This document shows, piece by piece, positions 1-57,810 of a stretch of 57,810 nt of DNA. Positions within the stretch are counted from its first letter, which is position 1, and every line of letters starts with the position of its first letter. The stretch is taken from positions 1 to 57,810 of the IMG/VR virus record IMGVR_UViG_3300007735_000761; one strand, given 5' to 3'. Source of the DNA: a virus. Under the pieces are notes generated by a model. That model saw nothing but the letters and a program-made list of their open reading frames with translations, was not told the origin of the DNA and did no database searches. The position numbers and the translations under genes were made by a program.

Positions 1-152
1 CAGTCGTGGCTCAACTACTGCAAGCCCGGCGAGTGGCACCACAAACACGCGCACCCGAACTCGTTTATCTCGGGCGTCCTTTACATGAAGGCTGCACGGG
101 AGCGCGACAAGATTTACTTCTACCGCGACGGCTATCAGCAGATCAAACTGCC
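1..152. repeat. Near-identical terminal repeat, left copy (right copy 57659-57810)
   Basis: Bases 1-152 match 57659-57810 without gaps and with four substitutions, at window positions 12, 15, 45 and 93. Each change falls in a third codon position of the oxygenase gene and is silent (Leu, Asn, Lys, Ala). The last 59 bases are identical. This indicates a circular or terminally redundant molecule assembled from a mixed population, or less likely two paralogous genes. Confidence 0.9.
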
Positions 153-351
153 GACGGACAACTGGAACCTGCACAACTCAGAGTCGTGGTGGTTCGAGGT
201 CGGTGCGGGCGACCTGATGATTTTCCCCTCGCACCTCACGCACATGGTGGAATCCGTGCAGCAGGAGCGGGTCTCGCTGTCGTTTAACACTTTCCCAGTC
301 GGATACGTTGGTGAGGAAGAAAGTCTCACCGCTTTGCATTTGGAGAATTGA
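1..351 (+). CDS. 2OG-Fe(II) oxygenase, C-terminal part (gene cut by window start)
   Basis: The reading frame is open from base 1 and stops at 349-351, so the start lies outside the left edge. It carries WHHKHAHPNSFISGVLY, the metal-binding His region of the phage 2OG-Fe(II) oxygenase family, and later a second His in the stretch FPSHLTHMVE. Family members hydroxylate proteins or small molecules using 2-oxoglutarate, O2 and Fe(II); the substrate here is unknown. The last bases of the window (57659-57810) encode the same residues, so this is almost certainly the 3' part of the gene beginning at 57410, joined through a circular or permuted genome. It sits between the glycine-rich fibre gene and the lysis cassette. 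A separate tandem paralogue is the alternative explanation. Confidence 0.85.
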   Translation, partial: QSWLNYCKPGEWHHKHAHPNSFISGVLYMKAARERDKIYFYRDGYQQIKLPTDNWNLHNSESWWFEVGAGDLMIFPSHLTHMVESVQQERVSLSFNTFPVGYVGEEESLTALHLEN

Positions 352-352
352 T

Positions 353-718
353 ATGGCGCACTTTGCAGAGATTGATGCTAACGGTGTGGTGCAGCGCGTG
401 ATCGTTGTCGCCAACAAAGACACGGCTGACGTTGACGGCAACGAGAGCGAGGCCATCGGCGTAGCGTTCTGCCAGAGGCTGCTCGGCGGCAACTGGAAGC
501 AGACGAGCTACAACGCTAACTTCCGCAAGCACTACGCCGGGATCGGCTACACCTACGATGCAGGCCGCGATGCGTTCATCCCGCCGCAGCCGTATCCGTC
601 GTGGTCGCTGGATGCCGATTGCAACTGGCAGGCTCCGGTCGCCATGCCGAGCGACGGCAAGATGTATTCGTGGGACGAAGCCACGCAGGCTTGGGTCGCT
701 AGGGAGGCCATGACTTAA
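353..718 (+). CDS. Conserved phage protein, probable tail-fibre-associated
   Basis: A 121-residue protein starting MAHFAEIDANGVVQRVIVV, a beginning I recognise from many marine and freshwater phage proteins that lie near tail-fibre genes. It is rich in Trp, Tyr and Pro toward the C-terminus and has no signal peptide or membrane segment. The ATG at 353 begins two bases after the oxygenase stop; a longer frame reaches back to 308 but would overlap the oxygenase, so I chose the start with the conserved beginning. The role is unknown; its position after the fibres and before lysis suggests a virion or assembly role. Confidence 0.8.
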   Translation: MAHFAEIDANGVVQRVIVVANKDTADVDGNESEAIGVAFCQRLLGGNWKQTSYNANFRKHYAGIGYTYDAGRDAFIPPQPYPSWSLDADCNWQAPVAMPSDGKMYSWDEATQAWVAREAMT

Positions 719-720
719 TC

Positions 721-942
721 ATGGACTTTCAAGTTCTATTTAATATCGCCATTGGAATTGCTGGCGTTTGTGGCGGCTGGATTCTGAATAACATTTCTCG
801 TTCAATCGAAAAGCTGGACGAGGATGTTCGCAACATGCCGCTGACTTACGTAACGCAAAATCACTTTCAGCGCGATATTGACGAGATCAAATCCATGCTG
901 CGATTGATCTTTGACCGACTTGAGAACAAGCAAGACAAATGA
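721..942 (+). CDS. Small membrane-anchored protein of the lysis cassette
   Basis: A 73-residue protein with one hydrophobic N-terminal helix (about residues 5-23, LFNIAIGIAGVCGGWIL) followed by a charged, probably coiled-coil tail. This layout resembles XhlA/hemolysin-type phage proteins that assist holins. The ATG follows the previous stop by two bases, and the gene's last four bases (ATGA at 939-942) start the next gene. The role in lysis is inferred from position and topology only. Confidence 0.7.
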   Translation: MDFQVLFNIAIGIAGVCGGWILNNISRSIEKLDEDVRNMPLTYVTQNHFQRDIDEIKSMLRLIFDRLENKQDK

Positions 943-1352
943 GCGAACCAATAGATATTGAACTGTTTAAGGCGCAGGCTCAGGCTGAATTAAATCGGCT
1001 TGAGGCTGAGTCGTCCGCTAAAGACGTTGCCGGTAAAGCCATTGGCAAGGATGGCCTGAAGTACATTACCGCCATCGTTCTTATCGGTGTAGTTGCAAGC
1101 CTCTTTCTTGACGGCGAAAAAATTGCTGCCGTGATGGGCTTGCTCGGTGCTTCGCTAACCGCCTTGATCTCGATGCTAAACGGCATTGCCGGAACGGTGG
1201 AAAAGGAAGACAAGCCCGAGTTCAAAGTCATTGAAGACTTGATCGCTAAACTTGATCGGCTTGATCGCAAAGAGATGCCGATGCGCGTAGATGTTGAGGG
1301 CGATCATGTAACCGTCACCAAGGGCGACGATGTGGTGAGGGCTTCCAAATGA
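939..1352 (+). CDS. Holin-like protein with two membrane segments
   Basis: A 137-residue protein with a charged N-terminus, two adjacent hydrophobic stretches (about residues 40-58, KYITAIVLIGVVASLFL, and 64-86, AAVMGLLGASLTALISML), and a charged C-terminal tail. It is translationally coupled to both neighbours by ATGA overlaps. The topology and its place just before the lysozyme suggest a holin or holin partner; there is no family motif I can name with certainty. Confidence 0.65.
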   Translation: MSEPIDIELFKAQAQAELNRLEAESSAKDVAGKAIGKDGLKYITAIVLIGVVASLFLDGEKIAAVMGLLGASLTALISMLNGIAGTVEKEDKPEFKVIEDLIAKLDRLDRKEMPMRVDVEGDHVTVTKGDDVVRASK

Positions 1353-1837
1353 TGACAATGGTTAGCACTTTCTTGTCGTTTCTCGCAGGCGGTCTGCCGA
1401 AAATCTTGACGTTGTTCCAAGACCGGCAGGACAAGAAGCATGAGATTGCGATCCTTCAAATGCAGAAGGAACGTGAGCTGGAAATGCTGGCCAAGGGCTA
1501 TCAGGCTCAAGCGCAGGTTGAAGAGATCAAGACCGAGCAGATCCAGATTCAGGCACAGGCCGAAGAGCGCGTAGCCCTCTATCAGCACGACATGAAGATT
1601 GGTGAAGGCGCGAGCCAGTGGGTCATTAACCTTCGGGCATCGGTGCGTCCGGTTGTGACTTACATTTTTGTGCTGGAGCTGGTGGCGCTTAATGTCGCGG
1701 GGCTTTGGTATGCATGGAACCAAGGCACGCCTTTTGCGCTAGCCATGGAAAATGTCTTTAGCGACGATGAAATGCTAATTCTGAGCAGCATCGTGGCATT
1801 TTGGTTTGGGACGCAGGCGTTTGGCCGTAAGTCGTGA
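1349..1837 (+). CDS. Holin of the three-TM (GTA-type) kind
   Basis: A 162-residue protein. It has a long amphipathic, Gln/Glu-rich helix (about residues 25-80), then RASVRPVVTYIFVLELVAL and a second hydrophobic helix near the end that finishes FWFGTQAFGRKS. The RPxxT element followed by a terminal W-F-G helix is typical of the GTA_holin_3TM family, which forms the inner-membrane lesion that releases the endolysin. It overlaps its upstream neighbour by ATGA and the lysozyme by GTGA, which gives a compact four-gene lysis cassette. Confidence 0.75.
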   Translation: MMTMVSTFLSFLAGGLPKILTLFQDRQDKKHEIAILQMQKERELEMLAKGYQAQAQVEEIKTEQIQIQAQAEERVALYQHDMKIGEGASQWVINLRASVRPVVTYIFVLELVALNVAGLWYAWNQGTPFALAMENVFSDDEMLILSSIVAFWFGTQAFGRKS

Positions 1838-2313
1838 AGACCAGTTCTGAGGCCATTAAGCTCATCAAGTGCCACGAGGGTGTCAGGCTCAAGCCTTACC
1901 GTTGTCCGGCGCTTTTGTGGACGGTCGGCGTGGGCCATGTCATAGACCCAGCACATGCAAAGGTGCCCTTTGAAGAAAGGCGCAATTTACCGATACCCGA
2001 TGGCTGGAACCGTGTCCTCGGCATGGACGAGGTGGACGCTATTCTGGCTAAAGACCTTGGCCGGTTTGAGCGCGGCGTGGCCCGATATTGCCCTCCTGCT
2101 CTTAATAGCCAAGGCCGCTTCGATGCTCTGGTTTCCTTCAGTTTCAACGTCGGCCTCGGCAATTTGCAACGCTCTGGGCTGCGGATGAAAACCAACCGGG
2201 GCGAGTTTGAAGAGGCGGCTGAGGAGTTTATGAAATGGACCAAAGCCGGTGGGCGGGTGCTGCCGGGGTTGGTCAAACGGCGTCTGGACGAGCAGAGACT
2301 ATACTTGTCGTAA
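1834..2313 (+). CDS. Endolysin, T4-type lysozyme (GH24)
   Basis: A 159-residue muramidase that cleaves the peptidoglycan glycan chain. The catalytic spacing of T4 lysozyme (Glu-8aa-Asp-5aa-Thr) is present as E15, C24 and T30 in the region CHEGVRLKPYRC...WTVGVGH. Cys at the usual Asp position also occurs in other phage members. The second lobe has the expected SFNVGLGNLQRSGL and LVKRRLDEQRLY segments. There is no signal peptide or SAR helix, so it should need the upstream holins. The start is a GTG at 1834 that overlaps the previous stop (GTGA). It is the last gene before a probable promoter. Confidence 0.93.
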   Translation: MKTSSEAIKLIKCHEGVRLKPYRCPALLWTVGVGHVIDPAHAKVPFEERRNLPIPDGWNRVLGMDEVDAILAKDLGRFERGVARYCPPALNSQGRFDALVSFSFNVGLGNLQRSGLRMKTNRGEFEEAAEEFMKWTKAGGRVLPGLVKRRLDEQRLYLS

Positions 2314-2315
2314 GT

Positions 2316-2324
2316 TGTTATAAT
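2316..2324 (+). promoter_or_regulatory. Extended -10 promoter candidate (TGTTATAAT)
   Basis: TGtTATAAT is a perfect extended -10 element and lies just after the lysozyme stop and 55 bases before the adaptor gene at 2379. No good -35 is visible at 17 bp, which is normal for TGN-type sigma70 promoters. A similar element stands before the other adaptor gene (49252). Confidence 0.6.
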
Positions 2325-2336
2325 CGCGCCCAAATA

Positions 2337-2358
2337 GTCTTGCCCCGACTGGTAAGAC
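2337..2358 (+). promoter_or_regulatory. Leader stem-loop before the adaptor gene
   Basis: GTCTTGCC pairs with GGTAAGAC (8 bp, one G-U) around a six-base loop CCGACT, between the candidate promoter and the ribosome binding site TTAGGAG. No U-tract follows, so it is not a simple terminator. Stem length, loop length and relative position resemble the leader at 49280-49301, although the sequences differ. Confidence 0.5.
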
Positions 2359-2378
2359 GCGGGACTTAGGAGATTGAT

Positions 2379-3026
2379 ATGCCTGCGTCAATGACATTTA
2401 CCAGTTTGCAGTCGGACATCCGCAACTACCTTGAGCGCGGCGGAGCGACCGACCCTATTGTCTATGAGCAGATTCCCCGGCTGATTACGCTGGCGGAGCG
2501 CCGGATTGCGCGTGAACTGAAGATTCAGGGTTTCCAGCGGGTGGTCAATACGACCATGCAGTCTGGGGTGGCGGTGTATCCGAAACCCGACCGGTGGCGC
2601 GACACAATTAGCGTCAACATCGGCACCGGGGCTAACAACAACACCCACACGCCGGTCTTTGCTAGGTCTTATGAATATATCCGCCAGTACTGGCCGGACG
2701 AGACCCAGACTGATCAGCCGCTTTTTTACGCTGACTACAATTACAACTTCTGGATCTTCGGACCGACTCCGGATGCCGATTATCCGATGGAAGTGCTCTA
2801 TTACGAACTGCCGCCGCTTTTGGACGAAGTGACGCAGACTAACTGGCTGTCTGAGTACGCGCCCAATCTGCTCCTGTACGGGTCGCTGGTTGAGGCTACG
2901 CCGTTTGTGAAGGATGACCAGCGGGTGCAATTGTGGCAGTCCTACTATGACCGCTCGTTGGCCGCGCTTAATGGCGAGGATCTCCAGAAGATCGTTGACC
3001 GGTCTACGAATCGCCGGGAGGCTTAA
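2379..3026 (+). CDS. Head-tail adaptor-like virion protein (215 aa)
   Basis: Starts MPASMTFTSLQSDIRNYLER and contains TDPIVYEQIPRLITLAERRIARELKIQG, the helical beginning of a phage adaptor-like family (gp6/gp7 or SU10 adaptor type), followed by a beta-rich region with many Tyr/Trp. Such proteins form the ring under the portal in short-tailed phages. The ribosome site TTAGGAG is seven bases from the ATG. It is the first gene of a run of tail and internal virion genes. A second, longer adaptor-like protein is encoded at 49322, so this one may be a head-closure or nozzle component. Assignment rests on recognition of the N-terminal pattern and context. Confidence 0.65.
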   Translation: MPASMTFTSLQSDIRNYLERGGATDPIVYEQIPRLITLAERRIARELKIQGFQRVVNTTMQSGVAVYPKPDRWRDTISVNIGTGANNNTHTPVFARSYEYIRQYWPDETQTDQPLFYADYNYNFWIFGPTPDADYPMEVLYYELPPLLDEVTQTNWLSEYAPNLLLYGSLVEATPFVKDDQRVQLWQSYYDRSLAALNGEDLQKIVDRSTNRREA

Positions 3027-3029
3027 ACC

Positions 3030-4223
3030 GTGACTACTTATACGAATACTTTCGGCGGGACGAACATCTACCCTAGCGATGTGTCTTATCGCTATGTCTC
3101 GCTGACAATTGATCAGGCGCTAAGCTGGCCGCTTGAGACGGCTCCGACGAATGATGTGGTCGCGTCCATCATGGACGTTAACGCCACGACGACGAGCCTT
3201 GTCATCACGATGCCGGATGCGACTGAAGCGTCTACTGGTCAGACGGTGCTCTTTAACAATGTTGGCTCCAACACGTTTACGGTTAAGACCAGCACTGGCA
3301 CTCAGATCTGTGCGCCGACTTCGGGCAGCACTTTTCAGATTTACCTGACCAGTAACAGCACGGCTTCGGGCACTTGGCGCTCGTTTCAATACGGCGCGTC
3401 TGCTTCTGCGAACAATGCAGCCAGTCTGGCGGGTCTTGGCCTTAAAGCGATTGCAACGACGCTCAACCAGTCGATTGAAGTATCTTCTTTTAGCAGTAAC
3501 TACACGGCGGGTGTCAGCGACCGATCCAAGGCATTTATCTGGACGGGTGGTGCAGGAACGCTTGCTCTGACCGCAGCGCCGACGCTTGGCAACGACTGGT
3601 TTGTGCAGATTCGCAATGGCGGTACGGGCGATCTGACGATTGATCCCAACAGTTCCGAGAACATCAACGGCGCGGCTACCCTTACGCTTTCGCCCGGAGA
3701 CTCCTGCATCATCGTAACGGATGGCGTGCAGTTCTGGACGATTGGCTTTGGTCAGTCTGCGGTGTACGCCTTCAGCGTGCTTCAGATTGATATTTCGGGC
3801 AGCGGTAATTACACGCTTACCATATCTGAGCTTAATAAAACGGCTTATATTTTTATTGGCACCCTGACCGGAAACCGCGACATCATTGTTCCAACTACTG
3901 TTCAACAGTATTGGGTCAGCAATCAAACGACGGGTTCTTATACTCTTGGCATCAAGACGGCTGCGCAATCTCCGGCGACAACCGTAGCCCAAGGCGCACG
4001 CGCCATCCTGTACTGTGATGGCACTAACGTAGTGGACGCGGATACGGCAACGATTGCCATTCCGGTGACCGTAGCTCAGGGCGGTACGGGAGCAACTACG
4101 GCTTCGGGCGCTAGAGCTAATCTTGGCGCTACGGCAGTAGGCGATGCGGTCTTTACTGCGGCCAGCACTACGGCTGCGCAGATTGCACTTGGCCTTGATC
4201 CGATTCAGGGCGGCACGTACTAA
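3030..4223 (+). CDS. Fibre or tail-associated structural protein
   Basis: A 397-residue Thr/Ser/Gly-rich protein of beta character. Near the C-terminus it has VAQGGTGATTASGARANLGA, the tail-fibre repeat motif found in many phage fibres, and it ends DPIQGGTY. The same ending type (GGTY) occurs in the fibre protein encoded at 53282. The start is a GTG at 3030, four bases after the adaptor stop; no in-frame ATG lies nearby. It lies between the adaptor and the hub-like protein, so it may be a fibre attached at the tail base. Confidence 0.7.
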   Translation: MTTYTNTFGGTNIYPSDVSYRYVSLTIDQALSWPLETAPTNDVVASIMDVNATTTSLVITMPDATEASTGQTVLFNNVGSNTFTVKTSTGTQICAPTSGSTFQIYLTSNSTASGTWRSFQYGASASANNAASLAGLGLKAIATTLNQSIEVSSFSSNYTAGVSDRSKAFIWTGGAGTLALTAAPTLGNDWFVQIRNGGTGDLTIDPNSSENINGAATLTLSPGDSCIIVTDGVQFWTIGFGQSAVYAFSVLQIDISGSGNYTLTISELNKTAYIFIGTLTGNRDIIVPTTVQQYWVSNQTTGSYTLGIKTAAQSPATTVAQGARAILYCDGTNVVDADTATIAIPVTVAQGGTGATTASGARANLGATAVGDAVFTAASTTAAQIALGLDPIQGGTY

Positions 4224-5833
4224 TGCCTTTACAGCCGATCATCATTCGTCCGCAACCCGGTATCAAGCGGGACGGCACGAAGTTTGAGGGCAACTTCTAC
4301 GTTGACGGACAATGGGTCCGTTTTCAGCGTGGGCTCCCTCGAAAGATAGGCGGCTTTCGTGCGCTTCAAGATCGGCTGGACGGCATTGCGCGTGGCATGC
4401 ACGTTCACAATCATAATGGATATACCTATGTCCATATCGGCACGCAGGACGGTGTATTTCGTTTCCGCTTGAATCAAAACGGTTTGAGCAGCATTGTCAC
4501 GAATCGTACTAATCCTGCCTACGTCAGCAACAGCAATGCCAACTGGATGTTTGATGTGGCGTATAACACCACAACGAGCCAGAATGAAATCTTGGCGCAT
4601 GTCGCTTCTGACATTGAAGACATCTCCTCTGATGCCAACGGCGCTCTGTATCGCGGGTACGACAACGGCACGACTACGCTGGATCTGGTGTCAGCGGTCA
4701 CGGTCTCTGGCGGTATCGTTGCCTTAGCGCCGTATGTCTTTGCGTATGGCTCGGATGGCTTTGTGCAGTGGAGTCGCGCGGGATATACGGATGACTGGTC
4801 TGGCGGCGATGCCGGATCTGCTCGGGTTACGAGCCAGAAGATCGTCAAGGGACTACCGCTTCGTGCGGGTGCTGGCAATGCACCGTCTGGTCTTTTCTGG
4901 TCGCTGGATTCCGTAGTTCGCGCTACGTATGTGGGCGGCGCTGCCGTCTTTAACTTCGACACCATTACCTCGCAGTCAAGCATTCTCTCTGGGAAGAGTG
5001 TGATTGAGTACGACGGTTTGTACTTCTGGTGCGGCGTTGACCGCTTCTTGATGTTTAACGGTGTTGTACGCGAAGTACCCAATCAGCTTAATCTGAACTG
5101 GTTCTACGACAATCTGAACTACGCGCAGCGGCAGAAAGTCTTTGCGTTTAAAGTGCCGCGCTGGGGCGAGATTTGGTGGTGCTACCCGCGTGGCAGTGCG
5201 ACCGAATGCACTCATGCGGTGATCTACAACGTGCGCGAAGAAACGTGGTACGACACGGAGCTTCCAAATGGTGGACGCTCTGCGGGTATGTATGCGCAGG
5301 TCTTTAACTCGCCGCTTGTAATTGGCGTCATTGATACAGAACTGACTCAGTATCGCGGCGTACAAAACACCGAGCTGCGCATTACGGAAGATGGCAATCC
5401 TCGCATCATCAACGACCCCAAGGGCTACGTGGTGTGGCAGCACGAGTACGGCACCAACGAGATCAACGGCGATCAGGTTCGACCGGTGCAGTCGTACTTT
5501 GAGACGGCAGACATGTCGCTGATTGCTTCCGAGAACCCGCAGAACATGGCGATCCGAGTGGAATATCTGGAGCCGGACTTTGTGCAGGCAGGCGATATGA
5601 CCGTTCAAGTTACCGGTCGCGCTAATGCCAAGTCAGCCGAAGTCACTAGCGATCCGCAGACTATTTACGCCACGCCCACCGAGAAGCAGCAGCAGTTGGT
5701 GTACTTCCGCGAGATTCGTCGCGAGTTGCGCTTCCGGTTTGAAAGCAACACCCTGAATGGTAATTACCAGATGGGTCAGGTCATTGCGCACATTGAACCG
5801 GCGACCGGTACGATCTTGGGAGAAAACCCATGA
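4223..5833 (+). CDS. Tail hub / head-closure protein, P22 gp10-like in context
   Basis: A 536-residue soluble, beta-rich protein with repeated aromatic blades (for example GMHVHNHNGYTYVHIGTQDG, YVFAYGSDGFVQWSRAGY, YDGLYFWCGVDRFLMFNG). It resembles the phage stabilisation/tail-accessory proteins of the P22 gp10 type that close the portal channel. The ATG overlaps the previous stop (TAATG). The next gene is coupled by ATGA. I could not identify catalytic residues. An alternative reading is a tail nozzle protein of the T7 gp12 type. Confidence 0.65.
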   Translation: MPLQPIIIRPQPGIKRDGTKFEGNFYVDGQWVRFQRGLPRKIGGFRALQDRLDGIARGMHVHNHNGYTYVHIGTQDGVFRFRLNQNGLSSIVTNRTNPAYVSNSNANWMFDVAYNTTTSQNEILAHVASDIEDISSDANGALYRGYDNGTTTLDLVSAVTVSGGIVALAPYVFAYGSDGFVQWSRAGYTDDWSGGDAGSARVTSQKIVKGLPLRAGAGNAPSGLFWSLDSVVRATYVGGAAVFNFDTITSQSSILSGKSVIEYDGLYFWCGVDRFLMFNGVVREVPNQLNLNWFYDNLNYAQRQKVFAFKVPRWGEIWWCYPRGSATECTHAVIYNVREETWYDTELPNGGRSAGMYAQVFNSPLVIGVIDTELTQYRGVQNTELRITEDGNPRIINDPKGYVVWQHEYGTNEINGDQVRPVQSYFETADMSLIASENPQNMAIRVEYLEPDFVQAGDMTVQVTGRANAKSAEVTSDPQTIYATPTEKQQQLVYFREIRRELRFRFESNTLNGNYQMGQVIAHIEPATGTILGENP

Positions 5834-6066
5834 CGCACCGTATCGTAGATCCGCGTGGCATAGACTTGCAGTACTGGGCAGATACGCTTTGCTTGGACTT
5901 GGATGACTATGCTGTCATCCCGCAGCTCTATGACCCGGATCGCTGGCAAGACTGGGCTGCGGGACTTGTCGGTATCAACGGTATTTCGCAACTCAATCCG
6001 CCGTCGCCTTACCAGTTCAATGACTGGCGCGAGTGGGCACTTCGTTTTTATCAGATGTTGAATTAG
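5830..6066 (+). CDS. Small conserved virion-region protein
   Basis: A 78-residue acidic, Trp/Tyr/Asp-rich protein (MTHRIVDPRGIDLQYWADTL at the start, WREWALRFYQMLN at the end) with no membrane segment or known motif. It is coupled to the hub gene by ATGA and lies seven bases before the next gene. Its place suggests a small structural or assembly component; the function is unknown. Confidence 0.75.
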   Translation: MTHRIVDPRGIDLQYWADTLCLDLDDYAVIPQLYDPDRWQDWAAGLVGINGISQLNPPSPYQFNDWREWALRFYQMLN

Positions 6067-6073
6067 GTGAACC

Positions 6074-8710
6074 ATGCCTAGCTACTACACTTATGGTGAG
6101 ATGCCGGACCCGGAAGAAGCCGTTTATGGCGTCGGTGGGCTGGATTCGTATTACAACGAAATGCCTATTCCGGCAGGTGCTGGGTTTGCTTCTCCGTTTG
6201 CAGACGAAGGGCGTGAAGGCGTTATGCCAGTGGGTGCTGACACCCCAATTAACGAAGAGCCTATTTATAGCGGCGGAATATCTGATCGAGAAACCATCAT
6301 GCCGACCGGCGAGGAGGAGCGCCTAACGCAGTCCTCTCCTGCGGCAACGACGGAAATGCCTGCAGCTTCTTATTTTGTTCCGGGGCTAACGACTTCAGTA
6401 ACTCCCACTGGCAGCACGCTTGAAGCTGGTCAGAAGGCAATGGCGTTGGCTTCGCTTGTTGACCCGTCTGCTCTTAAAGCCATGAACTTCCAAGTGGGAG
6501 ATGCGGCTTTTGGGGGTGGTGCTGGCGGATCTCCAATGACGCTTCAGTACTATCGAAACATAGCACCGGATACCGTTGGCGGTCAGGGTTCTTTCTACGA
6601 AGAGGGAGCCTTGGAGGCTGCTAAGGCAAACGCCGCTGATCCCACTCAAGGATTGTTTAAGTCTGGCTTTGAAGCTTTGGCAGGACAGCCCGGAATTCAA
6701 GAGGCTATTCAAGCAAAGAGTCAGCGCGATTTTGATGCAATTGCCAAGGTTGAATCTGACTATGACGTAATGAAGCCGCTGAGTGATTTGCTCAAGGCAA
6801 ACAAATTTAAAGAAGCTTTTGATTACGCCAAAGACAAGGGTGTTGAAGATAAGTTGATGCAAAGTAACTGGCTTGCTCAGTTGCGTCAGCCGTTTACTCC
6901 GGAAGAAATGAAAGACTTCTTTAAGTCTATGCCTCCGGGGTTTGCTGGAAGCAAGTTTGATTTTGCTCCAGAGATGGGAACGACTAGCGGGGCTGATTAC
7001 GGTTATCCAGATCCGCAGTCGGCGTATCAGCGGAAAGAAGACACGACGATCAAAGACGTTGTTAGATTTGGTCTTGATGTCATGCTTGCTGCTGCGGGCG
7101 TTCCGCCTATTCAGTCAGGGCTTACCAAGGCTGCATATACGCTTGCCGAAACCGGCGGCAATGTTGAAGCCGCTCTTAAAGCAGGCGTAGCCGCTGCGGC
7201 TGGGGCAAAGGTCGGTGAGTTTCTGCGTGCACCGGGACTTTCTGAAGTTACCCCAACGGGAGCTGTAGCAGGAACTACTGGCGCAGCAGCTCGGGCAGCA
7301 ACGGAGGCTGCAAAGCAAGGCGTAGCCAGCGGGCTTTCTGGCGGCGCTTTGCAAGAGATTGTGGTTCAGGCCGCAAGAGCAGCGGCTCCGGGTCTTGCTG
7401 AAACGGCGGTTAGAACGCTTGCCTCTAGTGCTTTGACCGAGGCCGTTAAGCCATCTGTGGCTGAAACTCCCAAGGTTGCGGAACCCGTCAAGACAGATCA
7501 GGTTGCTCGTGTAACTGAACCTTCTGGTCTTGAAGAAGTTGTTGTTTCAGGAAAGCGTTATTTTCAGCCAAGCCTTAAATCTGCTTTAGCCAGCGCCGCA
7601 ACGAGTGCAGGCACTCAGGACATTTTGTCTGAAAGACAAATTAAAGAAGCGCAAGAGGCTGAGCAAAGAGCTGCGGAAGAAGCGCAGAAGCCTGAAGATT
7701 TGGAAGAAGTCAAAGTGACGGCTAAAAGGCCAGCGTTGCTTGACCCTCTTGATCTGTTAAGAACTGGAACCGTTCCTGATTTTAGTAAAGAGTTGATGCA
7801 AAAAGGTTTGTACGATAAACCTATTTTTGAAGATGTTCCTATTAAAGATATTCCAAAAGAAAAATTAGAGGAAATTGTTGTAAAAGGGACAGCTCCCGTA
7901 AAGGGCGGTCTTACTGTTGGTGATGTTGCCGCAGGACTTGGTAGCGCTGCCGCTGCAAATGCTTTGTTAACTCAAGGCTATACGCAGCCTAATGTTGACC
8001 CGTTAACTGGCGAGCCTAAGCAAGTTCCAAAAACTCAACAAGAACTAGATTCCATTCAAAAGGCTCTTGCAACCGGCGCTGCTATTCCGGGCACTGGAGG
8101 CGCGTTAGATACAATTAAGAGTTTGCTTGAAAAATACGGCACACTTGAAAACGCATTAAAAATACTTGGCGCTATTGGTGCTGCGGGTGCAAAAACTCCA
8201 ACCGTTTCAACTGGTACGGGAGTTGGCGTTGGGGGTATGGGCGGCGCGTTGCCCAAGTACACCTATACCCGGCAGCAGTTGCGCCCGGACATTGACTACT
8301 ACACCTACGGCACCCGACCGGAAGCCAAGTTCTTTGAGCAGGGCTTGCAGTTGGAAAAGCCGGTTCAACCACCTCCGCCAGCGGACGTTAATCCGCCGGA
8401 TGAGAACAAGCCTATGGCTTATGGCGGCTTGACCGGCTACTCCCATGGCGGCAGTCACAGTTCGCGATACGTAGACGGCCCCGGCTCCGGTCGAGATGAC
8501 AAGATCCCGGCACTGCTCAGCGATGGGGAGTACGTGATTGACGCTGAGACCTTGGCGCTGTTGGGAGACGGCTCGACCAAGGAGGGGGCGAAGAGACTTG
8601 ACGAGTTCCGTGCTAATATCCGCAGGCACAAGGGTCAGGCCCTCTCGCGTGGCCAAATTAGTCCGAACGCTAAGTCGCCCGAAAAGTACATGGGCGGAGG
8701 GTTGACCTAA
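6074..8710 (+). CDS. Large internal virion protein with TonB-receptor-like repeats
   Basis: An 878-residue, Ala/Gly/Glu-rich protein. Four copies of a short motif stand at residues 426 (LQEIVVQAAR), 486 (LEEVVVSGKR), 543 (LEEVKVTAKR) and 598 (LEEIVVKGTA), spaced 55-60 residues apart. They resemble the E-[IV]-V-V-T-[GA]-x-[RK] sequence near the N-terminus of TonB-dependent receptors. The C-terminus has M781AYGG and the block DKIPALLSDGEYVIDAETL, which I recognise from many phage virion proteins. It is followed by three more large virion proteins, so it is probably ejected with or ahead of the DNA. The exact role is not known. Confidence 0.7.
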   Translation: MPSYYTYGEMPDPEEAVYGVGGLDSYYNEMPIPAGAGFASPFADEGREGVMPVGADTPINEEPIYSGGISDRETIMPTGEEERLTQSSPAATTEMPAASYFVPGLTTSVTPTGSTLEAGQKAMALASLVDPSALKAMNFQVGDAAFGGGAGGSPMTLQYYRNIAPDTVGGQGSFYEEGALEAAKANAADPTQGLFKSGFEALAGQPGIQEAIQAKSQRDFDAIAKVESDYDVMKPLSDLLKANKFKEAFDYAKDKGVEDKLMQSNWLAQLRQPFTPEEMKDFFKSMPPGFAGSKFDFAPEMGTTSGADYGYPDPQSAYQRKEDTTIKDVVRFGLDVMLAAAGVPPIQSGLTKAAYTLAETGGNVEAALKAGVAAAAGAKVGEFLRAPGLSEVTPTGAVAGTTGAAARAATEAAKQGVASGLSGGALQEIVVQAARAAAPGLAETAVRTLASSALTEAVKPSVAETPKVAEPVKTDQVARVTEPSGLEEVVVSGKRYFQPSLKSALASAATSAGTQDILSERQIKEAQEAEQRAAEEAQKPEDLEEVKVTAKRPALLDPLDLLRTGTVPDFSKELMQKGLYDKPIFEDVPIKDIPKEKLEEIVVKGTAPVKGGLTVGDVAAGLGSAAAANALLTQGYTQPNVDPLTGEPKQVPKTQQELDSIQKALATGAAIPGTGGALDTIKSLLEKYGTLENALKILGAIGAAGAKTPTVSTGTGVGVGGMGGALPKYTYTRQQLRPDIDYYTYGTRPEAKFFEQGLQLEKPVQPPPPADVNPPDENKPMAYGGLTGYSHGGSHSSRYVDGPGSGRDDKIPALLSDGEYVIDAETLALLGDGSTKEGAKRLDEFRANIRRHKGQALSRGQISPNAKSPEKYMGGGLT

Positions 8711-9780
8711 TGAGCGCAGTTGACTTTCTGTTTGAGGGCAGCGCCCCAACACCCGGAACCACGGCCAGCACTTCTCAGGTGCAGTTGCCCGAGTGGTATA
8801 CCCAGTACACGACCGACATGCTGGGCCGTGCTCAGGCAGCGGCTAACCTTCCGTATGCGCAGTACACCGGGCCGCGTATCGCCGGGTTCACCCCGACCGA
8901 GCAGGCTGGCTTTGAGGCCACCAAGCAGGCTGCAACCGCTTATCAGCCGTTTTTAGGGCAGGCGGGAACGACCCTTGGACAAGCAGGCGGGGTGAGTGCA
9001 CTCGGGGTTGCGCAGCCTTTCTTATCTGCTGCCAGCCAGACATTCCCCGGAGCCGTTGGGGCATACATGAGCCCCTACACCCAAAACGTGGTCAATCAGA
9101 TCGCGCAGCAGGGGGTCCGGCAGTTGCAGGAAAAGTATCTCCCGGCGGTGGGCGAAGAGTTTATCAAGGCTGGCCAGTTTGGCCCCGGCCCCGGTTCGAC
9201 CCGCATGGGCGAGTTTGGTGCGCGGGCGCTGCGTGACGTTCAAGAGGCGGTGCTCGCAGAACAGGCCAAGGCTCTTGAGTCGGGCTACAAAACGGCTGCG
9301 GATATCTACGGCACCGATGTGGGCCGGATGGCAACGCTTGCAGGCACGGCGGGTCAGTTGGGGCTTGGCGAAGCCAAAACGCTTCAGGATCTTGCGTCTC
9401 GTTATGGCGAGATGGCGGGCGAAGCTCAGCGTTTGGGCTTGACCGGTGCCGGTGCGATTGGCGGCGTAGGCGAGAAAGAACGCGCTATGCAGCAGGCCAA
9501 TCTTGAGCTGGCGTACAAGGACTTCTTGCGTCAGGAAGCGTATCCGAAAGAGCAGATCAAGTTCTTGAGCGATGTACTTCAAGGGGTTCGTCTGCCGGAA
9601 ACAAAGATTGAACAGACCACAACTACGCCCGCGCAGCCGGGAGGTCCTTCGGCAATTGAGAAGGCTATTACTGGCGCGACTGGGGTTGCCAACATTATTG
9701 ATCTTATTAAGAAGTACCTCCCTAGTGGGTCAAGCGGGGCTGGCAGCGTCGGTACGTCATCAACGACAGACGTTCTTTAA
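8710..9780 (+). CDS. Internal virion / DNA-transfer-like protein (356 aa)
   Basis: A mostly helical, Ala/Gln/Gly-rich protein with LPEWYTQYTTDMLGRAQAAA near the N-terminus and PYAQYTGPRIAGFTPTEQAG just after, a pattern I recognise from a widespread phage structural family. The middle (about residues 150-260) is long amphipathic helix. The C-terminus is Thr/Ser/Gly rich. It overlaps the previous stop (TAATG). By position it belongs with the neighbouring proteins thought to form the ejection apparatus of short-tailed phages. Confidence 0.7.
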   Translation: MSAVDFLFEGSAPTPGTTASTSQVQLPEWYTQYTTDMLGRAQAAANLPYAQYTGPRIAGFTPTEQAGFEATKQAATAYQPFLGQAGTTLGQAGGVSALGVAQPFLSAASQTFPGAVGAYMSPYTQNVVNQIAQQGVRQLQEKYLPAVGEEFIKAGQFGPGPGSTRMGEFGARALRDVQEAVLAEQAKALESGYKTAADIYGTDVGRMATLAGTAGQLGLGEAKTLQDLASRYGEMAGEAQRLGLTGAGAIGGVGEKERAMQQANLELAYKDFLRQEAYPKEQIKFLSDVLQGVRLPETKIEQTTTTPAQPGGPSAIEKAITGATGVANIIDLIKKYLPSGSSGAGSVGTSSTTDVL

Positions 9781-9812
9781 CAAGCTCAGAAAAGTTTTCG
9801 GAGATTTGAACC

Positions 9813-11162
9813 ATGGATGACGAAAATCAAGAGCTTGGTCTTTTTGGTCTGAGTTCATTAGGCGCTGAAGACGAAGAAGGCGAAGAGACCGCCAGCATTA
9901 CGGCTGCGGCTGAGGGAGCGTTGCCCTATGCCGACAAACTTCGCTCGGAGTACGAAAAAACCATTGGCGAGTACCGTACCTCGACTGAAGATGTTTTGAG
10001 TCAGATTACAGCAGCGCGTAAGCGTCTTGAAATGCAGCCCACTAGCAAGACTCGTGGCGAATACGTGCGTGGCCTTGCTGAAAAGTTAACTGCTCCTAAA
10101 GAATCTACTGACCCGCGCTTTTACGAGCGGCGCAATCTTTATACTTTCCTGCGCGATGTGGGTCAGTACGGTGCCGAGCAGTCAGAAGCCGAAAAGCAAG
10201 CCAAACTTAAACGTCAAGAAGACTTGGCTAAGTTGGATGAGTTAAAGGCCAAGTACCGTCAGTCAAGTGCGCTGGGCTTGCTCAAGGAGTTGGAGCCTGC
10301 TTATCGGGCTGCGATGAAACCGGCTACCACTCGCGACTCAAGGACAACGGATCAAAAGAATGCCGATTCCATGAATATGAGTCTTCGTGACTATTACGAA
10401 TGGAAGAATAAACAGCAGAAAGAGGGTAAAGACCCAAATACCGCTCTTGATCAATTCATTCGCGCAAGAGGTATTCTTGCGGACCCGAAATCTTCCCCGG
10501 CTGATAGAGCCGCCGCTTTGGATTACATCCAAAAGAACACGCCTGCTGACATTCGTAAAGGCAAAATGGCTGAGGATAAAAATTCCAAGGGCTATCTTGA
10601 GAGAATTACCAATCAAGTTACCTTTACGATTCCTGACATTGATAGCGCCATCAAACAGGTTGATGAAGGTGGCATATTCGCGGCTGGTAATTTGTCGAAG
10701 TGGCTGGAAGGCAAACCATTTATTGGTCAGAAAGCGACAAACCTTGAGCGCACGTTGGAATCTATCCGCTCCAAGCTGGGCTTTGACAAACTTGAAGAGT
10801 TGAAGAAACTTTCTCCGTATGGAGCAAGCGGACTGGGCGCTGTGTCCAACGCGGAGCAAAGATTGTTGCAGTCTGTTAAAGGCTCTGTCGAAAGAGATCA
10901 AAGCCCTGAAAACCTGCGCGCTAATCTTGTTCGTATTAAGGACTTTTACGAAAACGAAGTCTTTAACATCTTGTCGCGTGAGACTGGCATTCAGGGAATT
11001 ACCGGCATAGAAGAAGCGATGAAGGAACTGGATGCAATTAGGGAGGGTACTGCTCCTTCTGCTGCTCCAGCCGGTGCCTCTGCTATGCCCACAATTGACC
11101 CTGATGCTATTCGTAAAGAGCGAGAGCGGCGCAATGCACTGCGCAAAGCAGGAGGCGGCTAA
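9813..11162 (+). CDS. Internal virion protein (449 aa)
   Basis: A soluble, charged, largely helical protein. An acidic N-terminus (DENQELGLF...EDEEGEE) is followed by coiled-coil-like stretches (residues about 35-165) and a Lys/Glu-rich C-terminus. No catalytic motif was seen. A GGAG ribosome site precedes the ATG, and the stop overlaps the next start (TAATG at 11160-11164). Its place between two other internal virion genes supports a structural or ejection role; the exact function is unknown. Confidence 0.65.
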   Translation: MDDENQELGLFGLSSLGAEDEEGEETASITAAAEGALPYADKLRSEYEKTIGEYRTSTEDVLSQITAARKRLEMQPTSKTRGEYVRGLAEKLTAPKESTDPRFYERRNLYTFLRDVGQYGAEQSEAEKQAKLKRQEDLAKLDELKAKYRQSSALGLLKELEPAYRAAMKPATTRDSRTTDQKNADSMNMSLRDYYEWKNKQQKEGKDPNTALDQFIRARGILADPKSSPADRAAALDYIQKNTPADIRKGKMAEDKNSKGYLERITNQVTFTIPDIDSAIKQVDEGGIFAAGNLSKWLEGKPFIGQKATNLERTLESIRSKLGFDKLEELKKLSPYGASGLGAVSNAEQRLLQSVKGSVERDQSPENLRANLVRIKDFYENEVFNILSRETGIQGITGIEEAMKELDAIREGTAPSAAPAGASAMPTIDPDAIRKERERRNALRKAGGG

Positions 11163-14100
11163 TGGCTATTGATCTGAGCAAGCTGTCAGACGAAGACCTT
11201 GATGCTCTTGAAAAAGGAGACCTGACGAGCCTTTCAGACGAAGCTTTAGACATGCTTGAAGGTAGAGAGCGCCCCGCTGCTGCTCCTACTCCCGCTCCTG
11301 CTGCGCCCTCTGCTCCAGTAGAGCCATTCCGTAAAGGACCGCAGGGGCCGCGTCGTTATCCCGGTCAGAATAAAGATCAGCGTAGGCTTCCCTTGCTTCC
11401 AAGGGATGTGCGCATTCCGACTGACGTTAGCCCTGCCCGTGGAGTAAGCGGTCTCTTGGGTATTCCCGGTGGCGCTGTTCGCATGGTTCGCAGTGTTGCC
11501 GAATTGGGCGGCGAAACTGAAACTTCTCGTGCGCTTAAAGAACTTGAGGCTTCTATTGCCGCTCGCGCCCCTGAAAAAGAAGTTTATGAATTTGGTCGGG
11601 TTGTTCCAGAGATTCTTCCCTTTGGCGTTACGGCAGGAGTTATTTCTAAACTACCTGTTGCAAGTCGACTTGGTATGAGTGCGCTTCAGACAGCCGGACA
11701 AGCAGGCACAGCGTATGCCATTACCCCAGAGAATCGCGAAGAAGCTGCGTTAATTACTGGTCTTCTTGGCGCTGCGGGTGAAGCCGCTCAACCGGTTTAT
11801 CAGTTGGGCAAGCGCGGAGTCACCAAGATTCGTCAGTTGCTTAGCACGACAGGCCCTGTAGGCGCTACGCCTGCTGAAGAGGCTGCAATTCGTATTGCCC
11901 GTGAAAAAGCTCCGGGCATGGAGGCTACTGAAGCAGAACTTGCTGCTGCGCGCGAATCTGAACGTCTTAAAAGAGAAGAAGCTGAACGGCTTAAAGCCAA
12001 GTATCTTCAGAACGAAGCAAATCGCGCTGCTCGGAAGGGCGAATTAGTCAAAGCCAAAACGACTGCTGAAGAAGCCAAAGCGCGTGTCGAGGCTGAAACC
12101 AGCGCAGCGGTTAAGGATGCCAAGGCAAAGCAAGACGCTATTGCCGATCAAATCCGCGACCGTGGCAAACAACTTACGGAAGAAGCAAAGGCTACGGATA
12201 AGGTGCTTGAAGAGACCAACATCCGAGAGGCTGCGGAAGATGCCAAGGGAACCCTTGAAGATCGCGCTTCAGGATTCAAAACGCTTTCTCAGAATTTAAA
12301 GCAAGAAGCCGACGCCGCGAAAGCCACTGCCGTTGAGCCCTTGCCGGTGCGGGATAAAAAATCTCGTGCGGTTGATTTCCGTCAGTTGATTTTGTCCAAA
12401 CGTGAGAACCTTAAAGAAGCTCGTGATAAGTCAATTGGTCGAGTAGTAGACCCCAAGACTGGTAAGACCGAGCCGTTGCCGTTCTTAAAGGCTGCTTTGG
12501 ATAAAGAGGATGCCGGTCAAACGATTAGTGCTGCCCCTGCATTTCGCAATCTTGTCAATTTTGTGCGTGACAGGGCTGAAAACATTAGCCGTTATGGTGA
12601 TGATGTTCTTTTGCCTCACGCAAAGTTTTTAAAAGAACTTGAGCCTATAAGGGAAACGATTGATGCAAGCGGCCAGAAAGTAAAAGAAGTTGTTCCCATA
12701 AAATTTGAAAAGTTGTGGGAATTGCGTCGTCGTATTGAGAAAGCTCGTACCGGAGAAACCGCTACGGGGTATGAAGTTCTTGAGAAAGAAAAGCGTGAAG
12801 ATTTGCTTAAAGAAATTGATAACGCTTTGGATGAGTTTGGCGTTGGCTACAAAGACTTCAATAAGAAGTATTCTGAAGCTTCGCGCCCGCTGGATGATTT
12901 TGAGTTTGGAATTGGCGAAAAGGCGACAGAGACTCGTAAGTTTAGTCGCAATACGTTTATTGAAACTCCTGAAGTTGTTTTGGATACGGCGCTTTCAAAG
13001 CCCAGTCGTTCTTCTGCGGAGCGGCTAAAGCCCTTGTTTGAAGACGCTGATCAAGACAAACTTGAAAACATCATCTTTGAGTCGTTAGTTGAAAAGGCAG
13101 GCAATACTGCCAAGGGCTACGATGATGTACTCAAGAAGTACGGAGAGTTTCTTGAGGTTTTCCCAAATGCCAAGAATGCTTTCCGGGCAGAAGCAGATCG
13201 CGTAAAGACCGCGTTTGGAGAAGCGGAGAAGACTGCTGCATTTAAAGAACGCTGGGCAAAGCGCATGGAAGATCGCGCCGATAAGGCAGAAAAAGCGGTC
13301 AAGTCCATTAGCGGAATGCAGGAGCGCGTCAAGACTTCAATGACCTCGCCTTTGAAGGAAGGGGCATTGGACGACATTGGTGCGTTTGTTAGAGCCAACC
13401 CAAGCATGCGCCCCAAGGTGGGAGCCGCTCTGCAAGACGTTTTAAATTCCATGGATGATCGGGTGCTCATCAGGGCGCTTGAGGTTCCTGAGCGTCAGGC
13501 CGCGTTTATGCGCGCTGGAATGGATCGCTCACAAATAGATGATGTTCTGGCCGGAGCGCGTCGTCGCTCAGATGAGCGTGTTGCCAAACTTGCTGAAGTG
13601 AAGGAAATGGGCCGCAGCTTCAGAGAGGCCAAGAAGGAAACTGAGGCCGCTAAGAGCGCAGCCGCCGAAAGCAAGAGGGCCGCTACCGAAGAGGTTAAAA
13701 AGGCTGGGGCTGAAATTGGAAAATTAAGCGCAGAAGGTCGCGCTGAAGAAATTGCCAAGAAACAGGCTCAGGCAGAGTTTCAGGCTGCTCGTGGTCTGCG
13801 CGTTAGCGCACAGCAAAAGCGTCAGGCTTTGAGTGAACTTACTCCCGACATGCGCGATGCCATCAATATCGAAGCCGAAAAGATTCCGCTTAACACAACC
13901 GAAGGGCTAGCTCGTGCTACGACTTTGGCAACTGTTTTAGGTGGAGTTGGCAGCGTTGTTGCAGGTTCTGTCTTGGGCGGAATGCTTACCGCTGGAGTTG
14001 CTGCGGCAGGAGCTACTGGACGAAGAATTTTAATTAAAAAGCAGCAAAAACAAATTGCTGATGAAATTAAAAATGTTGTTTCTGAAATCCTGAAAGACGA

Positions 14101-14965
14101 AACAGGTGGCGTAGTTTCTGCTATTGAGGGGAAAATCAATCGCGCCAATGACGTTGCCGCAGCCCAGCGGATTGCTAATAAAGCCCTCTCTCGTTTGGGC
14201 TACAAGCCGGGTGTCGGCGCGGTAACTTCAAGCGTAATTTACAACGCTTACGCTCAAGAGCCTTCGCCAGAGGTAGAAAAGACCGAACCTGTCGCGGAAG
14301 AAGCTCCGGCAAGCGAACCGGTTGCCGAAGAAGCGCCTGCAAAAGAACCCGTTGCAGAAGAGCCTGCTCCTGTAGCAGAAGCAAAGTCTTATACCTTTGA
14401 AAGTTTGACTCCTGATCAAGTCAAAAGAATGGGCGAGTATTTTGACAGTTTGGGCATGAACAAGGATTTCTTGCTCAACGCTCGTACCTTTAATGCTACT
14501 CCGTTTGAAAAGCGCAAAAGGCTTTTTGACTTGATGGAAACTCGTAATATGGCCGATGGTGGCAGCGTAGATGCTGAGCGTCAGCGTATTGAAGCTGAAA
14601 TAAGGAAAACCCCTTGGTTCAGCGAATTTGTTCGCCAATACGGCGAAGAACCAGATTTGTCTGAAAGGGCCAATTACGATTACATGACTGCTTGGAAGGC
14701 CGGTGTACGGCCACGAATCAACCCGAATGATAAGCGGTATCATTGGGACTCAAAAACGCCTGACGGCAGAATGCTTAAAAAGCCAGATCATCCGACGATT
14801 TGGAAGACGTATTTTATGGATGCAACTGGCATCGACCCGGACACCATTGGCATTAAGAATGAGCAGGAAGCTCAGGCTTACATCAATGCCCAGCGCGTCA
14901 AAAAAGCGCGTGGTGGGTACACCCCAGCAGAAGAGGTCTTGCTAAGACGCTACTCAAGCAGGTAG
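11162..14965 (+). CDS. Very large internal virion / ejection protein (1267 aa)
   Basis: This is the largest protein in the window. Residues about 260-400 and 800-890 are dense Ala/Glu/Lys coiled coil. One strongly hydrophobic, Gly/Ala-rich stretch near residues 920-950 (LGGVGSVVAGSVLGGMLTAG) could insert in a membrane. Near residue 1045 is a Pro/Ala/Glu linker with three EPVAEE units. After M1130ADGG comes a conserved module with YDYMTAWKAGVRP and DGRMLKKPDHPTIWK, which I have seen at the ends of other phage virion proteins. The architecture fits a protein that helps build the trans-envelope channel for DNA entry, like T7 gp16 in role but without a visible lytic transglycosylase motif. Confidence 0.65.
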   Translation: MAIDLSKLSDEDLDALEKGDLTSLSDEALDMLEGRERPAAAPTPAPAAPSAPVEPFRKGPQGPRRYPGQNKDQRRLPLLPRDVRIPTDVSPARGVSGLLGIPGGAVRMVRSVAELGGETETSRALKELEASIAARAPEKEVYEFGRVVPEILPFGVTAGVISKLPVASRLGMSALQTAGQAGTAYAITPENREEAALITGLLGAAGEAAQPVYQLGKRGVTKIRQLLSTTGPVGATPAEEAAIRIAREKAPGMEATEAELAAARESERLKREEAERLKAKYLQNEANRAARKGELVKAKTTAEEAKARVEAETSAAVKDAKAKQDAIADQIRDRGKQLTEEAKATDKVLEETNIREAAEDAKGTLEDRASGFKTLSQNLKQEADAAKATAVEPLPVRDKKSRAVDFRQLILSKRENLKEARDKSIGRVVDPKTGKTEPLPFLKAALDKEDAGQTISAAPAFRNLVNFVRDRAENISRYGDDVLLPHAKFLKELEPIRETIDASGQKVKEVVPIKFEKLWELRRRIEKARTGETATGYEVLEKEKREDLLKEIDNALDEFGVGYKDFNKKYSEASRPLDDFEFGIGEKATETRKFSRNTFIETPEVVLDTALSKPSRSSAERLKPLFEDADQDKLENIIFESLVEKAGNTAKGYDDVLKKYGEFLEVFPNAKNAFRAEADRVKTAFGEAEKTAAFKERWAKRMEDRADKAEKAVKSISGMQERVKTSMTSPLKEGALDDIGAFVRANPSMRPKVGAALQDVLNSMDDRVLIRALEVPERQAAFMRAGMDRSQIDDVLAGARRRSDERVAKLAEVKEMGRSFREAKKETEAAKSAAAESKRAATEEVKKAGAEIGKLSAEGRAEEIAKKQAQAEFQAARGLRVSAQQKRQALSELTPDMRDAINIEAEKIPLNTTEGLARATTLATVLGGVGSVVAGSVLGGMLTAGVAAAGATGRRILIKKQQKQIADEIKNVVSEILKDETGGVVSAIEGKINRANDVAAAQRIANKALSRLGYKPGVGAVTSSVIYNAYAQEPSPEVEKTEPVAEEAPASEPVAEEAPAKEPVAEEPAPVAEAKSYTFESLTPDQVKRMGEYFDSLGMNKDFLLNARTFNATPFEKRKRLFDLMETRNMADGGSVDAERQRIEAEIRKTPWFSEFVRQYGEEPDLSERANYDYMTAWKAGVRPRINPNDKRYHWDSKTPDGRMLKKPDHPTIWKTYFMDATGIDPDTIGIKNEQEAQAYINAQRVKKARGGYTPAEEVLLRRYSSR

Positions 14966-14975
14966 AGTCAACCCT

Positions 14976-15206
14976 ATGAATAAGAAGGACAAGTACACGC
15001 CGGTCCAGATTGAGGACGGGAAGTGGTACAGGGTCCGGGGTTATACGCACACGGAATGCTGCGACTGCGCTTTGGTACACAAGGAAGAGTACCGATTAAA
15101 CGACGGCCATTTGGAGTGGAGGGCTACCCGTGATGATCGGGCCACTCGGAAGCGCCGCAAAGAACTGGGGATAAAGGTGCAAAGTGCCTCAAATACTGAC
15201 GGATGA
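14976..15206 (+). CDS. Small conserved phage protein with Cys/His cluster
   Basis: A 76-residue basic protein with HTECCDCALVH near the middle and a basic tail RATRDDRATRKRRKELG. The CCDC..VH block followed by a W-R-A/x-R tail is familiar from small proteins of many phages. It may bind a metal or nucleic acid. Its 3' end overlaps the start of the phosphoesterase gene by 23 bases. Confidence 0.7.
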   Translation: MNKKDKYTPVQIEDGKWYRVRGYTHTECCDCALVHKEEYRLNDGHLEWRATRDDRATRKRRKELGIKVQSASNTDG

Positions 15207-16191
15207 AGAATTCAAGTTTGTATGGGAATCTTGTAGGGGAGACGCCAAAAAGGTAGCAGAGCGATCAGGGATTACTCTCAGACAGGTTTACAACCGGCGG
15301 CGATACCTTGAGGGCAAGTATTCGATTAGCTTGAAGGCTAAGACTAGACCTGCTGGCAATTACGACAACAGCGAAAAAATAAAAACAGCAGAGCGTTTGG
15401 ATAGGCTGGCTGAAACACGACAAAATCGTTATGAAAAAGAAATGGGCATCAACGTCAAGAACGGCGTGGTGCTTGTGGGCTCAGATGCACACTACTGGCC
15501 CTTGATCGTCTCCAAGGCGCACGAAGCCTTTTGCAAGTTAGCCAAGGAGCTTAGTCCATCTATTGTCGTTCTGAATGGCGACATCTTGGACGGCGCTCGG
15601 ATCAGCCGTCACCCGCGAAACCTATGGGAAAAGCAGCCGTCGCTCAAAGACGAACTCGCTGCCGTTCAGGACCGTTGTGCTGAGATTGAGCGTGCTGCGC
15701 CTAAAGCTGCGTTGATACGAACGATTGGTAACCACGACGCCCGTTTTGAGCGGTATCTGTGCGAGAACGCGCCAGAGCTTGAAGAGATGAGCGGGTCTAC
15801 TTTGCTTGACTATCTTCCACGCTGGCGGGCTGGATGGACCGTTCACATCAATGCGCAGACAGAGGGGTGGACTGTTATACGGCATCGGCCTGTATCGGGG
15901 GGCATTCATTCAGCCTATAACAGCGTATTGAGGTCCGGCGTGAACTACGTGCATGGTCACCTTCATAAGTTAGAGCACAAGCCGTGGGGCGATTACCGTG
16001 GCCGTCACTGGGGCATTGATTGCGGAACGCTGGCTGATCCCAAAGGGCCCCAGTTCAACTACACCGAAGCAGGGCCGCTCAACTGGGGCAGCGGGTTTTA
16101 CGTGCTGACTTACAGAGACGGGCTAATGCTGCCGCCGGAGCCGTGCATTATTGAGCACGAGCGGGCGTGGTTCCGGGGCAAAGAAGTCTAG
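15184..16191 (+). CDS. Calcineurin-like metallophosphoesterase with N-terminal HTH
   Basis: A 335-residue protein. Residues 5-50 form a helix-turn-helix-like segment (DAKKVAERSGITLRQVYNRR). The catalytic domain has the full metal-binding set: D101-A-H103, N131GD133, G182NHD185 and G258HLH261. Such enzymes hydrolyse phosphodiesters or nucleic acid ends; phage members are often placed near recombination genes. The start is GTG at 15184. It is the last plus-strand gene of the late block, and its TAG stop shares the bases CTAG with the stop of the convergent gene, so there is no space for a terminator. Whether it is a nuclease or acts on nucleotides cannot be read from sequence. Confidence 0.87.
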   Translation: MPQILTDEEFKFVWESCRGDAKKVAERSGITLRQVYNRRRYLEGKYSISLKAKTRPAGNYDNSEKIKTAERLDRLAETRQNRYEKEMGINVKNGVVLVGSDAHYWPLIVSKAHEAFCKLAKELSPSIVVLNGDILDGARISRHPRNLWEKQPSLKDELAAVQDRCAEIERAAPKAALIRTIGNHDARFERYLCENAPELEEMSGSTLLDYLPRWRAGWTVHINAQTEGWTVIRHRPVSGGIHSAYNSVLRSGVNYVHGHLHKLEHKPWGDYRGRHWGIDCGTLADPKGPQFNYTEAGPLNWGSGFYVLTYRDGLMLPPEPCIIEHERAWFRGKEV

Positions 16192-16532
16192 GGGAACCGG
16201 ACCCCTTCAGTATCCACGCGCTGGTTCTGGAGTGAGTCTACGTAAGCCGTGACGATGGCTTCGATGAACTCGTCAAACTGATCTGGCCTAAACTCCAGAA
16301 AGTTATAAGTCCCGCTGGCTTCGATAAACATCCCGGCAGCGGCAGAGGCTTCGTTAAGGGCGATCTTTTCGTTGGGTGACTTGTCGATCATATAGTCATC
16401 CATGCACCGCATTGAACAGAACCGGGCTTTCGGACGCAGCACCCCCGCCGGAGGAAGGTACAGGAACCCCCGAGCTTCCCGCTTGCACATCCTGCACAAA
16501 CCTAAACTCGACAATCTCTGTGTACTTACCAT
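16188..16532 (-). CDS. DUF6511-like zinc-binding protein
   Basis: A 114-residue protein with LCRMCKREARGF and FCSMRCMDDYMID, a CxxC...CxxxC zinc-finger-like arrangement, followed by an acidic helical half with DEFIEAIVTAYVDSLQ. This matches my memory of the DUF6511 phage family. Its first 137 bases lie inside the 3' end of the helicase gene in another frame, so the Cys region is encoded on top of the helicase tail. I chose the ATG at 16532; a TTG at 16553 would add seven residues. The function is unknown; the association with the helicase suggests DNA metabolism. Confidence 0.75.
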   Translation of the reverse strand: MVSTQRLSSLGLCRMCKREARGFLYLPPAGVLRPKARFCSMRCMDDYMIDKSPNEKIALNEASAAAGMFIEASGTYNFLEFRPDQFDEFIEAIVTAYVDSLQNQRVDTEGVRFP

Positions 16533-18075
16533 TCTTTCGGACTTTGATTTCAACAGGCTTCATCAGGTTTTCGGCTTTAGCGATAGCGTCTACGGTCGCA
16601 TTAGGGAGGATGCCGGGGCCGGTCATACGCCTACGCCACCACTTGAGCGCCTTGTCCTTGGGATAGCCCTTGTGGTCAAAGCAAACCCATTCCCGGTGAA
16701 CGTCCAGTCCGCAGCGGTATTCGACCCGCATGGAGTCCGGGCTACCGGCTTTCTTGTGTAGCCTATAAACCACCGCATTGACCTTGTGCCATGTCGCCGG
16801 AGCGTTGGCGCTCATTACAGGCAGCGTCGTTGCCGTCTGGTCGATAGCGGGCGGGGTCGCTGGCCACTTATAGCCACAGTCCGGGCATTCAGACGATCCC
16901 GCAAAGACGATGCTCTGGCACTTGGGGCAGGTTTTAGTCGGCGCTACGCCTTCTCCGTTCGATTTACGGGGCTTCTTGGGGTTGACCCGATCTACAGGCC
17001 CATGTCGGGCGATGTTGCCTGCAAAGTCCAATACGAGGCAGTCATCCTTCCCCGGATGGTTACGCATGCCCCGACCCATAATCTGTATATACAAGCCGGT
17101 TGATTGAGTGGGCCGCAGGATAGCCAGCAAATCCACCGCCGGGGCATTGAAGCCCGTGGTCAGTACGCCCATGGATGCCAGCGCACGAATCTTGCCTTGT
17201 TTGAACTCGCGCACAATGCGGTCGCGCTCAGCGGTTGGCGTGTCCCCGAAAATGGTTTCGCAGCTCACCCCGTAGCGCCGGACAATTTCTGACACGTTGG
17301 TGGCATGGCCGACGCCTGAGCAAAAGATCAGCCACGACTTACGGTCAGCCCCGTAGGCCATGATCTCCCGTACTACCGACTCGTTAACGTCCGCTCGGTT
17401 GACGGCTTTTTCCAGTTCGCCCGGAATGAACTCGCCGCCTCGGATACCCACTTGGGAGACATCCAAACGGGTCTTGGGCTGTTTTGATACCAAGCGCGTG
17501 AGGTAGTTCTGTTCAACCATGTCTTTGAGGTCAGCTTCATACGAAATCCCGTCAAACAGCGCCTCGTCGCCCGAGTGCAGCAAACCCGAGTCCAAGCGGT
17601 AGGGCGTAGCCGTCAGGCCAATCACCCGCACATGGGGGTTCATTATCTTCAAGTTGTTCAGAAATTTCTGATACATCGTGTTCGTCTTGCGCGGGATCAG
17701 ATGCGCTTCGTCCACGAGCACAAGGTCTACCTTCGTAAAGCCTGACGCTTTCTTGTAAACCGACTGTATCCCGCAGAATACGATGGACGGATCAAACTCG
17801 CGCTTCTTGAGTCCTGCCGAGTTGATGCCCGCAGCCGATTCGGGCCACAGGTTCTTCAGTTCATCGTAGTTCTGCTTAATCAGTTCGCGAACGTGCGTGA
17901 CAATCAGGATCTTGCTGTCCGGCCATTGCTGCAAAATCTGGCGGCAGAACTCTGCAATGACGATGCTCTTGCCGGTTCCCGTAGGCAGCACGATCAGGGG
18001 ATTGCCGTCGCTCTCGCCTAGATACCTCAACGTGGCATCAATGGCTTCGGATTGGTACGGTCTTAACGTAATCAC
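16396..18075 (-). CDS. SF2 DEAH-box DNA helicase
   Basis: A 559-residue ATP-dependent helicase of the type III restriction/UvsW-like superfamily 2. Walker A is PTGTGKS (31-37), DEAH lies at 122-125, GLTATP follows as motif III, and QIMGRGMR is motif VI in the second RecA-like domain. After the core there is a four-Cys zinc ribbon (CPKC...CPDCGY, about residues 385-405) and a C-terminal domain. The last about 50 residues become Ser/Gly/Pro-rich exactly where the next gene overlaps. It lies in an operon with a Cas4-like nuclease, an SSB-like protein and a Sak4-like ATPase, so it probably supports recombination-dependent replication or branch migration. Confidence 0.9.
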   Translation of the reverse strand: MITLRPYQSEAIDATLRYLGESDGNPLIVLPTGTGKSIVIAEFCRQILQQWPDSKILIVTHVRELIKQNYDELKNLWPESAAGINSAGLKKREFDPSIVFCGIQSVYKKASGFTKVDLVLVDEAHLIPRKTNTMYQKFLNNLKIMNPHVRVIGLTATPYRLDSGLLHSGDEALFDGISYEADLKDMVEQNYLTRLVSKQPKTRLDVSQVGIRGGEFIPGELEKAVNRADVNESVVREIMAYGADRKSWLIFCSGVGHATNVSEIVRRYGVSCETIFGDTPTAERDRIVREFKQGKIRALASMGVLTTGFNAPAVDLLAILRPTQSTGLYIQIMGRGMRNHPGKDDCLVLDFAGNIARHGPVDRVNPKKPRKSNGEGVAPTKTCPKCQSIVFAGSSECPDCGYKWPATPPAIDQTATTLPVMSANAPATWHKVNAVVYRLHKKAGSPDSMRVEYRCGLDVHREWVCFDHKGYPKDKALKWWRRRMTGPGILPNATVDAIAKAENLMKPVEIKVRKNGKYTEIVEFRFVQDVQAGSSGVPVPSSGGGAASESPVLFNAVHG

Positions 18076-18272
18076 GAATTCAACTCCGGTTTAGGAAGCT
18101 GCGCCAAAATCTTCGTCACGATGTTCTTGACGAGCAGCAATTCGGGGACGTTCTCGGACATGATGAGTGAGTAGCCGTAGATGTCTAATCCTTTCAGGAT
18201 CAAGATCATTTCATCATCGGTCAGCGTGAACTCTGCGATCTGGTTATCGTCTACTTGGCTGTGTCTATCCAT
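18072..18272 (-). CDS. Small acidic protein in recombination operon
   Basis: A 66-residue hypothetical protein, acidic and mostly helical (LTDDEMILILKGLDIYGYSL). It overlaps the end of the nuclease gene by 22 bases and the helicase start by four, so it is clearly embedded in the operon. No motif was recognised. Confidence 0.7.
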   Translation of the reverse strand: MDRHSQVDDNQIAEFTLTDDEMILILKGLDIYGYSLIMSENVPELLLVKNIVTKILAQLPKPELNS

Positions 18273-19201
18273 ATCGTCCCACCCCTTAACTTGTACTCGA
18301 CCCAGTTAGGACCCGAGTTTACCTGCTCACCGGGGATGAGATCAGGGACGTATAAATGGTTCTCGCAGCCTTGCTCTTGAGCTGGCATGTCTAAGTCTTT
18401 ATTGTGCAATTCACACTTCCACCCGCCCTCTTGCTGCGGGCTACTGTGCAAACAAGTGCGGCACGATTTGCGCTTCGGCAGCTCGTCTTCGTGACACATA
18501 CTGCGAAACGAACAGTACTTGCACTCGTGCCATGCTGGATCGCTGGAAATCTTGAGCGCAGGGCGGGGAGAGAAGATGATGCGTCTTGCCCGCTCTATGT
18601 ACTTCTCGGCTTCGCCCGGATCGTATTCTGTTACAACACTTGTTAGATCCCGCACCCCCGGCGACCCTGCCGTCAGGTAATGCTTCTTAGCGCCGAAGAA
18701 GTGCATGTAAATCTGAGCCTGTGCGTAATACACAATGTCCCAGTTTTTAAGCGCCGTGCTTTGATCAGAGTCCGTTAGCTTTTGCAGCTTCTTGAACTTC
18801 TGCTCGTTGACGATCTTGCACTCCCATACATACAACGTATGGGCATCTTGCAAAAGCCCGGTTAGCAGCCCGTCGCAGTTGCCGCGAAAGTGCCCGCCCA
18901 AATGCTCGAAAGAATGCTGAACACCGGGTTCCTTTTCCGTGGAAAGGTCCAACCCCGGAACCATCCGGAGCAGATCTGCAACGACCTGTTCGCCCCGATG
19001 TCCATCATTGATTCGTCGTAGCCCCGCAGCCTCAATGAAGCCGCGCTTAACCCACCTGAAGTTCAACCACAATTTGCGGTCACAGGGGTCTCCAATGGCC
19101 GATGCTCCAAGGTAAGGACGACTCCTTACTTCCTGAGTATTTTCAAGTGCATTATCTATTGCCCGTAAAGTCAGATCTTCAAGTTCTGGTAGCTTGACCA
19201 T
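18251..19201 (-). CDS. Cas4/RecB-like PD-(D/E)XK exonuclease
   Basis: A 316-residue nuclease. GHRGEQVVADLL (67-78) is the Gxx(x)E helix, D110 in FRGNCDGLL and E127-C-K129 in WECK form the PD-(D/E)XK site. C40 together with C-x2-C-x5-C in ECKYCSFRSMC gives the four cysteines expected for a Cas4/AddB-like iron-sulfur cluster. A second Cys group (SCRTC...KCEL...GCENH) follows and could bind zinc. It probably resects DNA ends for the adjacent annealing ATPase. The start ATG at 19201 has a GGGAGG site just upstream; a TTG 12 bases earlier is less likely. The 85 bases between it and the SSB-like gene show nothing but G/C-rich sequence. Confidence 0.85.
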   Translation of the reverse strand: MVKLPELEDLTLRAIDNALENTQEVRSRPYLGASAIGDPCDRKLWLNFRWVKRGFIEAAGLRRINDGHRGEQVVADLLRMVPGLDLSTEKEPGVQHSFEHLGGHFRGNCDGLLTGLLQDAHTLYVWECKIVNEQKFKKLQKLTDSDQSTALKNWDIVYYAQAQIYMHFFGAKKHYLTAGSPGVRDLTSVVTEYDPGEAEKYIERARRIIFSPRPALKISSDPAWHECKYCSFRSMCHEDELPKRKSCRTCLHSSPQQEGGWKCELHNKDLDMPAQEQGCENHLYVPDLIPGEQVNSGPNWVEYKLRGGTIWIDTAK

Positions 19202-19286
19202 GCCCCCTCCCAAAGAGGGCGCGACACGCGGGGGAGCAAATAGTAGGTGGGGGGATACTGCTCTCCCGAATGCCGCGCCCCGCTAG

Positions 19287-19769
19287 TTACTTCTTATGAC
19301 GTTCCCAAGGCTTCGCCGTTGCAGCGCCGGTTGATGCCGGAGCAGCCGCAGCCGCAGGAGCCGTGCTTACGCCATTGAGGGACATGTACGCCGGTCGGGC
19401 TTCCAGAGCACCCTGCTTGTTTTCCTTGTGGGTGATGGCAACCTTCAGCGGCTTGTTGTGCAACTGCACCGAGTCAGTCGGCAGGTTCTCAAAGTTGAGT
19501 GCCGAGCAAATGTTGGCCAGTTGCTTGCGGGCGATCTTGACCGCAGCCTCGTTCTTGTTGAACAGGTTCAAGCGGTCCCAGAACTTACGGCCCGCGTACT
19601 TCGGGCCAAGGATGCTGAACTCCAGCCAGAGATACTGACCGTCGCCCGCCTTCGTTGCGCGCAGTTCCGAGTCCACGATCTGCATCTGGTACTCACCAGC
19701 GGGCAGAATCTCAGGCGAGTCCTCGCCCATGTTCTGGAAGTCAGCAGGATTCAAATTTAAAAGCGCCAT
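19287..19769 (-). CDS. DUF669-type ssDNA-binding protein
   Basis: A 160-residue protein whose core (residues about 20-115) has LPAGEYQMQIVDSELRATK, YLWLEFSILGPKYAGRKFWD and KPLKVAITHKENKQG, the pattern of DUF669 proteins that act as phage single-stranded DNA-binding proteins. The tail (about 132-160) is a flexible Ala/Pro/Ser region ending PWERHKK. It lies four bases after the Sak4-like gene, a common pairing, and probably coats ssDNA for annealing and replication. Confidence 0.82.
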   Translation of the reverse strand: MALLNLNPADFQNMGEDSPEILPAGEYQMQIVDSELRATKAGDGQYLWLEFSILGPKYAGRKFWDRLNLFNKNEAAVKIARKQLANICSALNFENLPTDSVQLHNKPLKVAITHKENKQGALEARPAYMSLNGVSTAPAAAAAPASTGAATAKPWERHKK

Positions 19770-19773
19770 GGTC

Positions 19774-20538
19774 TTACTCTCCTACGATGTTGTTCATAGC
19801 GGTGCCCAATGCATCCGCAAACTTTGGGTAATCAAGCGGCAGAATGTCCGGCAGCGGCCAACGTGACTTGGCTTGCCAACCCGGTCGCTCTTGCGTGTAG
19901 ATGACGCGATTGCCTGTGCCCACCGCACGAGTGACTTTTTGGTTGAAGCCAACGTCGCTCTTAACGGTCGAGTACTGCTGATTCGCAAACATCAGAATGT
20001 CGCACCACTCGCTAATCAGACTGGCGCTGCCGTGATGCAGATCCAACTGATAGCGGTCATACGGGTCCGCAAGCGGGTCATCGAATCGCTTGACTTGCGT
20101 ATGAGCAAGCAGAATCACCTGCATGTTCTTCACATTACGCAAATGGTCAAGCCCGTCGAGTAGTTGCTTCCAATACTCCGTCGCTGCCTTGTAGCCACGC
20201 CCGTAGCCAATGGCGTCGATGGTCGGGACGTTGTTGTCCTTCGCCACGCGCTTATGGACGAGTTGCTCTGCCCAATCCGCAGAGTCAAGCACCACGGTGT
20301 TGAAGTCGTGATCCTCGGCTGCGAGTGCGCCAATAGCGTCCATGATGTCGTCCATTGACTGGCAGACCGGGAACGCATTGACGTTGATTGCATCCAATCC
20401 TTCTTCGGTCACGATGTAGACCGGGTTCGGGGCTTGTGACGCAAAGGTTGATTTACCGATGCCGTGAGTGCCGTACACCACAATGCGCGGCGGACGAGCA
20501 ACTCCAGTCTTTCTCAGGCTGCTTAATGAAATAGCCAT
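19774..20538 (-). CDS. Sak4-like RecA-fold ATPase (AAA_24), single-strand annealing protein
   Basis: A 254-residue P-loop protein. Walker A is GTHGIGKST (23-31); Walker B is TVVLDSADW (about 80-88); VILLAHTQVKRFDDP follows as a motif III-like segment. This is the phage AAA_24/Sak4 type, reduced Rad51/RecA-like proteins that anneal single strands with the help of an SSB. The DUF669 protein just downstream would be that partner. The gene is the second in the leftward operon, one base after the upstream gene. Confidence 0.85.
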   Translation of the reverse strand: MAISLSSLRKTGVARPPRIVVYGTHGIGKSTFASQAPNPVYIVTEEGLDAINVNAFPVCQSMDDIMDAIGALAAEDHDFNTVVLDSADWAEQLVHKRVAKDNNVPTIDAIGYGRGYKAATEYWKQLLDGLDHLRNVKNMQVILLAHTQVKRFDDPLADPYDRYQLDLHHGSASLISEWCDILMFANQQYSTVKSDVGFNQKVTRAVGTGNRVIYTQERPGWQAKSRWPLPDILPLDYPKFADALGTAMNNIVGE

Positions 20539-20539
20539 C

Positions 20540-20914
20540 TCATGCTCCCATGACGATTTGAACGGTGGTTTTTGCAGGTTCCACAGTCAGCGCCGGAGCG
20601 AGGATTTTGTAGAACGCTGGTTCGTTGTTGGCGAGATACTTCACGCCAGTCTCATCCAAAGCGCGCTTCACCGGCCAGAGTGACTCGGGGATCTTGCTCG
20701 ACACTTGGTCAAACTTTTCCCAGTCAATCTTGCGATTCACGCGCCCGGTAATCGTGACTTTGAAGTCACCGATACTGTGGGTCTTGCTGCCCTCGTCTCG
20801 CTTACCCAATACGGTAACGAGCTCTTCTTCAAGTTGGATGCGCTGACGCTGCGCTTCCTTCTCCATCTGCTTCGCAGCGAACAAGTCGGCTGCAATTTCG
20901 ATCTCATTTCGCAT
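20540..20914 (-). CDS. Conserved phage protein paired with Sak4
   Basis: A 124-residue protein with an N-terminal helix rich in Glu/Gln (AADLFAAKQMEKEAQRQR) and a beta-rich second half (DFKVTITGRVNRKIDWEKFD). I recognise it as a small protein often found before Sak4/ERF genes, with no assigned activity. It is the first gene of the recombination operon, next to the divergent control region. Confidence 0.75.
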   Translation of the reverse strand: MRNEIEIAADLFAAKQMEKEAQRQRIQLEEELVTVLGKRDEGSKTHSIGDFKVTITGRVNRKIDWEKFDQVSSKIPESLWPVKRALDETGVKYLANNEPAFYKILAPALTVEPAKTTVQIVMGA

Positions 20915-20951
20915 AACGGTTTCCTTGTTTAGTGTTCAGTTTTCAGGTTTG

Positions 20952-20998
20952 GGACATGGGACAAGACCGGACAAAGCCGGACAATTCCTCCCATGTCC
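20952..20998. promoter_or_regulatory. Operator array in the divergent control region
   Basis: GGACATGGGA (20952-20961) and TCCCATGTCC (20989-20998) form a perfect 10-bp inverted repeat. Between and overlapping them GGACAA occurs at 20959, 20969 and 20979, exactly one helical turn apart. The array lies between the leftward recombination operon (starts 20914) and the rightward HTH gene (starts 21070), so it is a likely binding site for a regulator controlling one or both. Confidence 0.6.
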
Positions 20999-21018
20999 GA
21001 AGTGGACGTTACTCCCAC

Positions 21019-21053
21019 TTGTGACGAAATGCAAGCGGTGGCATGATGTCACC
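21019..21053 (+). promoter_or_regulatory. Promoter candidate with overlapping palindrome before the HTH gene
   Basis: TTGTGA (21019-21024) and CATGAT (21042-21047) are 17 bp apart, a sigma70-like arrangement. GGTGGCATGATGTCACC (21037-21053) is a near-perfect palindrome covering the -10. The HTH gene follows with an AGGAGG site at 21060. The layout suggests autorepression. Confidence 0.5.
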
Positions 21054-21069
21054 ATTCCTAGGAGGACAA

Positions 21070-21423
21070 ATGACCCTTAACGAATGGCTTGAGCGAAATT
21101 GCTTGACGCACGAAGAGTTCGCTGATATGTGCGGCTGCACTCGTTCGGCGGTAACCCGGTGGGTCTTGGGGGCTCGACTGCCGCACCCCAAGTGGCTGAA
21201 GGTAATCCACCGCAAAACCAAAGGTCAAGTCACGATGTTCCGGCAGGGGCAGAACGACCGTGAGCGAGCGTTTATTTTGCTCTACACACGGGGGTTTACC
21301 GTAGAAGCTGCGGCGAAAAGGCTGCGTATTCACCGCAATACTCTCTCCAAGTTTTTCAGAGGGCAGGCTCAGACGCCGCCCGAAATCGTGTCACGTATAT
21401 ACAAATTAGCGGGGTTGGAATGA
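21070..21423 (+). CDS. HTH transcriptional regulator (Cro/YdaS-like)
   Basis: A 117-residue protein. Residues about 10-40 (LTHEEFADMCGCTRSAVTRW) are a lambda-repressor-like helix-turn-helix; a second HTH-like unit lies at about 80-105 (FTVEAAAKRLRIHRNTLSKF). I chose ATG 21070 because AGGAGG stands five bases upstream; an in-frame ATG at 21043 lies inside the palindrome. It is the first gene rightward from the control region and is coupled to RusA by ATGA. It probably regulates the divergent early promoters. Confidence 0.8.
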   Translation: MTLNEWLERNCLTHEEFADMCGCTRSAVTRWVLGARLPHPKWLKVIHRKTKGQVTMFRQGQNDRERAFILLYTRGFTVEAAAKRLRIHRNTLSKFFRGQAQTPPEIVSRIYKLAGLE

Positions 21424-21797
21424 TTGATCTCGTCATCTACGGTAAGCCCGTAGGCAAGGCGCGTCCACGCTTTGGCCGAAACAAGAAAGGCGGCGTGGTG
21501 ACTTACACGCCACAAGAAACCAAGTTGTACGAGCAGGGCGTTCAAACGCTCGCGCAAGTTGCTATGTTCGGAAAGTCCATGCTAGAAGGGCCGGTGAAGG
21601 TCACGATTAAAGCGTACTTTCAGCACAGCAAAAAAACAGGATGGCACATCTCGCGTCCGGATCTTGACAACATCGTCAAGGCAATCCTCGACGGCTTGAA
21701 CGGCACCGTATTCAGCGACGACGCTGTGGTGTGTCAGCTTGTTGCCTCTAAAGAATACGGCGAAGAACGAGTTGAGGTTCAAGTCGAAAATGTCTGA
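21420..21797 (+). CDS. rusA: Holliday junction resolvase RusA
   Basis: A 125-residue protein with the N-terminal GKPVGKARPRFGR and the catalytic region RPDLDNIVKAILDGLNG (79-95), where D81, D83 and D91 match the metal-binding Asp residues of RusA; FSDDAVV follows. RusA is a dimeric endonuclease that cuts Holliday junctions. It would resolve recombination and replication intermediates before packaging. It overlaps the HTH gene by four and the primase by eight bases. Confidence 0.93.
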   Translation: MIDLVIYGKPVGKARPRFGRNKKGGVVTYTPQETKLYEQGVQTLAQVAMFGKSMLEGPVKVTIKAYFQHSKKTGWHISRPDLDNIVKAILDGLNGTVFSDDAVVCQLVASKEYGEERVEVQVENV

Positions 21798-24030
21798 CAG
21801 TTACATTGATCAATACGCCGCGAAACTCGTAGACGGCGGCTATCGCATCATTCCCATCATGCCGGGGACTAAGCGCCCCGGTCGCTACGATGGCGAGAAG
21901 TGGGGCGATCTAGCTCGTTGGACCGAGATCGACGCGCAGCAAGTTCATATCGACTTGTGGGCTAAATGGCCGGGATGCGGCATCGGCATCCTTACGGGTG
22001 AAGTCGTTGCTATCGACATCGACGTTCTGGATGAAAGCATTGCCGTAGCCATTGGGGAAGTCTTCCAAAAGAAGCTCGGTCGCACCGACATGATCCGCGT
22101 GGGTAAGGCTCCAAAGGCGCTTTACCTCTACCGGACATTAGAGCCCTTTACTAAGATTTCGCTGCACCCGATTGAAGTGCTCGCACAGGGCCAGCAGTTT
22201 GTGGCCTATGCCACGCATCCCGAAACCGGCAAGCCTTACGCATGGCCGTTGGATGCTCCGCACGAAGTCCCGGTCAAGGCGCTTCCCATTGTCACCCGCG
22301 AGCAAGTGCTGGAGGCCGCTGAGGAAGCCTATAAAGCCCTCCCGCCCAATTTGCGGCGTACCCGGCTCGTCACTACGGTTGTGCCAGACAAGGACGCTAA
22401 AACGTCCTACGACGGTCTTGTGGGCACCATGGCGGCGGTTGAGGACGCGCTCAAGTTTGTTCCGAATCCTGATTTGTCTTGGGACGATTGGAACCGCATC
22501 GGCATGGCGATCTACTGCGCGACCGAAGCCAAGGGTCTGCATATCTTCGATCAATGGTCGCGTGAGTCAGGCAAGTACAACAGTCTCGAAACCACCCAAC
22601 GGTGGGAGCACTACAGCAAATCGCCGCCCTCCAAAATTGGCGCGGGTACGCTTTACTACTTCGCGCAAAAGAACGGCTGGGCACCGCCTCCGCATCTTGA
22701 TCTCAACCCGCAAGTCCGCGCCGTCAAGGTAGACCTGACCGGGCTTAAAGAACCGAAGAAAATGCCTCGCAGTACTCGCGAGAACTTTCCGCAGGATTGG
22801 TTCACAAGCCCCTCTCTTGTCGGTCGCGTCACGCGCTGGATCAATGCGACCTCGCAGCAACCACAACCCACCTTCGCACTTGCGAACGCGCTTGCCATGT
22901 TCGGGGCAATCTTTGGGCGGCGCTACGCCATGGCGCATCTCAATACACGCTGCAACCTCTTTGTGATTGCCGTCGCCAAAACAGGTGCGGGTAAGGATCA
23001 CTCCCGGCAGCGCATCAAGGAACTCATGGCCGCAGCGGGATTGCACCAGATTATCTGTGGCGACCGCTTCAGTTCTGGCGTAGCCATCCTGCGAACGCTT
23101 TTTGAGTTCCCCTCGCGCATCAGTCACCTCGACGAGATGGGCCTGTACCTTCAGAGCTTGACCGCCAAGAACGCTGCAAGCCATCAGCGCGACATCATCA
23201 AGACCTTGCTTGAAGTCTATTCCAGCAGCGGTGGCATGTATCACGGTCAAGAATATGCGGACGTTACGAACCGCATCCGCTACGACATCAATCAGCCTAA
23301 CTTCAACTTCTTCGGCACGACCACGCCGCGCACGCTGATCCCGGCGTTGAACTTCGACATGGTGGATAACGGTACGCTCTCGCGCTTCCTGCTTATCCCT
23401 CCGTTTGAAGACTATCCCGACACGCAGATGCCGGAAGCCATCCCGGTTCCCGAAGACATCGTGAAAGACATCATGGACTCGTACAACGTCGTCCCGGCGG
23501 GAGTGGGCAACCTTGCAAATCAACCCTCGTTGCCCAACTCGCCCGTGGTGCCCATGGTGGTGCATTGGGAGGCTACGGCGTTCGATGAATACAAGGCCGT
23601 CAGAGACTGGCAGCTCAAGCAGTCGCGCTCGGATGACGCTCTCTGGGTGCGCTATAGCGAACTCACCGTCAAACTCGCCATGATCGAAGCCATAGCGCGT
23701 GATCCCATATCGCCTACCGTGACCTTTGAAATCTTTAAGATGGCGAATGATTTGGTGCGCTGGTCGTTCAATTACACGGCAGACTTGATCCACCGCGAAG
23801 TGGCAGAGAACGAAATCGAAGCCTCACACAAGCGCGTCTTGAACTTCATCCGTAAGCAGGGCGAAGCCGGAGCCAGTAGCACTCAACTGGCTAAGTCCTT
23901 GCAGGGCATGAAAGCCCGCGACCGCAACGAGATACTTCAGACGCTGCTGGAGTCCGGCGACATCGTGGAGGATGTCATCTCCAAGGAGGGGCCGGGGCGT
24001 AGCCGTAGGGTTTACAGGCTCAGGAAGTGA
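21790..24030 (+). CDS. Primase-polymerase fused to D5/DUF3987-like ATPase
   Basis: A 746-residue replication protein. Residues 1-165 are a prim-pol domain: GCGIGILTGEVVAIDIDV with metal ligands D76 and D78, and GQQFVAYATHPETGKPYAWP. Residues about 225-297 resemble a PriCT linker (SWDDWNRIGMAIYCATEAKG). Residues about 340-620 are an ATPase domain with Walker A-like AKTGAGKDHS (396-405). The C-terminal 70 residues look like a winged helix. It should prime and unwind phage DNA. The start is ATG 21790, coupled to RusA. No separate DNA polymerase is visible in the window. Confidence 0.88.
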   Translation: MSDSYIDQYAAKLVDGGYRIIPIMPGTKRPGRYDGEKWGDLARWTEIDAQQVHIDLWAKWPGCGIGILTGEVVAIDIDVLDESIAVAIGEVFQKKLGRTDMIRVGKAPKALYLYRTLEPFTKISLHPIEVLAQGQQFVAYATHPETGKPYAWPLDAPHEVPVKALPIVTREQVLEAAEEAYKALPPNLRRTRLVTTVVPDKDAKTSYDGLVGTMAAVEDALKFVPNPDLSWDDWNRIGMAIYCATEAKGLHIFDQWSRESGKYNSLETTQRWEHYSKSPPSKIGAGTLYYFAQKNGWAPPPHLDLNPQVRAVKVDLTGLKEPKKMPRSTRENFPQDWFTSPSLVGRVTRWINATSQQPQPTFALANALAMFGAIFGRRYAMAHLNTRCNLFVIAVAKTGAGKDHSRQRIKELMAAAGLHQIICGDRFSSGVAILRTLFEFPSRISHLDEMGLYLQSLTAKNAASHQRDIIKTLLEVYSSSGGMYHGQEYADVTNRIRYDINQPNFNFFGTTTPRTLIPALNFDMVDNGTLSRFLLIPPFEDYPDTQMPEAIPVPEDIVKDIMDSYNVVPAGVGNLANQPSLPNSPVVPMVVHWEATAFDEYKAVRDWQLKQSRSDDALWVRYSELTVKLAMIEAIARDPISPTVTFEIFKMANDLVRWSFNYTADLIHREVAENEIEASHKRVLNFIRKQGEAGASSTQLAKSLQGMKARDRNEILQTLLESGDIVEDVISKEGPGRSRRVYRLRK

Positions 24031-24067
24031 AAAAAATCCCCGGAGGAACTTACGCTCAACTCCGGGG
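24031..24067 (-). terminator. Rho-independent terminator for the leftward small-gene operon
   Basis: On the minus strand CCCCGGAG pairs perfectly with CTCCGGGG (24060-24067 with 24038-24045) around a 14-base loop and is followed by a run of T residues (A-tract at 24031-24036 on the plus strand). It lies directly after the stop of the convergent primase gene and ends transcription coming from 24124 and beyond. Confidence 0.88.
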
Positions 24068-24123
24068 CAACACCCTTATCGGGTGACTCTCTAGGAGAAA
24101 CAACGAGATAGCACAGCCCGAGA

Positions 24124-24339
24124 TTACTCCCTCGGATCGTTGCCTGCAAGCCACTCCACGTACCACAGGGTTTTACGGGCGTCCTGCTCCACGGCGTCCT
24201 TATGCCCAAGCCGCCAGAGGTAAGCAATCGCGGTGCCCTTCAAGAACCCCCGCCACTCCTCCGGGGTGAGAGCTGACCGGATGGCATCAATGCACTCAAT
24301 CTCACCCTTCTTGTAGTGACTTGGATTTACGGGATCCAT
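24124..24339 (-). CDS. DUF3310 protein
   Basis: A 71-residue protein: VNPSHYKKGEIECIDAIRS, then FLKGTAIAYLWRLGHKD and ARKTLWYVEWL. This is the complete DUF3310 pattern, known from many phages as a putative nucleotide-binding or nucleotide-metabolism protein with no proven reaction. I chose ATG 24339, preceded by AAGGA; a longer frame to 24486 overlaps a better supported gene. It is the last gene before the terminator. Confidence 0.82.
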   Translation of the reverse strand: MDPVNPSHYKKGEIECIDAIRSALTPEEWRGFLKGTAIAYLWRLGHKDAVEQDARKTLWYVEWLAGNDPRE

Positions 24340-24520
24340 TTGTGGTTCCTTTCTTCTTGGCCCTTCGCTTGGCGTGACTGAGTACTGCCATTCGCTGATA
24401 GTGCTCTTTAGATCGCCGCTTCTTATCTCCTGAAGCAGCGCTTCCGCCTCGGCTTCCGATAGTCGCCAAGTATTCTCTGATGGCATCTTTGGCTCCGCTT
24501 ATGTCTTGCTTCTTAACCAT
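24302..24520 (-). CDS. Small basic protein, possible DNA-binding
   Basis: A 72-residue Lys/Arg/Ser-rich protein. GSRGGSAASGDKKRRSKEHY followed by QRMAVLSHAKRRAKKKG resembles the small 'GGxx' basic proteins of phages and plasmids. It overlaps both neighbours (22 and 38 bases), so it is in the operon's translational chain. The function is unknown. Confidence 0.65.
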   Translation of the reverse strand: MVKKQDISGAKDAIREYLATIGSRGGSAASGDKKRRSKEHYQRMAVLSHAKRRAKKKGTTNGSRKSKSLQEG

Positions 24521-24702
24521 TCTACTTCCCTTTTCAACGTCAAAATTTCTTGTTGTAACGCCGTCGCTTCAGCCCACAGTCCAGCTTCGCGCATCTTGGC
24601 TAAAGCCTTCTCCACCCTGTCAGCTTGATTCTGCCCGTAGCCCCACGGCGCTCTTTCAAGTTCGGTTTTCCAAGAGCCGGGTCCGCTAATGTTGTCGATC
24701 AT
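24499..24702 (-). CDS. Small coiled-coil protein
   Basis: A 67-residue protein starting MIDNISGPGSWKTELERAPW, then an amphipathic helix ending LKREVEWLRSK. A GGAGGGG site precedes ATG 24702. The 17-base overlap with the glycosyltransferase gene supports coupled translation. No family recognised. Confidence 0.65.
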   Translation of the reverse strand: MIDNISGPGSWKTELERAPWGYGQNQADRVEKALAKMREAGLWAEATALQQEILTLKREVEWLRSKT

Positions 24703-26068
24703 GCTCCATCCCCTCCAGTTCTTTAGTGACGGCTTCAATCACGTTGTCCCACGGTGCAATCATATTGTCGCGTGAGAAAATCTTAATGCTCGGATACCAC
24801 GCGCTCATGTCGCCATCCTTGTTGCCCCAGTACCAGAGCTTGTTGGCATCCATTAGCAGCACCTTACATCCCAAAGCCCCGGCCAGATGCACGGTCGAGC
24901 TACTCACGGCAACGATGACATCGCAGAGCGAACAGAGCGCAGCCAGTCCTTCAAAGTCTTTCACCAAGTCCACGCCCGTCGTCACGATGTTCGTACCATG
25001 CGCTCGGTTGAATTCCTCCACGGCATCTCGGCTGCTGCCATATTGCAGGTTCAAAATCTGATACTCATCCTTCAAGAAAGGCAGCATCTCTTGCAGCTTG
25101 ACCGACTTATGCGGCCCGATCTTGATGGCGCTCGACGCCCATGAGATGCCGACCGTCAGCTTGTCCTTGGTGAACCCGGTCTCTGCGCGGTACTTCTCCA
25201 CGAGCTCCGGGTCTGCCTTCAGATACTTGCGGGCAACGTGCGTGTGAATGTCCTTCAGCTCATGAATAAAACACCGGCCCACGCTCGCAAACGGAATGTG
25301 CGAGTCATGCAGATCAGACGGGACTTTCTCAAGGTGCGAGATGAACGTGACCTCCGGCATCGACCGGTTAAAGATCGTCACCAGTCGCGGGTCCACCATG
25401 GCAGTTACCCGGTCCACGTTCTTGCGAATTGCCGGGAGCATAGAAGCGTAAATAATCTGATCGCCAATCCCCTGCTCGCCCCATACCAGCACCGACTTCT
25501 GCTCGGCCCCTAGATTCCATTGCGGCTTGTTACTTTGTAGCGGCCTGCTCTTAAACCGCTCACTATTCCACCGCCTTTCATATAGGGGCCAGCCCGTCTT
25601 GAAATCATTCCGTTGCAAGGCAAGCAACCCCAGAATCCAATTTGAATTCGCGTTACTCGGGTCAATTTCATTCGCCTTCTCAAAGTCTTTCTGCGCTTCA
25701 TCCCAACGGCGCATCTCCCAATTGCATGCACCACGCTGAACAAGTGCATGGCCGTACTTGGGATTGATCTCTAACGCCTTTCCAAAGTCTTCAATTGCGG
25801 AGTCATACTTTTGCAGCTCCCCTTTCACGATGCCTCGGTTCACGTAGTCATCGGCATCCAACTTGCCCCGGCGTTCTGCGGCATCGTAATACCGCTCGGC
25901 CTCGACAAAGTTGCGCTCAATCTGCAAAAGCCGCGCTTTAGCCCGGTAGGGGATAATTTCCTTCGGCGCGAGGGAGATTGCGTAGTTACATAAATCCATC
26001 GCCTCGCCGTACTTCCCGGCTTGGAACGCTGCCTCTAACCTTTTAATAGCTTTTGCGTACTTGTTCAT
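24686..26068 (-). CDS. TPR protein with glycosyltransferase-like domain
   Basis: A 460-residue protein. Residues about 5-150 are four tetratricopeptide repeats (for example NRGIVKGELQKYDSAIEDFG and ALVQRGACNWEMRRWDEAQK). The remaining part has VLVWGEQGIGDQIIYASML, a nucleotide-sugar-binding start, and a C-terminal region CDVIVAVSSSTVHLAGALG of the GT-B type seen in heptosyl- and OGT-like transferases. It should transfer a sugar, perhaps with the TPR part holding a protein target. ATG 26068 is coupled to the upstream gene by ATGA. It lies in a cassette with two GT-A-type genes and a methyltransferase. Confidence 0.8.
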   Translation of the reverse strand: MNKYAKAIKRLEAAFQAGKYGEAMDLCNYAISLAPKEIIPYRAKARLLQIERNFVEAERYYDAAERRGKLDADDYVNRGIVKGELQKYDSAIEDFGKALEINPKYGHALVQRGACNWEMRRWDEAQKDFEKANEIDPSNANSNWILGLLALQRNDFKTGWPLYERRWNSERFKSRPLQSNKPQWNLGAEQKSVLVWGEQGIGDQIIYASMLPAIRKNVDRVTAMVDPRLVTIFNRSMPEVTFISHLEKVPSDLHDSHIPFASVGRCFIHELKDIHTHVARKYLKADPELVEKYRAETGFTKDKLTVGISWASSAIKIGPHKSVKLQEMLPFLKDEYQILNLQYGSSRDAVEEFNRAHGTNIVTTGVDLVKDFEGLAALCSLCDVIVAVSSSTVHLAGALGCKVLLMDANKLWYWGNKDGDMSAWYPSIKIFSRDNMIAPWDNVIEAVTKELEGMEHDRQH

Positions 26069-26736
26069 ATCGTTGCCGCTACTGCCATCCATTCGCGCCC
26101 GTACTCCACTTCGGTCCAGTCCTTAAACCATGGACCGCCTCGCGTCATGTGTACGCCAATCGGGTTCGGGCATTGATCTCGGGTGTACCAACCTTCTAGG
26201 TAGTTATACGCAATCGGCAAGTGTCCGATTACATCGTCGGTCAGCCACTCAAACCTGTGAAGATACGCGGGTGTGGCGACGTTGACCAGTTCTGGCGTGA
26301 GCTTCTTAACTTGTTCATGCTCGCAGTTAATGAACATGAAACTCGACCAGTTCTTTCGGGGGTAGTTGTGCTGAGGTTGGTTATTCATTTTGACCGTTTC
26401 GGTCGGCCTGTAGTCGTGCGGTACTACCAAGCACGCTTTTGCCCCGTGGGCGTAGTCAAGCAAAGTCGCAATGTCCCCCCGGAAAAGAAAATCGCAGTCG
26501 CAAAACAAGGCCCATCCGGAATACCCCGCGAGATATGGAGTCAGAAACCGCGTGAGGCTGAACTCCGTAGACGCGAGCGCATCGACCGGACGCCAATAGA
26601 TGCCCTGTTCGCGCAGCTCGCTCTGCTTTATCGGGACAATCTCTAACGGGATAGATGAGTGCAGCTTGAGCGAGTGAGCGCATACCTGATAGGCAACGTC
26701 CTCGCGGCTGTCCCAGCCAACAAACACTCTAAGCAT
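26065..26736 (-). CDS. GT-A glycosyltransferase (GT8-like)
   Basis: A 223-residue protein with MLRVFVGWDSREDVAYQVCA at the start, SLTRFLTPYLAGYSGWALFC in the middle, and the metal/nucleotide-sugar site D80-C-D82, followed by NWSSFMFINC. This matches family 8-like GT-A transferases. The acceptor is unknown: host surface glycan, virion protein or modified base are all possible. It overlaps the next upstream gene by eight bases and the TPR gene by four. Confidence 0.8.
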   Translation of the reverse strand: MLRVFVGWDSREDVAYQVCAHSLKLHSSIPLEIVPIKQSELREQGIYWRPVDALASTEFSLTRFLTPYLAGYSGWALFCDCDFLFRGDIATLLDYAHGAKACLVVPHDYRPTETVKMNNQPQHNYPRKNWSSFMFINCEHEQVKKLTPELVNVATPAYLHRFEWLTDDVIGHLPIAYNYLEGWYTRDQCPNPIGVHMTRGGPWFKDWTEVEYGREWMAVAATI

Positions 26737-27400
26737 TTAAGAAAGCCTCCTTACGGGCGGGGCCTTTGTAGTGCAGGATGTACGGCACGTAGCCCTCGGT
26801 CATCCGGTCGGGCAGGCAGGCGTAATCCATCTCGTGTATCTCACCCACCAGCTCAGGGTAAAGCATGTGTGAATACACCTTGAGCGCCTCCTGATCGCCA
26901 TACCATTGCTTAAAGTTGGCGTTCATAAAGCCCATCAGGATCGCAAGCCCCTTCCATGCGTGATAGTTCTTCGTCACCGTCGCGCAGCCCAAGTAGGGAT
27001 ATAACGTGCCCAAGGGGATGCCGTGGTATTGCTTGAACACTCCGCCCCGCTGCTCGCCGTTAAACCCTACATCACGGTCAAATGAGCGACGGCAGAACAC
27101 GATCTCCCGGTCATCCAGAATCGCAGCCGGGTTAACGGGCAGCATAAAAAGCATATCGGTGTCGATGTACATGGCAGGGCGCATGATCTTCGCCTCCGCA
27201 AAGGCACGGGTGCGCCAGTACATGATCTGCTTAACGTCGCCTTGTGAAATCTTACGCTCCGAGACACCGGGCACTTCCGGCGTGGCATCGTCGGTGCACA
27301 TAATGACTTCAGCCTCCGGCATCACCGCCTTCAGCGAAGCGACCATCTTAGTCGGAAATGTAATGTCCTCGCCCACATGAAAGAAAACAAACAAGCTCAT
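26729..27400 (-). CDS. GT-A glycosyltransferase
   Basis: A 223-residue protein of the same length as its downstream neighbour but with low visible identity. It starts MSLFVFFHVGEDITFPTKMV, has VIMCTDDATPEVPG (the sugar-nucleotide region) and D80-T-D82 in MYIDTDMLF. The DxD at the same residue numbers suggests an ancient duplication of the same fold. It is probably part of one sugar-transfer pathway with the two genes downstream. It is coupled upstream by ATGA. Confidence 0.75.
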   Translation of the reverse strand: MSLFVFFHVGEDITFPTKMVASLKAVMPEAEVIMCTDDATPEVPGVSERKISQGDVKQIMYWRTRAFAEAKIMRPAMYIDTDMLFMLPVNPAAILDDREIVFCRRSFDRDVGFNGEQRGGVFKQYHGIPLGTLYPYLGCATVTKNYHAWKGLAILMGFMNANFKQWYGDQEALKVYSHMLYPELVGEIHEMDYACLPDRMTEGYVPYILHYKGPARKEAFLNA

Positions 27401-27714
27401 GCGTCCTCCAGAGGGTCTCTCAGCATAATGGTCGAAGCATTTGCCGGGGCAGAGTGATACTTAAGTAGCACTTCAGATGCCCGCTCTAGCGTCTGCTTGC
27501 GAATCAATACCGCAAGTTTGCAAATCACATGCGCGTTGCTTTTTTTAGCCACCGCGCCCAAAGTGTCAAACTCACGCGCAATCTTCTCCACATAGTCCCA
27601 CTCGAAAAGTTCCAACTCCCCTTCGGGACTAATCTTGCACCAAACCTTTTCATCCTCTTGGGTCTCCGGTTGAGAAATGTAATCAAAGTTGGTCGGCGTT
27701 AAACTATCGGTCAT
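27397..27714 (-). CDS. Hypothetical protein in glycosyltransferase cassette
   Basis: A 105-residue acidic protein with WDYVEKIAREFDTLGAVAKK and a helical second half (ICKLAVLIRKQTLERASEVL). No motif was recognised. It is coupled by ATGA to both the methyltransferase upstream and the glycosyltransferase downstream, so it is likely made with them. Confidence 0.7.
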   Translation of the reverse strand: MTDSLTPTNFDYISQPETQEDEKVWCKISPEGELELFEWDYVEKIAREFDTLGAVAKKSNAHVICKLAVLIRKQTLERASEVLLKYHSAPANASTIMLRDPLEDA

Positions 27715-28418
27715 AATTTCCTCAGCACTAAAAGTTGCGGGTAGTAATTTATCTCTGCAATCTCAGCGCGTAGGTCAACGCACCTCATCAAGTGATCCAT
27801 CATCGTCAGGATGGCTCTGCGGTCATTCACCGCAGCCGGGTCAAAGTGCGCTCTGAATTGCTCGGTATAAGATGGGCTATAAGTGCAGCCCAAGTCCTCA
27901 ATGATGTAATACCCGCCGCTTCGCACCCACGGCCAGCAGTTCTTGAACATCTCCACAATCTGCTCGGAGATATGACTTGCATCATCTATAAAAAGGTCAA
28001 ATGGCGCGTCTTTGGGCTCGTGCATTTTTGCAGGATCGCCAATCACGATCTTCACGTTGTCCAAGTTCTTGCACAAGTTCGCGCACTCAACCCTAACGTC
28101 ATAACCCACTATCGTAGACTCAGGGAGATAACGCGACCACATGTGAAGTGACGCGCCACACGCTACACCGGCTTCGGCAATCACAAGTTGAGCCGTGCGT
28201 CGGTTGTCCCCTTGCTGCGCGCAGAGAAAGTTAATCAGCGGCTCGTAGACTTCCGCGTAACGATGCTTGATCGTGCCCTTATCCGAGCCGTACAAGTCAG
28301 CAAGCCCCGTCAGGGACATTTCTAAAAGGTTCACCTCGCCCGTATCAGGTAGGTATTCCTCGGGCGGCACAGTATCCAGATAGCGGCGTACTCCCCCGCG
28401 AGCGTTGGGGTCGGTCAT
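27711..28418 (-). CDS. Class I SAM-dependent methyltransferase (sugar O-methyltransferase-like)
   Basis: A 235-residue protein. LADLYGSDKGTIKHRYAEVY is the typical N-terminal signature of macrocin/cephalosporin hydroxylase-like O-methyltransferases; AEAGVACGAS (81-90) is the SAM-binding motif I, and FDLFIDDASH plus GGYYIIEDLG are later motifs. Family members often methylate sugars, which fits the downstream glycosyltransferases. ATG 28418 is chosen because it overlaps the upstream stop as ATGA; an earlier in-frame start would lie inside that gene. Confidence 0.82.
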   Translation of the reverse strand: MTDPNARGGVRRYLDTVPPEEYLPDTGEVNLLEMSLTGLADLYGSDKGTIKHRYAEVYEPLINFLCAQQGDNRRTAQLVIAEAGVACGASLHMWSRYLPESTIVGYDVRVECANLCKNLDNVKIVIGDPAKMHEPKDAPFDLFIDDASHISEQIVEMFKNCWPWVRSGGYYIIEDLGCTYSPSYTEQFRAHFDPAAVNDRRAILTMMDHLMRCVDLRAEIAEINYYPQLLVLRKL

Positions 28419-28666
28419 GGCGCGCCTCTTGCACGAATTGCGGCGGCACATTGAATTGCTACCGTTCTTGGCATTGGCTCAATATCTTCTCTATTTATTT
28501 CTAACGCTTTTGCCGTTGCTTCACACACCTTCGCACAAGCCTCCCGCTCGGCGGCGGCAACAAGTCGAGCAAAGCGTTCAAGTTCTTCAGCCCTGAATTG
28601 GAATACCTGCACAGGCATCCCAAACCCTGCATGTTCGGCCATGCGGATAATGTCGTCGCTGTTCAT
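28415..28666 (-). CDS. Small tandem-paralogue protein, copy 1
   Basis: An 83-residue protein. The beginning DDIIRMAEHAG, the central ERFARLVAAAEREACAKVCE and the ending CAAAIRARG are shared with the next upstream gene, so the two arose by duplication. ATGA overlaps couple it on both sides. This ERF...EREACA helix is common in phage early regions; the function is unknown. Confidence 0.75.
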   Translation of the reverse strand: MNSDDIIRMAEHAGFGMPVQVFQFRAEELERFARLVAAAEREACAKVCEATAKALEINREDIEPMPRTVAIQCAAAIRARGAP

Positions 28667-28923
28667 GCCTCACCCCTCGCCCGAATCGCGGCGGCGCAGT
28701 CGGCACACGCCGCAAGAAGCATCGGGTGGTCTTTGTCGGCCATTTTCTTTATGTAGTGATGCGTTAGTGTTTCCTCACACACCTTCGCACAAGCCTCCCG
28801 CTCGACGGCGGCAACGAGGGCGGCGAAGCGTTCAAGTAATGGGTCGTTCCATTCCGTTGGTACTAGCGTCCCGGTTTCTTTTGCCGCTTGTTTCGCCATG
28901 CGGACAATGTCGTCGCGGGTCAT
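28663..28923 (-). CDS. Small tandem-paralogue protein, copy 2
   Basis: An 86-residue protein with TRDDIVRMAKQAA, ERFAALVAAVEREACAKVCE and the ending CAAAIRARG, clearly related to copy 1. I chose ATG 28923, which overlaps the upstream stop as ATGA; a longer frame exists but would run through the neighbour. Function unknown. Confidence 0.75.
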   Translation of the reverse strand: MTRDDIVRMAKQAAKETGTLVPTEWNDPLLERFAALVAAVEREACAKVCEETLTHHYIKKMADKDHPMLLAACADCAAAIRARGEA

Positions 28924-29204
28924 AAAGGTTCCTCTCGCGTGACGTATTTGTTCGGCTTTTCTGTGTCGTTGCCATCGCCACGGATACAGTGCGCGATCTT
29001 TTTTGCCGACCACCCCTCGCAACAATCTTCAACCCATGTGGCAATCCATTCCTTGGTTTGTTCCATTTGGTCTCCCGCGACTATTGCGGCGAAGCGTTCA
29101 AGTCTAGTGATTAGGACTGGGTATTCCGGTCCGGTGCTTGGGTTTCGCCCAACACGTTCCCAACCCGCCTGTTTTGCCCAACGGATAATTTCGTCGCGGG
29201 TCAT
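28920..29204 (-). CDS. Small tandem-paralogue protein, copy 3 (divergent)
   Basis: A 94-residue protein. The N-terminus MTRDEIIRWAKQAGWERVG and LERFAAIVAG align with copies 1 and 2, but the C-terminal half (WIATWVEDCCEGWSAKKIAH) is different, as if the shared N-terminal module was joined to a new end. It is coupled by ATGA on both sides. Confidence 0.72.
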   Translation of the reverse strand: MTRDEIIRWAKQAGWERVGRNPSTGPEYPVLITRLERFAAIVAGDQMEQTKEWIATWVEDCCEGWSAKKIAHCIRGDGNDTEKPNKYVTREEPL

Positions 29205-29410
29205 TCTGCACCGTAATAGCGCAACACCAACGTGAACGCATCGACATGCTTTTGCAGTTCGTCAATGTCGTCCTGCTTCTCCATGTGAAAGATCGCAAGC
29301 GTCCCGCCTGCCTTGCGGCGCTTCAAGTCTGTCTTGAGACTCTTGAGCGTGTTCTTCAAGTCCTCGCGGACAAGCGCGTTCATACCCTCGACGCAAAGAT
29401 CGACTTTCAC
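29201..29410 (-). CDS. Small conserved helical protein
   Basis: A 69-residue protein starting at GTG 29410 (VKVDLCVEGMNALVREDLKN), with a GGAGG site upstream and a GTGA overlap with the previous gene. It is charged and helical with DDIDELQKHVDAFTLVLRYY at the end. No known motif. Confidence 0.7.
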   Translation of the reverse strand: MKVDLCVEGMNALVREDLKNTLKSLKTDLKRRKAGGTLAIFHMEKQDDIDELQKHVDAFTLVLRYYGAE

Positions 29411-29589
29411 CAGAACCTCCCGAGCGCGTAGCCCGCTATAAAGACCACAACGCAAAGCAAAATCTCGACCACAAACATCACATCCATTTGCTTTTCGTTT
29501 TCCATCTTCATCTGGTCAATCTCAAACTTGAGATCAAGAATCTCGCGGTTCAGGCGGTCTTGTGCGTATTCGTATTCGTACTTATTCAC
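29407..29589 (-). CDS. Small membrane protein with coiled coil
   Basis: A 60-residue protein from GTG 29589. The first half is a charged coiled coil (DRLNREILDLKFEIDQMKME); the C-terminal third is one membrane helix (FVVEILLCVVVFIAGYALG). GGAGGG precedes the start and the GTG overlaps the preceding stop. Longer starts would run into the 39-residue gene upstream. An Rz1/superinfection-exclusion-like role is possible but unproven. Confidence 0.65.
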   Translation of the reverse strand: MNKYEYEYAQDRLNREILDLKFEIDQMKMENEKQMDVMFVVEILLCVVVFIAGYALGRFW

Positions 29590-29705
29590 CAGTAATACCC
29601 TCCAGTTTTGCGGCGGCTGCACGCCCAATTCGGCGGCGGTACATGTCGCCACTCTCGGTTGATGTCAGCCTTCCATCTTTTAATCAGAGTCTTTAGCCAG
29701 TTCAT
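29586..29705 (-). CDS. Very small gene, 39 residues
   Basis: An ATG at 29705 opens a 40-codon frame translating MNWLKTLIKRWKADINREW and ending RRKTGGYYW. It is basic and Trp-rich. An AAAGGA site precedes the ATG, the ATG overlaps the upstream stop (ATGA) and the stop overlaps the downstream GTG (GTGA), the same coupling as its neighbours. This continuity is the main evidence that it is real. Confidence 0.6.
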   Translation of the reverse strand: MNWLKTLIKRWKADINREWRHVPPPNWACSRRKTGGYYW

Positions 29706-30070
29706 CCAAGTCTGTCCTTTGTAGTTCCATTTCGAGAAAGCGTATTTCTCTTTGCTTTTGAACGATCTGTTCCCAAAGTTGCTCCACGCGAGTCTTTTGA
29801 TGCACCCTTCGGGTGATTCGCTCGTCGGGCGCTTCGTCGTCCTTCTTCGACTGCATCGCTTAACTCCTTAATCAGTCGGCGTACCTTTAAAACTGTCTGC
29901 CGTTGCCGCTTGGTGGTGGTATAACGTCGCGCTTCCGTAGGGCCGTTCTTACGATGCCGTTGTGAGCGCAAGTAAAAACATCGCCCCCGGTGCTCCGTCC
30001 CACACTCAGGGCAGCGCACCACTTTCTTCGGCTCCAAGCCGTAATACTTTCTAAACTCGCTCTCGTTCAT
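29702..30070 (-). CDS. Basic zinc-ribbon-like protein
   Basis: A 122-residue protein. The N-terminal RCPECGTEHRGRCFYLRSQ has a CxxC...H...C arrangement; the rest is very basic (RRLIKELSDAVEEGRRSARR), suggesting nucleic acid binding. ATG 30070 lies within the end of the upstream gene (20-base overlap). Function unknown. Confidence 0.68.
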   Translation of the reverse strand: MNESEFRKYYGLEPKKVVRCPECGTEHRGRCFYLRSQRHRKNGPTEARRYTTTKRQRQTVLKVRRLIKELSDAVEEGRRSARRANHPKGASKDSRGATLGTDRSKAKRNTLSRNGTTKDRLG

Positions 30071-30239
30071 CGTCTTGCAGTTCGCACTCGTCGAAGTCCT
30101 CGCAGCCACACTCAGGGCAACAAGGCTCCGAAAAGGTCTCCATCGTGACGCATCCCCAATACTCGACGCGCTCCTGCCATCGGTACTCCCCCGGCTCAGA
30201 AAACGCCGCCTTGCAGCGTTGGCATCGGTAGTCGCTCAT
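30051..30239 (-). CDS. Small zinc-ribbon protein
   Basis: A 62-residue protein with YRCQRCKAAF at the start and PCCPECGCEDFDEC near the end: two CxxC knuckles separated by about 35 residues, a classic zinc ribbon, with an acidic tail. It is coupled to its upstream neighbour by ATGA. Such proteins in phages are often transcription or nucleic-acid accessory factors; the role here is not known. Confidence 0.72.
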   Translation of the reverse strand: MSDYRCQRCKAAFSEPGEYRWQERVEYWGCVTMETFSEPCCPECGCEDFDECELQDDERERV

Positions 30240-30400
30240 AAAACCTTCGCGAGAAAGTGATTAAACGCCGCTAACGTCCGCTCCGCTTGTGCGGCTACGC
30301 GCATAACTTCCACTTGCGCGGCCTGCTCTAGTTTTTGCTGAACCTCGCTATATTCCCGATACGCACGATCCAATTCCTGCGATTCTGTCTCGTTGTCCAT
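30236..30400 (-). CDS. Small coiled-coil protein, first gene of leftward operon
   Basis: A 54-residue protein, one long amphipathic helix (AYREYSEVQQKLEQAAQVEV). ATG 30400 has an AGGAGAG site seven bases upstream. It appears to be the first gene of the operon that runs to the terminator at 24031. Function unknown. Confidence 0.68.
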   Translation of the reverse strand: MDNETESQELDRAYREYSEVQQKLEQAAQVEVMRVAAQAERTLAAFNHFLAKVL

Positions 30401-30431
30401 GTGCTCTCTCCTGTAGAGTGCTATTGAAAAC

Positions 30432-30475
30432 AACCCGCTTGCTTAACTTACGCCCCTGCGGGTTAGAGCGCAAGC
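30432..30475. promoter_or_regulatory. Inverted repeats in the divergent gap 30401-30519
   Basis: AACCCGC (30432-30438) and GCGGGTT (30458-30464) are a perfect 7-bp inverted repeat, and GCTTGC (30437-30442) can instead pair with GCAAGC (30470-30475). The GCTTGCTTAA here resembles half of the palindrome at 33682-33702. It lies between the leftward operon (30400) and the rightward ferritin-like gene (30520), so it probably controls one or both. Confidence 0.45.
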
Positions 30476-30519
30476 CCCTTAAAGTTGAAAGTCCGTAGCC
30501 GTGGGGGTAGGCTAGGGCC

Positions 30520-30882
30520 ATGAAAGCCGCAGACTTCATCGGACTCCTGTTCCTGAGCCGCGACGTTGCCCATAGCGTCCATCTCAATACACGCTCGTAT
30601 GCCACTCATAAGGCGCTCCAGAAGTTTTATGAAGGGCTCCCAGAGTTGGCTGATAACTTTGCCGAAGCCTTTATGGGGCGTAACGGCCTCGTCGGGCCGA
30701 TTTCTCTTATGTCGGCTAACAAGAACCGCGACATTGTGGAGTTTCTTGAGGATCAGGTCGCGCAGATTGAAAAAGGTCGGTATGAGATTTGCGACCGCGA
30801 CGACTCTGTGCTCCAGAACCTCATTGACGAAATCGTGGCTCATTACCTCAGCGCGCTCTATAAACTCAAGAACCTCTCTTGA
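30520..30882 (+). CDS. DUF5856-like helical-bundle protein
   Basis: A 120-residue protein with LFLSRDVAHSVHLNTRSYAT, HKALQKFYEGLPELADNFAE and a C-terminal helix, which I recall as the DUF5856 family of phages, predicted four-helix bundles distantly like Dps/ferritin. H17, H21 and E/D residues later in the helices could bind metal, but this is not shown. It stands alone on the plus strand inside a minus-strand region, with one small gene behind it. Confidence 0.72.
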   Translation: MKAADFIGLLFLSRDVAHSVHLNTRSYATHKALQKFYEGLPELADNFAEAFMGRNGLVGPISLMSANKNRDIVEFLEDQVAQIEKGRYEICDRDDSVLQNLIDEIVAHYLSALYKLKNLS

Positions 30883-31010
30883 ACGATCAAGACACCCAAG
30901 ACTATTACGACCGCAAAGTCCGCAGGGCTGAAGAAACCCTGATCATGCTCGCTAAGTTATCGTTTGTTGTCGCAATAGCCTCGGGGCTCTACGCGCTTAT
31001 TGCGCGGTAA
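30879..31010 (+). CDS. Very small membrane protein, 43 residues
   Basis: TTG at 30879 overlaps the previous stop (TTGA) and opens a frame translating MNDQDTQDYYDRKVRRAEET, then a hydrophobic helix (LSFVVAIASGLYALIAR). It is a charged N-terminus plus one C-terminal membrane segment. Its 3' end overlaps the convergent methyltransferase gene by 14 bases. The start codon choice rests on the coupling; there is no strong ribosome site. Confidence 0.55.
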   Translation: MNDQDTQDYYDRKVRRAEETLIMLAKLSFVVAIASGLYALIAR

Positions 31011-31626
31011 ATTGCAGTAGCGTTGCCGGTATAAGAATCGCCGTCTTACCCGTATATCGGGGATAAATCAGCGCGTAGCCCGTCAAGTACTGCATCAGTA
31101 GCATCGCGTTGCCCACGCCCTTCTCGACGCCCTCGAAATCGTCCAGAACCAATACCGTCTTGTTGTGCATTAGTTCTTGTATCAACCTAATATCTTTCGG
31201 GCTCAATCGACCGTCGATATAAAACAAGTCCACCTTAACTTTTTGCTTCAACAAGTCCTCAAACATATCGGTGGATGACTTCTTCGGATACTGCACAATC
31301 GTGCCGCCCGTTACTTCGGGCAGTTTTATGTCATTCGATACGTCACAGGTGTAGATCGTCCCGCCCTCGTCCATGCTATGCGCTATCGCCATCGTACTGC
31401 GACCGATAAACGTCCCCACCTCCGCGACCACCGTAGGCCGAAAGTGAAAAACAACGTCCTGCAAGTCCTGTACGTCGCCCTCGTTTAGCGAGCCCGTGTC
31501 GTAATCGGCTTCGTCGCGCAACTCGTCCAACTTCCTGAACAACTCGCCAAGCCCGCGCCCTCGGCCCTCAATCTGCTTCCAAACAAATTCAGATAGTGTT
31601 TTGCGGTTGATGTTAATGGGGGTCAT
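30997..31626 (-). CDS. Class I SAM-dependent methyltransferase (Methyltransf_24-like)
   Basis: A 209-residue protein. AEVGTFIGRST (68-78) is the SAM-binding glycine motif; TIYTCDVSND and VDLFYIDGRLSPKD follow as motifs II and III, and LVLDDFEGVEKG is a probable acidic metal site. It is like O-methyltransferases of the CmcI/cephalosporin type. ATG 31626 overlaps the upstream stop by ATGA. It is a second methyltransferase unlike the one at 27711 in sequence; the substrate is unknown. Confidence 0.8.
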   Translation of the reverse strand: MTPININRKTLSEFVWKQIEGRGRGLGELFRKLDELRDEADYDTGSLNEGDVQDLQDVVFHFRPTVVAEVGTFIGRSTMAIAHSMDEGGTIYTCDVSNDIKLPEVTGGTIVQYPKKSSTDMFEDLLKQKVKVDLFYIDGRLSPKDIRLIQELMHNKTVLVLDDFEGVEKGVGNAMLLMQYLTGYALIYPRYTGKTAILIPATLLQFTAQ

Positions 31627-31781
31627 GCTGCTTCTCCTATATCTCCGCTGCCACAAAAAGGGCAGACTTCTTTAGCCAATTCATGCGAACCCAACTCATC
31701 GCTGAAGTCGTGATCGTCCTTCAATATGCGATAGTCCGGCTCGTCAAATCGCTTGAAACACTTGTTGCATTGGTACTTCAT
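31623..31781 (-). CDS. Very small zinc-ribbon gene, 52 residues
   Basis: ATG 31781 opens a 53-codon frame translating MKYQCNKCFKRFDEPDYRIL and ending KEVCPFCGSGDIGEAA. Two CxxC pairs make a rubredoxin/zinc-ribbon-like fold. It overlaps the genes on both sides by ATGA. Short length makes it easy to miss, but the Cys pattern and coupling are strong. Confidence 0.78.
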   Translation of the reverse strand: MKYQCNKCFKRFDEPDYRILKDDHDFSDELGSHELAKEVCPFCGSGDIGEAA

Positions 31782-32047
31782 GCGGTTTCTCCCTTTGCTT
31801 TCTGAAGCGCCCGATATGCCGCATCAATGTCTTTATAAAACTCGGTGCTTTCGTCCAGTTCCAATCTAACTGCTGCCAGTTTCAGCGAGCAATACGCTTG
31901 CTCCAAGGCGGCAAAGAGTTCCGGCGCAGCCGATATAAGACTGGCATCCTCGTCCTTATGTATGTCCGCGATCAGCCCCGCCGTTGCTCCGGTCAAGGTC
32001 TGGTGATTCGTGGCGTGTTGCTTCAATGTCCATGGTGCAGGGGTCAT
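31778..32047 (-). CDS. Small conserved phage protein (Ala-rich helical)
   Basis: An 89-residue protein with GLIADIHKDEDASLISAAPE followed by LFAALEQAYCSLKLAAV. The 'DA.LI.AAPELF.AL' block is frequent in small phage early proteins of unknown function. It is coupled by ATGA on both sides. Confidence 0.75.
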   Translation of the reverse strand: MTPAPWTLKQHATNHQTLTGATAGLIADIHKDEDASLISAAPELFAALEQAYCSLKLAAVRLELDESTEFYKDIDAAYRALQKAKGETA

Positions 32048-32229
32048 GCTTGCGCTCCTGATACTTTTTGAATTGCATCCTTTTGGGTCGATGCGTCTAA
32101 CCCAGTTCCTTCAATAATCTCCACGGCTTCGCGTAGTGCGTCCGTCAACTCCGCTATCAGCCGATCCCGTACATGGATAGAGCGCAGGAAATCCAAAGCC
32201 TCGTCGGATGATCCAATATAGTTGCTCAT
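32044..32229 (-). CDS. Small helical protein
   Basis: A 61-residue protein from ATG 32229 (MSNYIGSSDEALDFLRSIHV), helical and acidic, ending AIQKVSGAQA. The start overlaps the upstream stop by ATGA. No motif recognised. Confidence 0.7.
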   Translation of the reverse strand: MSNYIGSSDEALDFLRSIHVRDRLIAELTDALREAVEIIEGTGLDASTQKDAIQKVSGAQA

Positions 32230-32498
32230 GCGGCTTCCTCCACCATCTTTTTCCACCCATTGTCGTCGTAAGTGTAAGAAATCAACTCGCCTTCCTCAGC
32301 GTCCCATGCCGAATACGTTCCGCTAACCAAATTGTCCAACTCCGCTTGCAGTTCCTCGTCGGTCATCTTGTCGTAACCGATAAAGCCTTCCGACAAGTAG
32401 TTATCCAGTAACCATGTATCGCCATACTTGGAAAAAGATTCGTAAATGTCATTTCGCGCTGCCGTCATTAGCAGGGCAACCATGTTTGAGCGTTTCAT
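32226..32498 (-). CDS. Small acidic hypothetical protein
   Basis: A 90-residue protein with DIYESFSKYGDTWLLDNYLS and an acidic C-terminus (WDAEEGELISYTYDDNGWKK). Strong acidity and aromatic content could suit a protein-binding inhibitor, but nothing specific is visible. ATGA-coupled on both sides. Confidence 0.7.
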   Translation of the reverse strand: MKRSNMVALLMTAARNDIYESFSKYGDTWLLDNYLSEGFIGYDKMTDEELQAELDNLVSGTYSAWDAEEGELISYTYDDNGWKKMVEEAA

Positions 32499-32722
32499 GC
32501 GGCTTCTCCTTCAAAAGCCTCTAAAGCGTCCCAAACAACAAAAGAGTCAATCTTGTTGCCTCGCTCCAACTCCTCGTTGATGTAGTTGGCGATATAACAG
32601 GCCAATTTGTCCCGTTTCTTGCGCTCGTTAAATCGTGCGAACACTTGCTCGTTATGCTCGACTGAGGACACCACAGAGCGCATCGCTCCATACTGTCCGG
32701 TATCTACTGCGTCGCCGTTCAT
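32495..32722 (-). CDS. Small protein with duplicated 'INEELERGN' module, copy 1
   Basis: A 75-residue protein from ATG 32722. Its C-terminal half, CYIANYINEELERGNKID and WDALEAFEGEAA, is closely repeated in the next upstream gene. ATGA overlaps join it to both neighbours. The function of the module is unknown. Confidence 0.72.
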   Translation of the reverse strand: MNGDAVDTGQYGAMRSVVSSVEHNEQVFARFNERKKRDKLACYIANYINEELERGNKIDSFVVWDALEAFEGEAA

Positions 32723-33030
32723 GCTGCAACCTCCGTGGGATAAAGATGGTTTGCGGCATATTCCAACGTGTACCAAGTGATCCCAAGGCTTGCGTCGTGG
32801 TCGTCCTTGACCATTTCTAACACTTCAAACGCTTGATCGTCGTCCAAGTCAGGGCGCACCGTTTTAACGTCGTCGATGCACCACTCAATAAAGATACTGT
32901 GATTGTTTGCCGCGCCACCCTCAAATGCTTCGATGGCGTTTCGCAGGGTATAAACATCAATCTCGTTGCCGCGCTCCAGTTCCTCGTTGATGTAACCGGA
33001 AAGGTAAACGGCTAAGTTATGCGTTTTCAT
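32719..33030 (-). CDS. Small protein with duplicated 'INEELERGN' module, copy 2
   Basis: A 103-residue protein from ATG 33030. Residues 5-40 (VYLSGYINEELERGNEID, NAIEAFEGGAA) match the C-terminal module of the downstream gene; residues about 45-103 form an acidic domain (DDDQAFEVLEMVKDDHD). The module has moved from C-terminal to N-terminal position between the two genes. Confidence 0.72.
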   Translation of the reverse strand: MKTHNLAVYLSGYINEELERGNEIDVYTLRNAIEAFEGGAANNHSIFIEWCIDDVKTVRPDLDDDQAFEVLEMVKDDHDASLGITWYTLEYAANHLYPTEVAA

Positions 33031-33176
33031 CGTGCTTCTTCCTCTGCTAGTGCGTGATCCTGTTCGACGTAATCGTATGCAACTTCGATCAATCGCTCGC
33101 GTGAGTTCTCGTCGCTCGTAAAGTACAGAACGAAATTTATAATTGTGTCGAGTGCTTCGCGTTGCTTGTCGTTCAT
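33027..33176 (-). CDS. Very small gene, 49 residues
   Basis: ATG 33176 opens a 50-codon frame translating MNDKQREALDTIINFVLYFT and ending DHALAEEEAR. It is acidic and helical. It overlaps the upstream stop and the downstream start by ATGA, like all neighbours. No family recognised. Confidence 0.68.
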   Translation of the reverse strand: MNDKQREALDTIINFVLYFTSDENSRERLIEVAYDYVEQDHALAEEEAR

Positions 33177-33367
33177 GCTGCCACCTCATGCCCGCCGTGG
33201 ACAATAAAGGCATCGTTTACCCATACGTCAGCCGCTTCGTACCGCTGCTCCATGCTTCTGCAAGCGTTGGTTAAACGGTCGATGATCTCGTCTGCCGCAT
33301 CTGAATTAACATCGTCGATGCCGTTGAATTCAAAACAAATAGTGACTTGTAATGCTTTGCTAGCCAT
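33173..33367 (-). CDS. Small acidic hypothetical protein
   Basis: A 64-residue protein starting MASKALQVTICFEFNGIDDV, probably a small alpha/beta fold. The ribosome site AGGAGA precedes ATG 33367. It is the first gene of the coupled chain that runs down to the methyltransferase at 30997. Confidence 0.7.
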   Translation of the reverse strand: MASKALQVTICFEFNGIDDVNSDAADEIIDRLTNACRSMEQRYEAADVWVNDAFIVHGGHEVAA

Positions 33368-33393
33368 TTGTGCTATCTCCTAGATTGGTTGTA

Positions 33394-33630
33394 TTAGCCG
33401 TTCAAATAAGACTTGATCGCCGCGTAGGTGTACGGAATCTTTAGCGCTTTACAGGTGCGCTTGATCCCGTCGCCGTCTTTGTTCGCGGTGCCTTTTATAA
33501 GACCGTCAGTCATGCGCGTGGCGAGTGCTTCCGGTGTCATCCGCGCCGCTGCCGTTGAATAGGCAGGACTCGTAAACAGTTCTCGATATTGCGCCGCGAG
33601 CGTGTCGCGGAAAGTTTGTGCTTGAGTCAT
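33394..33630 (-). CDS. Small basic hypothetical protein, probable DNA-binding
   Basis: A 78-residue protein, helical; the second half (KRTCKALKIPYTYAAIKSYL) could be a helix-turn-helix. GGAG precedes ATG 33630 and a good promoter/operator lies 50 bases upstream. It is probably the first product of this leftward unit and so a candidate regulator, but this is inference. Confidence 0.68.
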   Translation of the reverse strand: MTQAQTFRDTLAAQYRELFTSPAYSTAAARMTPEALATRMTDGLIKGTANKDGDGIKRTCKALKIPYTYAAIKSYLNG

Positions 33631-33678
33631 TGGTGTTTACTCCTAAGCGTGTTTAGCGTGTTTGGACTCGACAGGGCC

Positions 33679-33706
33679 ATTTTACACAAGCCGCTTGCGT
33701 AAGCAA
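33679..33706 (-). promoter_or_regulatory. Leftward promoter with palindromic operator
   Basis: On the minus strand TTGCTT (33706-33701) and TAAAAT (33684-33679) are 16 bp apart. Between them, TTACACAAGC-C-GCTTGCGTAA (33682-33702) is a 21-bp palindrome with one mismatch, covering the spacer and touching both hexamers. A repressor bound there would block the promoter. Related sequences are at 36084-36106 and 30425-30446. Confidence 0.65.
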
Positions 33707-33728
33707 ACCCTGCCGAATCCAATGACCA

Positions 33729-34034
33729 CTATGCGGACGCTTCCAGTTCCCTGATCCGCTGCCGGAGTCGTTCAATCTCTGTTTGTAGCACTCTGTTTTG
33801 AGTCGATAGCGCAGAAATCGGGTCAATGTAAGACATTGAAACCAGATAAAGCCCTTTGCCTTTTTTCTCTGCTTTGCCTCTCAAAACGTACCGATCCAGA
33901 CATTGGCGGCATGAAGCCTGATTACCCGCAACTTGATCCCCGAACATCTCTCTGGCCTTTTCGTAGACTTGCCTCGCCGTTGCCGGAGTGTTGAACGTAG
34001 TAAGTGCTTCAAAATAGATGGACACATTAGCCAT
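33729..34034 (-). CDS. Winged-helix-like DNA-binding protein with coiled coil
   Basis: A 101-residue protein. Residues about 15-65 (TPATARQVYEKAREMFGDQV, QCLDRYVLRGKAEKKGKGLY) look like a winged helix; residues about 75-100 are a coiled coil (LQTEIERLRQRIRELEA), likely for dimerisation. GAGGG precedes the ATG. Its gene borders the repeat-rich gap 34035-34600, so it may bind there as a regulator or initiator. No family was named with confidence. Confidence 0.68.
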   Translation of the reverse strand: MANVSIYFEALTTFNTPATARQVYEKAREMFGDQVAGNQASCRQCLDRYVLRGKAEKKGKGLYLVSMSYIDPISALSTQNRVLQTEIERLRQRIRELEASA

Positions 34035-34102
34035 GCTTTTACCCTCAAGAGTGTTAAAGAATACGAATAAGTAACTACTTCATAAACATGAATGTGACGC
34101 TT

Positions 34103-34136
34103 TTACTTAGTCGTTTAATTATGATGAACTAAGTAA
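34103..34136. repeat. Perfect 9-bp inverted repeat
   Basis: TTACTTAGT (34103-34111) and ACTAAGTAA (34128-34136) are perfect inverted copies separated by 16 bases. A further AAGTAACTACTT lies at about 34070. These repeats lie just upstream of the winged-helix gene (minus strand) and may be its operator. Confidence 0.6.
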
Positions 34137-34301
34137 CTTGGTGAGTCAACATAAGTTCGTGTTTGCAGGAAAGAATGATTTTCAGTTTTTACGAATTCGT
34201 CGCTTGTAAGGTCTTGTTTTGCCAAGTAAATTGATGTTTTTTACATGGCATTGGGATTTATTTATTTCTTTCATGGGGTAATTAGAGAGAAAGAAAGGTA
34301 G

Positions 34302-34333
34302 ACGAGTGTGGCAAGAAAGAAACACGAGTGTGG
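34302..34333. repeat. Iteron-like direct repeats
   Basis: ACGAGTGTGG occurs at 34302-34311 and 34324-34333, 22 bp apart (about two helical turns), within the purine-rich tract. This phasing is typical of initiator or regulator binding sites. Confidence 0.5.
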
Positions 34334-34439
34334 TAGAAAAGAGACAAGAGAGAGGGTATATTGAAAGAAATAAAAGAAAGGAAAGAATATATTTTTTTAA
34401 TTATAAACTCTCTTTCCAATCAATCACTTACACGCTTTC

Positions 34440-34480
34440 AATTCTTTCGTGGCGGGTAGAATAAATTCGTCGAAAGAATT
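34440..34480. repeat. Perfect 10-bp inverted repeat
   Basis: AATTCTTTCG (34440-34449) and CGAAAGAATT (34471-34480) pair perfectly around 21 bases. It lies on the terS side of the purine tract. No U-tract follows, so a protein-binding or origin structure is more likely than a terminator. Confidence 0.6.
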
Positions 34481-34556
34481 ACGGGACGCTTGCGCTACCC
34501 TCTGGCGACGGTATAAAATTGTTTTCGATACCTCCGTCGTGGACGCGCTACAGGCT

Positions 34557-34577
34557 GCGATATAAAACGCGATATAA
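34557..34577. repeat. Tandem GCGATATAA repeats upstream of terS
   Basis: GCGATATAA occurs at 34557 and 34569 (12-bp period) just before terS, and GGCGATATAAG recurs inside terS near 34653. Terminase small subunits often bind repeats in or near their own gene, so this is a candidate pac site. Confidence 0.35.
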
Positions 34578-34600
34578 GGTCATTACAGAGGATTTAACGC

Positions 34601-35125
34601 ATGGGTAAGGGTAAGGTAGCGGGTGCAGAGAAACCGGCTGCAATCGAGTCTGGTGGCGATATAAGAAAGGTCTACGCCGATATATCACCGCAGTATCAGA
34701 GTGATATCACTTTGGTAACACCCATAAACGACAATCGCAAGCATCCCGATTCCACCCTATCGGCTGCGGTAGCGTCCATGTCGTTTGCGGGATTCGATGC
34801 GCGCCGCGTTTGCTCCGCCTTGCGAATCAGCCCGAATACGCTTTTCGATCACTATAGGGACGAATTCGAGAATGGTTGCTCGCGCATGGTGGACAAGATA
34901 TCCGGCTCACTCGCTCAGCGGGCATTGGCGGGAAGTGATACGGCTGCGATTTTCCTGCTAAAGACTCGGGGCGGGGGGAAGTTTACTGAGCGCCAAAACG
35001 TGGAGTTATCTGGCTCCGTGGAAGTGACGCATAAGGCAGAGTTAGTGACGCAACTGGCGGGAATGATTTCTCGCGGGATAACGATAGATGCCGAACCCGT
35101 AGACGAAAAAAAAGGGCCGGAATAA
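34601..35125 (+). CDS. Terminase small subunit
   Basis: A 174-residue protein. Residues about 62-90 (FAGFDARRVCSALRISPNTL) form a helix-turn-helix; the following helices contain LAQRALAGSDTAAIFLLKTR, the 'AAIF.LKTR' motif of phage small terminase-like proteins; the tail is acidic and ends EKKGPE. It would recognise phage DNA and start packaging with TerL (37806). A GAGG site precedes the ATG. Unusually, it is separated from TerL by about 2.7 kb including an antisense gene. Confidence 0.78.
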   Translation: MGKGKVAGAEKPAAIESGGDIRKVYADISPQYQSDITLVTPINDNRKHPDSTLSAAVASMSFAGFDARRVCSALRISPNTLFDHYRDEFENGCSRMVDKISGSLAQRALAGSDTAAIFLLKTRGGGKFTERQNVELSGSVEVTHKAELVTQLAGMISRGITIDAEPVDEKKGPE

Positions 35126-35133
35126 ACCGGCCC
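35106..35133 (-). terminator. Rho-independent terminator after the ArdC gene
   Basis: On the minus strand GGGCCGG pairs with CCGGCCC (35133-35127 with 35120-35114) around TTTATT and is followed by eight T residues (A-tract 35106-35113). It terminates the leftward ArdC transcript inside the last codons of the convergent terS gene. Confidence 0.88.
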
Positions 35134-35157
35134 CTAGTGAGTGCGGACTGTGGCGGC

Positions 35158-36045
35158 TTAGGCGGCTTCGTCCACGGCTTCGGCTTGCGTTCCACACAAG
35201 TATTCGGCGGCTTCCCTAGCGAGTGAGGCGGCTTTGAAAATTGCTTTCCGATCACTCTTCAGCACTTGCAGCCAGTTGTTCAGATATTGAGCATGATCAA
35301 CTCGCGGCTCGTTCGATATACCTAAGTGAGCGCAGCAAAAAGCCGCGCCTAACTCCGCAACTAACTCCTCGAAAGCATAAGCATGCGTCCCGAAATTGTT
35401 TAGCAACTTCCTATCCTTGCGGCTTGCATGTCCCGTCCAATGCACTAACTCGTGAGCCATGGTCGAGTAATAGCACTCCGTCGCGCTGCTAGTCGCAGTC
35501 GCGCTAAACAAGTCTTTTTCCGGCAACTGAATTTTATCAAGTGCGGGAATGTAACAGGCTTTTCCGGCTCGCAAGTGTTCGATGCTCGCGCCAGTTGAAC
35601 GCGCCCATGCTTCAGCACGTTCGATTGTCTCGACTTCGTTAGGCTTGTCGGCTTCGATGCCCTTGCAACGATCAGCCAATGCTCCGTCAACTTGATCGGC
35701 ATTGAATACATTGAAGTATTTCAGCATGGCGAAACTCGACTTTTCGCCAGTTGACTTGTCCTCTTTTTCAATCTTTGAAAAGAAAACAACGATGCTCGAC
35801 TTTTCTCCCTTGCGGACTGAGCATCCGGCGGCTTGCCATTGTTTAAACGATGCCCATGCTGAAGATTGAAAGGGCGCGAAATTCAGCAGCACCGTGTTTA
35901 TCCCGCGATAATTCTTTCCCGTCGTCGCATTGTATGGGCGGAGATTATTCCGGCCCTTGTTAAATGGGTTCGTCCAGTTCGTTCCTGCCGTTTCCATTTG
36001 CGCGATAACTTTATCGGTAACAGTCTGATACAAGTCGAAAGACAT
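35158..36045 (-). CDS. ArdC-like antirestriction protein
   Basis: A 295-residue protein. Residues 5-125 match the ArdC N-terminal ssDNA-binding domain (WTNPFNKGRNNLRPYNATTG, YRGINTVLLNF, KGEKSSIVVFF). The C-terminal half is a zincin metallopeptidase with HELVH (198-202) followed by WTGH and a glutamate in AFEELVAELGAAF. ArdC proteins protect incoming DNA against restriction. ATG 36045 has a GGAG site; a longer frame exists. It is a single-gene leftward unit with its own promoter/operator and terminator, as expected for an early gene. Confidence 0.9.
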   Translation of the reverse strand: MSFDLYQTVTDKVIAQMETAGTNWTNPFNKGRNNLRPYNATTGKNYRGINTVLLNFAPFQSSAWASFKQWQAAGCSVRKGEKSSIVVFFSKIEKEDKSTGEKSSFAMLKYFNVFNADQVDGALADRCKGIEADKPNEVETIERAEAWARSTGASIEHLRAGKACYIPALDKIQLPEKDLFSATATSSATECYYSTMAHELVHWTGHASRKDRKLLNNFGTHAYAFEELVAELGAAFCCAHLGISNEPRVDHAQYLNNWLQVLKSDRKAIFKAASLAREAAEYLCGTQAEAVDEAA

Positions 36046-36080
36046 ATTGCTATCTCCGTGTTTAGTTATTCGACACGGCA

Positions 36081-36106
36081 AGTTTAGCGCAAGCCGCTAG
36101 CGTCAA
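36081..36106 (-). promoter_or_regulatory. Palindromic operator before the ArdC gene
   Basis: TTAGCGCAAGC-C-GCTAGCGTCAA (36084-36106) is an imperfect palindrome closely related to the one at 33682-33702. TTGACG (minus strand, 36106-36101) and TAAACT (36086-36081) flank it but are only 14 bp apart, so the exact promoter is uncertain. The shared palindrome suggests common control with the small-gene operon. Confidence 0.5.
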
Positions 36107-36150
36107 TATGTATTATTGTGGCGCGACCATTGTGCGGACATTGGAAAGTA

Positions 36151-36229
36151 GCGGCTTATAACTGGCGGCTTGCGGCTTGCGGATTGTTGGCGGCTTGCGA
36201 CTGGCGCGGCTTGCGGACGTTAGCGGCTT
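36151..36229. repeat. Cluster of six GCGGCTT units
   Basis: GCGGCTT begins at 36151, 36165, 36172, 36190, 36206 and 36223; four of these extend to GCGGCTTGC(G). The same core occurs on the minus strand within the palindromes at 33682 and 36084. The cluster fills the gap between the ArdC operator and the late genes and may be a multi-site binding region. Confidence 0.6.
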
Positions 36230-36312
36230 AGAATCAGTTTAAAATGCCAATGCATAACGCAAGTCGCTAGGTTCCATCAGGGAAGTTGCGCGGGATAGCG
36301 TAATCGGAGCAT

Positions 36313-36327
36313 GGGCGGGCGGGCGGG
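36313..36327 (+). other. G-quadruplex-forming run
   Basis: Four GGG runs separated by single C bases occur consecutively (GGGCGGGCGGGCGGG). This meets the strict pattern for a parallel G-quadruplex. It lies about 120 bases upstream of the first late gene of this block. Confidence 0.6.
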
Positions 36328-36415
36328 CGCGCAATTCGACGGCGGGGTCATAGGGTCCCATCTGCGTATATCACCTCCTCCCCGCACCGCACCCCTAGGG
36401 ACCCCTACCCGCTTG

Positions 36416-36424
36416 TGCTACTAT
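36416..36424 (+). promoter_or_regulatory. Extended -10 promoter candidate (TGCTACTAT)
   Basis: TGcTACTAT fits an extended -10. The expected start of transcription, about seven bases downstream, coincides with the ATG at 36431. A perfect inverted repeat GGGTCCC (36353-36359) / GGGACCC (36398-36404) lies just upstream. This could be the promoter of the packaging/head block. Confidence 0.45.
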
Positions 36425-36430
36425 GCGCAA

Positions 36431-36985
36431 ATGCTACACACAGGCGCGGGGCCCCTCCCCCGGCACACTTACTGCTACGTTGAGCCCCACACCTTCGGCA
36501 ACGCGGATTGGCTACGTGTCGCGTGGTTTGGACTAGTCAGCCACCCCGGCAGGACTTGGGGATGCCATCTGATGCTCGAATGCGGAGCCGTCTACCGCAA
36601 TGTCCCGCTGCACCGATTGGCCTCTATGCCCACACAAACACGCTGGGACCCCGCCGACGCACAGACATGGGATTGCTACGGCATTCACTTCAGCACGACG
36701 GAGTATCCGTTTCTCGAAGGGACCCGTATACGCACCCGGCTACGCTCCCGCCAAGAACACTTGGGCACTTACATGTTTACCGTGATCCCGATGCTGGATG
36801 GATTCAGCATGGAGCCGGAGCAGAGCAAGGAGTTTTACTTCATCAAACTGGACAACGGGCGCTTTACAGCGCAACCTACGAACCATTTGCTGGTGCAGGA
36901 CAAGTCTTTCATCACCGGCAGCGAATGGCCTAAATTAAAGCGTCAAACTGAAATTTGGAGTGTTGACCATGGCAACGAAGTCTAA
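36431..36985 (+). CDS. Conserved phage protein before the packaging genes
   Basis: A 184-residue protein rich in Trp/Tyr/His, with NADWLRVAWFGLVSHPGRTW and GCHLMLECGAVYRNVPLH, a signature I recognise from proteins lying just before terminase genes in aquatic phages. No catalytic motif was seen. I chose ATG 36431, where the conserved part starts; an ATG at 36311 would add 40 low-complexity residues encoded over the G-rich run. No ribosome site precedes 36431, so the transcript may be leaderless. Function unknown. Confidence 0.7.
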   Translation: MLHTGAGPLPRHTYCYVEPHTFGNADWLRVAWFGLVSHPGRTWGCHLMLECGAVYRNVPLHRLASMPTQTRWDPADAQTWDCYGIHFSTTEYPFLEGTRIRTRLRSRQEHLGTYMFTVIPMLDGFSMEPEQSKEFYFIKLDNGRFTAQPTNHLLVQDKSFITGSEWPKLKRQTEIWSVDHGNEV

Positions 36986-37151
36986 GGTGAATGCAGCGGG
37001 CAATTACACGAAGCCCGAGATGCGTAAGAAGCTGTTTAATCAGATCAAAGCGTCTGCTACCCAAGGCACCGCAGCAGGGCAATGGAGCGCGCGCAAAGCA
37101 CAGTTACTTGCCAAACGCTACAAAGAAAAGGGCGGCTCTTATCGTGACTAA
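36969..37151 (+). CDS. Small basic conserved phage protein
   Basis: A 60-residue Lys-rich protein, MATKSKVNAAGNYTKPEMRK followed by GQWSARKAQLLAKRYKEKGG. This pattern is common in phages next to terminase or capsid genes. It is probably DNA-binding given its charge. Its 5' end overlaps the previous gene by 17 bases and its 3' end overlaps the nuclease gene by eight. Confidence 0.8.
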   Translation: MATKSKVNAAGNYTKPEMRKKLFNQIKASATQGTAAGQWSARKAQLLAKRYKEKGGSYRD

Positions 37152-37572
37152 GGTTTGCCTGCTTTGTCAGCAAGAGAAGATTGAATCGGCGTTTTATAAA
37201 TTTTATGACCGCTGGACCGGCAATCATTACCTAAGCGCAAGATGCAAGCCGTGTCATCAGCAATACAAAAAAAACAATCCTCAGGCCAAGCGTAACAGGA
37301 AGTCTGAGAAATTAAGGCTTAGGTATGGAATTACGTTTGAGCAATGGGAGTCTATGCGGGAGGCGGAGAACTACTCTTGCATGATTTGCGGAATTACCGA
37401 AGAAGAGATTGGCCGATCATTAGATGTTGATCACTGCCACAATTCTGGGAAAGTAAGAGGGTTGTTGTGCAATCCCTGCAATACTGTTTTGGGGCACGCT
37501 AGAGATCGAATTGATTTGTTAGAAGCAGCAGCAAATTATTTAAAGGCAAACAAAGACGGATACAAGCCATGA
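37144..37572 (+). CDS. Endonuclease VII-like HNH nuclease
   Basis: A 142-residue protein from GTG 37144. It has an N-terminal Cys knuckle (VCLLCQQEKIESAF...RCKPCHQQY) and the endonuclease VII core: YGITFEQWESMREAENYSCM, then VDHCHNSGKVRGLLCNPCN, with four zinc cysteines and the catalytic D-H-C-H. Such enzymes resolve branched DNA (T4 gp49) or act as free-standing homing nucleases. Beside TerL it could trim branches for packaging. A second member is at 45693. Composition is more A/T-rich than its neighbours, hinting at transfer. Confidence 0.87.
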   Translation: MTKVCLLCQQEKIESAFYKFYDRWTGNHYLSARCKPCHQQYKKNNPQAKRNRKSEKLRLRYGITFEQWESMREAENYSCMICGITEEEIGRSLDVDHCHNSGKVRGLLCNPCNTVLGHARDRIDLLEAAANYLKANKDGYKP

Positions 37573-37802
37573 AAGCACCACAGAAATCATTGAAGGACTG
37601 GACCGCGCAAGAGTGGCGCACGAAGTCGGGCAAGCGATCTTCAGATACCGGCGAGCGGTATTTGCCCAAGGCTGCGATTGAGTCGTTATCTCCGCAGGAA
37701 TACGCGGCAACGACTAGAGCCAAGCGCGAGGGCAAGGCCAAGGGCAAGCAGTTTGTCGCTCAGCCGAAGTCGATTGCCAAGAAGACTGCGCGCTACCGCT
37801 AG
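37569..37802 (+). CDS. DUF5872-like basic protein
   Basis: A 77-residue Lys/Arg-rich protein: LKDWTAQEWRTKSGKRSSDT, GERYLPKAAIESLSPQEYAA, and a tail QPKSIAKKTARYR. I recognise the DUF5872 pattern, found in phages and some large DNA viruses. It may bind nucleic acid or be packaged. It is coupled by ATGA to the nuclease and lies three bases before TerL. Confidence 0.8.
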   Translation: MKAPQKSLKDWTAQEWRTKSGKRSSDTGERYLPKAAIESLSPQEYAATTRAKREGKAKGKQFVAQPKSIAKKTARYR

Positions 37803-37805
37803 CCC

Positions 37806-39287
37806 ATGAGCCAACCGGCCAAACAACCGGCCATTACTCAATCGGAGCTGATCAAGAAACTCAACGAATTAAGCGTTGAGGACCTTGAGGCATTGCTGTC
37901 TCACACGAAGTGGGAGCAAACGCGGCACAAGCATCAAATCCCGCCGAAGGGCGATTGGACCGTATGGATGATGCTCGCGGGTCGTGGTGCGGGAAAAACC
38001 CGTGCGGCAGCGGAGTGGGTGTGGTGGGAGGCGTATCAGAACGCGGAAACGCGCTGGTTGGTCTCTGCTCCCACGGCAGCGGACATTCGCGATACGTGTT
38101 TTGAGGGCGAATCGGGATTAGTGAGCATTATTCCTGAGAAAGTGGTCAAAGAATACAACCGCTCGCTTTCGGAAATTATCTTGGTCAACGGCTCGCTCAT
38201 CAAAGGAATTAGCGCGGAGACCCCTGATCGGCTTCGTGGTGGTCAATGGCACGGCGCGTGGTGCGATGAGTTGGCTGCGTGGCAGTACGACCAAGAGGCG
38301 TGGGACATGATTATGTTCGCGCTGCGCTTGGGCAAGCACCCACGAATTGTAACTACAACAACCCCGAAGCCGAAGGCGCTGATTCGCGACCTGATTGAGC
38401 GCGATGGGGCGGATGTTCACGTCACGAGAGCCTCAACCTACGAAAATATTGCCAATCTAGCGCCGACTTTCCAGCAGCAGTTGCTGAAATTTGAGGGCAC
38501 GACGCTTGGAAGGCAGGAAATCCACGCGGAAGTGTTGAATCCGGAGGAGCAAGGCATCATCCGGCGCAACTGGATACAGATTTGGCCAGCGAAAAAGCCG
38601 TTGCCCCCGCTGGAACACATCGTGATGAGCTTGGATACGGCCTTCACGGAGCAGACAAGGGACAAGAAAACGTCGGATTCGGACCCTTCTGCGTGTGTGG
38701 TGCTCGGGATTTTCTACGAAAACGAGAAGCCGAACGTCATTTTGCTCGATTGTTGGGAAGACAAGCTTGGGCTTCCAGACTTAATTAAGCGCGTGCAGAA
38801 AGAAAGGGAAGTTTATTACGGCGACGATGAGCAAAAGCCGATGATCAAGCCGAAAGTGGGGCCTTCTCGCATGATTAACTCGGGAAGAAAGCCCGATACG
38901 CTCGTGATTGAGGACAAAGGCAGCGGAATTAGCCTCAGACAGATGCTGGCACGCGAAGGAATCATTGCGCATGCCTACAATCCGGGCAAAGCGAGCAAAT
39001 TGACCCGCTTGCACATGGTTTCACACCTATTTGCGAGCGGAATGGTGTGGTTTGTGGAGTCGGAGAAGCGAAAAGGGCAGGTTCGTAGCTGGGCGGAGCC
39101 CTTGCTGTACCAGCTTTGTTCGTTTTCGGGCGAAGGGACGATCCGGCACGATGACTTGATGGACGCTTGTACTCAAGGGTTACGTTTCCTTGCTGACCGG
39201 GATATGATAAGTGTGAGCAAGCCCAAGCCATTACAGCCTAGGTTGATCATTAACGAGCGTCCGAGGTCGAACCCCTATGGCATCTGA
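37806..39287 (+). CDS. terL: Terminase large subunit
   Basis: A 493-residue packaging motor. Walker A is LAGRGAGKT (57-65), Walker B ends D154-E155 in AWCDELAAW, and TTTTP (183-187) is the coupling motif. The RNase H-like nuclease domain has D277 in MSLDTAFTEQ, E369/D370 in LVIEDKGSG and D449-D450 in RHDDLMDA. It cuts and translocates phage DNA into the prohead through the portal. The end overlaps the portal gene by 11 bases. Confidence 0.95.
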   Translation: MSQPAKQPAITQSELIKKLNELSVEDLEALLSHTKWEQTRHKHQIPPKGDWTVWMMLAGRGAGKTRAAAEWVWWEAYQNAETRWLVSAPTAADIRDTCFEGESGLVSIIPEKVVKEYNRSLSEIILVNGSLIKGISAETPDRLRGGQWHGAWCDELAAWQYDQEAWDMIMFALRLGKHPRIVTTTTPKPKALIRDLIERDGADVHVTRASTYENIANLAPTFQQQLLKFEGTTLGRQEIHAEVLNPEEQGIIRRNWIQIWPAKKPLPPLEHIVMSLDTAFTEQTRDKKTSDSDPSACVVLGIFYENEKPNVILLDCWEDKLGLPDLIKRVQKEREVYYGDDEQKPMIKPKVGPSRMINSGRKPDTLVIEDKGSGISLRQMLAREGIIAHAYNPGKASKLTRLHMVSHLFASGMVWFVESEKRKGQVRSWAEPLLYQLCSFSGEGTIRHDDLMDACTQGLRFLADRDMISVSKPKPLQPRLIINERPRSNPYGI

Positions 39288-41802
39288 GAACGAAAGCCCG
39301 ATGGAAGAGGCCCAAGAGGAATTGGGCGAGATTATGCTGGTTCCGGAAGAGATTTCGGACGTTGAGGACACCGAGGACGGTGGGGCGATTGTGCGTTTTG
39401 GCGAGGATGAGTCCGAGCCGGTGGGGGAGAGTCCGTTTTACGCGAACCTTGCGGAGTCGATGCCGGAAGCGGACATGGACGCGGTGGCGCAGGACTTCTT
39501 GGGGTTGATTGCCAAGGACAAGGAAGCGCGCAAGAAGCGTGATGAGCAGTATGAAGAGGGCATCCGGAGAACCGGACTTGGAGATGATGCACCGGGCGGC
39601 GCTCAGTTTCAGGGCGCAAGTCGGGTTGTGCACCCCATGCTCACTGAAGTCTGCGTGGACTTCTCTGCCCGAGCTATTAAGGAAATTTTCCCCGCCGAGG
39701 GACCCGTCAAGGATCACATCATTGGCGACGAAACTGCCGAAAAGGTAGCCAAGGCGCGCAGAAAGACGGCGTATTTGAATTGGCAGTTGACCCAGCAGAT
39801 GCCGGAGTTCCGGGCGGAGCTGGAGCAGCTTTTGACGCAAGTGCCGCTGGGTGGCGCGCAGTATCTCAAGCTCACGTATGACCCGAATAAGAAGCGCCCG
39901 GTTCCGCTTTTTATCGGCATTGATGACATTTACCTGCCCTATGCGGCAACGAACTTTTACTCGGCGGAGCGCAAGACGCACGTTCAGTACGTGACGGAGA
40001 TTGAGTATCTCCAGCGTGTGCGCTCGGGGATGTATCGGGATGTGGATCTTGCGCCGACGACGGCGGACCCCGACATCAGCAAATCCGAGAAGGCCAACAA
40101 CAAGATTGAGGGCCGGGACGACAGCGCGTATGACACCGATGGGCTGCGGACGATCTTTGAGATTTACGCGATTGCGGATCTGGAAGAAGAGTACGGATTA
40201 GCGCCGTACATCATCTCGGTAGACAAGACGAGCGGCAAGGTGCTCAGCATCTACCGCAACTGGCAAGAAGAAGACGAGACGCTGGATGAGATGCAGTGGA
40301 TCGTCGAGTTCCCGTTTGTGCCGTGGCGTGGTGCGTATCCGATTGGCATCCCGCAGATGATTGGCGGTATTTCGGCAGCGGCGACGGGTGCGCTTCGGGC
40401 GCTTCTGGATAGCGCGCACATTGCGAACTTCCCCGGAATGCTCAAGCTCAAGGGCGGTCGCGAAGGCGGTCAGTCCGAGCGCATTGATCCGACCGAGGTG
40501 AAGGAGATTGAGGGCGGTGCGTTCAGCGATGACATTCGCAAGATCGCGATGCCGTTGCCGTTCAATCAGCCTTCGGAAGTATTGTTCCGTTTGCTCGGGT
40601 TCTTGGTGGACGCGGGCAAGGGCGTCATTCGCACGACCCTAGAGGACATGGCGGACAATCAGGCGAACATGCCGGTTGGCACGCAACTTGCGCGCATTGA
40701 GCAGGGCATGGTGGTGTTTAACGCCATTCATGCGCGTCTGCACGATGCGATGGGCCGGACGCTCAAAGTGCTGCATCGGATCAATTCGATGTACCTTGAG
40801 AACGAAGAGGTCAAGGACGAGACGGGGCAGCTCCTTGTTCGTCGCTCGGACTTCTTGGGCCCGATGGATGTGGTGCCGGTCTCGGACCCCAACATTTTCT
40901 CTGAGACGCAGCGTTACGCGCAGGTTCAGGCGCTTAGCCAGCGAGCGGTGGCGCTTCCGCAGATTTACAACTTGCGCAAGGTCGAAGAGCGGATTCTTGA
41001 GCAGCTACGCATTCCGAATGCCAAGGAGCTTCTGATCCCGGCTTTTGAGCCGAAGGAGATGAACGCGGTCAATGAGAACGTAGCGGCGTCTTTGGGTAGG
41101 CCCATTTCGGCGTTCCCCGAGCAGGATCACCTTGCGCACTTGCAGGTGCATTTGGATTATTTGACCTCTCCCATTTTGGGCAGTTCGATGTTGATGGCCC
41201 CGCAGTTTGTGCCAATGATTATGAATCACATTAAAGAGCACATTGCGCTTTGGTATGCCACGCATGTCTTTAACGTGGCCTCCGAGGCAGCGGGGCGAGA
41301 CATCAGCGACTTCCAGAAGGTCAAGAGCAAAGAGGTCAAGCAAGAGTTTGACAAGCTTTTGGCTGCGACGAGTCAGCGCGTAGTGCCGGATGCTGCAAGG
41401 GCGTTTGGTGCGGTGCCGCAGATTGTGCAGCAGGCGATGGGAATGTTGCAGCAGATGCAGCAGGGCAATATGCCGCAAGACCCGCGTATGGCAGCGTCTA
41501 TGGCGGAAACCCAGCGTAAAGCGGCTGCGGATCAGGCCAACATTCAGGTCAAGCAGGCTGAGTTGCAGTTGGCGCAGGCGAAGCTTCAGCGTGAAGTGCA
41601 GGAAGCGGAGCAGCGCAGATCTGACAACATGCAGCGCGAAGTGTTCAAGCAGGATCGTCTTGATAAGCGTCAAGGCGCGGAGCTTGATGTCAAGCTGGTC
41701 ACGAACCGTGAGGATAATGACACCGCGAAGCAAATTGCCGCGATGGAAGCGATCACGGGTGAGAATGTTAGTGTTTCAACAGGTACAGGAATCAATCCGT
41801 AA
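39277..41802 (+). CDS. Portal protein (P22-like)
   Basis: An 841-residue protein. The acidic N-terminus is followed by SRVVHPMLTEVCVDFSARAI and KEIFPAEGPVKDHIIGDET, typical of the large portals of short-tailed phages; the C-terminal quarter is a long Gln-rich helical barrel-like region (QQMQQGNMPQDPRMAASMAE and onward). It forms the dodecameric DNA channel. The gene follows TerL and precedes scaffold and capsid genes, the standard order. Confidence 0.92.
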   Translation: MASENESPMEEAQEELGEIMLVPEEISDVEDTEDGGAIVRFGEDESEPVGESPFYANLAESMPEADMDAVAQDFLGLIAKDKEARKKRDEQYEEGIRRTGLGDDAPGGAQFQGASRVVHPMLTEVCVDFSARAIKEIFPAEGPVKDHIIGDETAEKVAKARRKTAYLNWQLTQQMPEFRAELEQLLTQVPLGGAQYLKLTYDPNKKRPVPLFIGIDDIYLPYAATNFYSAERKTHVQYVTEIEYLQRVRSGMYRDVDLAPTTADPDISKSEKANNKIEGRDDSAYDTDGLRTIFEIYAIADLEEEYGLAPYIISVDKTSGKVLSIYRNWQEEDETLDEMQWIVEFPFVPWRGAYPIGIPQMIGGISAAATGALRALLDSAHIANFPGMLKLKGGREGGQSERIDPTEVKEIEGGAFSDDIRKIAMPLPFNQPSEVLFRLLGFLVDAGKGVIRTTLEDMADNQANMPVGTQLARIEQGMVVFNAIHARLHDAMGRTLKVLHRINSMYLENEEVKDETGQLLVRRSDFLGPMDVVPVSDPNIFSETQRYAQVQALSQRAVALPQIYNLRKVEERILEQLRIPNAKELLIPAFEPKEMNAVNENVAASLGRPISAFPEQDHLAHLQVHLDYLTSPILGSSMLMAPQFVPMIMNHIKEHIALWYATHVFNVASEAAGRDISDFQKVKSKEVKQEFDKLLAATSQRVVPDAARAFGAVPQIVQQAMGMLQQMQQGNMPQDPRMAASMAETQRKAAADQANIQVKQAELQLAQAKLQREVQEAEQRRSDNMQREVFKQDRLDKRQGAELDVKLVTNREDNDTAKQIAAMEAITGENVSVSTGTGINP

Positions 41803-41811
41803 GGAGGATTT

Positions 41812-41985
41812 ATGGCAGACGATTACATGAAGCAGCATCACATGCTGGCTATGGGAATGAAGGTCGATGGCCAGAAGATGGTCAACGGCGGTCCGAAGAA
41901 GGGAATGATTGAAGAGACGAAGGGTACCAAGGGCGACCCGAAAGCAACGCCCGCCATCATTAGCAAAGGTAAACAAAACGCATGA
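41812..41985 (+). CDS. Small Met/Lys-rich protein, 57 residues
   Basis: ATG 41812 has a perfect AAGGAGG site. The product starts MADDYMKQHHMLAMGMKVDG and ends ISKGKQNA; it is rich in Met, Lys and Gly. It is coupled to the next gene by ATGA. Function unknown; the strong ribosome site suggests high expression with the head genes. Confidence 0.78.
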   Translation: MADDYMKQHHMLAMGMKVDGQKMVNGGPKKGMIEETKGTKGDPKATPAIISKGKQNA

Positions 41986-42176
41986 TTGAGCGACTTATTG
42001 ACGAATTGGAGTTGGCCAAGGCTCGCGTTGCACACGATGCGATGAAGCGGCAACTGGAAGGTAAGGACGCTAGATTTGAATATGGCAAGGCAGTGGGCAC
42101 TTACGCCGGGTTGCAGGCCGCGATTAACTACATCAATGGTCTTCTCGCAGATCAGGAAGAAGACGAGGACTTTTAA
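41982..42176 (+). CDS. Small helical protein
   Basis: A 64-residue protein, MIERLIDELELAKARVAHDA at the start and an acidic tail DQEEDEDF. One or two amphipathic helices. Coupled to the preceding gene by ATGA and two bases before the GroES-like gene. Function unknown. Confidence 0.75.
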   Translation: MIERLIDELELAKARVAHDAMKRQLEGKDARFEYGKAVGTYAGLQAAINYINGLLADQEEDEDF

Positions 42177-42178
42177 CA

Positions 42179-42577
42179 ATGTCAGCAGTGAATGAGGCTT
42201 TTCCTAGTGTAGAGCCGGGTTTGGTTCCTTTTGGTTCGCGTGTTTTGGTGCAGATCCGCAGTGCGAAGAAAACTTCGTCAGGCGGAATTATTCTGCACAG
42301 CGAAACGCGGGAGACTGAGATCTGGAATACCCAGATTGCGAAAGTTGTGAAGCTCGGGCCGTTGGCCTTCAAGAATCGCAACACGATGGAATCTTGGCCG
42401 GAAGGTAATTGGTGCAAAGAGGGCGAGTTCGTCCGGGTGCCCAAGTACGGCGGTGATCGTTGGAAGGTGCCGTTTGGCAAGGACGGGGAGGATGAGGCCC
42501 TGTTTGTAATCTTCAACGATTTGGACATCGTGGGTGGTGTAGTGGGTGATCCGCTTGCCATCAAGGCGTTTATCTGA
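42179..42577 (+). CDS. GroES-like co-chaperonin
   Basis: A 132-residue protein. PFGSRVLVQIRSAKKTSSGG followed by IILHSETRETEIWN and AKVVKLGPLAF has the Cpn10 beta-barrel pattern, including the mobile-loop-like KKTSSGGIIL. A glycine/acid-rich second half differs from host GroES. Phage co-chaperonins (T4 gp31 type) adapt the host GroEL to fold the capsid protein. The place between portal and scaffold fits this. No GroEL gene is present. Confidence 0.87.
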   Translation: MSAVNEAFPSVEPGLVPFGSRVLVQIRSAKKTSSGGIILHSETRETEIWNTQIAKVVKLGPLAFKNRNTMESWPEGNWCKEGEFVRVPKYGGDRWKVPFGKDGEDEALFVIFNDLDIVGGVVGDPLAIKAFI

Positions 42578-42587
42578 GGGTTGAATC

Positions 42588-43562
42588 ATGGCTAAAGATC
42601 AATTGACCGAGAGCGACGACACTCCTGAAAAGGAAGAATATGTTGTTGTGGAAACACCTCCCGAAGAGGCTGAGGCTCAAGCTGAAGAAGCTCCAGAGCA
42701 AGAAGCCGAAGCGGATGACGAGGATGAGCGTTTGGCAGATGCGGACGAGGCTGAGGATGATCAGCCCCAAGGACGCAGAGCCCTCACGCCAGAGGAAAAG
42801 CGCGCACAACGTCAGCAGCGTAAATTCCGCCGCAAGGCAGCGATTGAGCACAAGGAGCGCGAACTCGCGTATTTGCGTGCGGAGAACGAGGAATTTAAGC
42901 GGCGGCTTTCAAACGTAGAAAAGCAGACCACGCAGTTTAATTTGTCTGCGGTGGATCAAAAGCTCAACGAGGCGCTCAACGAAGCCCAGATGGCTGAGCG
43001 GATCATGGCCAAGGCCATTGAGCAGGGGCAGGGTGAGGATGTTACCAAGGCGCTCCAGATTCGCGACTCGGCCATGGAGCGAGCGCGTCAGCTCAAGGCT
43101 GCGAAGGAGCAGGCAGAGCGCCCGCAACCGCAGAAGACCCAGAAAGACCCGCGCATAGCCGCGTACGCCAAGGAGTGGATTGACGCCAACAACTGGTACG
43201 ACCCGTCCGGCAAGGACGAGGATTCGGCCATTGTGAAGGTCATCGACCAGCGACTGGCGGCGGAGGGGTATAACCCTGCGAGCGAGGATTACTGGATTGA
43301 GCTCGACAACCGGGTGGCCCGCAGGCTCCCCCACCGATACGGAGAGGAAGCTGTGGAAAAGCCAAAAACTGCCTCAAAACGCGGTGGTCCGCCGGTAGGG
43401 GGCAAGCGTGAATATGCGCCGCCGTCTACCCGAAAAGAGATTTATATCAGCCCTGAGCGCAAGCAGGCGCTCGTGGACGCAGGCGTCTGGGACAACCCGG
43501 AGTTGCGTCAACGCTACATTAAGCGTTATGCTGACTATGATCGTAACAATTCTTCTCGCTAA
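42588..43562 (+). CDS. Scaffolding protein
   Basis: A 324-residue protein with a strongly acidic N-terminus (EEAEAQAEEAPEQEAEADDE), a long coiled coil (about residues 65-185, EHKERELAYLRAENEEFKRR), and a basic C-terminal domain with ISPERKQALVDAGVWDNPEL. This is the usual build of phage scaffolds that guide prohead assembly. It lies between the co-chaperonin and capsid genes. No protease motif was seen. Confidence 0.82.
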   Translation: MAKDQLTESDDTPEKEEYVVVETPPEEAEAQAEEAPEQEAEADDEDERLADADEAEDDQPQGRRALTPEEKRAQRQQRKFRRKAAIEHKERELAYLRAENEEFKRRLSNVEKQTTQFNLSAVDQKLNEALNEAQMAERIMAKAIEQGQGEDVTKALQIRDSAMERARQLKAAKEQAERPQPQKTQKDPRIAAYAKEWIDANNWYDPSGKDEDSAIVKVIDQRLAAEGYNPASEDYWIELDNRVARRLPHRYGEEAVEKPKTASKRGGPPVGGKREYAPPSTRKEIYISPERKQALVDAGVWDNPELRQRYIKRYADYDRNNSSR

Positions 43563-43577
43563 ACAAGGGAGCGAGTT

Positions 43578-44114
43578 ATGAGCGATGAAAGACTGAAGAA
43601 AGTTCTTGGCGAAGGTCGTGAGAGCCGCAGCGCGTATGATCGCGCAGCCACTGAGAGCCGCGAGCTGTCAGACGACGACCGGGTTGAGATGTTTCGTCAG
43701 CAGTTTATTCAGGCCGCGTTGCCTGATCTGCCGAAGATTCCGGGTTACCACACTTGCTGGTTGACCACGACGAACCCTAGAGATTCGATTCAGGCGCGAA
43801 TTCGGCTTGGATATGAGCCGATTAAGCCCGAAGAGGTTCCCGGTTGGGAATACGCTTCGATTAAAACTGGCGAATGGATGGGGTTCATTGGGGTTAACGA
43901 GATGCTTGCGTTCAAGCTTCCGATGGCGCTGTACAAGAGGTACATGCAGGCGGTGCACTACGATGCCCCCAATCAGGAAGAAGAACGGCTGCTTGGTGCG
44001 ACTGAGAGCATGCGTGAGCAGGCCGAGCGCGCTGGGTCAAGGTTGGTCGAAGGTGACGGCATGTCGGCAATTCGGGAATCTGCCAAGGTACGCGCACCTA
44101 ACGAATGGGCGTAA
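43578..44114 (+). CDS. Conserved head-region protein
   Basis: A 178-residue protein with YHTCWLTTTNPRDSIQARIR and LGYEPIKPEEVPGWEYASIK, a pattern I recognise from phage proteins placed just before the capsid gene. The rest is helical and charged. It is probably a capsid-associated or head-assembly factor. A GGGAG site precedes the ATG. Confidence 0.75.
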   Translation: MSDERLKKVLGEGRESRSAYDRAATESRELSDDDRVEMFRQQFIQAALPDLPKIPGYHTCWLTTTNPRDSIQARIRLGYEPIKPEEVPGWEYASIKTGEWMGFIGVNEMLAFKLPMALYKRYMQAVHYDAPNQEEERLLGATESMREQAERAGSRLVEGDGMSAIRESAKVRAPNEWA

Positions 44115-44143
44115 CTTGGTAACTTTTTTCTGAGGGTAACCAA

Positions 44144-44707
44144 ATGTCTTCTACCAGCGCAGCTTTTGGCCTGCGTCCGGCTTTCCATCCAAGTGGGATC
44201 GTTCGACCCACCGCGATGACGATTGCCTCCGGATACGGTGCCAATATTCTTCAGTTCCAGCCCGTCCTTATTGCCGGCACCGGTGGTGTCATTGAGGCAG
44301 CGGGTGCCAGTGATCCTATCGTGGGTACGTTCATGGGTGTCGAATTCACCGACACTGATGGCCGTCGCCGCGTGAGCAACAAGTGGACGGCTTCTACGTC
44401 GGGCACTGACATCGTTGCCTACGTGACCACTGATCCGGCGATTGTGTACGAGATTCAATCGAACGCAACGCTGAGCATCTCGGACATCGGCTCCCAGATG
44501 GACTTTGGCAGCGTCACGGCAGGTAACACCACCGTCGGCCTCTCGCAGGCGATGTTGGACGTTGCTACCAAGACGACTTCCGGCAATGCTATTTGCCGCG
44601 TTGTAAACCTCGCCCCCGAAGTCAGCAATGCTTGGGGTGATGCTTACGTCATCGTTCAGGTCCAGATTAGCGAGCACCAGTTTGTCGCTAATAAGGCTGC
44701 ATTTTAA
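44144..44707 (+). CDS. Probable head decoration / minor capsid protein
   Basis: A 187-residue Thr/Ser/Gly/Ala-rich beta protein, starting SSTSAAFGLRPAFHPSGIVR. It has FMGVEFTDTDGRRRVSNKW and ends HQFVANKAAF. It lies directly upstream of the capsid gene and has similar codon use, suggesting high expression. The 29-base gap before it holds a direct GGTAAC repeat around a T-run (44119-44141), of uncertain meaning. Confidence 0.68.
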   Translation: MSSTSAAFGLRPAFHPSGIVRPTAMTIASGYGANILQFQPVLIAGTGGVIEAAGASDPIVGTFMGVEFTDTDGRRRVSNKWTASTSGTDIVAYVTTDPAIVYEIQSNATLSISDIGSQMDFGSVTAGNTTVGLSQAMLDVATKTTSGNAICRVVNLAPEVSNAWGDAYVIVQVQISEHQFVANKAAF

Positions 44708-44720
44708 GGAGGACTAGAAC

Positions 44721-45635
44721 ATGGCAGTCCCAATGCGTAGTACTGACTTTCGTTCCATTGTTGAGCCTATTCTTAACGAGGCTTTCGATGGCGTTTATGA
44801 CCAGCGTGCTGACGAGTGGAAGCAAGTCTTCGTCCAGCAGCAGGGCATTCCCCGCAACTACCACGAAGAGCCGGTTCTGTACGGGTTCGGCGCTGCTCCG
44901 GAACTTCCGGACGGCACCCCGGTCACGTATCAGGCTGGTGGCGTGCTCTTCTTGCAGCGTTACGTCTACAAGGTCTACGGCCTTGCATTCGCGCTCACGA
45001 AGGTGCTCGTGGAAGATGGTGACCACATCCGTATCGGCCAGACCTACGCGAAGCATCTCGCGCAGTCGCTGATCGAGACGAAGGAAACCCTCTGCGCCAA
45101 CGTCCTGAACCGTGCCTTTACGGCGGGTTACAACGGTGGCGACGGCACCACGCTTGTCGCGACCAACCACCCGCTCGCTGCTGGCACCTTCAGCAACCAG
45201 CTCACGACCCCGGCTGCGCTCTCGCAGACCTCGCTGGAGCAGCTCCTCATTCAGATCCGCAACGCTGTTGACAACAACGGCAAGCGCATCCGTTTGAACC
45301 CGGAGAAGCTCGTCGTGTCGCCGTCGAACGTGTTTCAAGCGGAAGTGCTCCTCAAGAGCGTCCTCCGTACCGGCACGGCTGACAACGACATCAACCCGGT
45401 GAAGTCGATGGGCCTCCTCGCTGGCGGTCAGGCTAACCTGTCGCGTTTGACCTCGACCACCGCTTGGTGGGTGAAGACGGACGCGCCGGAAGGCCTCAAG
45501 CTGATGATGCGTCGTGGCCTTGAGAAGAGCATGGAAGGTGACTTCGAAACCGACTCCACGCGCTTCAAGAGCACCGAGCGTTATGCGGTGGGCTGGACCG
45601 ATCCTCGGACGGTCTATGGAACGCCGGGCGTTTGA
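44721..45635 (+). CDS. Major capsid protein
   Basis: A 304-residue protein. MAVPMRSTDFRSIVEPILNE, YQAGGVLFLQRYVYKVYGLA and FTKVLVEDGDH-like regions, then a G-loop-like LVATNHPLAAG, are the features of Mu-type/HK97-like shells. It ends GWTDPRTVYGTPGV. Codon use is strongly biased to C-ending codons, unlike the neighbouring nuclease, as expected for the most abundant protein. An AAGGAGG site stands 10 bases before the ATG. Confidence 0.92.
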   Translation: MAVPMRSTDFRSIVEPILNEAFDGVYDQRADEWKQVFVQQQGIPRNYHEEPVLYGFGAAPELPDGTPVTYQAGGVLFLQRYVYKVYGLAFALTKVLVEDGDHIRIGQTYAKHLAQSLIETKETLCANVLNRAFTAGYNGGDGTTLVATNHPLAAGTFSNQLTTPAALSQTSLEQLLIQIRNAVDNNGKRIRLNPEKLVVSPSNVFQAEVLLKSVLRTGTADNDINPVKSMGLLAGGQANLSRLTSTTAWWVKTDAPEGLKLMMRRGLEKSMEGDFETDSTRFKSTERYAVGWTDPRTVYGTPGV

Positions 45636-45651
45636 CGGGGATCAGTCCAAG

Positions 45652-45682
45652 GTGATAGGGTCAGGTTTTCTGGCTCTATCAC
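45652..45682 (+). promoter_or_regulatory. Strong stem-loop between capsid and nuclease genes
   Basis: Bases 45652-45664 and 45670-45682 can form 13 consecutive pairs (two G-U) around the loop GTTTT. It starts 16 bases after the capsid stop and ends just before the GAGGA site of the nuclease. No U-tract follows. It could protect the capsid mRNA end, slow transcription, or limit translation of the nuclease, as hairpins do for some T4 homing nuclease genes. Confidence 0.65.
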
Positions 45683-45692
45683 TGAGGACAAA

Positions 45693-46373
45693 ATGCCTGT
45701 TAAATGTCATGTCATAGATTGTTCGCGACCCGCTGTAACTAAAGGACTTTGCGATACACATCGTAAAAGACTTGAACGACACGGGCATCTTGACCAAACA
45801 AGGCCGGTAGACTGGGGTAGCCGTGAAAAGCATCCAGCCTACCGGTCTTGGTCAGGGCTTCTTAGATTTCATCGGTTGAACACTTGTTCTGAGTGGATCA
45901 ACGACTTCTGGGCTTTTGCAAATAGCATCCCAGAAAAACCTAGTTCAGAAGCTAAAGCGCAAAGACCAGACCCTAGTAAGCCTTGGGGTCCTGACAATTT
46001 TTATTGGAAAGAACCAAGGTTTAGCACAGAGCACCGGAAAGAAAGAGCCGCATATATGCGTATGTGGTCTAAAACAAATAGATCTGCCAATCCGGATTAC
46101 TTTAAAGACAAGGATTTAAAGAAAAATTACGGCGTCACCCTTGACTGGTACAACCAGCAGCATGCTAAGCAAAATGGCGTTTGCGCTATCTGTAGTCAGC
46201 CAGAAACAACTGTTATTCATGGCAAACAAGTTTCTCTAGCGGTAGACCATTGCCACAACACGGGAAAGGTTCGCGCCTTGCTTTGTACTTCCTGTAACCG
46301 CGCCATCGGCATGCTCAAGCACGACCGGGACCTGCTGAAAAAAGCCATTGCATATCTGGAAACTTACGTCTAG
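45693..46373 (+). CDS. Endonuclease VII-like HNH (probable homing) nuclease
   Basis: A 226-residue protein. The N-terminal CHVIDCSRPAVTKGLCDTH is a zinc knuckle of the kind seen in phage HNH proteins (target recognition); the C-terminal part is the endonuclease VII core, YGVTLDWYNQQHAKQNGVCA, then VDHCHNTGKVRALLCTSCN. It interrupts the head gene run between the capsid gene and a small structural gene. Its A/T-richer composition differs from the capsid gene. Both points favour a free-standing homing nuclease rather than an essential resolvase. Confidence 0.87.
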   Translation: MPVKCHVIDCSRPAVTKGLCDTHRKRLERHGHLDQTRPVDWGSREKHPAYRSWSGLLRFHRLNTCSEWINDFWAFANSIPEKPSSEAKAQRPDPSKPWGPDNFYWKEPRFSTEHRKERAAYMRMWSKTNRSANPDYFKDKDLKKNYGVTLDWYNQQHAKQNGVCAICSQPETTVIHGKQVSLAVDHCHNTGKVRALLCTSCNRAIGMLKHDRDLLKKAIAYLETYV

Positions 46374-46385
46374 AGTTAGTCTAGG

Positions 46386-46391
46386 TATAGT
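46386..46391 (+). promoter_or_regulatory. Weak -10 candidate (TATAGT) after the nuclease gene
   Basis: TATAGT differs from TATAAT in one base. A poor -35 (CTTACG) is 17 bp upstream. CTAG occurs four times within about 60 bases here. It could drive the gene at 46473 independently of the capsid transcript. Confidence 0.3.
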
Positions 46392-46405
46392 TCTAGGCAT
46401 TTCCA

Positions 46406-46459
46406 GCCCATCTGACCGGCCTAGCGGACGATGCACAGACGGATGGGCGACTCGTGCAT
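46406..46459 (+). promoter_or_regulatory. Leader with two competing stems before the 46473 gene
   Basis: GCCCATC (46406-46412) pairs with GATGGGC (46442-46448); ATGCAC (46431-46436) pairs with GTGCAT (46454-46459). The two pairings interleave, so they form a pseudoknot or exclude each other. The second ends directly at the GAGG ribosome site (46460-46463). This is a possible translational switch. Confidence 0.4.
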
Positions 46460-46472
46460 GAGGTAATTTGCA

Positions 46473-46715
46473 ATGGCTTCAACAACCTTTACGGGCCCGG
46501 TTAACTCCCTCAACGGATTTTCGGGCACTGTCCTTTCGGTGGCTTCGGCCACGATCACGAATCTCGCCGCTTCGACGCTGACGATTGGCACCACGAAGAT
46601 GACTGGTGCTAACAGCGTTGTGTCGGGCACGGTTTCGGCTCAGCTTGGGTACATGCAGGTTCTGGTCGGTTCGACCACTGCCTACATCGGACTTTACAAG
46701 AGCCTGACGCTGTAA
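46473..46715 (+). CDS. Small beta-rich structural protein
   Basis: An 80-residue Thr/Ser/Gly/Val-rich protein, MASTTFTGPVNSLNGFSGTV at the start, ending GLYKSLTL. Composition matches fibre or head-decoration proteins. A GAGG site lies nine bases before the ATG, and a terminator follows directly, so it ends the head transcript. Function unknown. Confidence 0.72.
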   Translation: MASTTFTGPVNSLNGFSGTVLSVASATITNLAASTLTIGTTKMTGANSVVSGTVSAQLGYMQVLVGSTTAYIGLYKSLTL

Positions 46716-46719
46716 TGAC

Positions 46720-46747
46720 GAGGGGGGCTTCGGCCCCTCTTTTCTTG
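46720..46747 (+). terminator. Rho-independent terminator with UUCG loop
   Basis: AGGGGGGC (46721-46728) pairs with GCCCCTCT (46733-46740) around TTCG, an exceptionally stable tetraloop, with one G-T pair, followed by TTTCTTG. It lies five bases after the stop of the 80-residue gene and separates the head block from the following structural genes. Confidence 0.9.
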
Positions 46748-46768
46748 TGATTGTGAGGGAAAGCAACC

Positions 46769-47401
46769 ATGCGTCCTATTAGTTTTACAAGATCACAACC
46801 GGCGGCAAGTGCGACTAGCGTAGCGGCGGCTCAGGTCCTTAACACGACTGCCGTTACGATTAACGGAACGCTGGCTTCTGGCGGTGTTGCAACGTACACC
46901 GTGTCGGCATATCCGACCGTTACGGCTGACTCCAACGCGAACGGCAAAACTTTTACGATTGTGGGCACACGCCCCGGTGGTGGTGATCAAACCTCCACTA
47001 TTACTTTTGCCGCAGCTTCTGGCACCGTGACGGGTTCAATTGCATTTGCGACAATCACGGGCGTAACAGCCTCTGCTGCGACGAGCGCCACGATTAGCGT
47101 GGGCAATGCGATCACGGGTTACACCGACTGGATTCCGCTCGACATCTACACCCCAAATCAGGTGACCAACATTTCCGCTAAGACGAGCGGCACGGTCAAC
47201 TATTCGGTGCAGTACACGAACGAAGATCCTTTTGACCGTTCGATCCAGCAGTTGGCGGTGCCGCATCCGAATGGGAGCTTGACCGCAGCCACGGGCGACG
47301 AGACGCAGTTTACGACTACGCTCATGCGTGCCGTGCGTCTGGTTATCAACTCGGGCAGCGGTTCGGTTCGCTTCACTTGCGTCCAGCAGTCCACGCAGTA
47401 A
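46769..47401 (+). CDS. Structural protein, beta-rich
   Basis: A 210-residue Thr/Ser/Ala-rich protein with repeated short beta strands (GVATYTVSAYPTVTADSNAN, FAAASGTVTGSIAFATITGV). The C-terminal 90 residues (GYTDWIPLDIYTPNQVTNIS) look like a separate sandwich domain. It follows the terminator and precedes another probable fibre-like protein, so it may be a decoration or tail protein. Confidence 0.68.
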   Translation: MRPISFTRSQPAASATSVAAAQVLNTTAVTINGTLASGGVATYTVSAYPTVTADSNANGKTFTIVGTRPGGGDQTSTITFAAASGTVTGSIAFATITGVTASAATSATISVGNAITGYTDWIPLDIYTPNQVTNISAKTSGTVNYSVQYTNEDPFDRSIQQLAVPHPNGSLTAATGDETQFTTTLMRAVRLVINSGSGSVRFTCVQQSTQ

Positions 47402-47404
47402 GCC

Positions 47405-48109
47405 ATGGCTAACGTCAAGATCACTGATCTTTCTGCGGGGACTGCGCTGGGCGGGACGGAACTTTTTGAGTCTGTTCAAAGCTCAACGTCGGTCAAGCTT
47501 ACGGCTGCGCAGATCAAGACGTTTACTAATGGCTCCGTAACTATTTCTGGCGGAACGATTAGTTCCGTCACAATTAGTAATTCAACGGGTAGTTTTAGCT
47601 CGTTGAACGTGACTGCGGGTGCGATTCCGCTGACGACAATTACGGGTATTAGTTATGCGCAGCTAACGTCTACCCGTGACCAGACTGCTGTGTCTGCTAA
47701 CGTCGCGTATGCGGTGTCTTTTGATACGGCATCGTCTTGGAATTCTGGAATTACAACCGCTTCAAGTACAAACATTACGTTTGCGACCGCTGGCGTGTAT
47801 TTGTGCTCCATGAATTTCCAGTTGAAAAACACCAACACTTCTAACCATACGGTTACGATTTGGTATCAAAAGAACGGTGTTAATGCCGCAAATAGTGGAT
47901 CAACAATTAGCGTTCCAAAAGCAACCGATGGCGGCGTTACGGTGTTTGAGTTGACTTTCCAAGAGCAAGTTACGGCAGGTCAGTATTTGACGTTGTATTG
48001 GTCAACAGATAATACGGCTGTTTCTTTGGATTACACTGCTGCATCTGCGGGACCGCCTAACGTGCCTGCTATTCCATCCATCATTTTCACTGCTCACAGG
48101 GTTTTCTAA
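47405..48109 (+). CDS. Fibre-like protein with C1q/TNF-like head
   Basis: A 234-residue protein. The N-terminus ANVKITDLSAGTALGGTELF is a virion-attachment segment shared by many phage fibres. The C-terminal part (about residues 95-234) is a jelly-roll like C1q, with FATAGVYLCSMNFQLKNTN and HTVTIWYQKNG, and ends IIFTAHRVF. Such heads trimerise and bind receptors or capsid surfaces. It is coupled to the next gene by TAATG. Confidence 0.7.
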   Translation: MANVKITDLSAGTALGGTELFESVQSSTSVKLTAAQIKTFTNGSVTISGGTISSVTISNSTGSFSSLNVTAGAIPLTTITGISYAQLTSTRDQTAVSANVAYAVSFDTASSWNSGITTASSTNITFATAGVYLCSMNFQLKNTNTSNHTVTIWYQKNGVNAANSGSTISVPKATDGGVTVFELTFQEQVTAGQYLTLYWSTDNTAVSLDYTAASAGPPNVPAIPSIIFTAHRVF

Positions 48110-48417
48110 TGAAAGTGCGCGGTGACTGGTCAGAGTGGCAGCAGTACGCCAAGGGCGGCGGGGCTTGGACTCGCGCTGAAGGCAAGGACCCCTCTGGCGG
48201 GCTCAATGAAAAGGGCCGCGCTTCGCTTCGCGCACAGGGGCAGAACATTAAACGTCCGGTGTCGTCTAAAGAAGCCAAGCGTAGCCCGAAGGCAGCGGCA
48301 CGGCGTAAATCATTTTGTGCGCGGATGTCGGGGATGAAGAAGCGTCTTACGAGTGCAGAAACGGCTCGCGATCCCGATAGTCGTATTAACAAAGCTCTTC
48401 GCAAGTGGGATTGTTAA
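48109..48417 (+). CDS. DUF6321-like basic protein
   Basis: A 102-residue Arg/Lys-rich protein. It has WSEWQQYAKGGGAWTRAEGK, SGGLNEKGRASLRAQGQNIK and KSFCARMSGMKKRLTSAETA, the conserved blocks of DUF6321, known from phages and some large viruses. It is probably DNA-binding or packaged. It contains the AKGG motif seen in several virion proteins here. Confidence 0.82.
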   Translation: MKVRGDWSEWQQYAKGGGAWTRAEGKDPSGGLNEKGRASLRAQGQNIKRPVSSKEAKRSPKAAARRKSFCARMSGMKKRLTSAETARDPDSRINKALRKWDC

Positions 48418-48418
48418 C

Positions 48419-48559
48419 ATGAAAAAGAAGTCCGCTGCTCGTAAACCGATGGCAAAAGCCATTAGCTGGCAAGACCGGCTGTGGATTAGATTGACTGTGC
48501 TCAAGGCGAAGCTGAACAGCTTCTGGTTTAATTTGAGAGGAAAATTCAATGGCCGTTAA
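48419..48559 (+). CDS. Very small basic protein, 46 residues
   Basis: ATG 48419 is one base after the previous stop. The product starts MKKKSAARKPMAKAISWQDR and ends FNLRGKFNGR; it is very basic with a short amphipathic helix. It overlaps the next gene by 11 bases. Function unknown. Confidence 0.62.
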   Translation: MKKKSAARKPMAKAISWQDRLWIRLTVLKAKLNSFWFNLRGKFNGR

Positions 48560-49250
48560 GTACGTCAAAGACTTTTCGTTCCCGGCTTCGGGCGGCTTTC
48601 ACGGCGATGTTCAGCGTTTCGCCAAGGGCGGTCATGTGACCAAGGTGCCTGCAAAGGCCAAGGCGTCCGCCAAGGATATGCCTGCTCGTGCGAAGCCGAA
48701 TGCTCCGGCGAAGGGCGCTTCGAAGATGAAGTCGGAGCCCAAGATGGGTAAGGGGCAGGGTTACGCTGAAGGTGGCCGCGTTCCGGGCTACGACATGGAT
48801 CGTTTGCCTGCCAAGAAGCCGCCGGGACGCACGATGGATTTGGCTCCGTCGAAGCCGGAAAAGGGCATGTATGAAGGCTACGCCAAGGGCGGCAAAGTCG
48901 CCAAGGTCATGCGCGAGTACAAGGAAGGCAAGCTGCATTCGGGCTCCAAGAAGGGTCCGCTTGTAAAGAACCGCGAGCAGGCGGTTGCAATTGCGCTGTC
49001 TGAGGCTCGCAAGGCCGGTGCCAAGATCCCGAAGAAGGCCGAGGGTGGCATTTTCACCGATGAGGCCATGGCCTATCAGTCAAAGGGCCCGAAGACTCGT
49101 TACACCCCGGCTAAGGGGCGTCGTGAAGCGCGTGAGCGTGCTATGGAGCGCCGTGCTCGCGAAGCCATGGAGCGTGCTGAGAAGTTTGCTCCGGGCATGA
49201 GTTTGGATATGCCGGATCGTCGCAGTAAGGGCGGTATGCCACGGCGGTAA
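48549..49250 (+). CDS. DUF6496-containing Lys/Gly-rich protein
   Basis: A 233-residue very basic protein. Residues about 112-160 (KVAKVMREYKEGKLHSGSKK, then VKNREQAVAIALSEARKAG) are the DUF6496 domain. Around it are five short units of the kind FAKGGHV, YAEGGRV, YAKGGKV, KAEGGIF and SKGGMP. The rest is low complexity. It resembles a histone-like or DNA-condensing protein and may be packaged; the GGx units may be an interaction tag. Confidence 0.8.
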   Translation: MAVKYVKDFSFPASGGFHGDVQRFAKGGHVTKVPAKAKASAKDMPARAKPNAPAKGASKMKSEPKMGKGQGYAEGGRVPGYDMDRLPAKKPPGRTMDLAPSKPEKGMYEGYAKGGKVAKVMREYKEGKLHSGSKKGPLVKNREQAVAIALSEARKAGAKIPKKAEGGIFTDEAMAYQSKGPKTRYTPAKGRREARERAMERRAREAMERAEKFAPGMSLDMPDRRSKGGMPRR

Positions 49251-49251
49251 G

Positions 49252-49260
49252 TGATAAAAT
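49252..49260 (+). promoter_or_regulatory. Extended -10 promoter candidate (TGATAAAAT)
   Basis: TGaTAAAAT directly follows the stop of the DUF6496 gene and precedes the adaptor gene by 62 bases. It is the counterpart of the element at 2316, which precedes the other adaptor-like gene. Confidence 0.5.
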
Positions 49261-49277
49261 AGATTTATCCGGTCATT

Positions 49278-49320
49278 AGGGTCTGCTCGGTGCAGTAGAC
49301 CAAGGCGCAAGAGGGACCCT
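49278..49320 (+). promoter_or_regulatory. Two-state leader before the adaptor gene
   Basis: GGTCTGCT (49280-49287) pairs with AGTAGACC (49294-49301) around a six-base loop. AGGGTC (49278-49283) can instead pair with GACCCT (49315-49320), which would cover the GAGGGA ribosome site (49311-49316) and touch the ATG at 49322. The two pairings share bases 49280-49283 and exclude each other. The first resembles the leader stem at 2337. Confidence 0.5.
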
Positions 49321-49321
49321 G

Positions 49322-50317
49322 ATGGCAACTTCCGGTACAGTCTCGACAACGCAATTTACGACGAGGCAGGTCATTGACCATGCCTTCAGGCGCTGTCGTT
49401 TGGGTGCGCAGCAGATCACCTCTGAGATGATCAATGTTGCCAACGACCAGCTTTACCTGATCCTGTCTGACCTTGCGAACCGTGGCGTTCAGCTCTGGTG
49501 TATTGAGCGATTGGTGATGCCACTTTATGAGGGGCAGGGTGCGGTGACGCTGCCTCTGGGCACCGTTGATGTGCTCAATACCAATTTGCGCACGTTGCAG
49601 GAAGCGACGGGCACCACGGCTACGACATCGACGACTTATCAAAACTACAACGTAGACGGCTTGACGGTGACGACTGTGGGCGTTTTGTGGTCAGCCGCAG
49701 CCCAACCGTTTGTAGTTGAGATGTCCAACGATGGCATTACGTGGACGAACGTGCCGCTTTCTAGTTACGTCAGTAATCCTGATGCAGCCGCCGGTGAATG
49801 GACTTGGGTAGATACTGAAGTCCCCGAGTCTGCGGATTACTTTCGAGTACGGGTGACGAGCGGAACGCTTTCGTATTCTCAGGTTTTTTTCGGTAACACG
49901 CCAAATGAAATCCCGATTGCGCGATTGAACCGAGACGACTGGACGGCGCTACCTAACAAGTCTTTTGAGGGTCGCCCGTTGCAGTTTTGGTTTGACCGTC
50001 AGCGCGATCAGCCTGTGATGCGGCTTTGGCCAATTCCAAATGCGGCTGCGGAGACACAAACGATTGTGCTGTGGCGGCATCGTTACATTCAGGACGTTGG
50101 GACCATGACGCAGGAGCTTGACGTTCCTCAGCGTTGGTTCAATGCGATTGTAGCGTTGCTGGCAAGCAAACTTGCGGATGAGACTCCGGAGGTTGATGCG
50201 CAGTTGATGCCAATTTTGGAAGTCAAGGCTGAGAAGGCGCTGGCTCAAGCGGAGAACGAAGAGCGCGACAACTCGCCCATTTACTGGACTCCGAATCTTA
50301 ATCCGTACACACGATGA
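49322..50317 (+). CDS. Head-tail adaptor-like protein (331 aa)
   Basis: A protein with N-terminal FTTRQVIDHAFRRCRLGAQQ, EMINVANDQLYLILSDLANR, the helical start of phage adaptor (gp4/gp19-like) proteins. A beta insert occupies about residues 80-185 (FVVEMSNDGITWTNVPLSSY), and the C-terminal part (PNKSFEGRPLQFWFDRQRDQ...MRLWPIPN) is typical of the family. It should form the ring below the portal. It is coupled to the next gene by ATGA. Confidence 0.72.
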   Translation: MATSGTVSTTQFTTRQVIDHAFRRCRLGAQQITSEMINVANDQLYLILSDLANRGVQLWCIERLVMPLYEGQGAVTLPLGTVDVLNTNLRTLQEATGTTATTSTTYQNYNVDGLTVTTVGVLWSAAAQPFVVEMSNDGITWTNVPLSSYVSNPDAAAGEWTWVDTEVPESADYFRVRVTSGTLSYSQVFFGNTPNEIPIARLNRDDWTALPNKSFEGRPLQFWFDRQRDQPVMRLWPIPNAAAETQTIVLWRHRYIQDVGTMTQELDVPQRWFNAIVALLASKLADETPEVDAQLMPILEVKAEKALAQAENEERDNSPIYWTPNLNPYTR

Positions 50318-50628
50318 GTTTGTTTCTTGACACTCGTGGTCAGCCTTATGCAGCGGTTGCAATTTGTGATCGTTGCAGTCGGAAATTTCCGTTGGCTGAG
50401 TTGATGCCGGATCGAAACTATCCGGGGCTACGAGTATGCCGAGAAGATTTGGATGATTTGGACCCGTATCGTTTGCCTGCGCGTCAGACAGAGCGAATTA
50501 CTCTGCCGTTTGTGCGCCCGGACGTTCCGTTGTCTTCACAGCCGTATGGTGTAATTAGTGAAGACGGCAACACGTTTTTGGTTAACGAGCAAGATGACGA
50601 TTACCTTGAGCCGGAGCAGCCCCTGTAA
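50314..50628 (+). CDS. Small conserved protein with Cys knuckle
   Basis: A 104-residue protein: MSLFLDTRGQPYAAVAICDR, CSRKFPLAELMPDRNYPGLR, VCREDLDDLDPYRLPARQ. The CDRC...C pattern, found in many phages after adaptor genes, looks like a small zinc-binding fold. It overlaps both neighbours (ATGA and TAATG). It is probably structural. Confidence 0.78.
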   Translation: MSLFLDTRGQPYAAVAICDRCSRKFPLAELMPDRNYPGLRVCREDLDDLDPYRLPARQTERITLPFVRPDVPLSSQPYGVISEDGNTFLVNEQDDDYLEPEQPL

Positions 50629-53270
50629 TGGCCAACGTACCTAGTAATTTAATTCCAAGCAGAATCACGCAGCTTCCCGAAGCTCCGGTTGCGGACCCGG
50701 CTGGCTATTTCCCGATTGTTATTTCGGGCACGACCTATAAGGTCCAGTTCAGTCAGATTCAGGGCAACGTCGAGGTCCCGGCTTCGCGACAAATTATTGC
50801 GGGCACGGGGCTGACGGGCGGCGGAACGCTTTCGCAAAACATCACGATTGCAGTCGCCAACGGCGGGATCGGCAACGATCAGCTTGATACAACGGGCGTG
50901 GCTGCGGGATCGTATGGCACCGGTAGCGACATTCCTGTAGTTACAGTTAACTCCAAGGGCCGCGTCACGAGCGTTAGCACAACGCCGGTAGTTGTGAGCG
51001 GATATGTATCCGACACCATTCAGGTTGTAGCGGGTACAGGACTTGCGGGTGGCGGCACGCTGTCGCAAAACCGCACGCTGTCTATTGATTACGCGGCTAC
51101 GACGCCATCTTCTTTGGGCACTGCGTCGGCAGGATCGGCAGCGACTCCTGCTCGGATAGATCACGTTCACCCAGCGCTTAATTTAAGCGATAGCACTCAA
51201 ACGAGTGGCGTGTTGCCGATGGGCCGTGGTGGTACTGGCGCAAATTTGTCGCCGGTTGCGGGTGCGGTAGTCCTAACCAATGGCAGCAACTTTGAGCTGA
51301 GCAATGTCGGTAACGCGGGACAGGTATTTATCTCAAACGGTGCATCTGCTCCGGATTGGGGTAATGCTTCGTCTTTGACGGTTGATGCCGCAAGCAGATT
51401 GCTAGGTGGCGCTGCTAATCGGGTTGTTTATCAGTCTGCTACTAATCAAACCAGTTTTGTTATTGCGCCGAGCGTGTCAGATACCTTCCTTAAATGGAAT
51501 GGAACGTCTTTTGAGTGGGCTGTTACTCCGGGCGCTGGCACGGTTACAAGCGTTGATGGATCTGGAGGCTCAACGGGCCTTACGCTAAGCGGTGGTCCTA
51601 TTACGTTGGCTGGCACGCTAACGCTTGGTGGAACACTGGCAATTGGTGCAGGAGGCACGGGTCTTTCGGCTGCGGCAACTAATGGGCAGTTGCTGATTGG
51701 CAATGGAAATGGTTACACGCTCGCGACTCTTACAGCGGGCACGGCAATTTCTGTCACGAATGCGACTGGCAGCATTACGCTGGCCAATACGGCTCCGGAT
51801 CAAACGGTTGTTATAACCGGCAGCACCGCTATTAGCATTGCTGGGACGTATCCAAGCTTTACGGTAACCAATACTGCTCCCGATCAGACCGTTGTTATAA
51901 GTGGCAGCACAGCCATTAGCATTTCGGGTACGTACCCAAGCTTTACGGTAACCAATACTGCTCCTGATCAAACGGTCACGGTAACGAGCGGCACTAACAT
52001 CAGTGTCAGCGGCACGTATCCAAGCTTTACTGTTTCTTCGCCCAATACCGTTGTAGGCCCTGCCGGAGCCACGAGTGGCGCGATTGCGCTTTATGACGGC
52101 GGCACTGGCAAGTTGATCAAGAACTCGGCCATTACGATCAATGCGTCTGGCGTCATCAGCAACGTCAATACGCCTAATGCGGCAACCGACGCGGCTAACA
52201 AGCAATACGTAGACGATCTGGTTAGTTCCGGCATTCACATTCATACGCCGGTTGTGCTGGCAACTTCGCCGGGATCTTCGCGTACCGACACGTACAACAA
52301 CGGTACGGCGGGTGTTAGCGCCACGCTGACTTCAGTGGCTAACGGCACGCTGGTCATCGACGGCACGGTCGCTTCTGCAACGATCCGCGTGCTGATCCAA
52401 GACTGCTCTAACCCGATTGGCAACGGCATATATGTCGTCACCAACGCGGGTAGCGCCAGTGCTCAGTACGTAATGACGCGATCTTCGGACGCGGATACGG
52501 CGGGTCAGCAGTCTACTCAGTCGCTTGACGACGGAAGCTACTTCTTCACGACCGGCGGTACGAGCAACAAGGGTGCCTCTTGGGTTAATACCAATACGGG
52601 CAACATTAGCTTTGGCTCGACGGCGATTACGTTCTCGCAGTTCAGCGCCTCGCAGGTGTACTCGGCGGGAAATGGACTTAGCCTGACTAATACGGTGTTC
52701 TCGCTTGAGACCCCGGTTAGCGTGCTAAATGGTGGCACGGGACGTTCTTCGGCTCCGACCAATGGTCAGTTGCTGATTGGTAATGGTGCGGGGTACACCC
52801 TTGCGGGGCTGACGGCAGGCACCGGAGTTTCGGTCACCAACGCCACTGGGTCGATTACGCTTGCGAATACCGCACCGGATCAAACGGTCATTATTACGGG
52901 TAGCGGAATTGTCAGCGTTACCGGCACTTATCCTAGCTTTACGGTAGGGGCGGTCGAAACATATAGCGGTACGGTCACCAGCGTTGATGGTTCCAGCACA
53001 GTCAGCGGATTCACGCTTTCTGGCGGACCCATTACGTCTTCGGGAAGATTGACTCTTGCCGGAACACTTGGGATTAGCTCGGGTGGTACCGGACTTAGTG
53101 GGACCCCCACAAACGGACAACTGTTAATCGGTAACGGGTCTGGATATACCCTTGCCACTCTGACGCAAGGATCTGGCGTGACGATTACCTCTGGAACCGG
53201 TAGCATTACAATTGCTGCCACAGGTGGTGGCGGGGGTAGTAACGCATACGCTTGGTTCATTGCGGCTTAG
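50628..53270 (+). CDS. Large tail-fibre protein with internal repeats
   Basis: An 880-residue protein. The N-terminus SRITQLPEAPVADPAGYFPI is a virion-attachment segment related to that of the 47405 product. The body is a chain of beta repeats: GTGLTGGGTLSQNITIAV-type units, modules beginning NGQLLIGNG (three copies), and a tandem of three 28-residue units ending GTYPSFTV with an exact 84-bp period from 51792. The middle (about 530-690) is a distinct domain with FSQFSASQVYSAGNGL. The C-terminus is Gly-rich and ends WFIAA. It is the main host-range fibre candidate. Confidence 0.85.
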   Translation: MANVPSNLIPSRITQLPEAPVADPAGYFPIVISGTTYKVQFSQIQGNVEVPASRQIIAGTGLTGGGTLSQNITIAVANGGIGNDQLDTTGVAAGSYGTGSDIPVVTVNSKGRVTSVSTTPVVVSGYVSDTIQVVAGTGLAGGGTLSQNRTLSIDYAATTPSSLGTASAGSAATPARIDHVHPALNLSDSTQTSGVLPMGRGGTGANLSPVAGAVVLTNGSNFELSNVGNAGQVFISNGASAPDWGNASSLTVDAASRLLGGAANRVVYQSATNQTSFVIAPSVSDTFLKWNGTSFEWAVTPGAGTVTSVDGSGGSTGLTLSGGPITLAGTLTLGGTLAIGAGGTGLSAAATNGQLLIGNGNGYTLATLTAGTAISVTNATGSITLANTAPDQTVVITGSTAISIAGTYPSFTVTNTAPDQTVVISGSTAISISGTYPSFTVTNTAPDQTVTVTSGTNISVSGTYPSFTVSSPNTVVGPAGATSGAIALYDGGTGKLIKNSAITINASGVISNVNTPNAATDAANKQYVDDLVSSGIHIHTPVVLATSPGSSRTDTYNNGTAGVSATLTSVANGTLVIDGTVASATIRVLIQDCSNPIGNGIYVVTNAGSASAQYVMTRSSDADTAGQQSTQSLDDGSYFFTTGGTSNKGASWVNTNTGNISFGSTAITFSQFSASQVYSAGNGLSLTNTVFSLETPVSVLNGGTGRSSAPTNGQLLIGNGAGYTLAGLTAGTGVSVTNATGSITLANTAPDQTVIITGSGIVSVTGTYPSFTVGAVETYSGTVTSVDGSSTVSGFTLSGGPITSSGRLTLAGTLGISSGGTGLSGTPTNGQLLIGNGSGYTLATLTQGSGVTITSGTGSITIAATGGGGGSNAYAWFIAA

Positions 53271-53281
53271 GAGCGACTTAA

Positions 53282-53872
53282 ATGTCAATGTTTATTCTTA
53301 ACGCAACGACCAAGAGTATTGTTGCCACGATGTCTGGGGCGGCGGCAACGACCAACCCTGACTTTACGGCGGCTTGGGCGGATAACGACGGAACCACCTT
53401 TACCGAAGGATCTTCGGACGGCGCGCTTAATGGCACGAGTCAGGTCACGGTAGTTGCCGCTCCGGCGGCTAGCACCCGTCGCACCATCAAGTCTATTACT
53501 ATTGAGAATCGCGACACGGCAGCGGTCACGGTCACGCTGAGTTACAACAACAATAGTACTTTAAGAACTATTGCGGTTGTGACCCTTGCGGTGGGTGATA
53601 CGTGGACGTTAAACGGGACGTTTGATACCGCCGGGGCGCTCAAACAGACCCTTGGCACGGTTAACCTTGCCACTCAAGTAACGGGCACATTGCCGGTTGC
53701 AAACGGCGGTACGGGGTCTGGCACAGCAGCCGGTGCTCGGACAAACTTGGGTCTTGGTACAATGGCTGTACAGGACGCTAGCAGCGTTGTCATTACTGGC
53801 GGGTCGATTGGAAGCAGCGTTCTGGTGAACCTGACCAATTCCACCGGAAACATTAGCGGAGGCACCTACTAA
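53282..53872 (+). CDS. Fibre accessory protein
   Basis: A 196-residue beta-rich protein. Residues about 35-110 form a sandwich (RRTIKSITIENRDTAAVTVT, GDTWTLNGTFDTAG), then VTGTLPVANGGTGSGTAAGA, the fibre GGTG motif, and an ending ISGGTY like that of the 3030 product. It overlaps the next gene (TAATG). Confidence 0.75.
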   Translation: MSMFILNATTKSIVATMSGAAATTNPDFTAAWADNDGTTFTEGSSDGALNGTSQVTVVAAPAASTRRTIKSITIENRDTAAVTVTLSYNNNSTLRTIAVVTLAVGDTWTLNGTFDTAGALKQTLGTVNLATQVTGTLPVANGGTGSGTAAGARTNLGLGTMAVQDASSVVITGGSIGSSVLVNLTNSTGNISGGTY

Positions 53873-54759
53873 TGCCCACGATTCTTTTGAAGAAAAGCGA
53901 TACAGCTAGCTCGGTTCCAACAACGAGCCAGTTGACCAATCTAGCGGGCGGTGCAGAGGTTGCCGTCAATACTGCTGACCGACGCATGTACACCATGACT
54001 TCGGCCAGTGCGGTTGTGGAACTGGGAAACAACCCCACCAGTTTGAATATCACCACCGGAAACTTGGCGTTCACCGGCACCGCCCAGCGCATCACGGGCG
54101 ATATGTCCAATGCGACGGTCAGTAACCGGCTCGCATTTCAAACTAGCACGACGAATGGAAGCACAACCCTAAACATAATTCCCAACGGGACTGGAACGGC
54201 ATCGCAATTCGTTGCCCACATGGGTTCTGATCCGGCAAACACATCAAGAGCCGGAATAAATATAAATAGTACGCAAAGTGCTGCGTTGGTGTTTTCTGAC
54301 ATCACCGGCACCGGCACCTACCTGCCGATGACCTTCTATACCGGCGGCAGCGAAGCCGCTCGGATCACCACAACGCGCAATCTTCTCGTCGGCACTACGA
54401 CGGACATTTCAGGCCGTAGCGGTGTTATTTCGGATGCGATTGGTAACGTCCGCGACATCCCATCAGCCGGTGCAGCCAAGACTTCAACTTACACGCTGGC
54501 GATTACCGATATTGGCGAGTTTGTGACGTTGGGCACTAGCGGTGCGATTGATGTGCCAAATGGTGTATTTTCTGCGGGTAACGCGGTTTCGATTTATAAC
54601 AACACCACGGGCAACACCACGATCAGCCTGACCATCACGACCGCTTATATTGCAGGTACAAATACAGATAAGGCTTCGGTTACACTTGCCACTCGCGGAG
54701 TAGCTACGATTTTGTTTATTTCCAACTCGGTTTGCGTACTTACGGGCAACGTGAGTTAA
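53872..54759 (+). CDS. Fibre protein
   Basis: A 295-residue protein with PTILLKKSDTASSVPTTSQL, LAGGAEVAVNTADRRMYTMT at the N-terminus, a standard fibre base, and GSEAARITTTRNLLVGTTTD in the centre, a motif common in phage fibres before the tip domain. The C-terminal 110 residues are a small beta domain. It lies three bases before the glycine-rich adhesin and is probably assembled with it. Confidence 0.78.
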   Translation: MPTILLKKSDTASSVPTTSQLTNLAGGAEVAVNTADRRMYTMTSASAVVELGNNPTSLNITTGNLAFTGTAQRITGDMSNATVSNRLAFQTSTTNGSTTLNIIPNGTGTASQFVAHMGSDPANTSRAGININSTQSAALVFSDITGTGTYLPMTFYTGGSEAARITTTRNLLVGTTTDISGRSGVISDAIGNVRDIPSAGAAKTSTYTLAITDIGEFVTLGTSGAIDVPNGVFSAGNAVSIYNNTTGNTTISLTITTAYIAGTNTDKASVTLATRGVATILFISNSVCVLTGNVS

Positions 54760-54762
54760 GTC

Positions 54763-57168
54763 ATGTCAGGAATAATGATGCTCCTGCTCGGTCGATCTGT
54801 GACCGGCGGGTTCACCGAATACAAAATCTTCACCGCATCCGGTAACTGGACTGCGCCCTCTGGCGTGACCGAGGTTGAGTACCTTGTCGTCGCTGGCGGT
54901 GGTGGTGGTGGTTGTGATTTGGCTGGTGGCGGCGGTGCCGGTGGGTTTCGTACTGGTACGGGGTTTTCTGTAACCGCAGGAACTGATTACACCATTACGG
55001 TTGGCGCTGGAGGCGCACAAAAAACCACAAGCGGAAACGGAAACGCTGGCAACAATTCTGTATTTAGCACTATCACAGCCGCAGGCGGTGGGTATGGTGG
55101 GCGATACATAACTGACGGTGGCTCTGGCGGTTCTGGCGGTGGCGCAGGCGGTGACAATACTGGTTCAACGCCAAAAACGGGCGGCGCAGGAAACACGCCT
55201 AGCGTTTCGCCGTCACAAGGCAATAACGGCGGTAATAGTGGCGCTGGAAATCCAACTGGCGGCGGCGGCGGTGGTGGAGCATCTGCTGTCGGTGGAAATT
55301 CAAATACAAGTAACGCTGGAAATGGCGGCAACGGCACGGCCTCTACTATTTCCGGCAGTTCCGTAACTTATGCCGGTGGCGGCGGTGGCGGTGGATTTAC
55401 GCCAAATGGATTAGCCGCTGGTTCTGGCGGCACAGGCGGCGGTGGTGCGGGATCAGCGCCGTCAGGTTCTGCTGCTACTGCGGGAACCGCAAACACAGGC
55501 GGCGGCGGCGGCGGTGGCGCTGGAGCATCAGGAGCAGGCGGCGCAGGCGGCTCTGGCATTGTCATCCTCAAGTACACCGTACCCGTACAGTCTGTCGTAG
55601 CCACGTTTACCTCTACCGGCACATGGACTGCGCCCAGCGGCGTCAGCGAGGTTGAGTATCTCGTCGTTGCGGGTGGTGGTGGCGGCGCTACAAACGTAGG
55701 CGGTGGTGGCGGTGCGGGTGGATTCCGCACAGGTACTGGATTATCTGTCACAGCAGGAACCGATTACACGGTTACAGTTGGCGCTGGCGGCAACGCAGGA
55801 TCAGCAGGCAACAACTCCGTATTTAGTTCAATTACGTCTGCTGGTGGCGGTAATGGCGGCGCGTATCAAAACGCCGGGGCAAATGGAGGCTCTGGTGGCG
55901 GCGGTGGCTCAAACAATGCCCCCGGCGCTTCTCAACCGGGCGGTACTGGAAACACGCCTTCAGTTAGCCCGTCACAAGGAAATAACGGCGGCGCAGGAAA
56001 TGTTGGGACTCCTGCTGGCCCTGCGAATAACGGCGCTGGTGGTGGCGGCGGCGCATCTGCCGCTGGCACAAGTTCAACAGCGTTAACCAATGCAAGCGGC
56101 GGCGCTGGTGGAAATGGAACCGCATCTAGCATTAGCGGTGGTTCGGTTACTTACGCTGGAGGCGGCGGCGGGGGTGGCGCTGTTTCGCCTGCTGCTTCTG
56201 GCGGCACGGGCGGTGGTGGCCAAGGTGGCGTTGGTCAAAGCGGCCAAGATAACGCAACGGCAGGCACTGCTAACACGGGCGGCGGCGGCGGCGGCGGTTG
56301 TTCTCAAAGTGGCCCCGGCAAAGCAGGCGGCTCAGGCATCGTCATTCTCAAATACAACATCGGCTCTGCCTCAATCTTCACCTTCAAGTCCACGCAGAAG
56401 TGGACTGCACCGGCTGGTGCGGTCAGCGTTGACTACCTCGTTGTAGCGGGTGGTGGTGGAGGTGGTGGAACGTATGCCGGAGGTGGCGGCGCGGGTGGTT
56501 TCCGCACAGGCACAGGACTGGCAATCACCGCAGGCACGGACTATACCGTTACGGTTGGTGCCGGTGGCTCTGGCGGGGTAGGCGGGTCATCTGGTGCAAA
56601 CACAAACGGAGCCAAAGGCAACGATTCGGTATTTAGCACCATTACTTCAACCGGCGGTGGATTTGGCGCAAGAGGCGATACACCGGGCGCTGCACAAAAT
56701 GGTGGCGCAGGCGGCTCTGGTGGCGGCGGGGGCGGTTCTGGGTCATTAGCCGGAACAGGCGGAACTGGAAATACGCCAAGTGTTTCGCCGTCTCAAGGCT
56801 CAAATGGTGGAAGTAGCGTTGCATCTCCTGCTATTGGAGCGGCAGGTGGTGGCGGTGGCGCTAGTGCGGCAGGAGCAAATAGCACCTCAACCGTTGCAGG
56901 AAATGGCGGTGCCGGAACTGCATCAACCATTTCTGGCTCTAGCGTTACTTACGCTGGTGGCGGTGGTGGCGGTATTTTGTCTGGCGGCACATCTGCTGGC
57001 ACGGGCGGCTCTGGCGGCGGTGGCTCTGGCGGAAAAGGCGCGGCAGGAACTGCTGGTACCGCTAATACAGGCGGCGGCGGTGGTGGTGGCGGCGCGCAGG
57101 CAAGTGGCACAGGAGATGGCGGCGCAGGCGGCTCTGGTATCGTAATTCTCAAGGTCAACTTCACATGA
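54763..57168 (+). CDS. Glycine-rich adhesin with three 259-residue repeats
   Basis: An 801-residue protein. Three repeats start near NWTAPSGVTEVEYLVVAGGG, TWTAPSGVSEVEYLVVAGGG and KWTAPAGAVSVDYLVVAGGG; the conserved Trp codons stand at 54847, 55624 and 56401, exactly 777 bp apart. Each repeat has a beta start, AGTDYTxTVGAGG, then long Gly/Ser/Asn runs with GNTPSVSPSQGNNGG, and a GGSGIVILK end. The Gly-rich runs are like the polyglycine-II tips of T-even gp38 adhesins. It is probably the receptor-binding tip. It is coupled to the next gene by ATGA. Confidence 0.82.
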   Translation: MSGIMMLLLGRSVTGGFTEYKIFTASGNWTAPSGVTEVEYLVVAGGGGGGCDLAGGGGAGGFRTGTGFSVTAGTDYTITVGAGGAQKTTSGNGNAGNNSVFSTITAAGGGYGGRYITDGGSGGSGGGAGGDNTGSTPKTGGAGNTPSVSPSQGNNGGNSGAGNPTGGGGGGGASAVGGNSNTSNAGNGGNGTASTISGSSVTYAGGGGGGGFTPNGLAAGSGGTGGGGAGSAPSGSAATAGTANTGGGGGGGAGASGAGGAGGSGIVILKYTVPVQSVVATFTSTGTWTAPSGVSEVEYLVVAGGGGGATNVGGGGGAGGFRTGTGLSVTAGTDYTVTVGAGGNAGSAGNNSVFSSITSAGGGNGGAYQNAGANGGSGGGGGSNNAPGASQPGGTGNTPSVSPSQGNNGGAGNVGTPAGPANNGAGGGGGASAAGTSSTALTNASGGAGGNGTASSISGGSVTYAGGGGGGGAVSPAASGGTGGGGQGGVGQSGQDNATAGTANTGGGGGGGCSQSGPGKAGGSGIVILKYNIGSASIFTFKSTQKWTAPAGAVSVDYLVVAGGGGGGGTYAGGGGAGGFRTGTGLAITAGTDYTVTVGAGGSGGVGGSSGANTNGAKGNDSVFSTITSTGGGFGARGDTPGAAQNGGAGGSGGGGGGSGSLAGTGGTGNTPSVSPSQGSNGGSSVASPAIGAAGGGGGASAAGANSTSTVAGNGGAGTASTISGSSVTYAGGGGGGILSGGTSAGTGGSGGGGSGGKGAAGTAGTANTGGGGGGGGAQASGTGDGGAGGSGIVILKVNFT

Positions 57169-57413
57169 AAACTTACCAACTGATGGGCATTGATACGGCG
57201 ATGCACTTGTTGCGTCCCGGTGCGAAGTGGGAGATCAGCAACCGCGAGATCACGCGGTGGGAAGACCCGCGACCGAAACCGTCGTGGGACGAGATCATGT
57301 TCACGATTGAAAAGATCAAAGAACTTGAGGACGCGGTGCCGACGATCCTGTTGCCCGAGCAGGCAAAAGCGTTTGAGGAATACGTCAGCCAGATTGAAAA
57401 GGCGGTCGCGTGA
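57165..57413 (+). CDS. Small protein after the adhesin, possible fibre assembly factor
   Basis: An 82-residue protein: YQLMGIDTAMHLLRPGAKWE, ISNREITRWEDPRPKPSWDE, ending in a helix with KIKELEDAVPTILLPEQAKA. The 'W.DPRPKPSWDEI' element followed by a helix is common in small proteins downstream of phage fibre genes. Chaperone function is inferred from position. It overlaps the adhesin stop and the oxygenase start. Confidence 0.7.
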   Translation: MKTYQLMGIDTAMHLLRPGAKWEISNREITRWEDPRPKPSWDEIMFTIEKIKELEDAVPTILLPEQAKAFEEYVSQIEKAVA

Positions 57414-57810
57414 ACCTCTATTCCATATTCCCGACAGCGGTTGCCAAGTTTGAACTCGGACGGGACTACACCGCTGAGGAAAGCGCCTTTGTGGACTCGC
57501 AAGAGACGCACAAGAACCAAGGCAACACGACGAGCAACGACCGTTATGTGTTGCGCCACGACACGATGGCAAACCTCAAGGCGTTCGTAGAAGCCAGCGT
57601 GGGCGAGTACCTGCGCTCGATCTACTCACCGAAGAACGAGGTCGGCCTACGCGTCACGCAGTCGTGGCTGAATTACTGCAAGCCCGGCGAGTGGCACCAC
57701 AAGCACGCGCACCCGAACTCGTTTATCTCGGGCGTCCTTTACATGAAGGCCGCACGGGAGCGCGACAAGATTTACTTCTACCGCGACGGCTATCAGCAGA
57801 TCAAACTGCC
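57410..57810 (+). CDS. 2OG-Fe(II) oxygenase, N-terminal part (gene cut by window end)
   Basis: GTG at 57410 overlaps the previous stop (GTGA) and starts MNLYSIFPTAVAKFELGRDY. The frame is open to the window end and includes VTQSWLNYCKPGEWHHKHAH, the metal-site region. The last 152 bases repeat bases 1-152, so the full gene would be about 200 codons: 57410-57658 followed by 1-351. The N-terminal 'NLYSIFPTAV' beginning is usual for this phage oxygenase family. Possible targets are fibre or virion proteins. Confidence 0.87.
   Translation, partial: MNLYSIFPTAVAKFELGRDYTAEESAFVDSQETHKNQGNTTSNDRYVLRHDTMANLKAFVEASVGEYLRSIYSPKNEVGLRVTQSWLNYCKPGEWHHKHAHPNSFISGVLYMKAARERDKIYFYRDGYQQIKL
57659..57810. 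repeat. Near-identical terminal repeat, right copy
   Basis: This is the right copy of the 152-base repeat described at 1-152. It differs in four silent positions and is identical over its last 59 bases. Confidence 0.9.

Follow-up and report, generated by a model that had tools for sequence, protein, structure and literature searches.

Ton-box-like repeats in a probable ejection protein of a short-tailed phage and a similar motif in a siphophage tape measure family

TonB-dependent bacteriocins use a TonB box of their own for passage through the bacterial envelope. In the group B colicins and S-type pyocins, this disordered box lets a foreign protein parasitise TonB (PMC10994204, PMC4964976, PMC12905483), and TonB-dependent receptors carry their Ton box in a flexible segment beside the part of the protein that crosses or opens the membrane path. 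Here we describe a probable virion protein of a phage, P0001, with four motifs that agree with the receptor Ton box position by position (L-[ED]-E-[IV]-V-V-T-[GA]-x-[KR]) and appear to be placed in a similar way. Unlike a receptor, P0001 carries the motif in repeated and internal form, and it has neither the signal peptide nor the Plug domain nor the 22-strand barrel of a TonB-dependent receptor. Bacteriocins kill, and their one or few boxes lie in a translocation region at the N-terminus, whereas the P0001 family has up to six strict copies in mid-protein and would serve DNA delivery.

Among phage systems, the podophage ejection proteins (T7 gp14, gp15 and gp16; P22 gp7, gp16 and gp20) are similar in that they cluster after adaptor and stabilization-type proteins and share with P0001 a predicted internal virion role (PMC8954989), and no Ton boxes are described for the T7 and P22 proteins in the papers that we found. 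Siphophage tape measure proteins are likewise ejected, channel-forming and dependent on host envelope proteins, as in HK97, where the tape measure protein works together with an inner-membrane protein of the host (Cumby et al. 2015, cited in PMC10240207), but their known host partners are proteins other than TonB. For phages T1 and phi80, TonB dependence has been described through the receptor FhuA (PMC11658791). Our search of the open literature, with subscription papers outside its scope, turned up no description of a Ton box in the ejection or tape measure proteins of phages. Bacteriocins are a known case of Ton-box parasitism; what is new here is the phage carrier and the repeated form.

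The window that we analysed spans all 57,810 bases of an IMG/VR virus record. P0001 is encoded by an open reading frame at 6074-8710 in the following cluster of genes.

2379-3026, plus strand: SU10-type adaptor protein of a short-tailed phage (Pfam SU10_adaptor, E 2.9e-28)
3030-4223: tail-fibre-like protein (PHROG search)
4223-5833, plus strand: 536-aa virion protein (phrog_3287, E 7.5e-33; tblastn 49.7% identity over 98% to Caulobacter phages)
6074-8710, plus strand: P0001, 878 aa, probable ejection (internal virion) protein with Ton-box-like repeats (no Pfam family; gene order as in Caulobacter phages)
8710-9780, plus strand: 356-aa probable ejection protein, next after P0001 (synteny with Caulobacter phages GB2A and RLK)
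9813-11162, plus strand: 449-aa probable ejection protein (phrog_2534, "released from the phage upon host infection", E 3.5e-5)
11162-14965, plus strand: 1267-aa probable ejection protein, positional counterpart of the GB2A "lytic tail protein" (synteny)

The matches of the 536-aa protein include annotated "phage stabilization proteins", and by this protein the cluster can be assigned to a short-tailed phage with a P22-like plan. The 356-aa and 1267-aa proteins matched no family in PHROG or Pfam, and the genes stand in the same order in GB2A, RLK and their kin. Among relatives whose host is known, the nearest infect Caulobacter, at an identity of just 50-66%; bin names of relatives derived from metagenome-assembled genomes were not used as hosts. 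As is typical of podophage ejection proteins, P0001 clusters with short-tail proteins and with other probable ejection proteins, and the region reads as the ejection-protein cluster of a short-tailed phage, with a presumed virion role for P0001. By the same comparison P0001 is not a tape measure protein, the coiled-coil ruler of a long-tailed phage, because its matches to PHROG tape measure families are confined to C-terminal residues 797-830 and its neighbours are short-tail proteins. The ejection cluster of the circular phage L206 (MW202545, 16074-19235) encodes two extremely cysteine-rich proteins, with runs like CSCCCSCCCSCC, and such cysteine richness is very unusual for virion proteins.

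A first-pass annotation of this DNA had placed four motifs at residues 426, 486, 543 and 598 of the 878-residue protein, and the translation of the open reading frame contains them at exactly these positions. The features of P0001 that matter here are as follows, with ranks and scores from a profile of receptor Ton boxes.

7349-7378, plus strand: motif copy 1, LQEIVVQAAR, residues 426-435 (rank 1, 17.6 bits)
7451-7993, plus strand: linker rich in Pro, Glu and Lys with copies 2-4, approximately residues 460-640, mostly disordered by pLDDT
7529-7558, plus strand: motif copy 2, LEEVVVSGKR, residues 486-495 (rank 2, 15.0 bits; predicted disordered linker)
7700-7729, plus strand: motif copy 3, LEEVKVTAKR, residues 543-552 (rank 3, 14.9 bits; predicted disordered linker)
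7865-7894, plus strand: motif copy 4, LEEIVVKGTA, residues 598-607 (rank 5, 13.8 bits; predicted disordered linker)
8468-8707, plus strand: conserved C-terminal segment, approximately residues 799-878, RYVDGPGSGRDDKIPALLSDGEYVIDAETLALLGDG... (anchor for the homologue search)

The general form of the motif is L-[ED]-E-[VI]-x-V-[T/x]-[GA]-x-[KR], and the codon choice differs among all four copies. The linker ends in a stretch rich in Ala and Gly at residues 615-633. The C-terminal segment, with the signature GxGRxDxIPAxLSDGEYV, occurs both in ejection proteins of podophages and in tape measure proteins, across widely differing phages that include actinobacterial ones.

The motifs are not a product of chance in P0001. 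Four sites of at least 13 bits were found in the protein, against a mean of 0.005 and never more than two in 20,000 shuffles of its sequence. Only 3 matches of at least 12 bits occurred in 386,262 residues of six-frame open reading frames of other viral contigs, and at that background rate four matches in 878 residues have a Poisson P of ~9e-11. An equal frequency of the motif in unrelated phage proteins had been named as a ground for dismissing the repeats, and the motif is far rarer there. Elsewhere in the window, an 880-aa tail-fibre-like protein (50628-53270) has two DQTV[IV]ITGS strands, at sites 51798 and 52878, which score 9-12 bits with the Ton-box profile and are probably fibre repeats.

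To compare the repeats with receptors, we scanned 96 alphaproteobacterial genomes for E[VIM]VVT[GA]x, with a partial restriction on the eighth codon. In one of them, G022, the pattern had 20 matches and its backward control 0. All 20 matches lie at the N-terminus of long open reading frames, right after the signal peptide, and an independent search for the Plug domain placed Plug matches just downstream of many of these sites. Across the receptor-rich alphaproteobacterial genomes scanned in six frames, matches to the motif pattern are the Ton boxes of TonB-dependent receptors. We then used profiles in both directions. Thirty receptors were selected by their Plug score alone, and with the profile derived from the phage proteins the Ton box outscored every other 11-mer of the protein in 26 of them. 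With the Ton-box profile, the four sites of P0001 ranked 1, 2, 3 and 5 among the 58,701 residues of the six-frame translation of the window. The columns of the two profiles correlate at 0.63 in register and at no more than 0.24 at any other offset, a figure to be read with the fact that the Ton-box profile comes partly from receptor segments picked with the phage profile and is thus not fully independent; the pattern scan is independent. Taken together, these comparisons argue strongly that the repeats fit receptor Ton boxes at the profile level in both directions, and the suggested resemblance to the TonB-contacting segment of the receptors is borne out.

The main rival to TonB as the partner of these motifs is another strand-binding envelope protein, such as TolA, a periplasmic chaperone or an outer-membrane protein, for which the motif would be a beta-strand peptide that anchors or folds the conduit. 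TonB and TolA both bind their partners by beta-strand augmentation (PMC12905483), the partner of TolA being TolB, and some divergent repeats in homologues, such as EVKVETERE and EVKVEAPAD, retain only the strand-forming half. A generic strand partner, however, needs neither the second half T-[GA]-x-[KR] nor the leading L-[ED]-E, and both match Ton boxes position by position. We regard this alternative as unlikely, yet as the strongest of those considered here.

We next turned to the predicted structure. Very low-confidence coil in an AlphaFold2 model is the usual sign of disorder. The model of P0001 consists of predicted helices and coil, with pLDDT below 50 at residues 460-519, 537-563 and 582-638. 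Copies 2-4 lie in coil with pLDDT of ~28-39 and are thus predicted to be in a flexible or disordered segment, as Ton boxes are. Copy 1 is not, since it falls in a confidently predicted helix (residues 424-437, pLDDT ~80), and it is the least certain of the four copies. The copies had been taken as four equivalents, which does not hold, copy 1 being predicted helical and copy 4 being without the basic residue of the motif.

The search for homologues of P0001 was anchored on the conserved C-terminal segment and made no use of the motif; the set consists of the best 80 of at least 592 loci. De novo motif discovery by expectation maximization in the linkers of 31 diverse homologues, run with no Ton-box prior and with non-overlap and masking, without which the search is drawn to Ala- and Pro-rich runs, gave LEEVVVTGTKP as its top motif, present in all 31. 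The linkers contain 133 sites of at least 14 bits, compared with 0.25 in shuffled linkers. The number of strict copies per homologue ranges from 0 to 6, the most permissive cut-off gives as many as 8 profile sites without overlap, and the distance between copies ranges from 36 to ~100 residues. In homologue L010, for example, the copies stand in tandem units of 36 residues, while those of P0001 stand 60, 57 and 55 residues apart. Since spacing and copy number vary freely among the homologues, the even spacing that the first-pass annotation had stressed is peculiar to P0001 and not a feature of the system; that annotation had held that loss of either motif or spacing in homologues would speak against the reading, and homologues have kept the first and not the second.

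Some homologues that the strict pattern scored as empty contain divergent repeats, for example DEVKVETERE, QEVKVEAPADKP and EEIKVSTEAD, of which the first two are like receptor Ton boxes in their first half only, and Caulobacter phage GB2A has the variants DEIVVTPSQP and DELVIKPP. The motif is absent only from distant homologues with short linkers (L211, L213, L215 and L216). From the divergent repeats and the motif-less distant homologues, we conclude that TonB cannot be a universal need of this protein family.

In 23 close homologue pairs, with 60-90% linker identity, synonymous change per codon was the same in the motif as in the linker (0.303 and 0.307), but nonsynonymous change was 0.154 in the motif versus 0.285 in the linker (Fisher P 2e-7, with pairs that are not independent of one another). 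In the L029/L053 pair, 97% of motif residues are kept versus 65% of linker residues. The difference is clear for close pairs only, the linkers of divergent pairs being unalignable. These substitution rates are strong evidence that the motif is under selection relative to its linker. Many homologue linkers are low-complexity stretches in which P, E, V and T abound, and one might suppose that Pro/Glu/Val-rich linkers simply yield such strings by chance or as a general property; the scarcity of sites in shuffled linkers and shuffled P0001 and the greater conservation at equal synonymous change make this explanation very improbable.

We gave the same low standing to the idea that the copies are prohead-protease sites, at which an internal protein would be cut after L-x-E during head maturation as in T4-like phages. 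Three of the four copies have LEE and one has LQE, and the glutamate at the third motif position is 92% conserved, but conservation continues for seven residues beyond the supposed cut. We rejected this candidate on the versions of the motif found in tape measure proteins (GGDIIVTARK, GEDIIVTAKK), which have no L and often have D in place of E.

These tape measure versions came from scans of viral contigs for EVVVTGxK and EIVVTGxR, which found the motif in many other proteins. Some of these, L355 and L363 among them, look like genuine receptors on viral contigs that include host DNA. When the 76 motif-bearing open reading frames outside the P0001 family were searched against PHROG, tape measure families appeared repeatedly; an internal virion protein family also came up, as did proteins of the baseplate or sheath. 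A control peptide of the same composition found 20 open reading frames. The PHROG families listed for these were for the most part replication enzymes, methyltransferases, head proteins and a baseplate hub, with none for tape measure proteins among them. Several other carriers may be mentioned in their own right. A 191-aa open reading frame of L117 encodes a secreted L,D-transpeptidase-like protein, a periplasmic enzyme with the Ton-box-like EELEEVVVTGVR shortly after its signal peptide. Small unrelated viral proteins in L357, L370, L371 and L373 begin with a short basic stretch (for example, MAKKTKRYEDGG) and continue at once with EIVVTGxR, which puts the motif at the N-terminus. In L087 and L298 (543-aa open reading frame), a head-morphogenesis-like protein has PEEVVVTGSK between its main part and a C-terminal domain that looks like enzymatic cargo.

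We collected one tape measure family by its conserved glycine-rich segment alone and scanned the proteins, of 1,000-1,700 aa, over their whole length. In 42 of 63 proteins, against 5.8 expected (P 1e-28), the best Ton-box match lay 15-130 residues ahead of the glycine-rich segment, and scrambled and reversed profiles placed it there in 5 proteins each. After exclusion of six seed lineages and a stricter removal of redundancy, the count was 36 of 55 lineages, with 5.0 expected (P 2e-24) and, over 300 column permutations of the profile, a mean of 4.9 and a maximum of 22. The profile of the podophage proteins gave 33 of the 55. In an alignment of 25 of these sequences, chosen to include motif carriers so that 36 of 55 is the unbiased figure, [DE/x]-I-[VI]-V-[TN/x]-[GA]-x-[RK] forms a conserved island in a gap-filled hypervariable linker. 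The model of L593 places the motif in coil (pLDDT ~39) between a helical rod and the glycine-rich helices. In the loci L573-L644, the single copy stands 15-130 aa upstream of a glycine-zipper-like segment. The motif is absent from 14 unrelated tape-measure-like proteins and from the tape measure proteins of T1 and phi80, which we scanned as positive controls. The tape measure segment had no tblastn match among isolate phages, and the tape measure profile had none in 289 alphaproteobacterial genomes.

Repeats in flexible linkers are common in assembly proteins. The motif might work inside the virion and resemble Ton boxes by coincidence; its strands would then dock onto a second virion protein, and the ejection proteins would be packed or put in order in this way. 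In keeping with such a role, P0001 is probably a virion component and some other carriers are baseplate or sheath proteins; against it, the same motif occurs in unrelated siphophage tape measure proteins without a counterpart of the podophage head proteins, and a coincidence across both halves of the motif is unlikely. We consider an in-virion role less likely than another envelope partner and doubtful on the whole. The presence of the same motif in an unrelated family of ejected proteins supports a role directed at the host. By these comparisons the motif has apparently evolved at least twice in tailed phages, and the tape measure island is possibly the more general phenomenon.

We therefore favour, with a probability of roughly 0.58, the reading that the repeats of P0001 are Ton-box mimics of an ejected protein that engage host TonB in the periplasm. 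TonB binding, ejection, periplasmic exposure and an energetic role are the parts of this reading that we infer. Judging from the gene cluster and its relatives, ejected P0001 would enter the periplasm within a trans-envelope conduit, where the flexible Pro/Glu-rich linker would display several Ton boxes to TonB. Given the profile identity, each of these may join the C-terminal domain of the host's TonB as an extra beta-strand, in the manner of a receptor Ton box. Powered by the proton motive force, TonB-ExbBD might then tether the conduit to the inner membrane or pull it, with several motif copies giving avidity or repeated capture, and captured P0001 would be brought towards the inner membrane, beside membrane-like segments of its own. 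Siphophage tape measure proteins, with one motif before a glycine-rich membrane-like segment, could use the same trick.

Binding of TonB could also serve another end, in which the ejected linker acts as a decoy that sequesters TonB and so closes receptors to later phages or starves the cell. Multiple copies would suit such titration, and phages do shut TonB receptors by other means, as with Llp of T5, which jams FhuA from the periplasm and leaves the Ton box untouched (PMC9586334). A decoy is nonetheless improbable, only slightly less so than chance or protease sites, as few ejected molecules per cell would face the whole TonB pool and the position of the tape measure motif beside membrane-like segments suggests a role in entry.

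More tentatively, and with odds that we put somewhat below even, Ton-box mimicry by ejected proteins may be a general and convergent means of entry for tailed phages that infect TonB-rich Gram-negative bacteria, in multi-copy form in podophages and, ahead of a glycine zipper, in single-copy form in siphophage tape measure proteins, by which TonB-ExbBD and the proton motive force help the conduit or the genome across the envelope. How phage proteins and DNA pass through the periplasm and the inner membrane, and what drives that passage, is a long-standing question. If the proposal is true, it would link DNA entry to a known force-generating machine, and it would explain a class of tonB-dependent infections without a TonB receptor as the binding site. 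A Ton-box mimic would also be a sequence handle that can be searched for in any phage genome.
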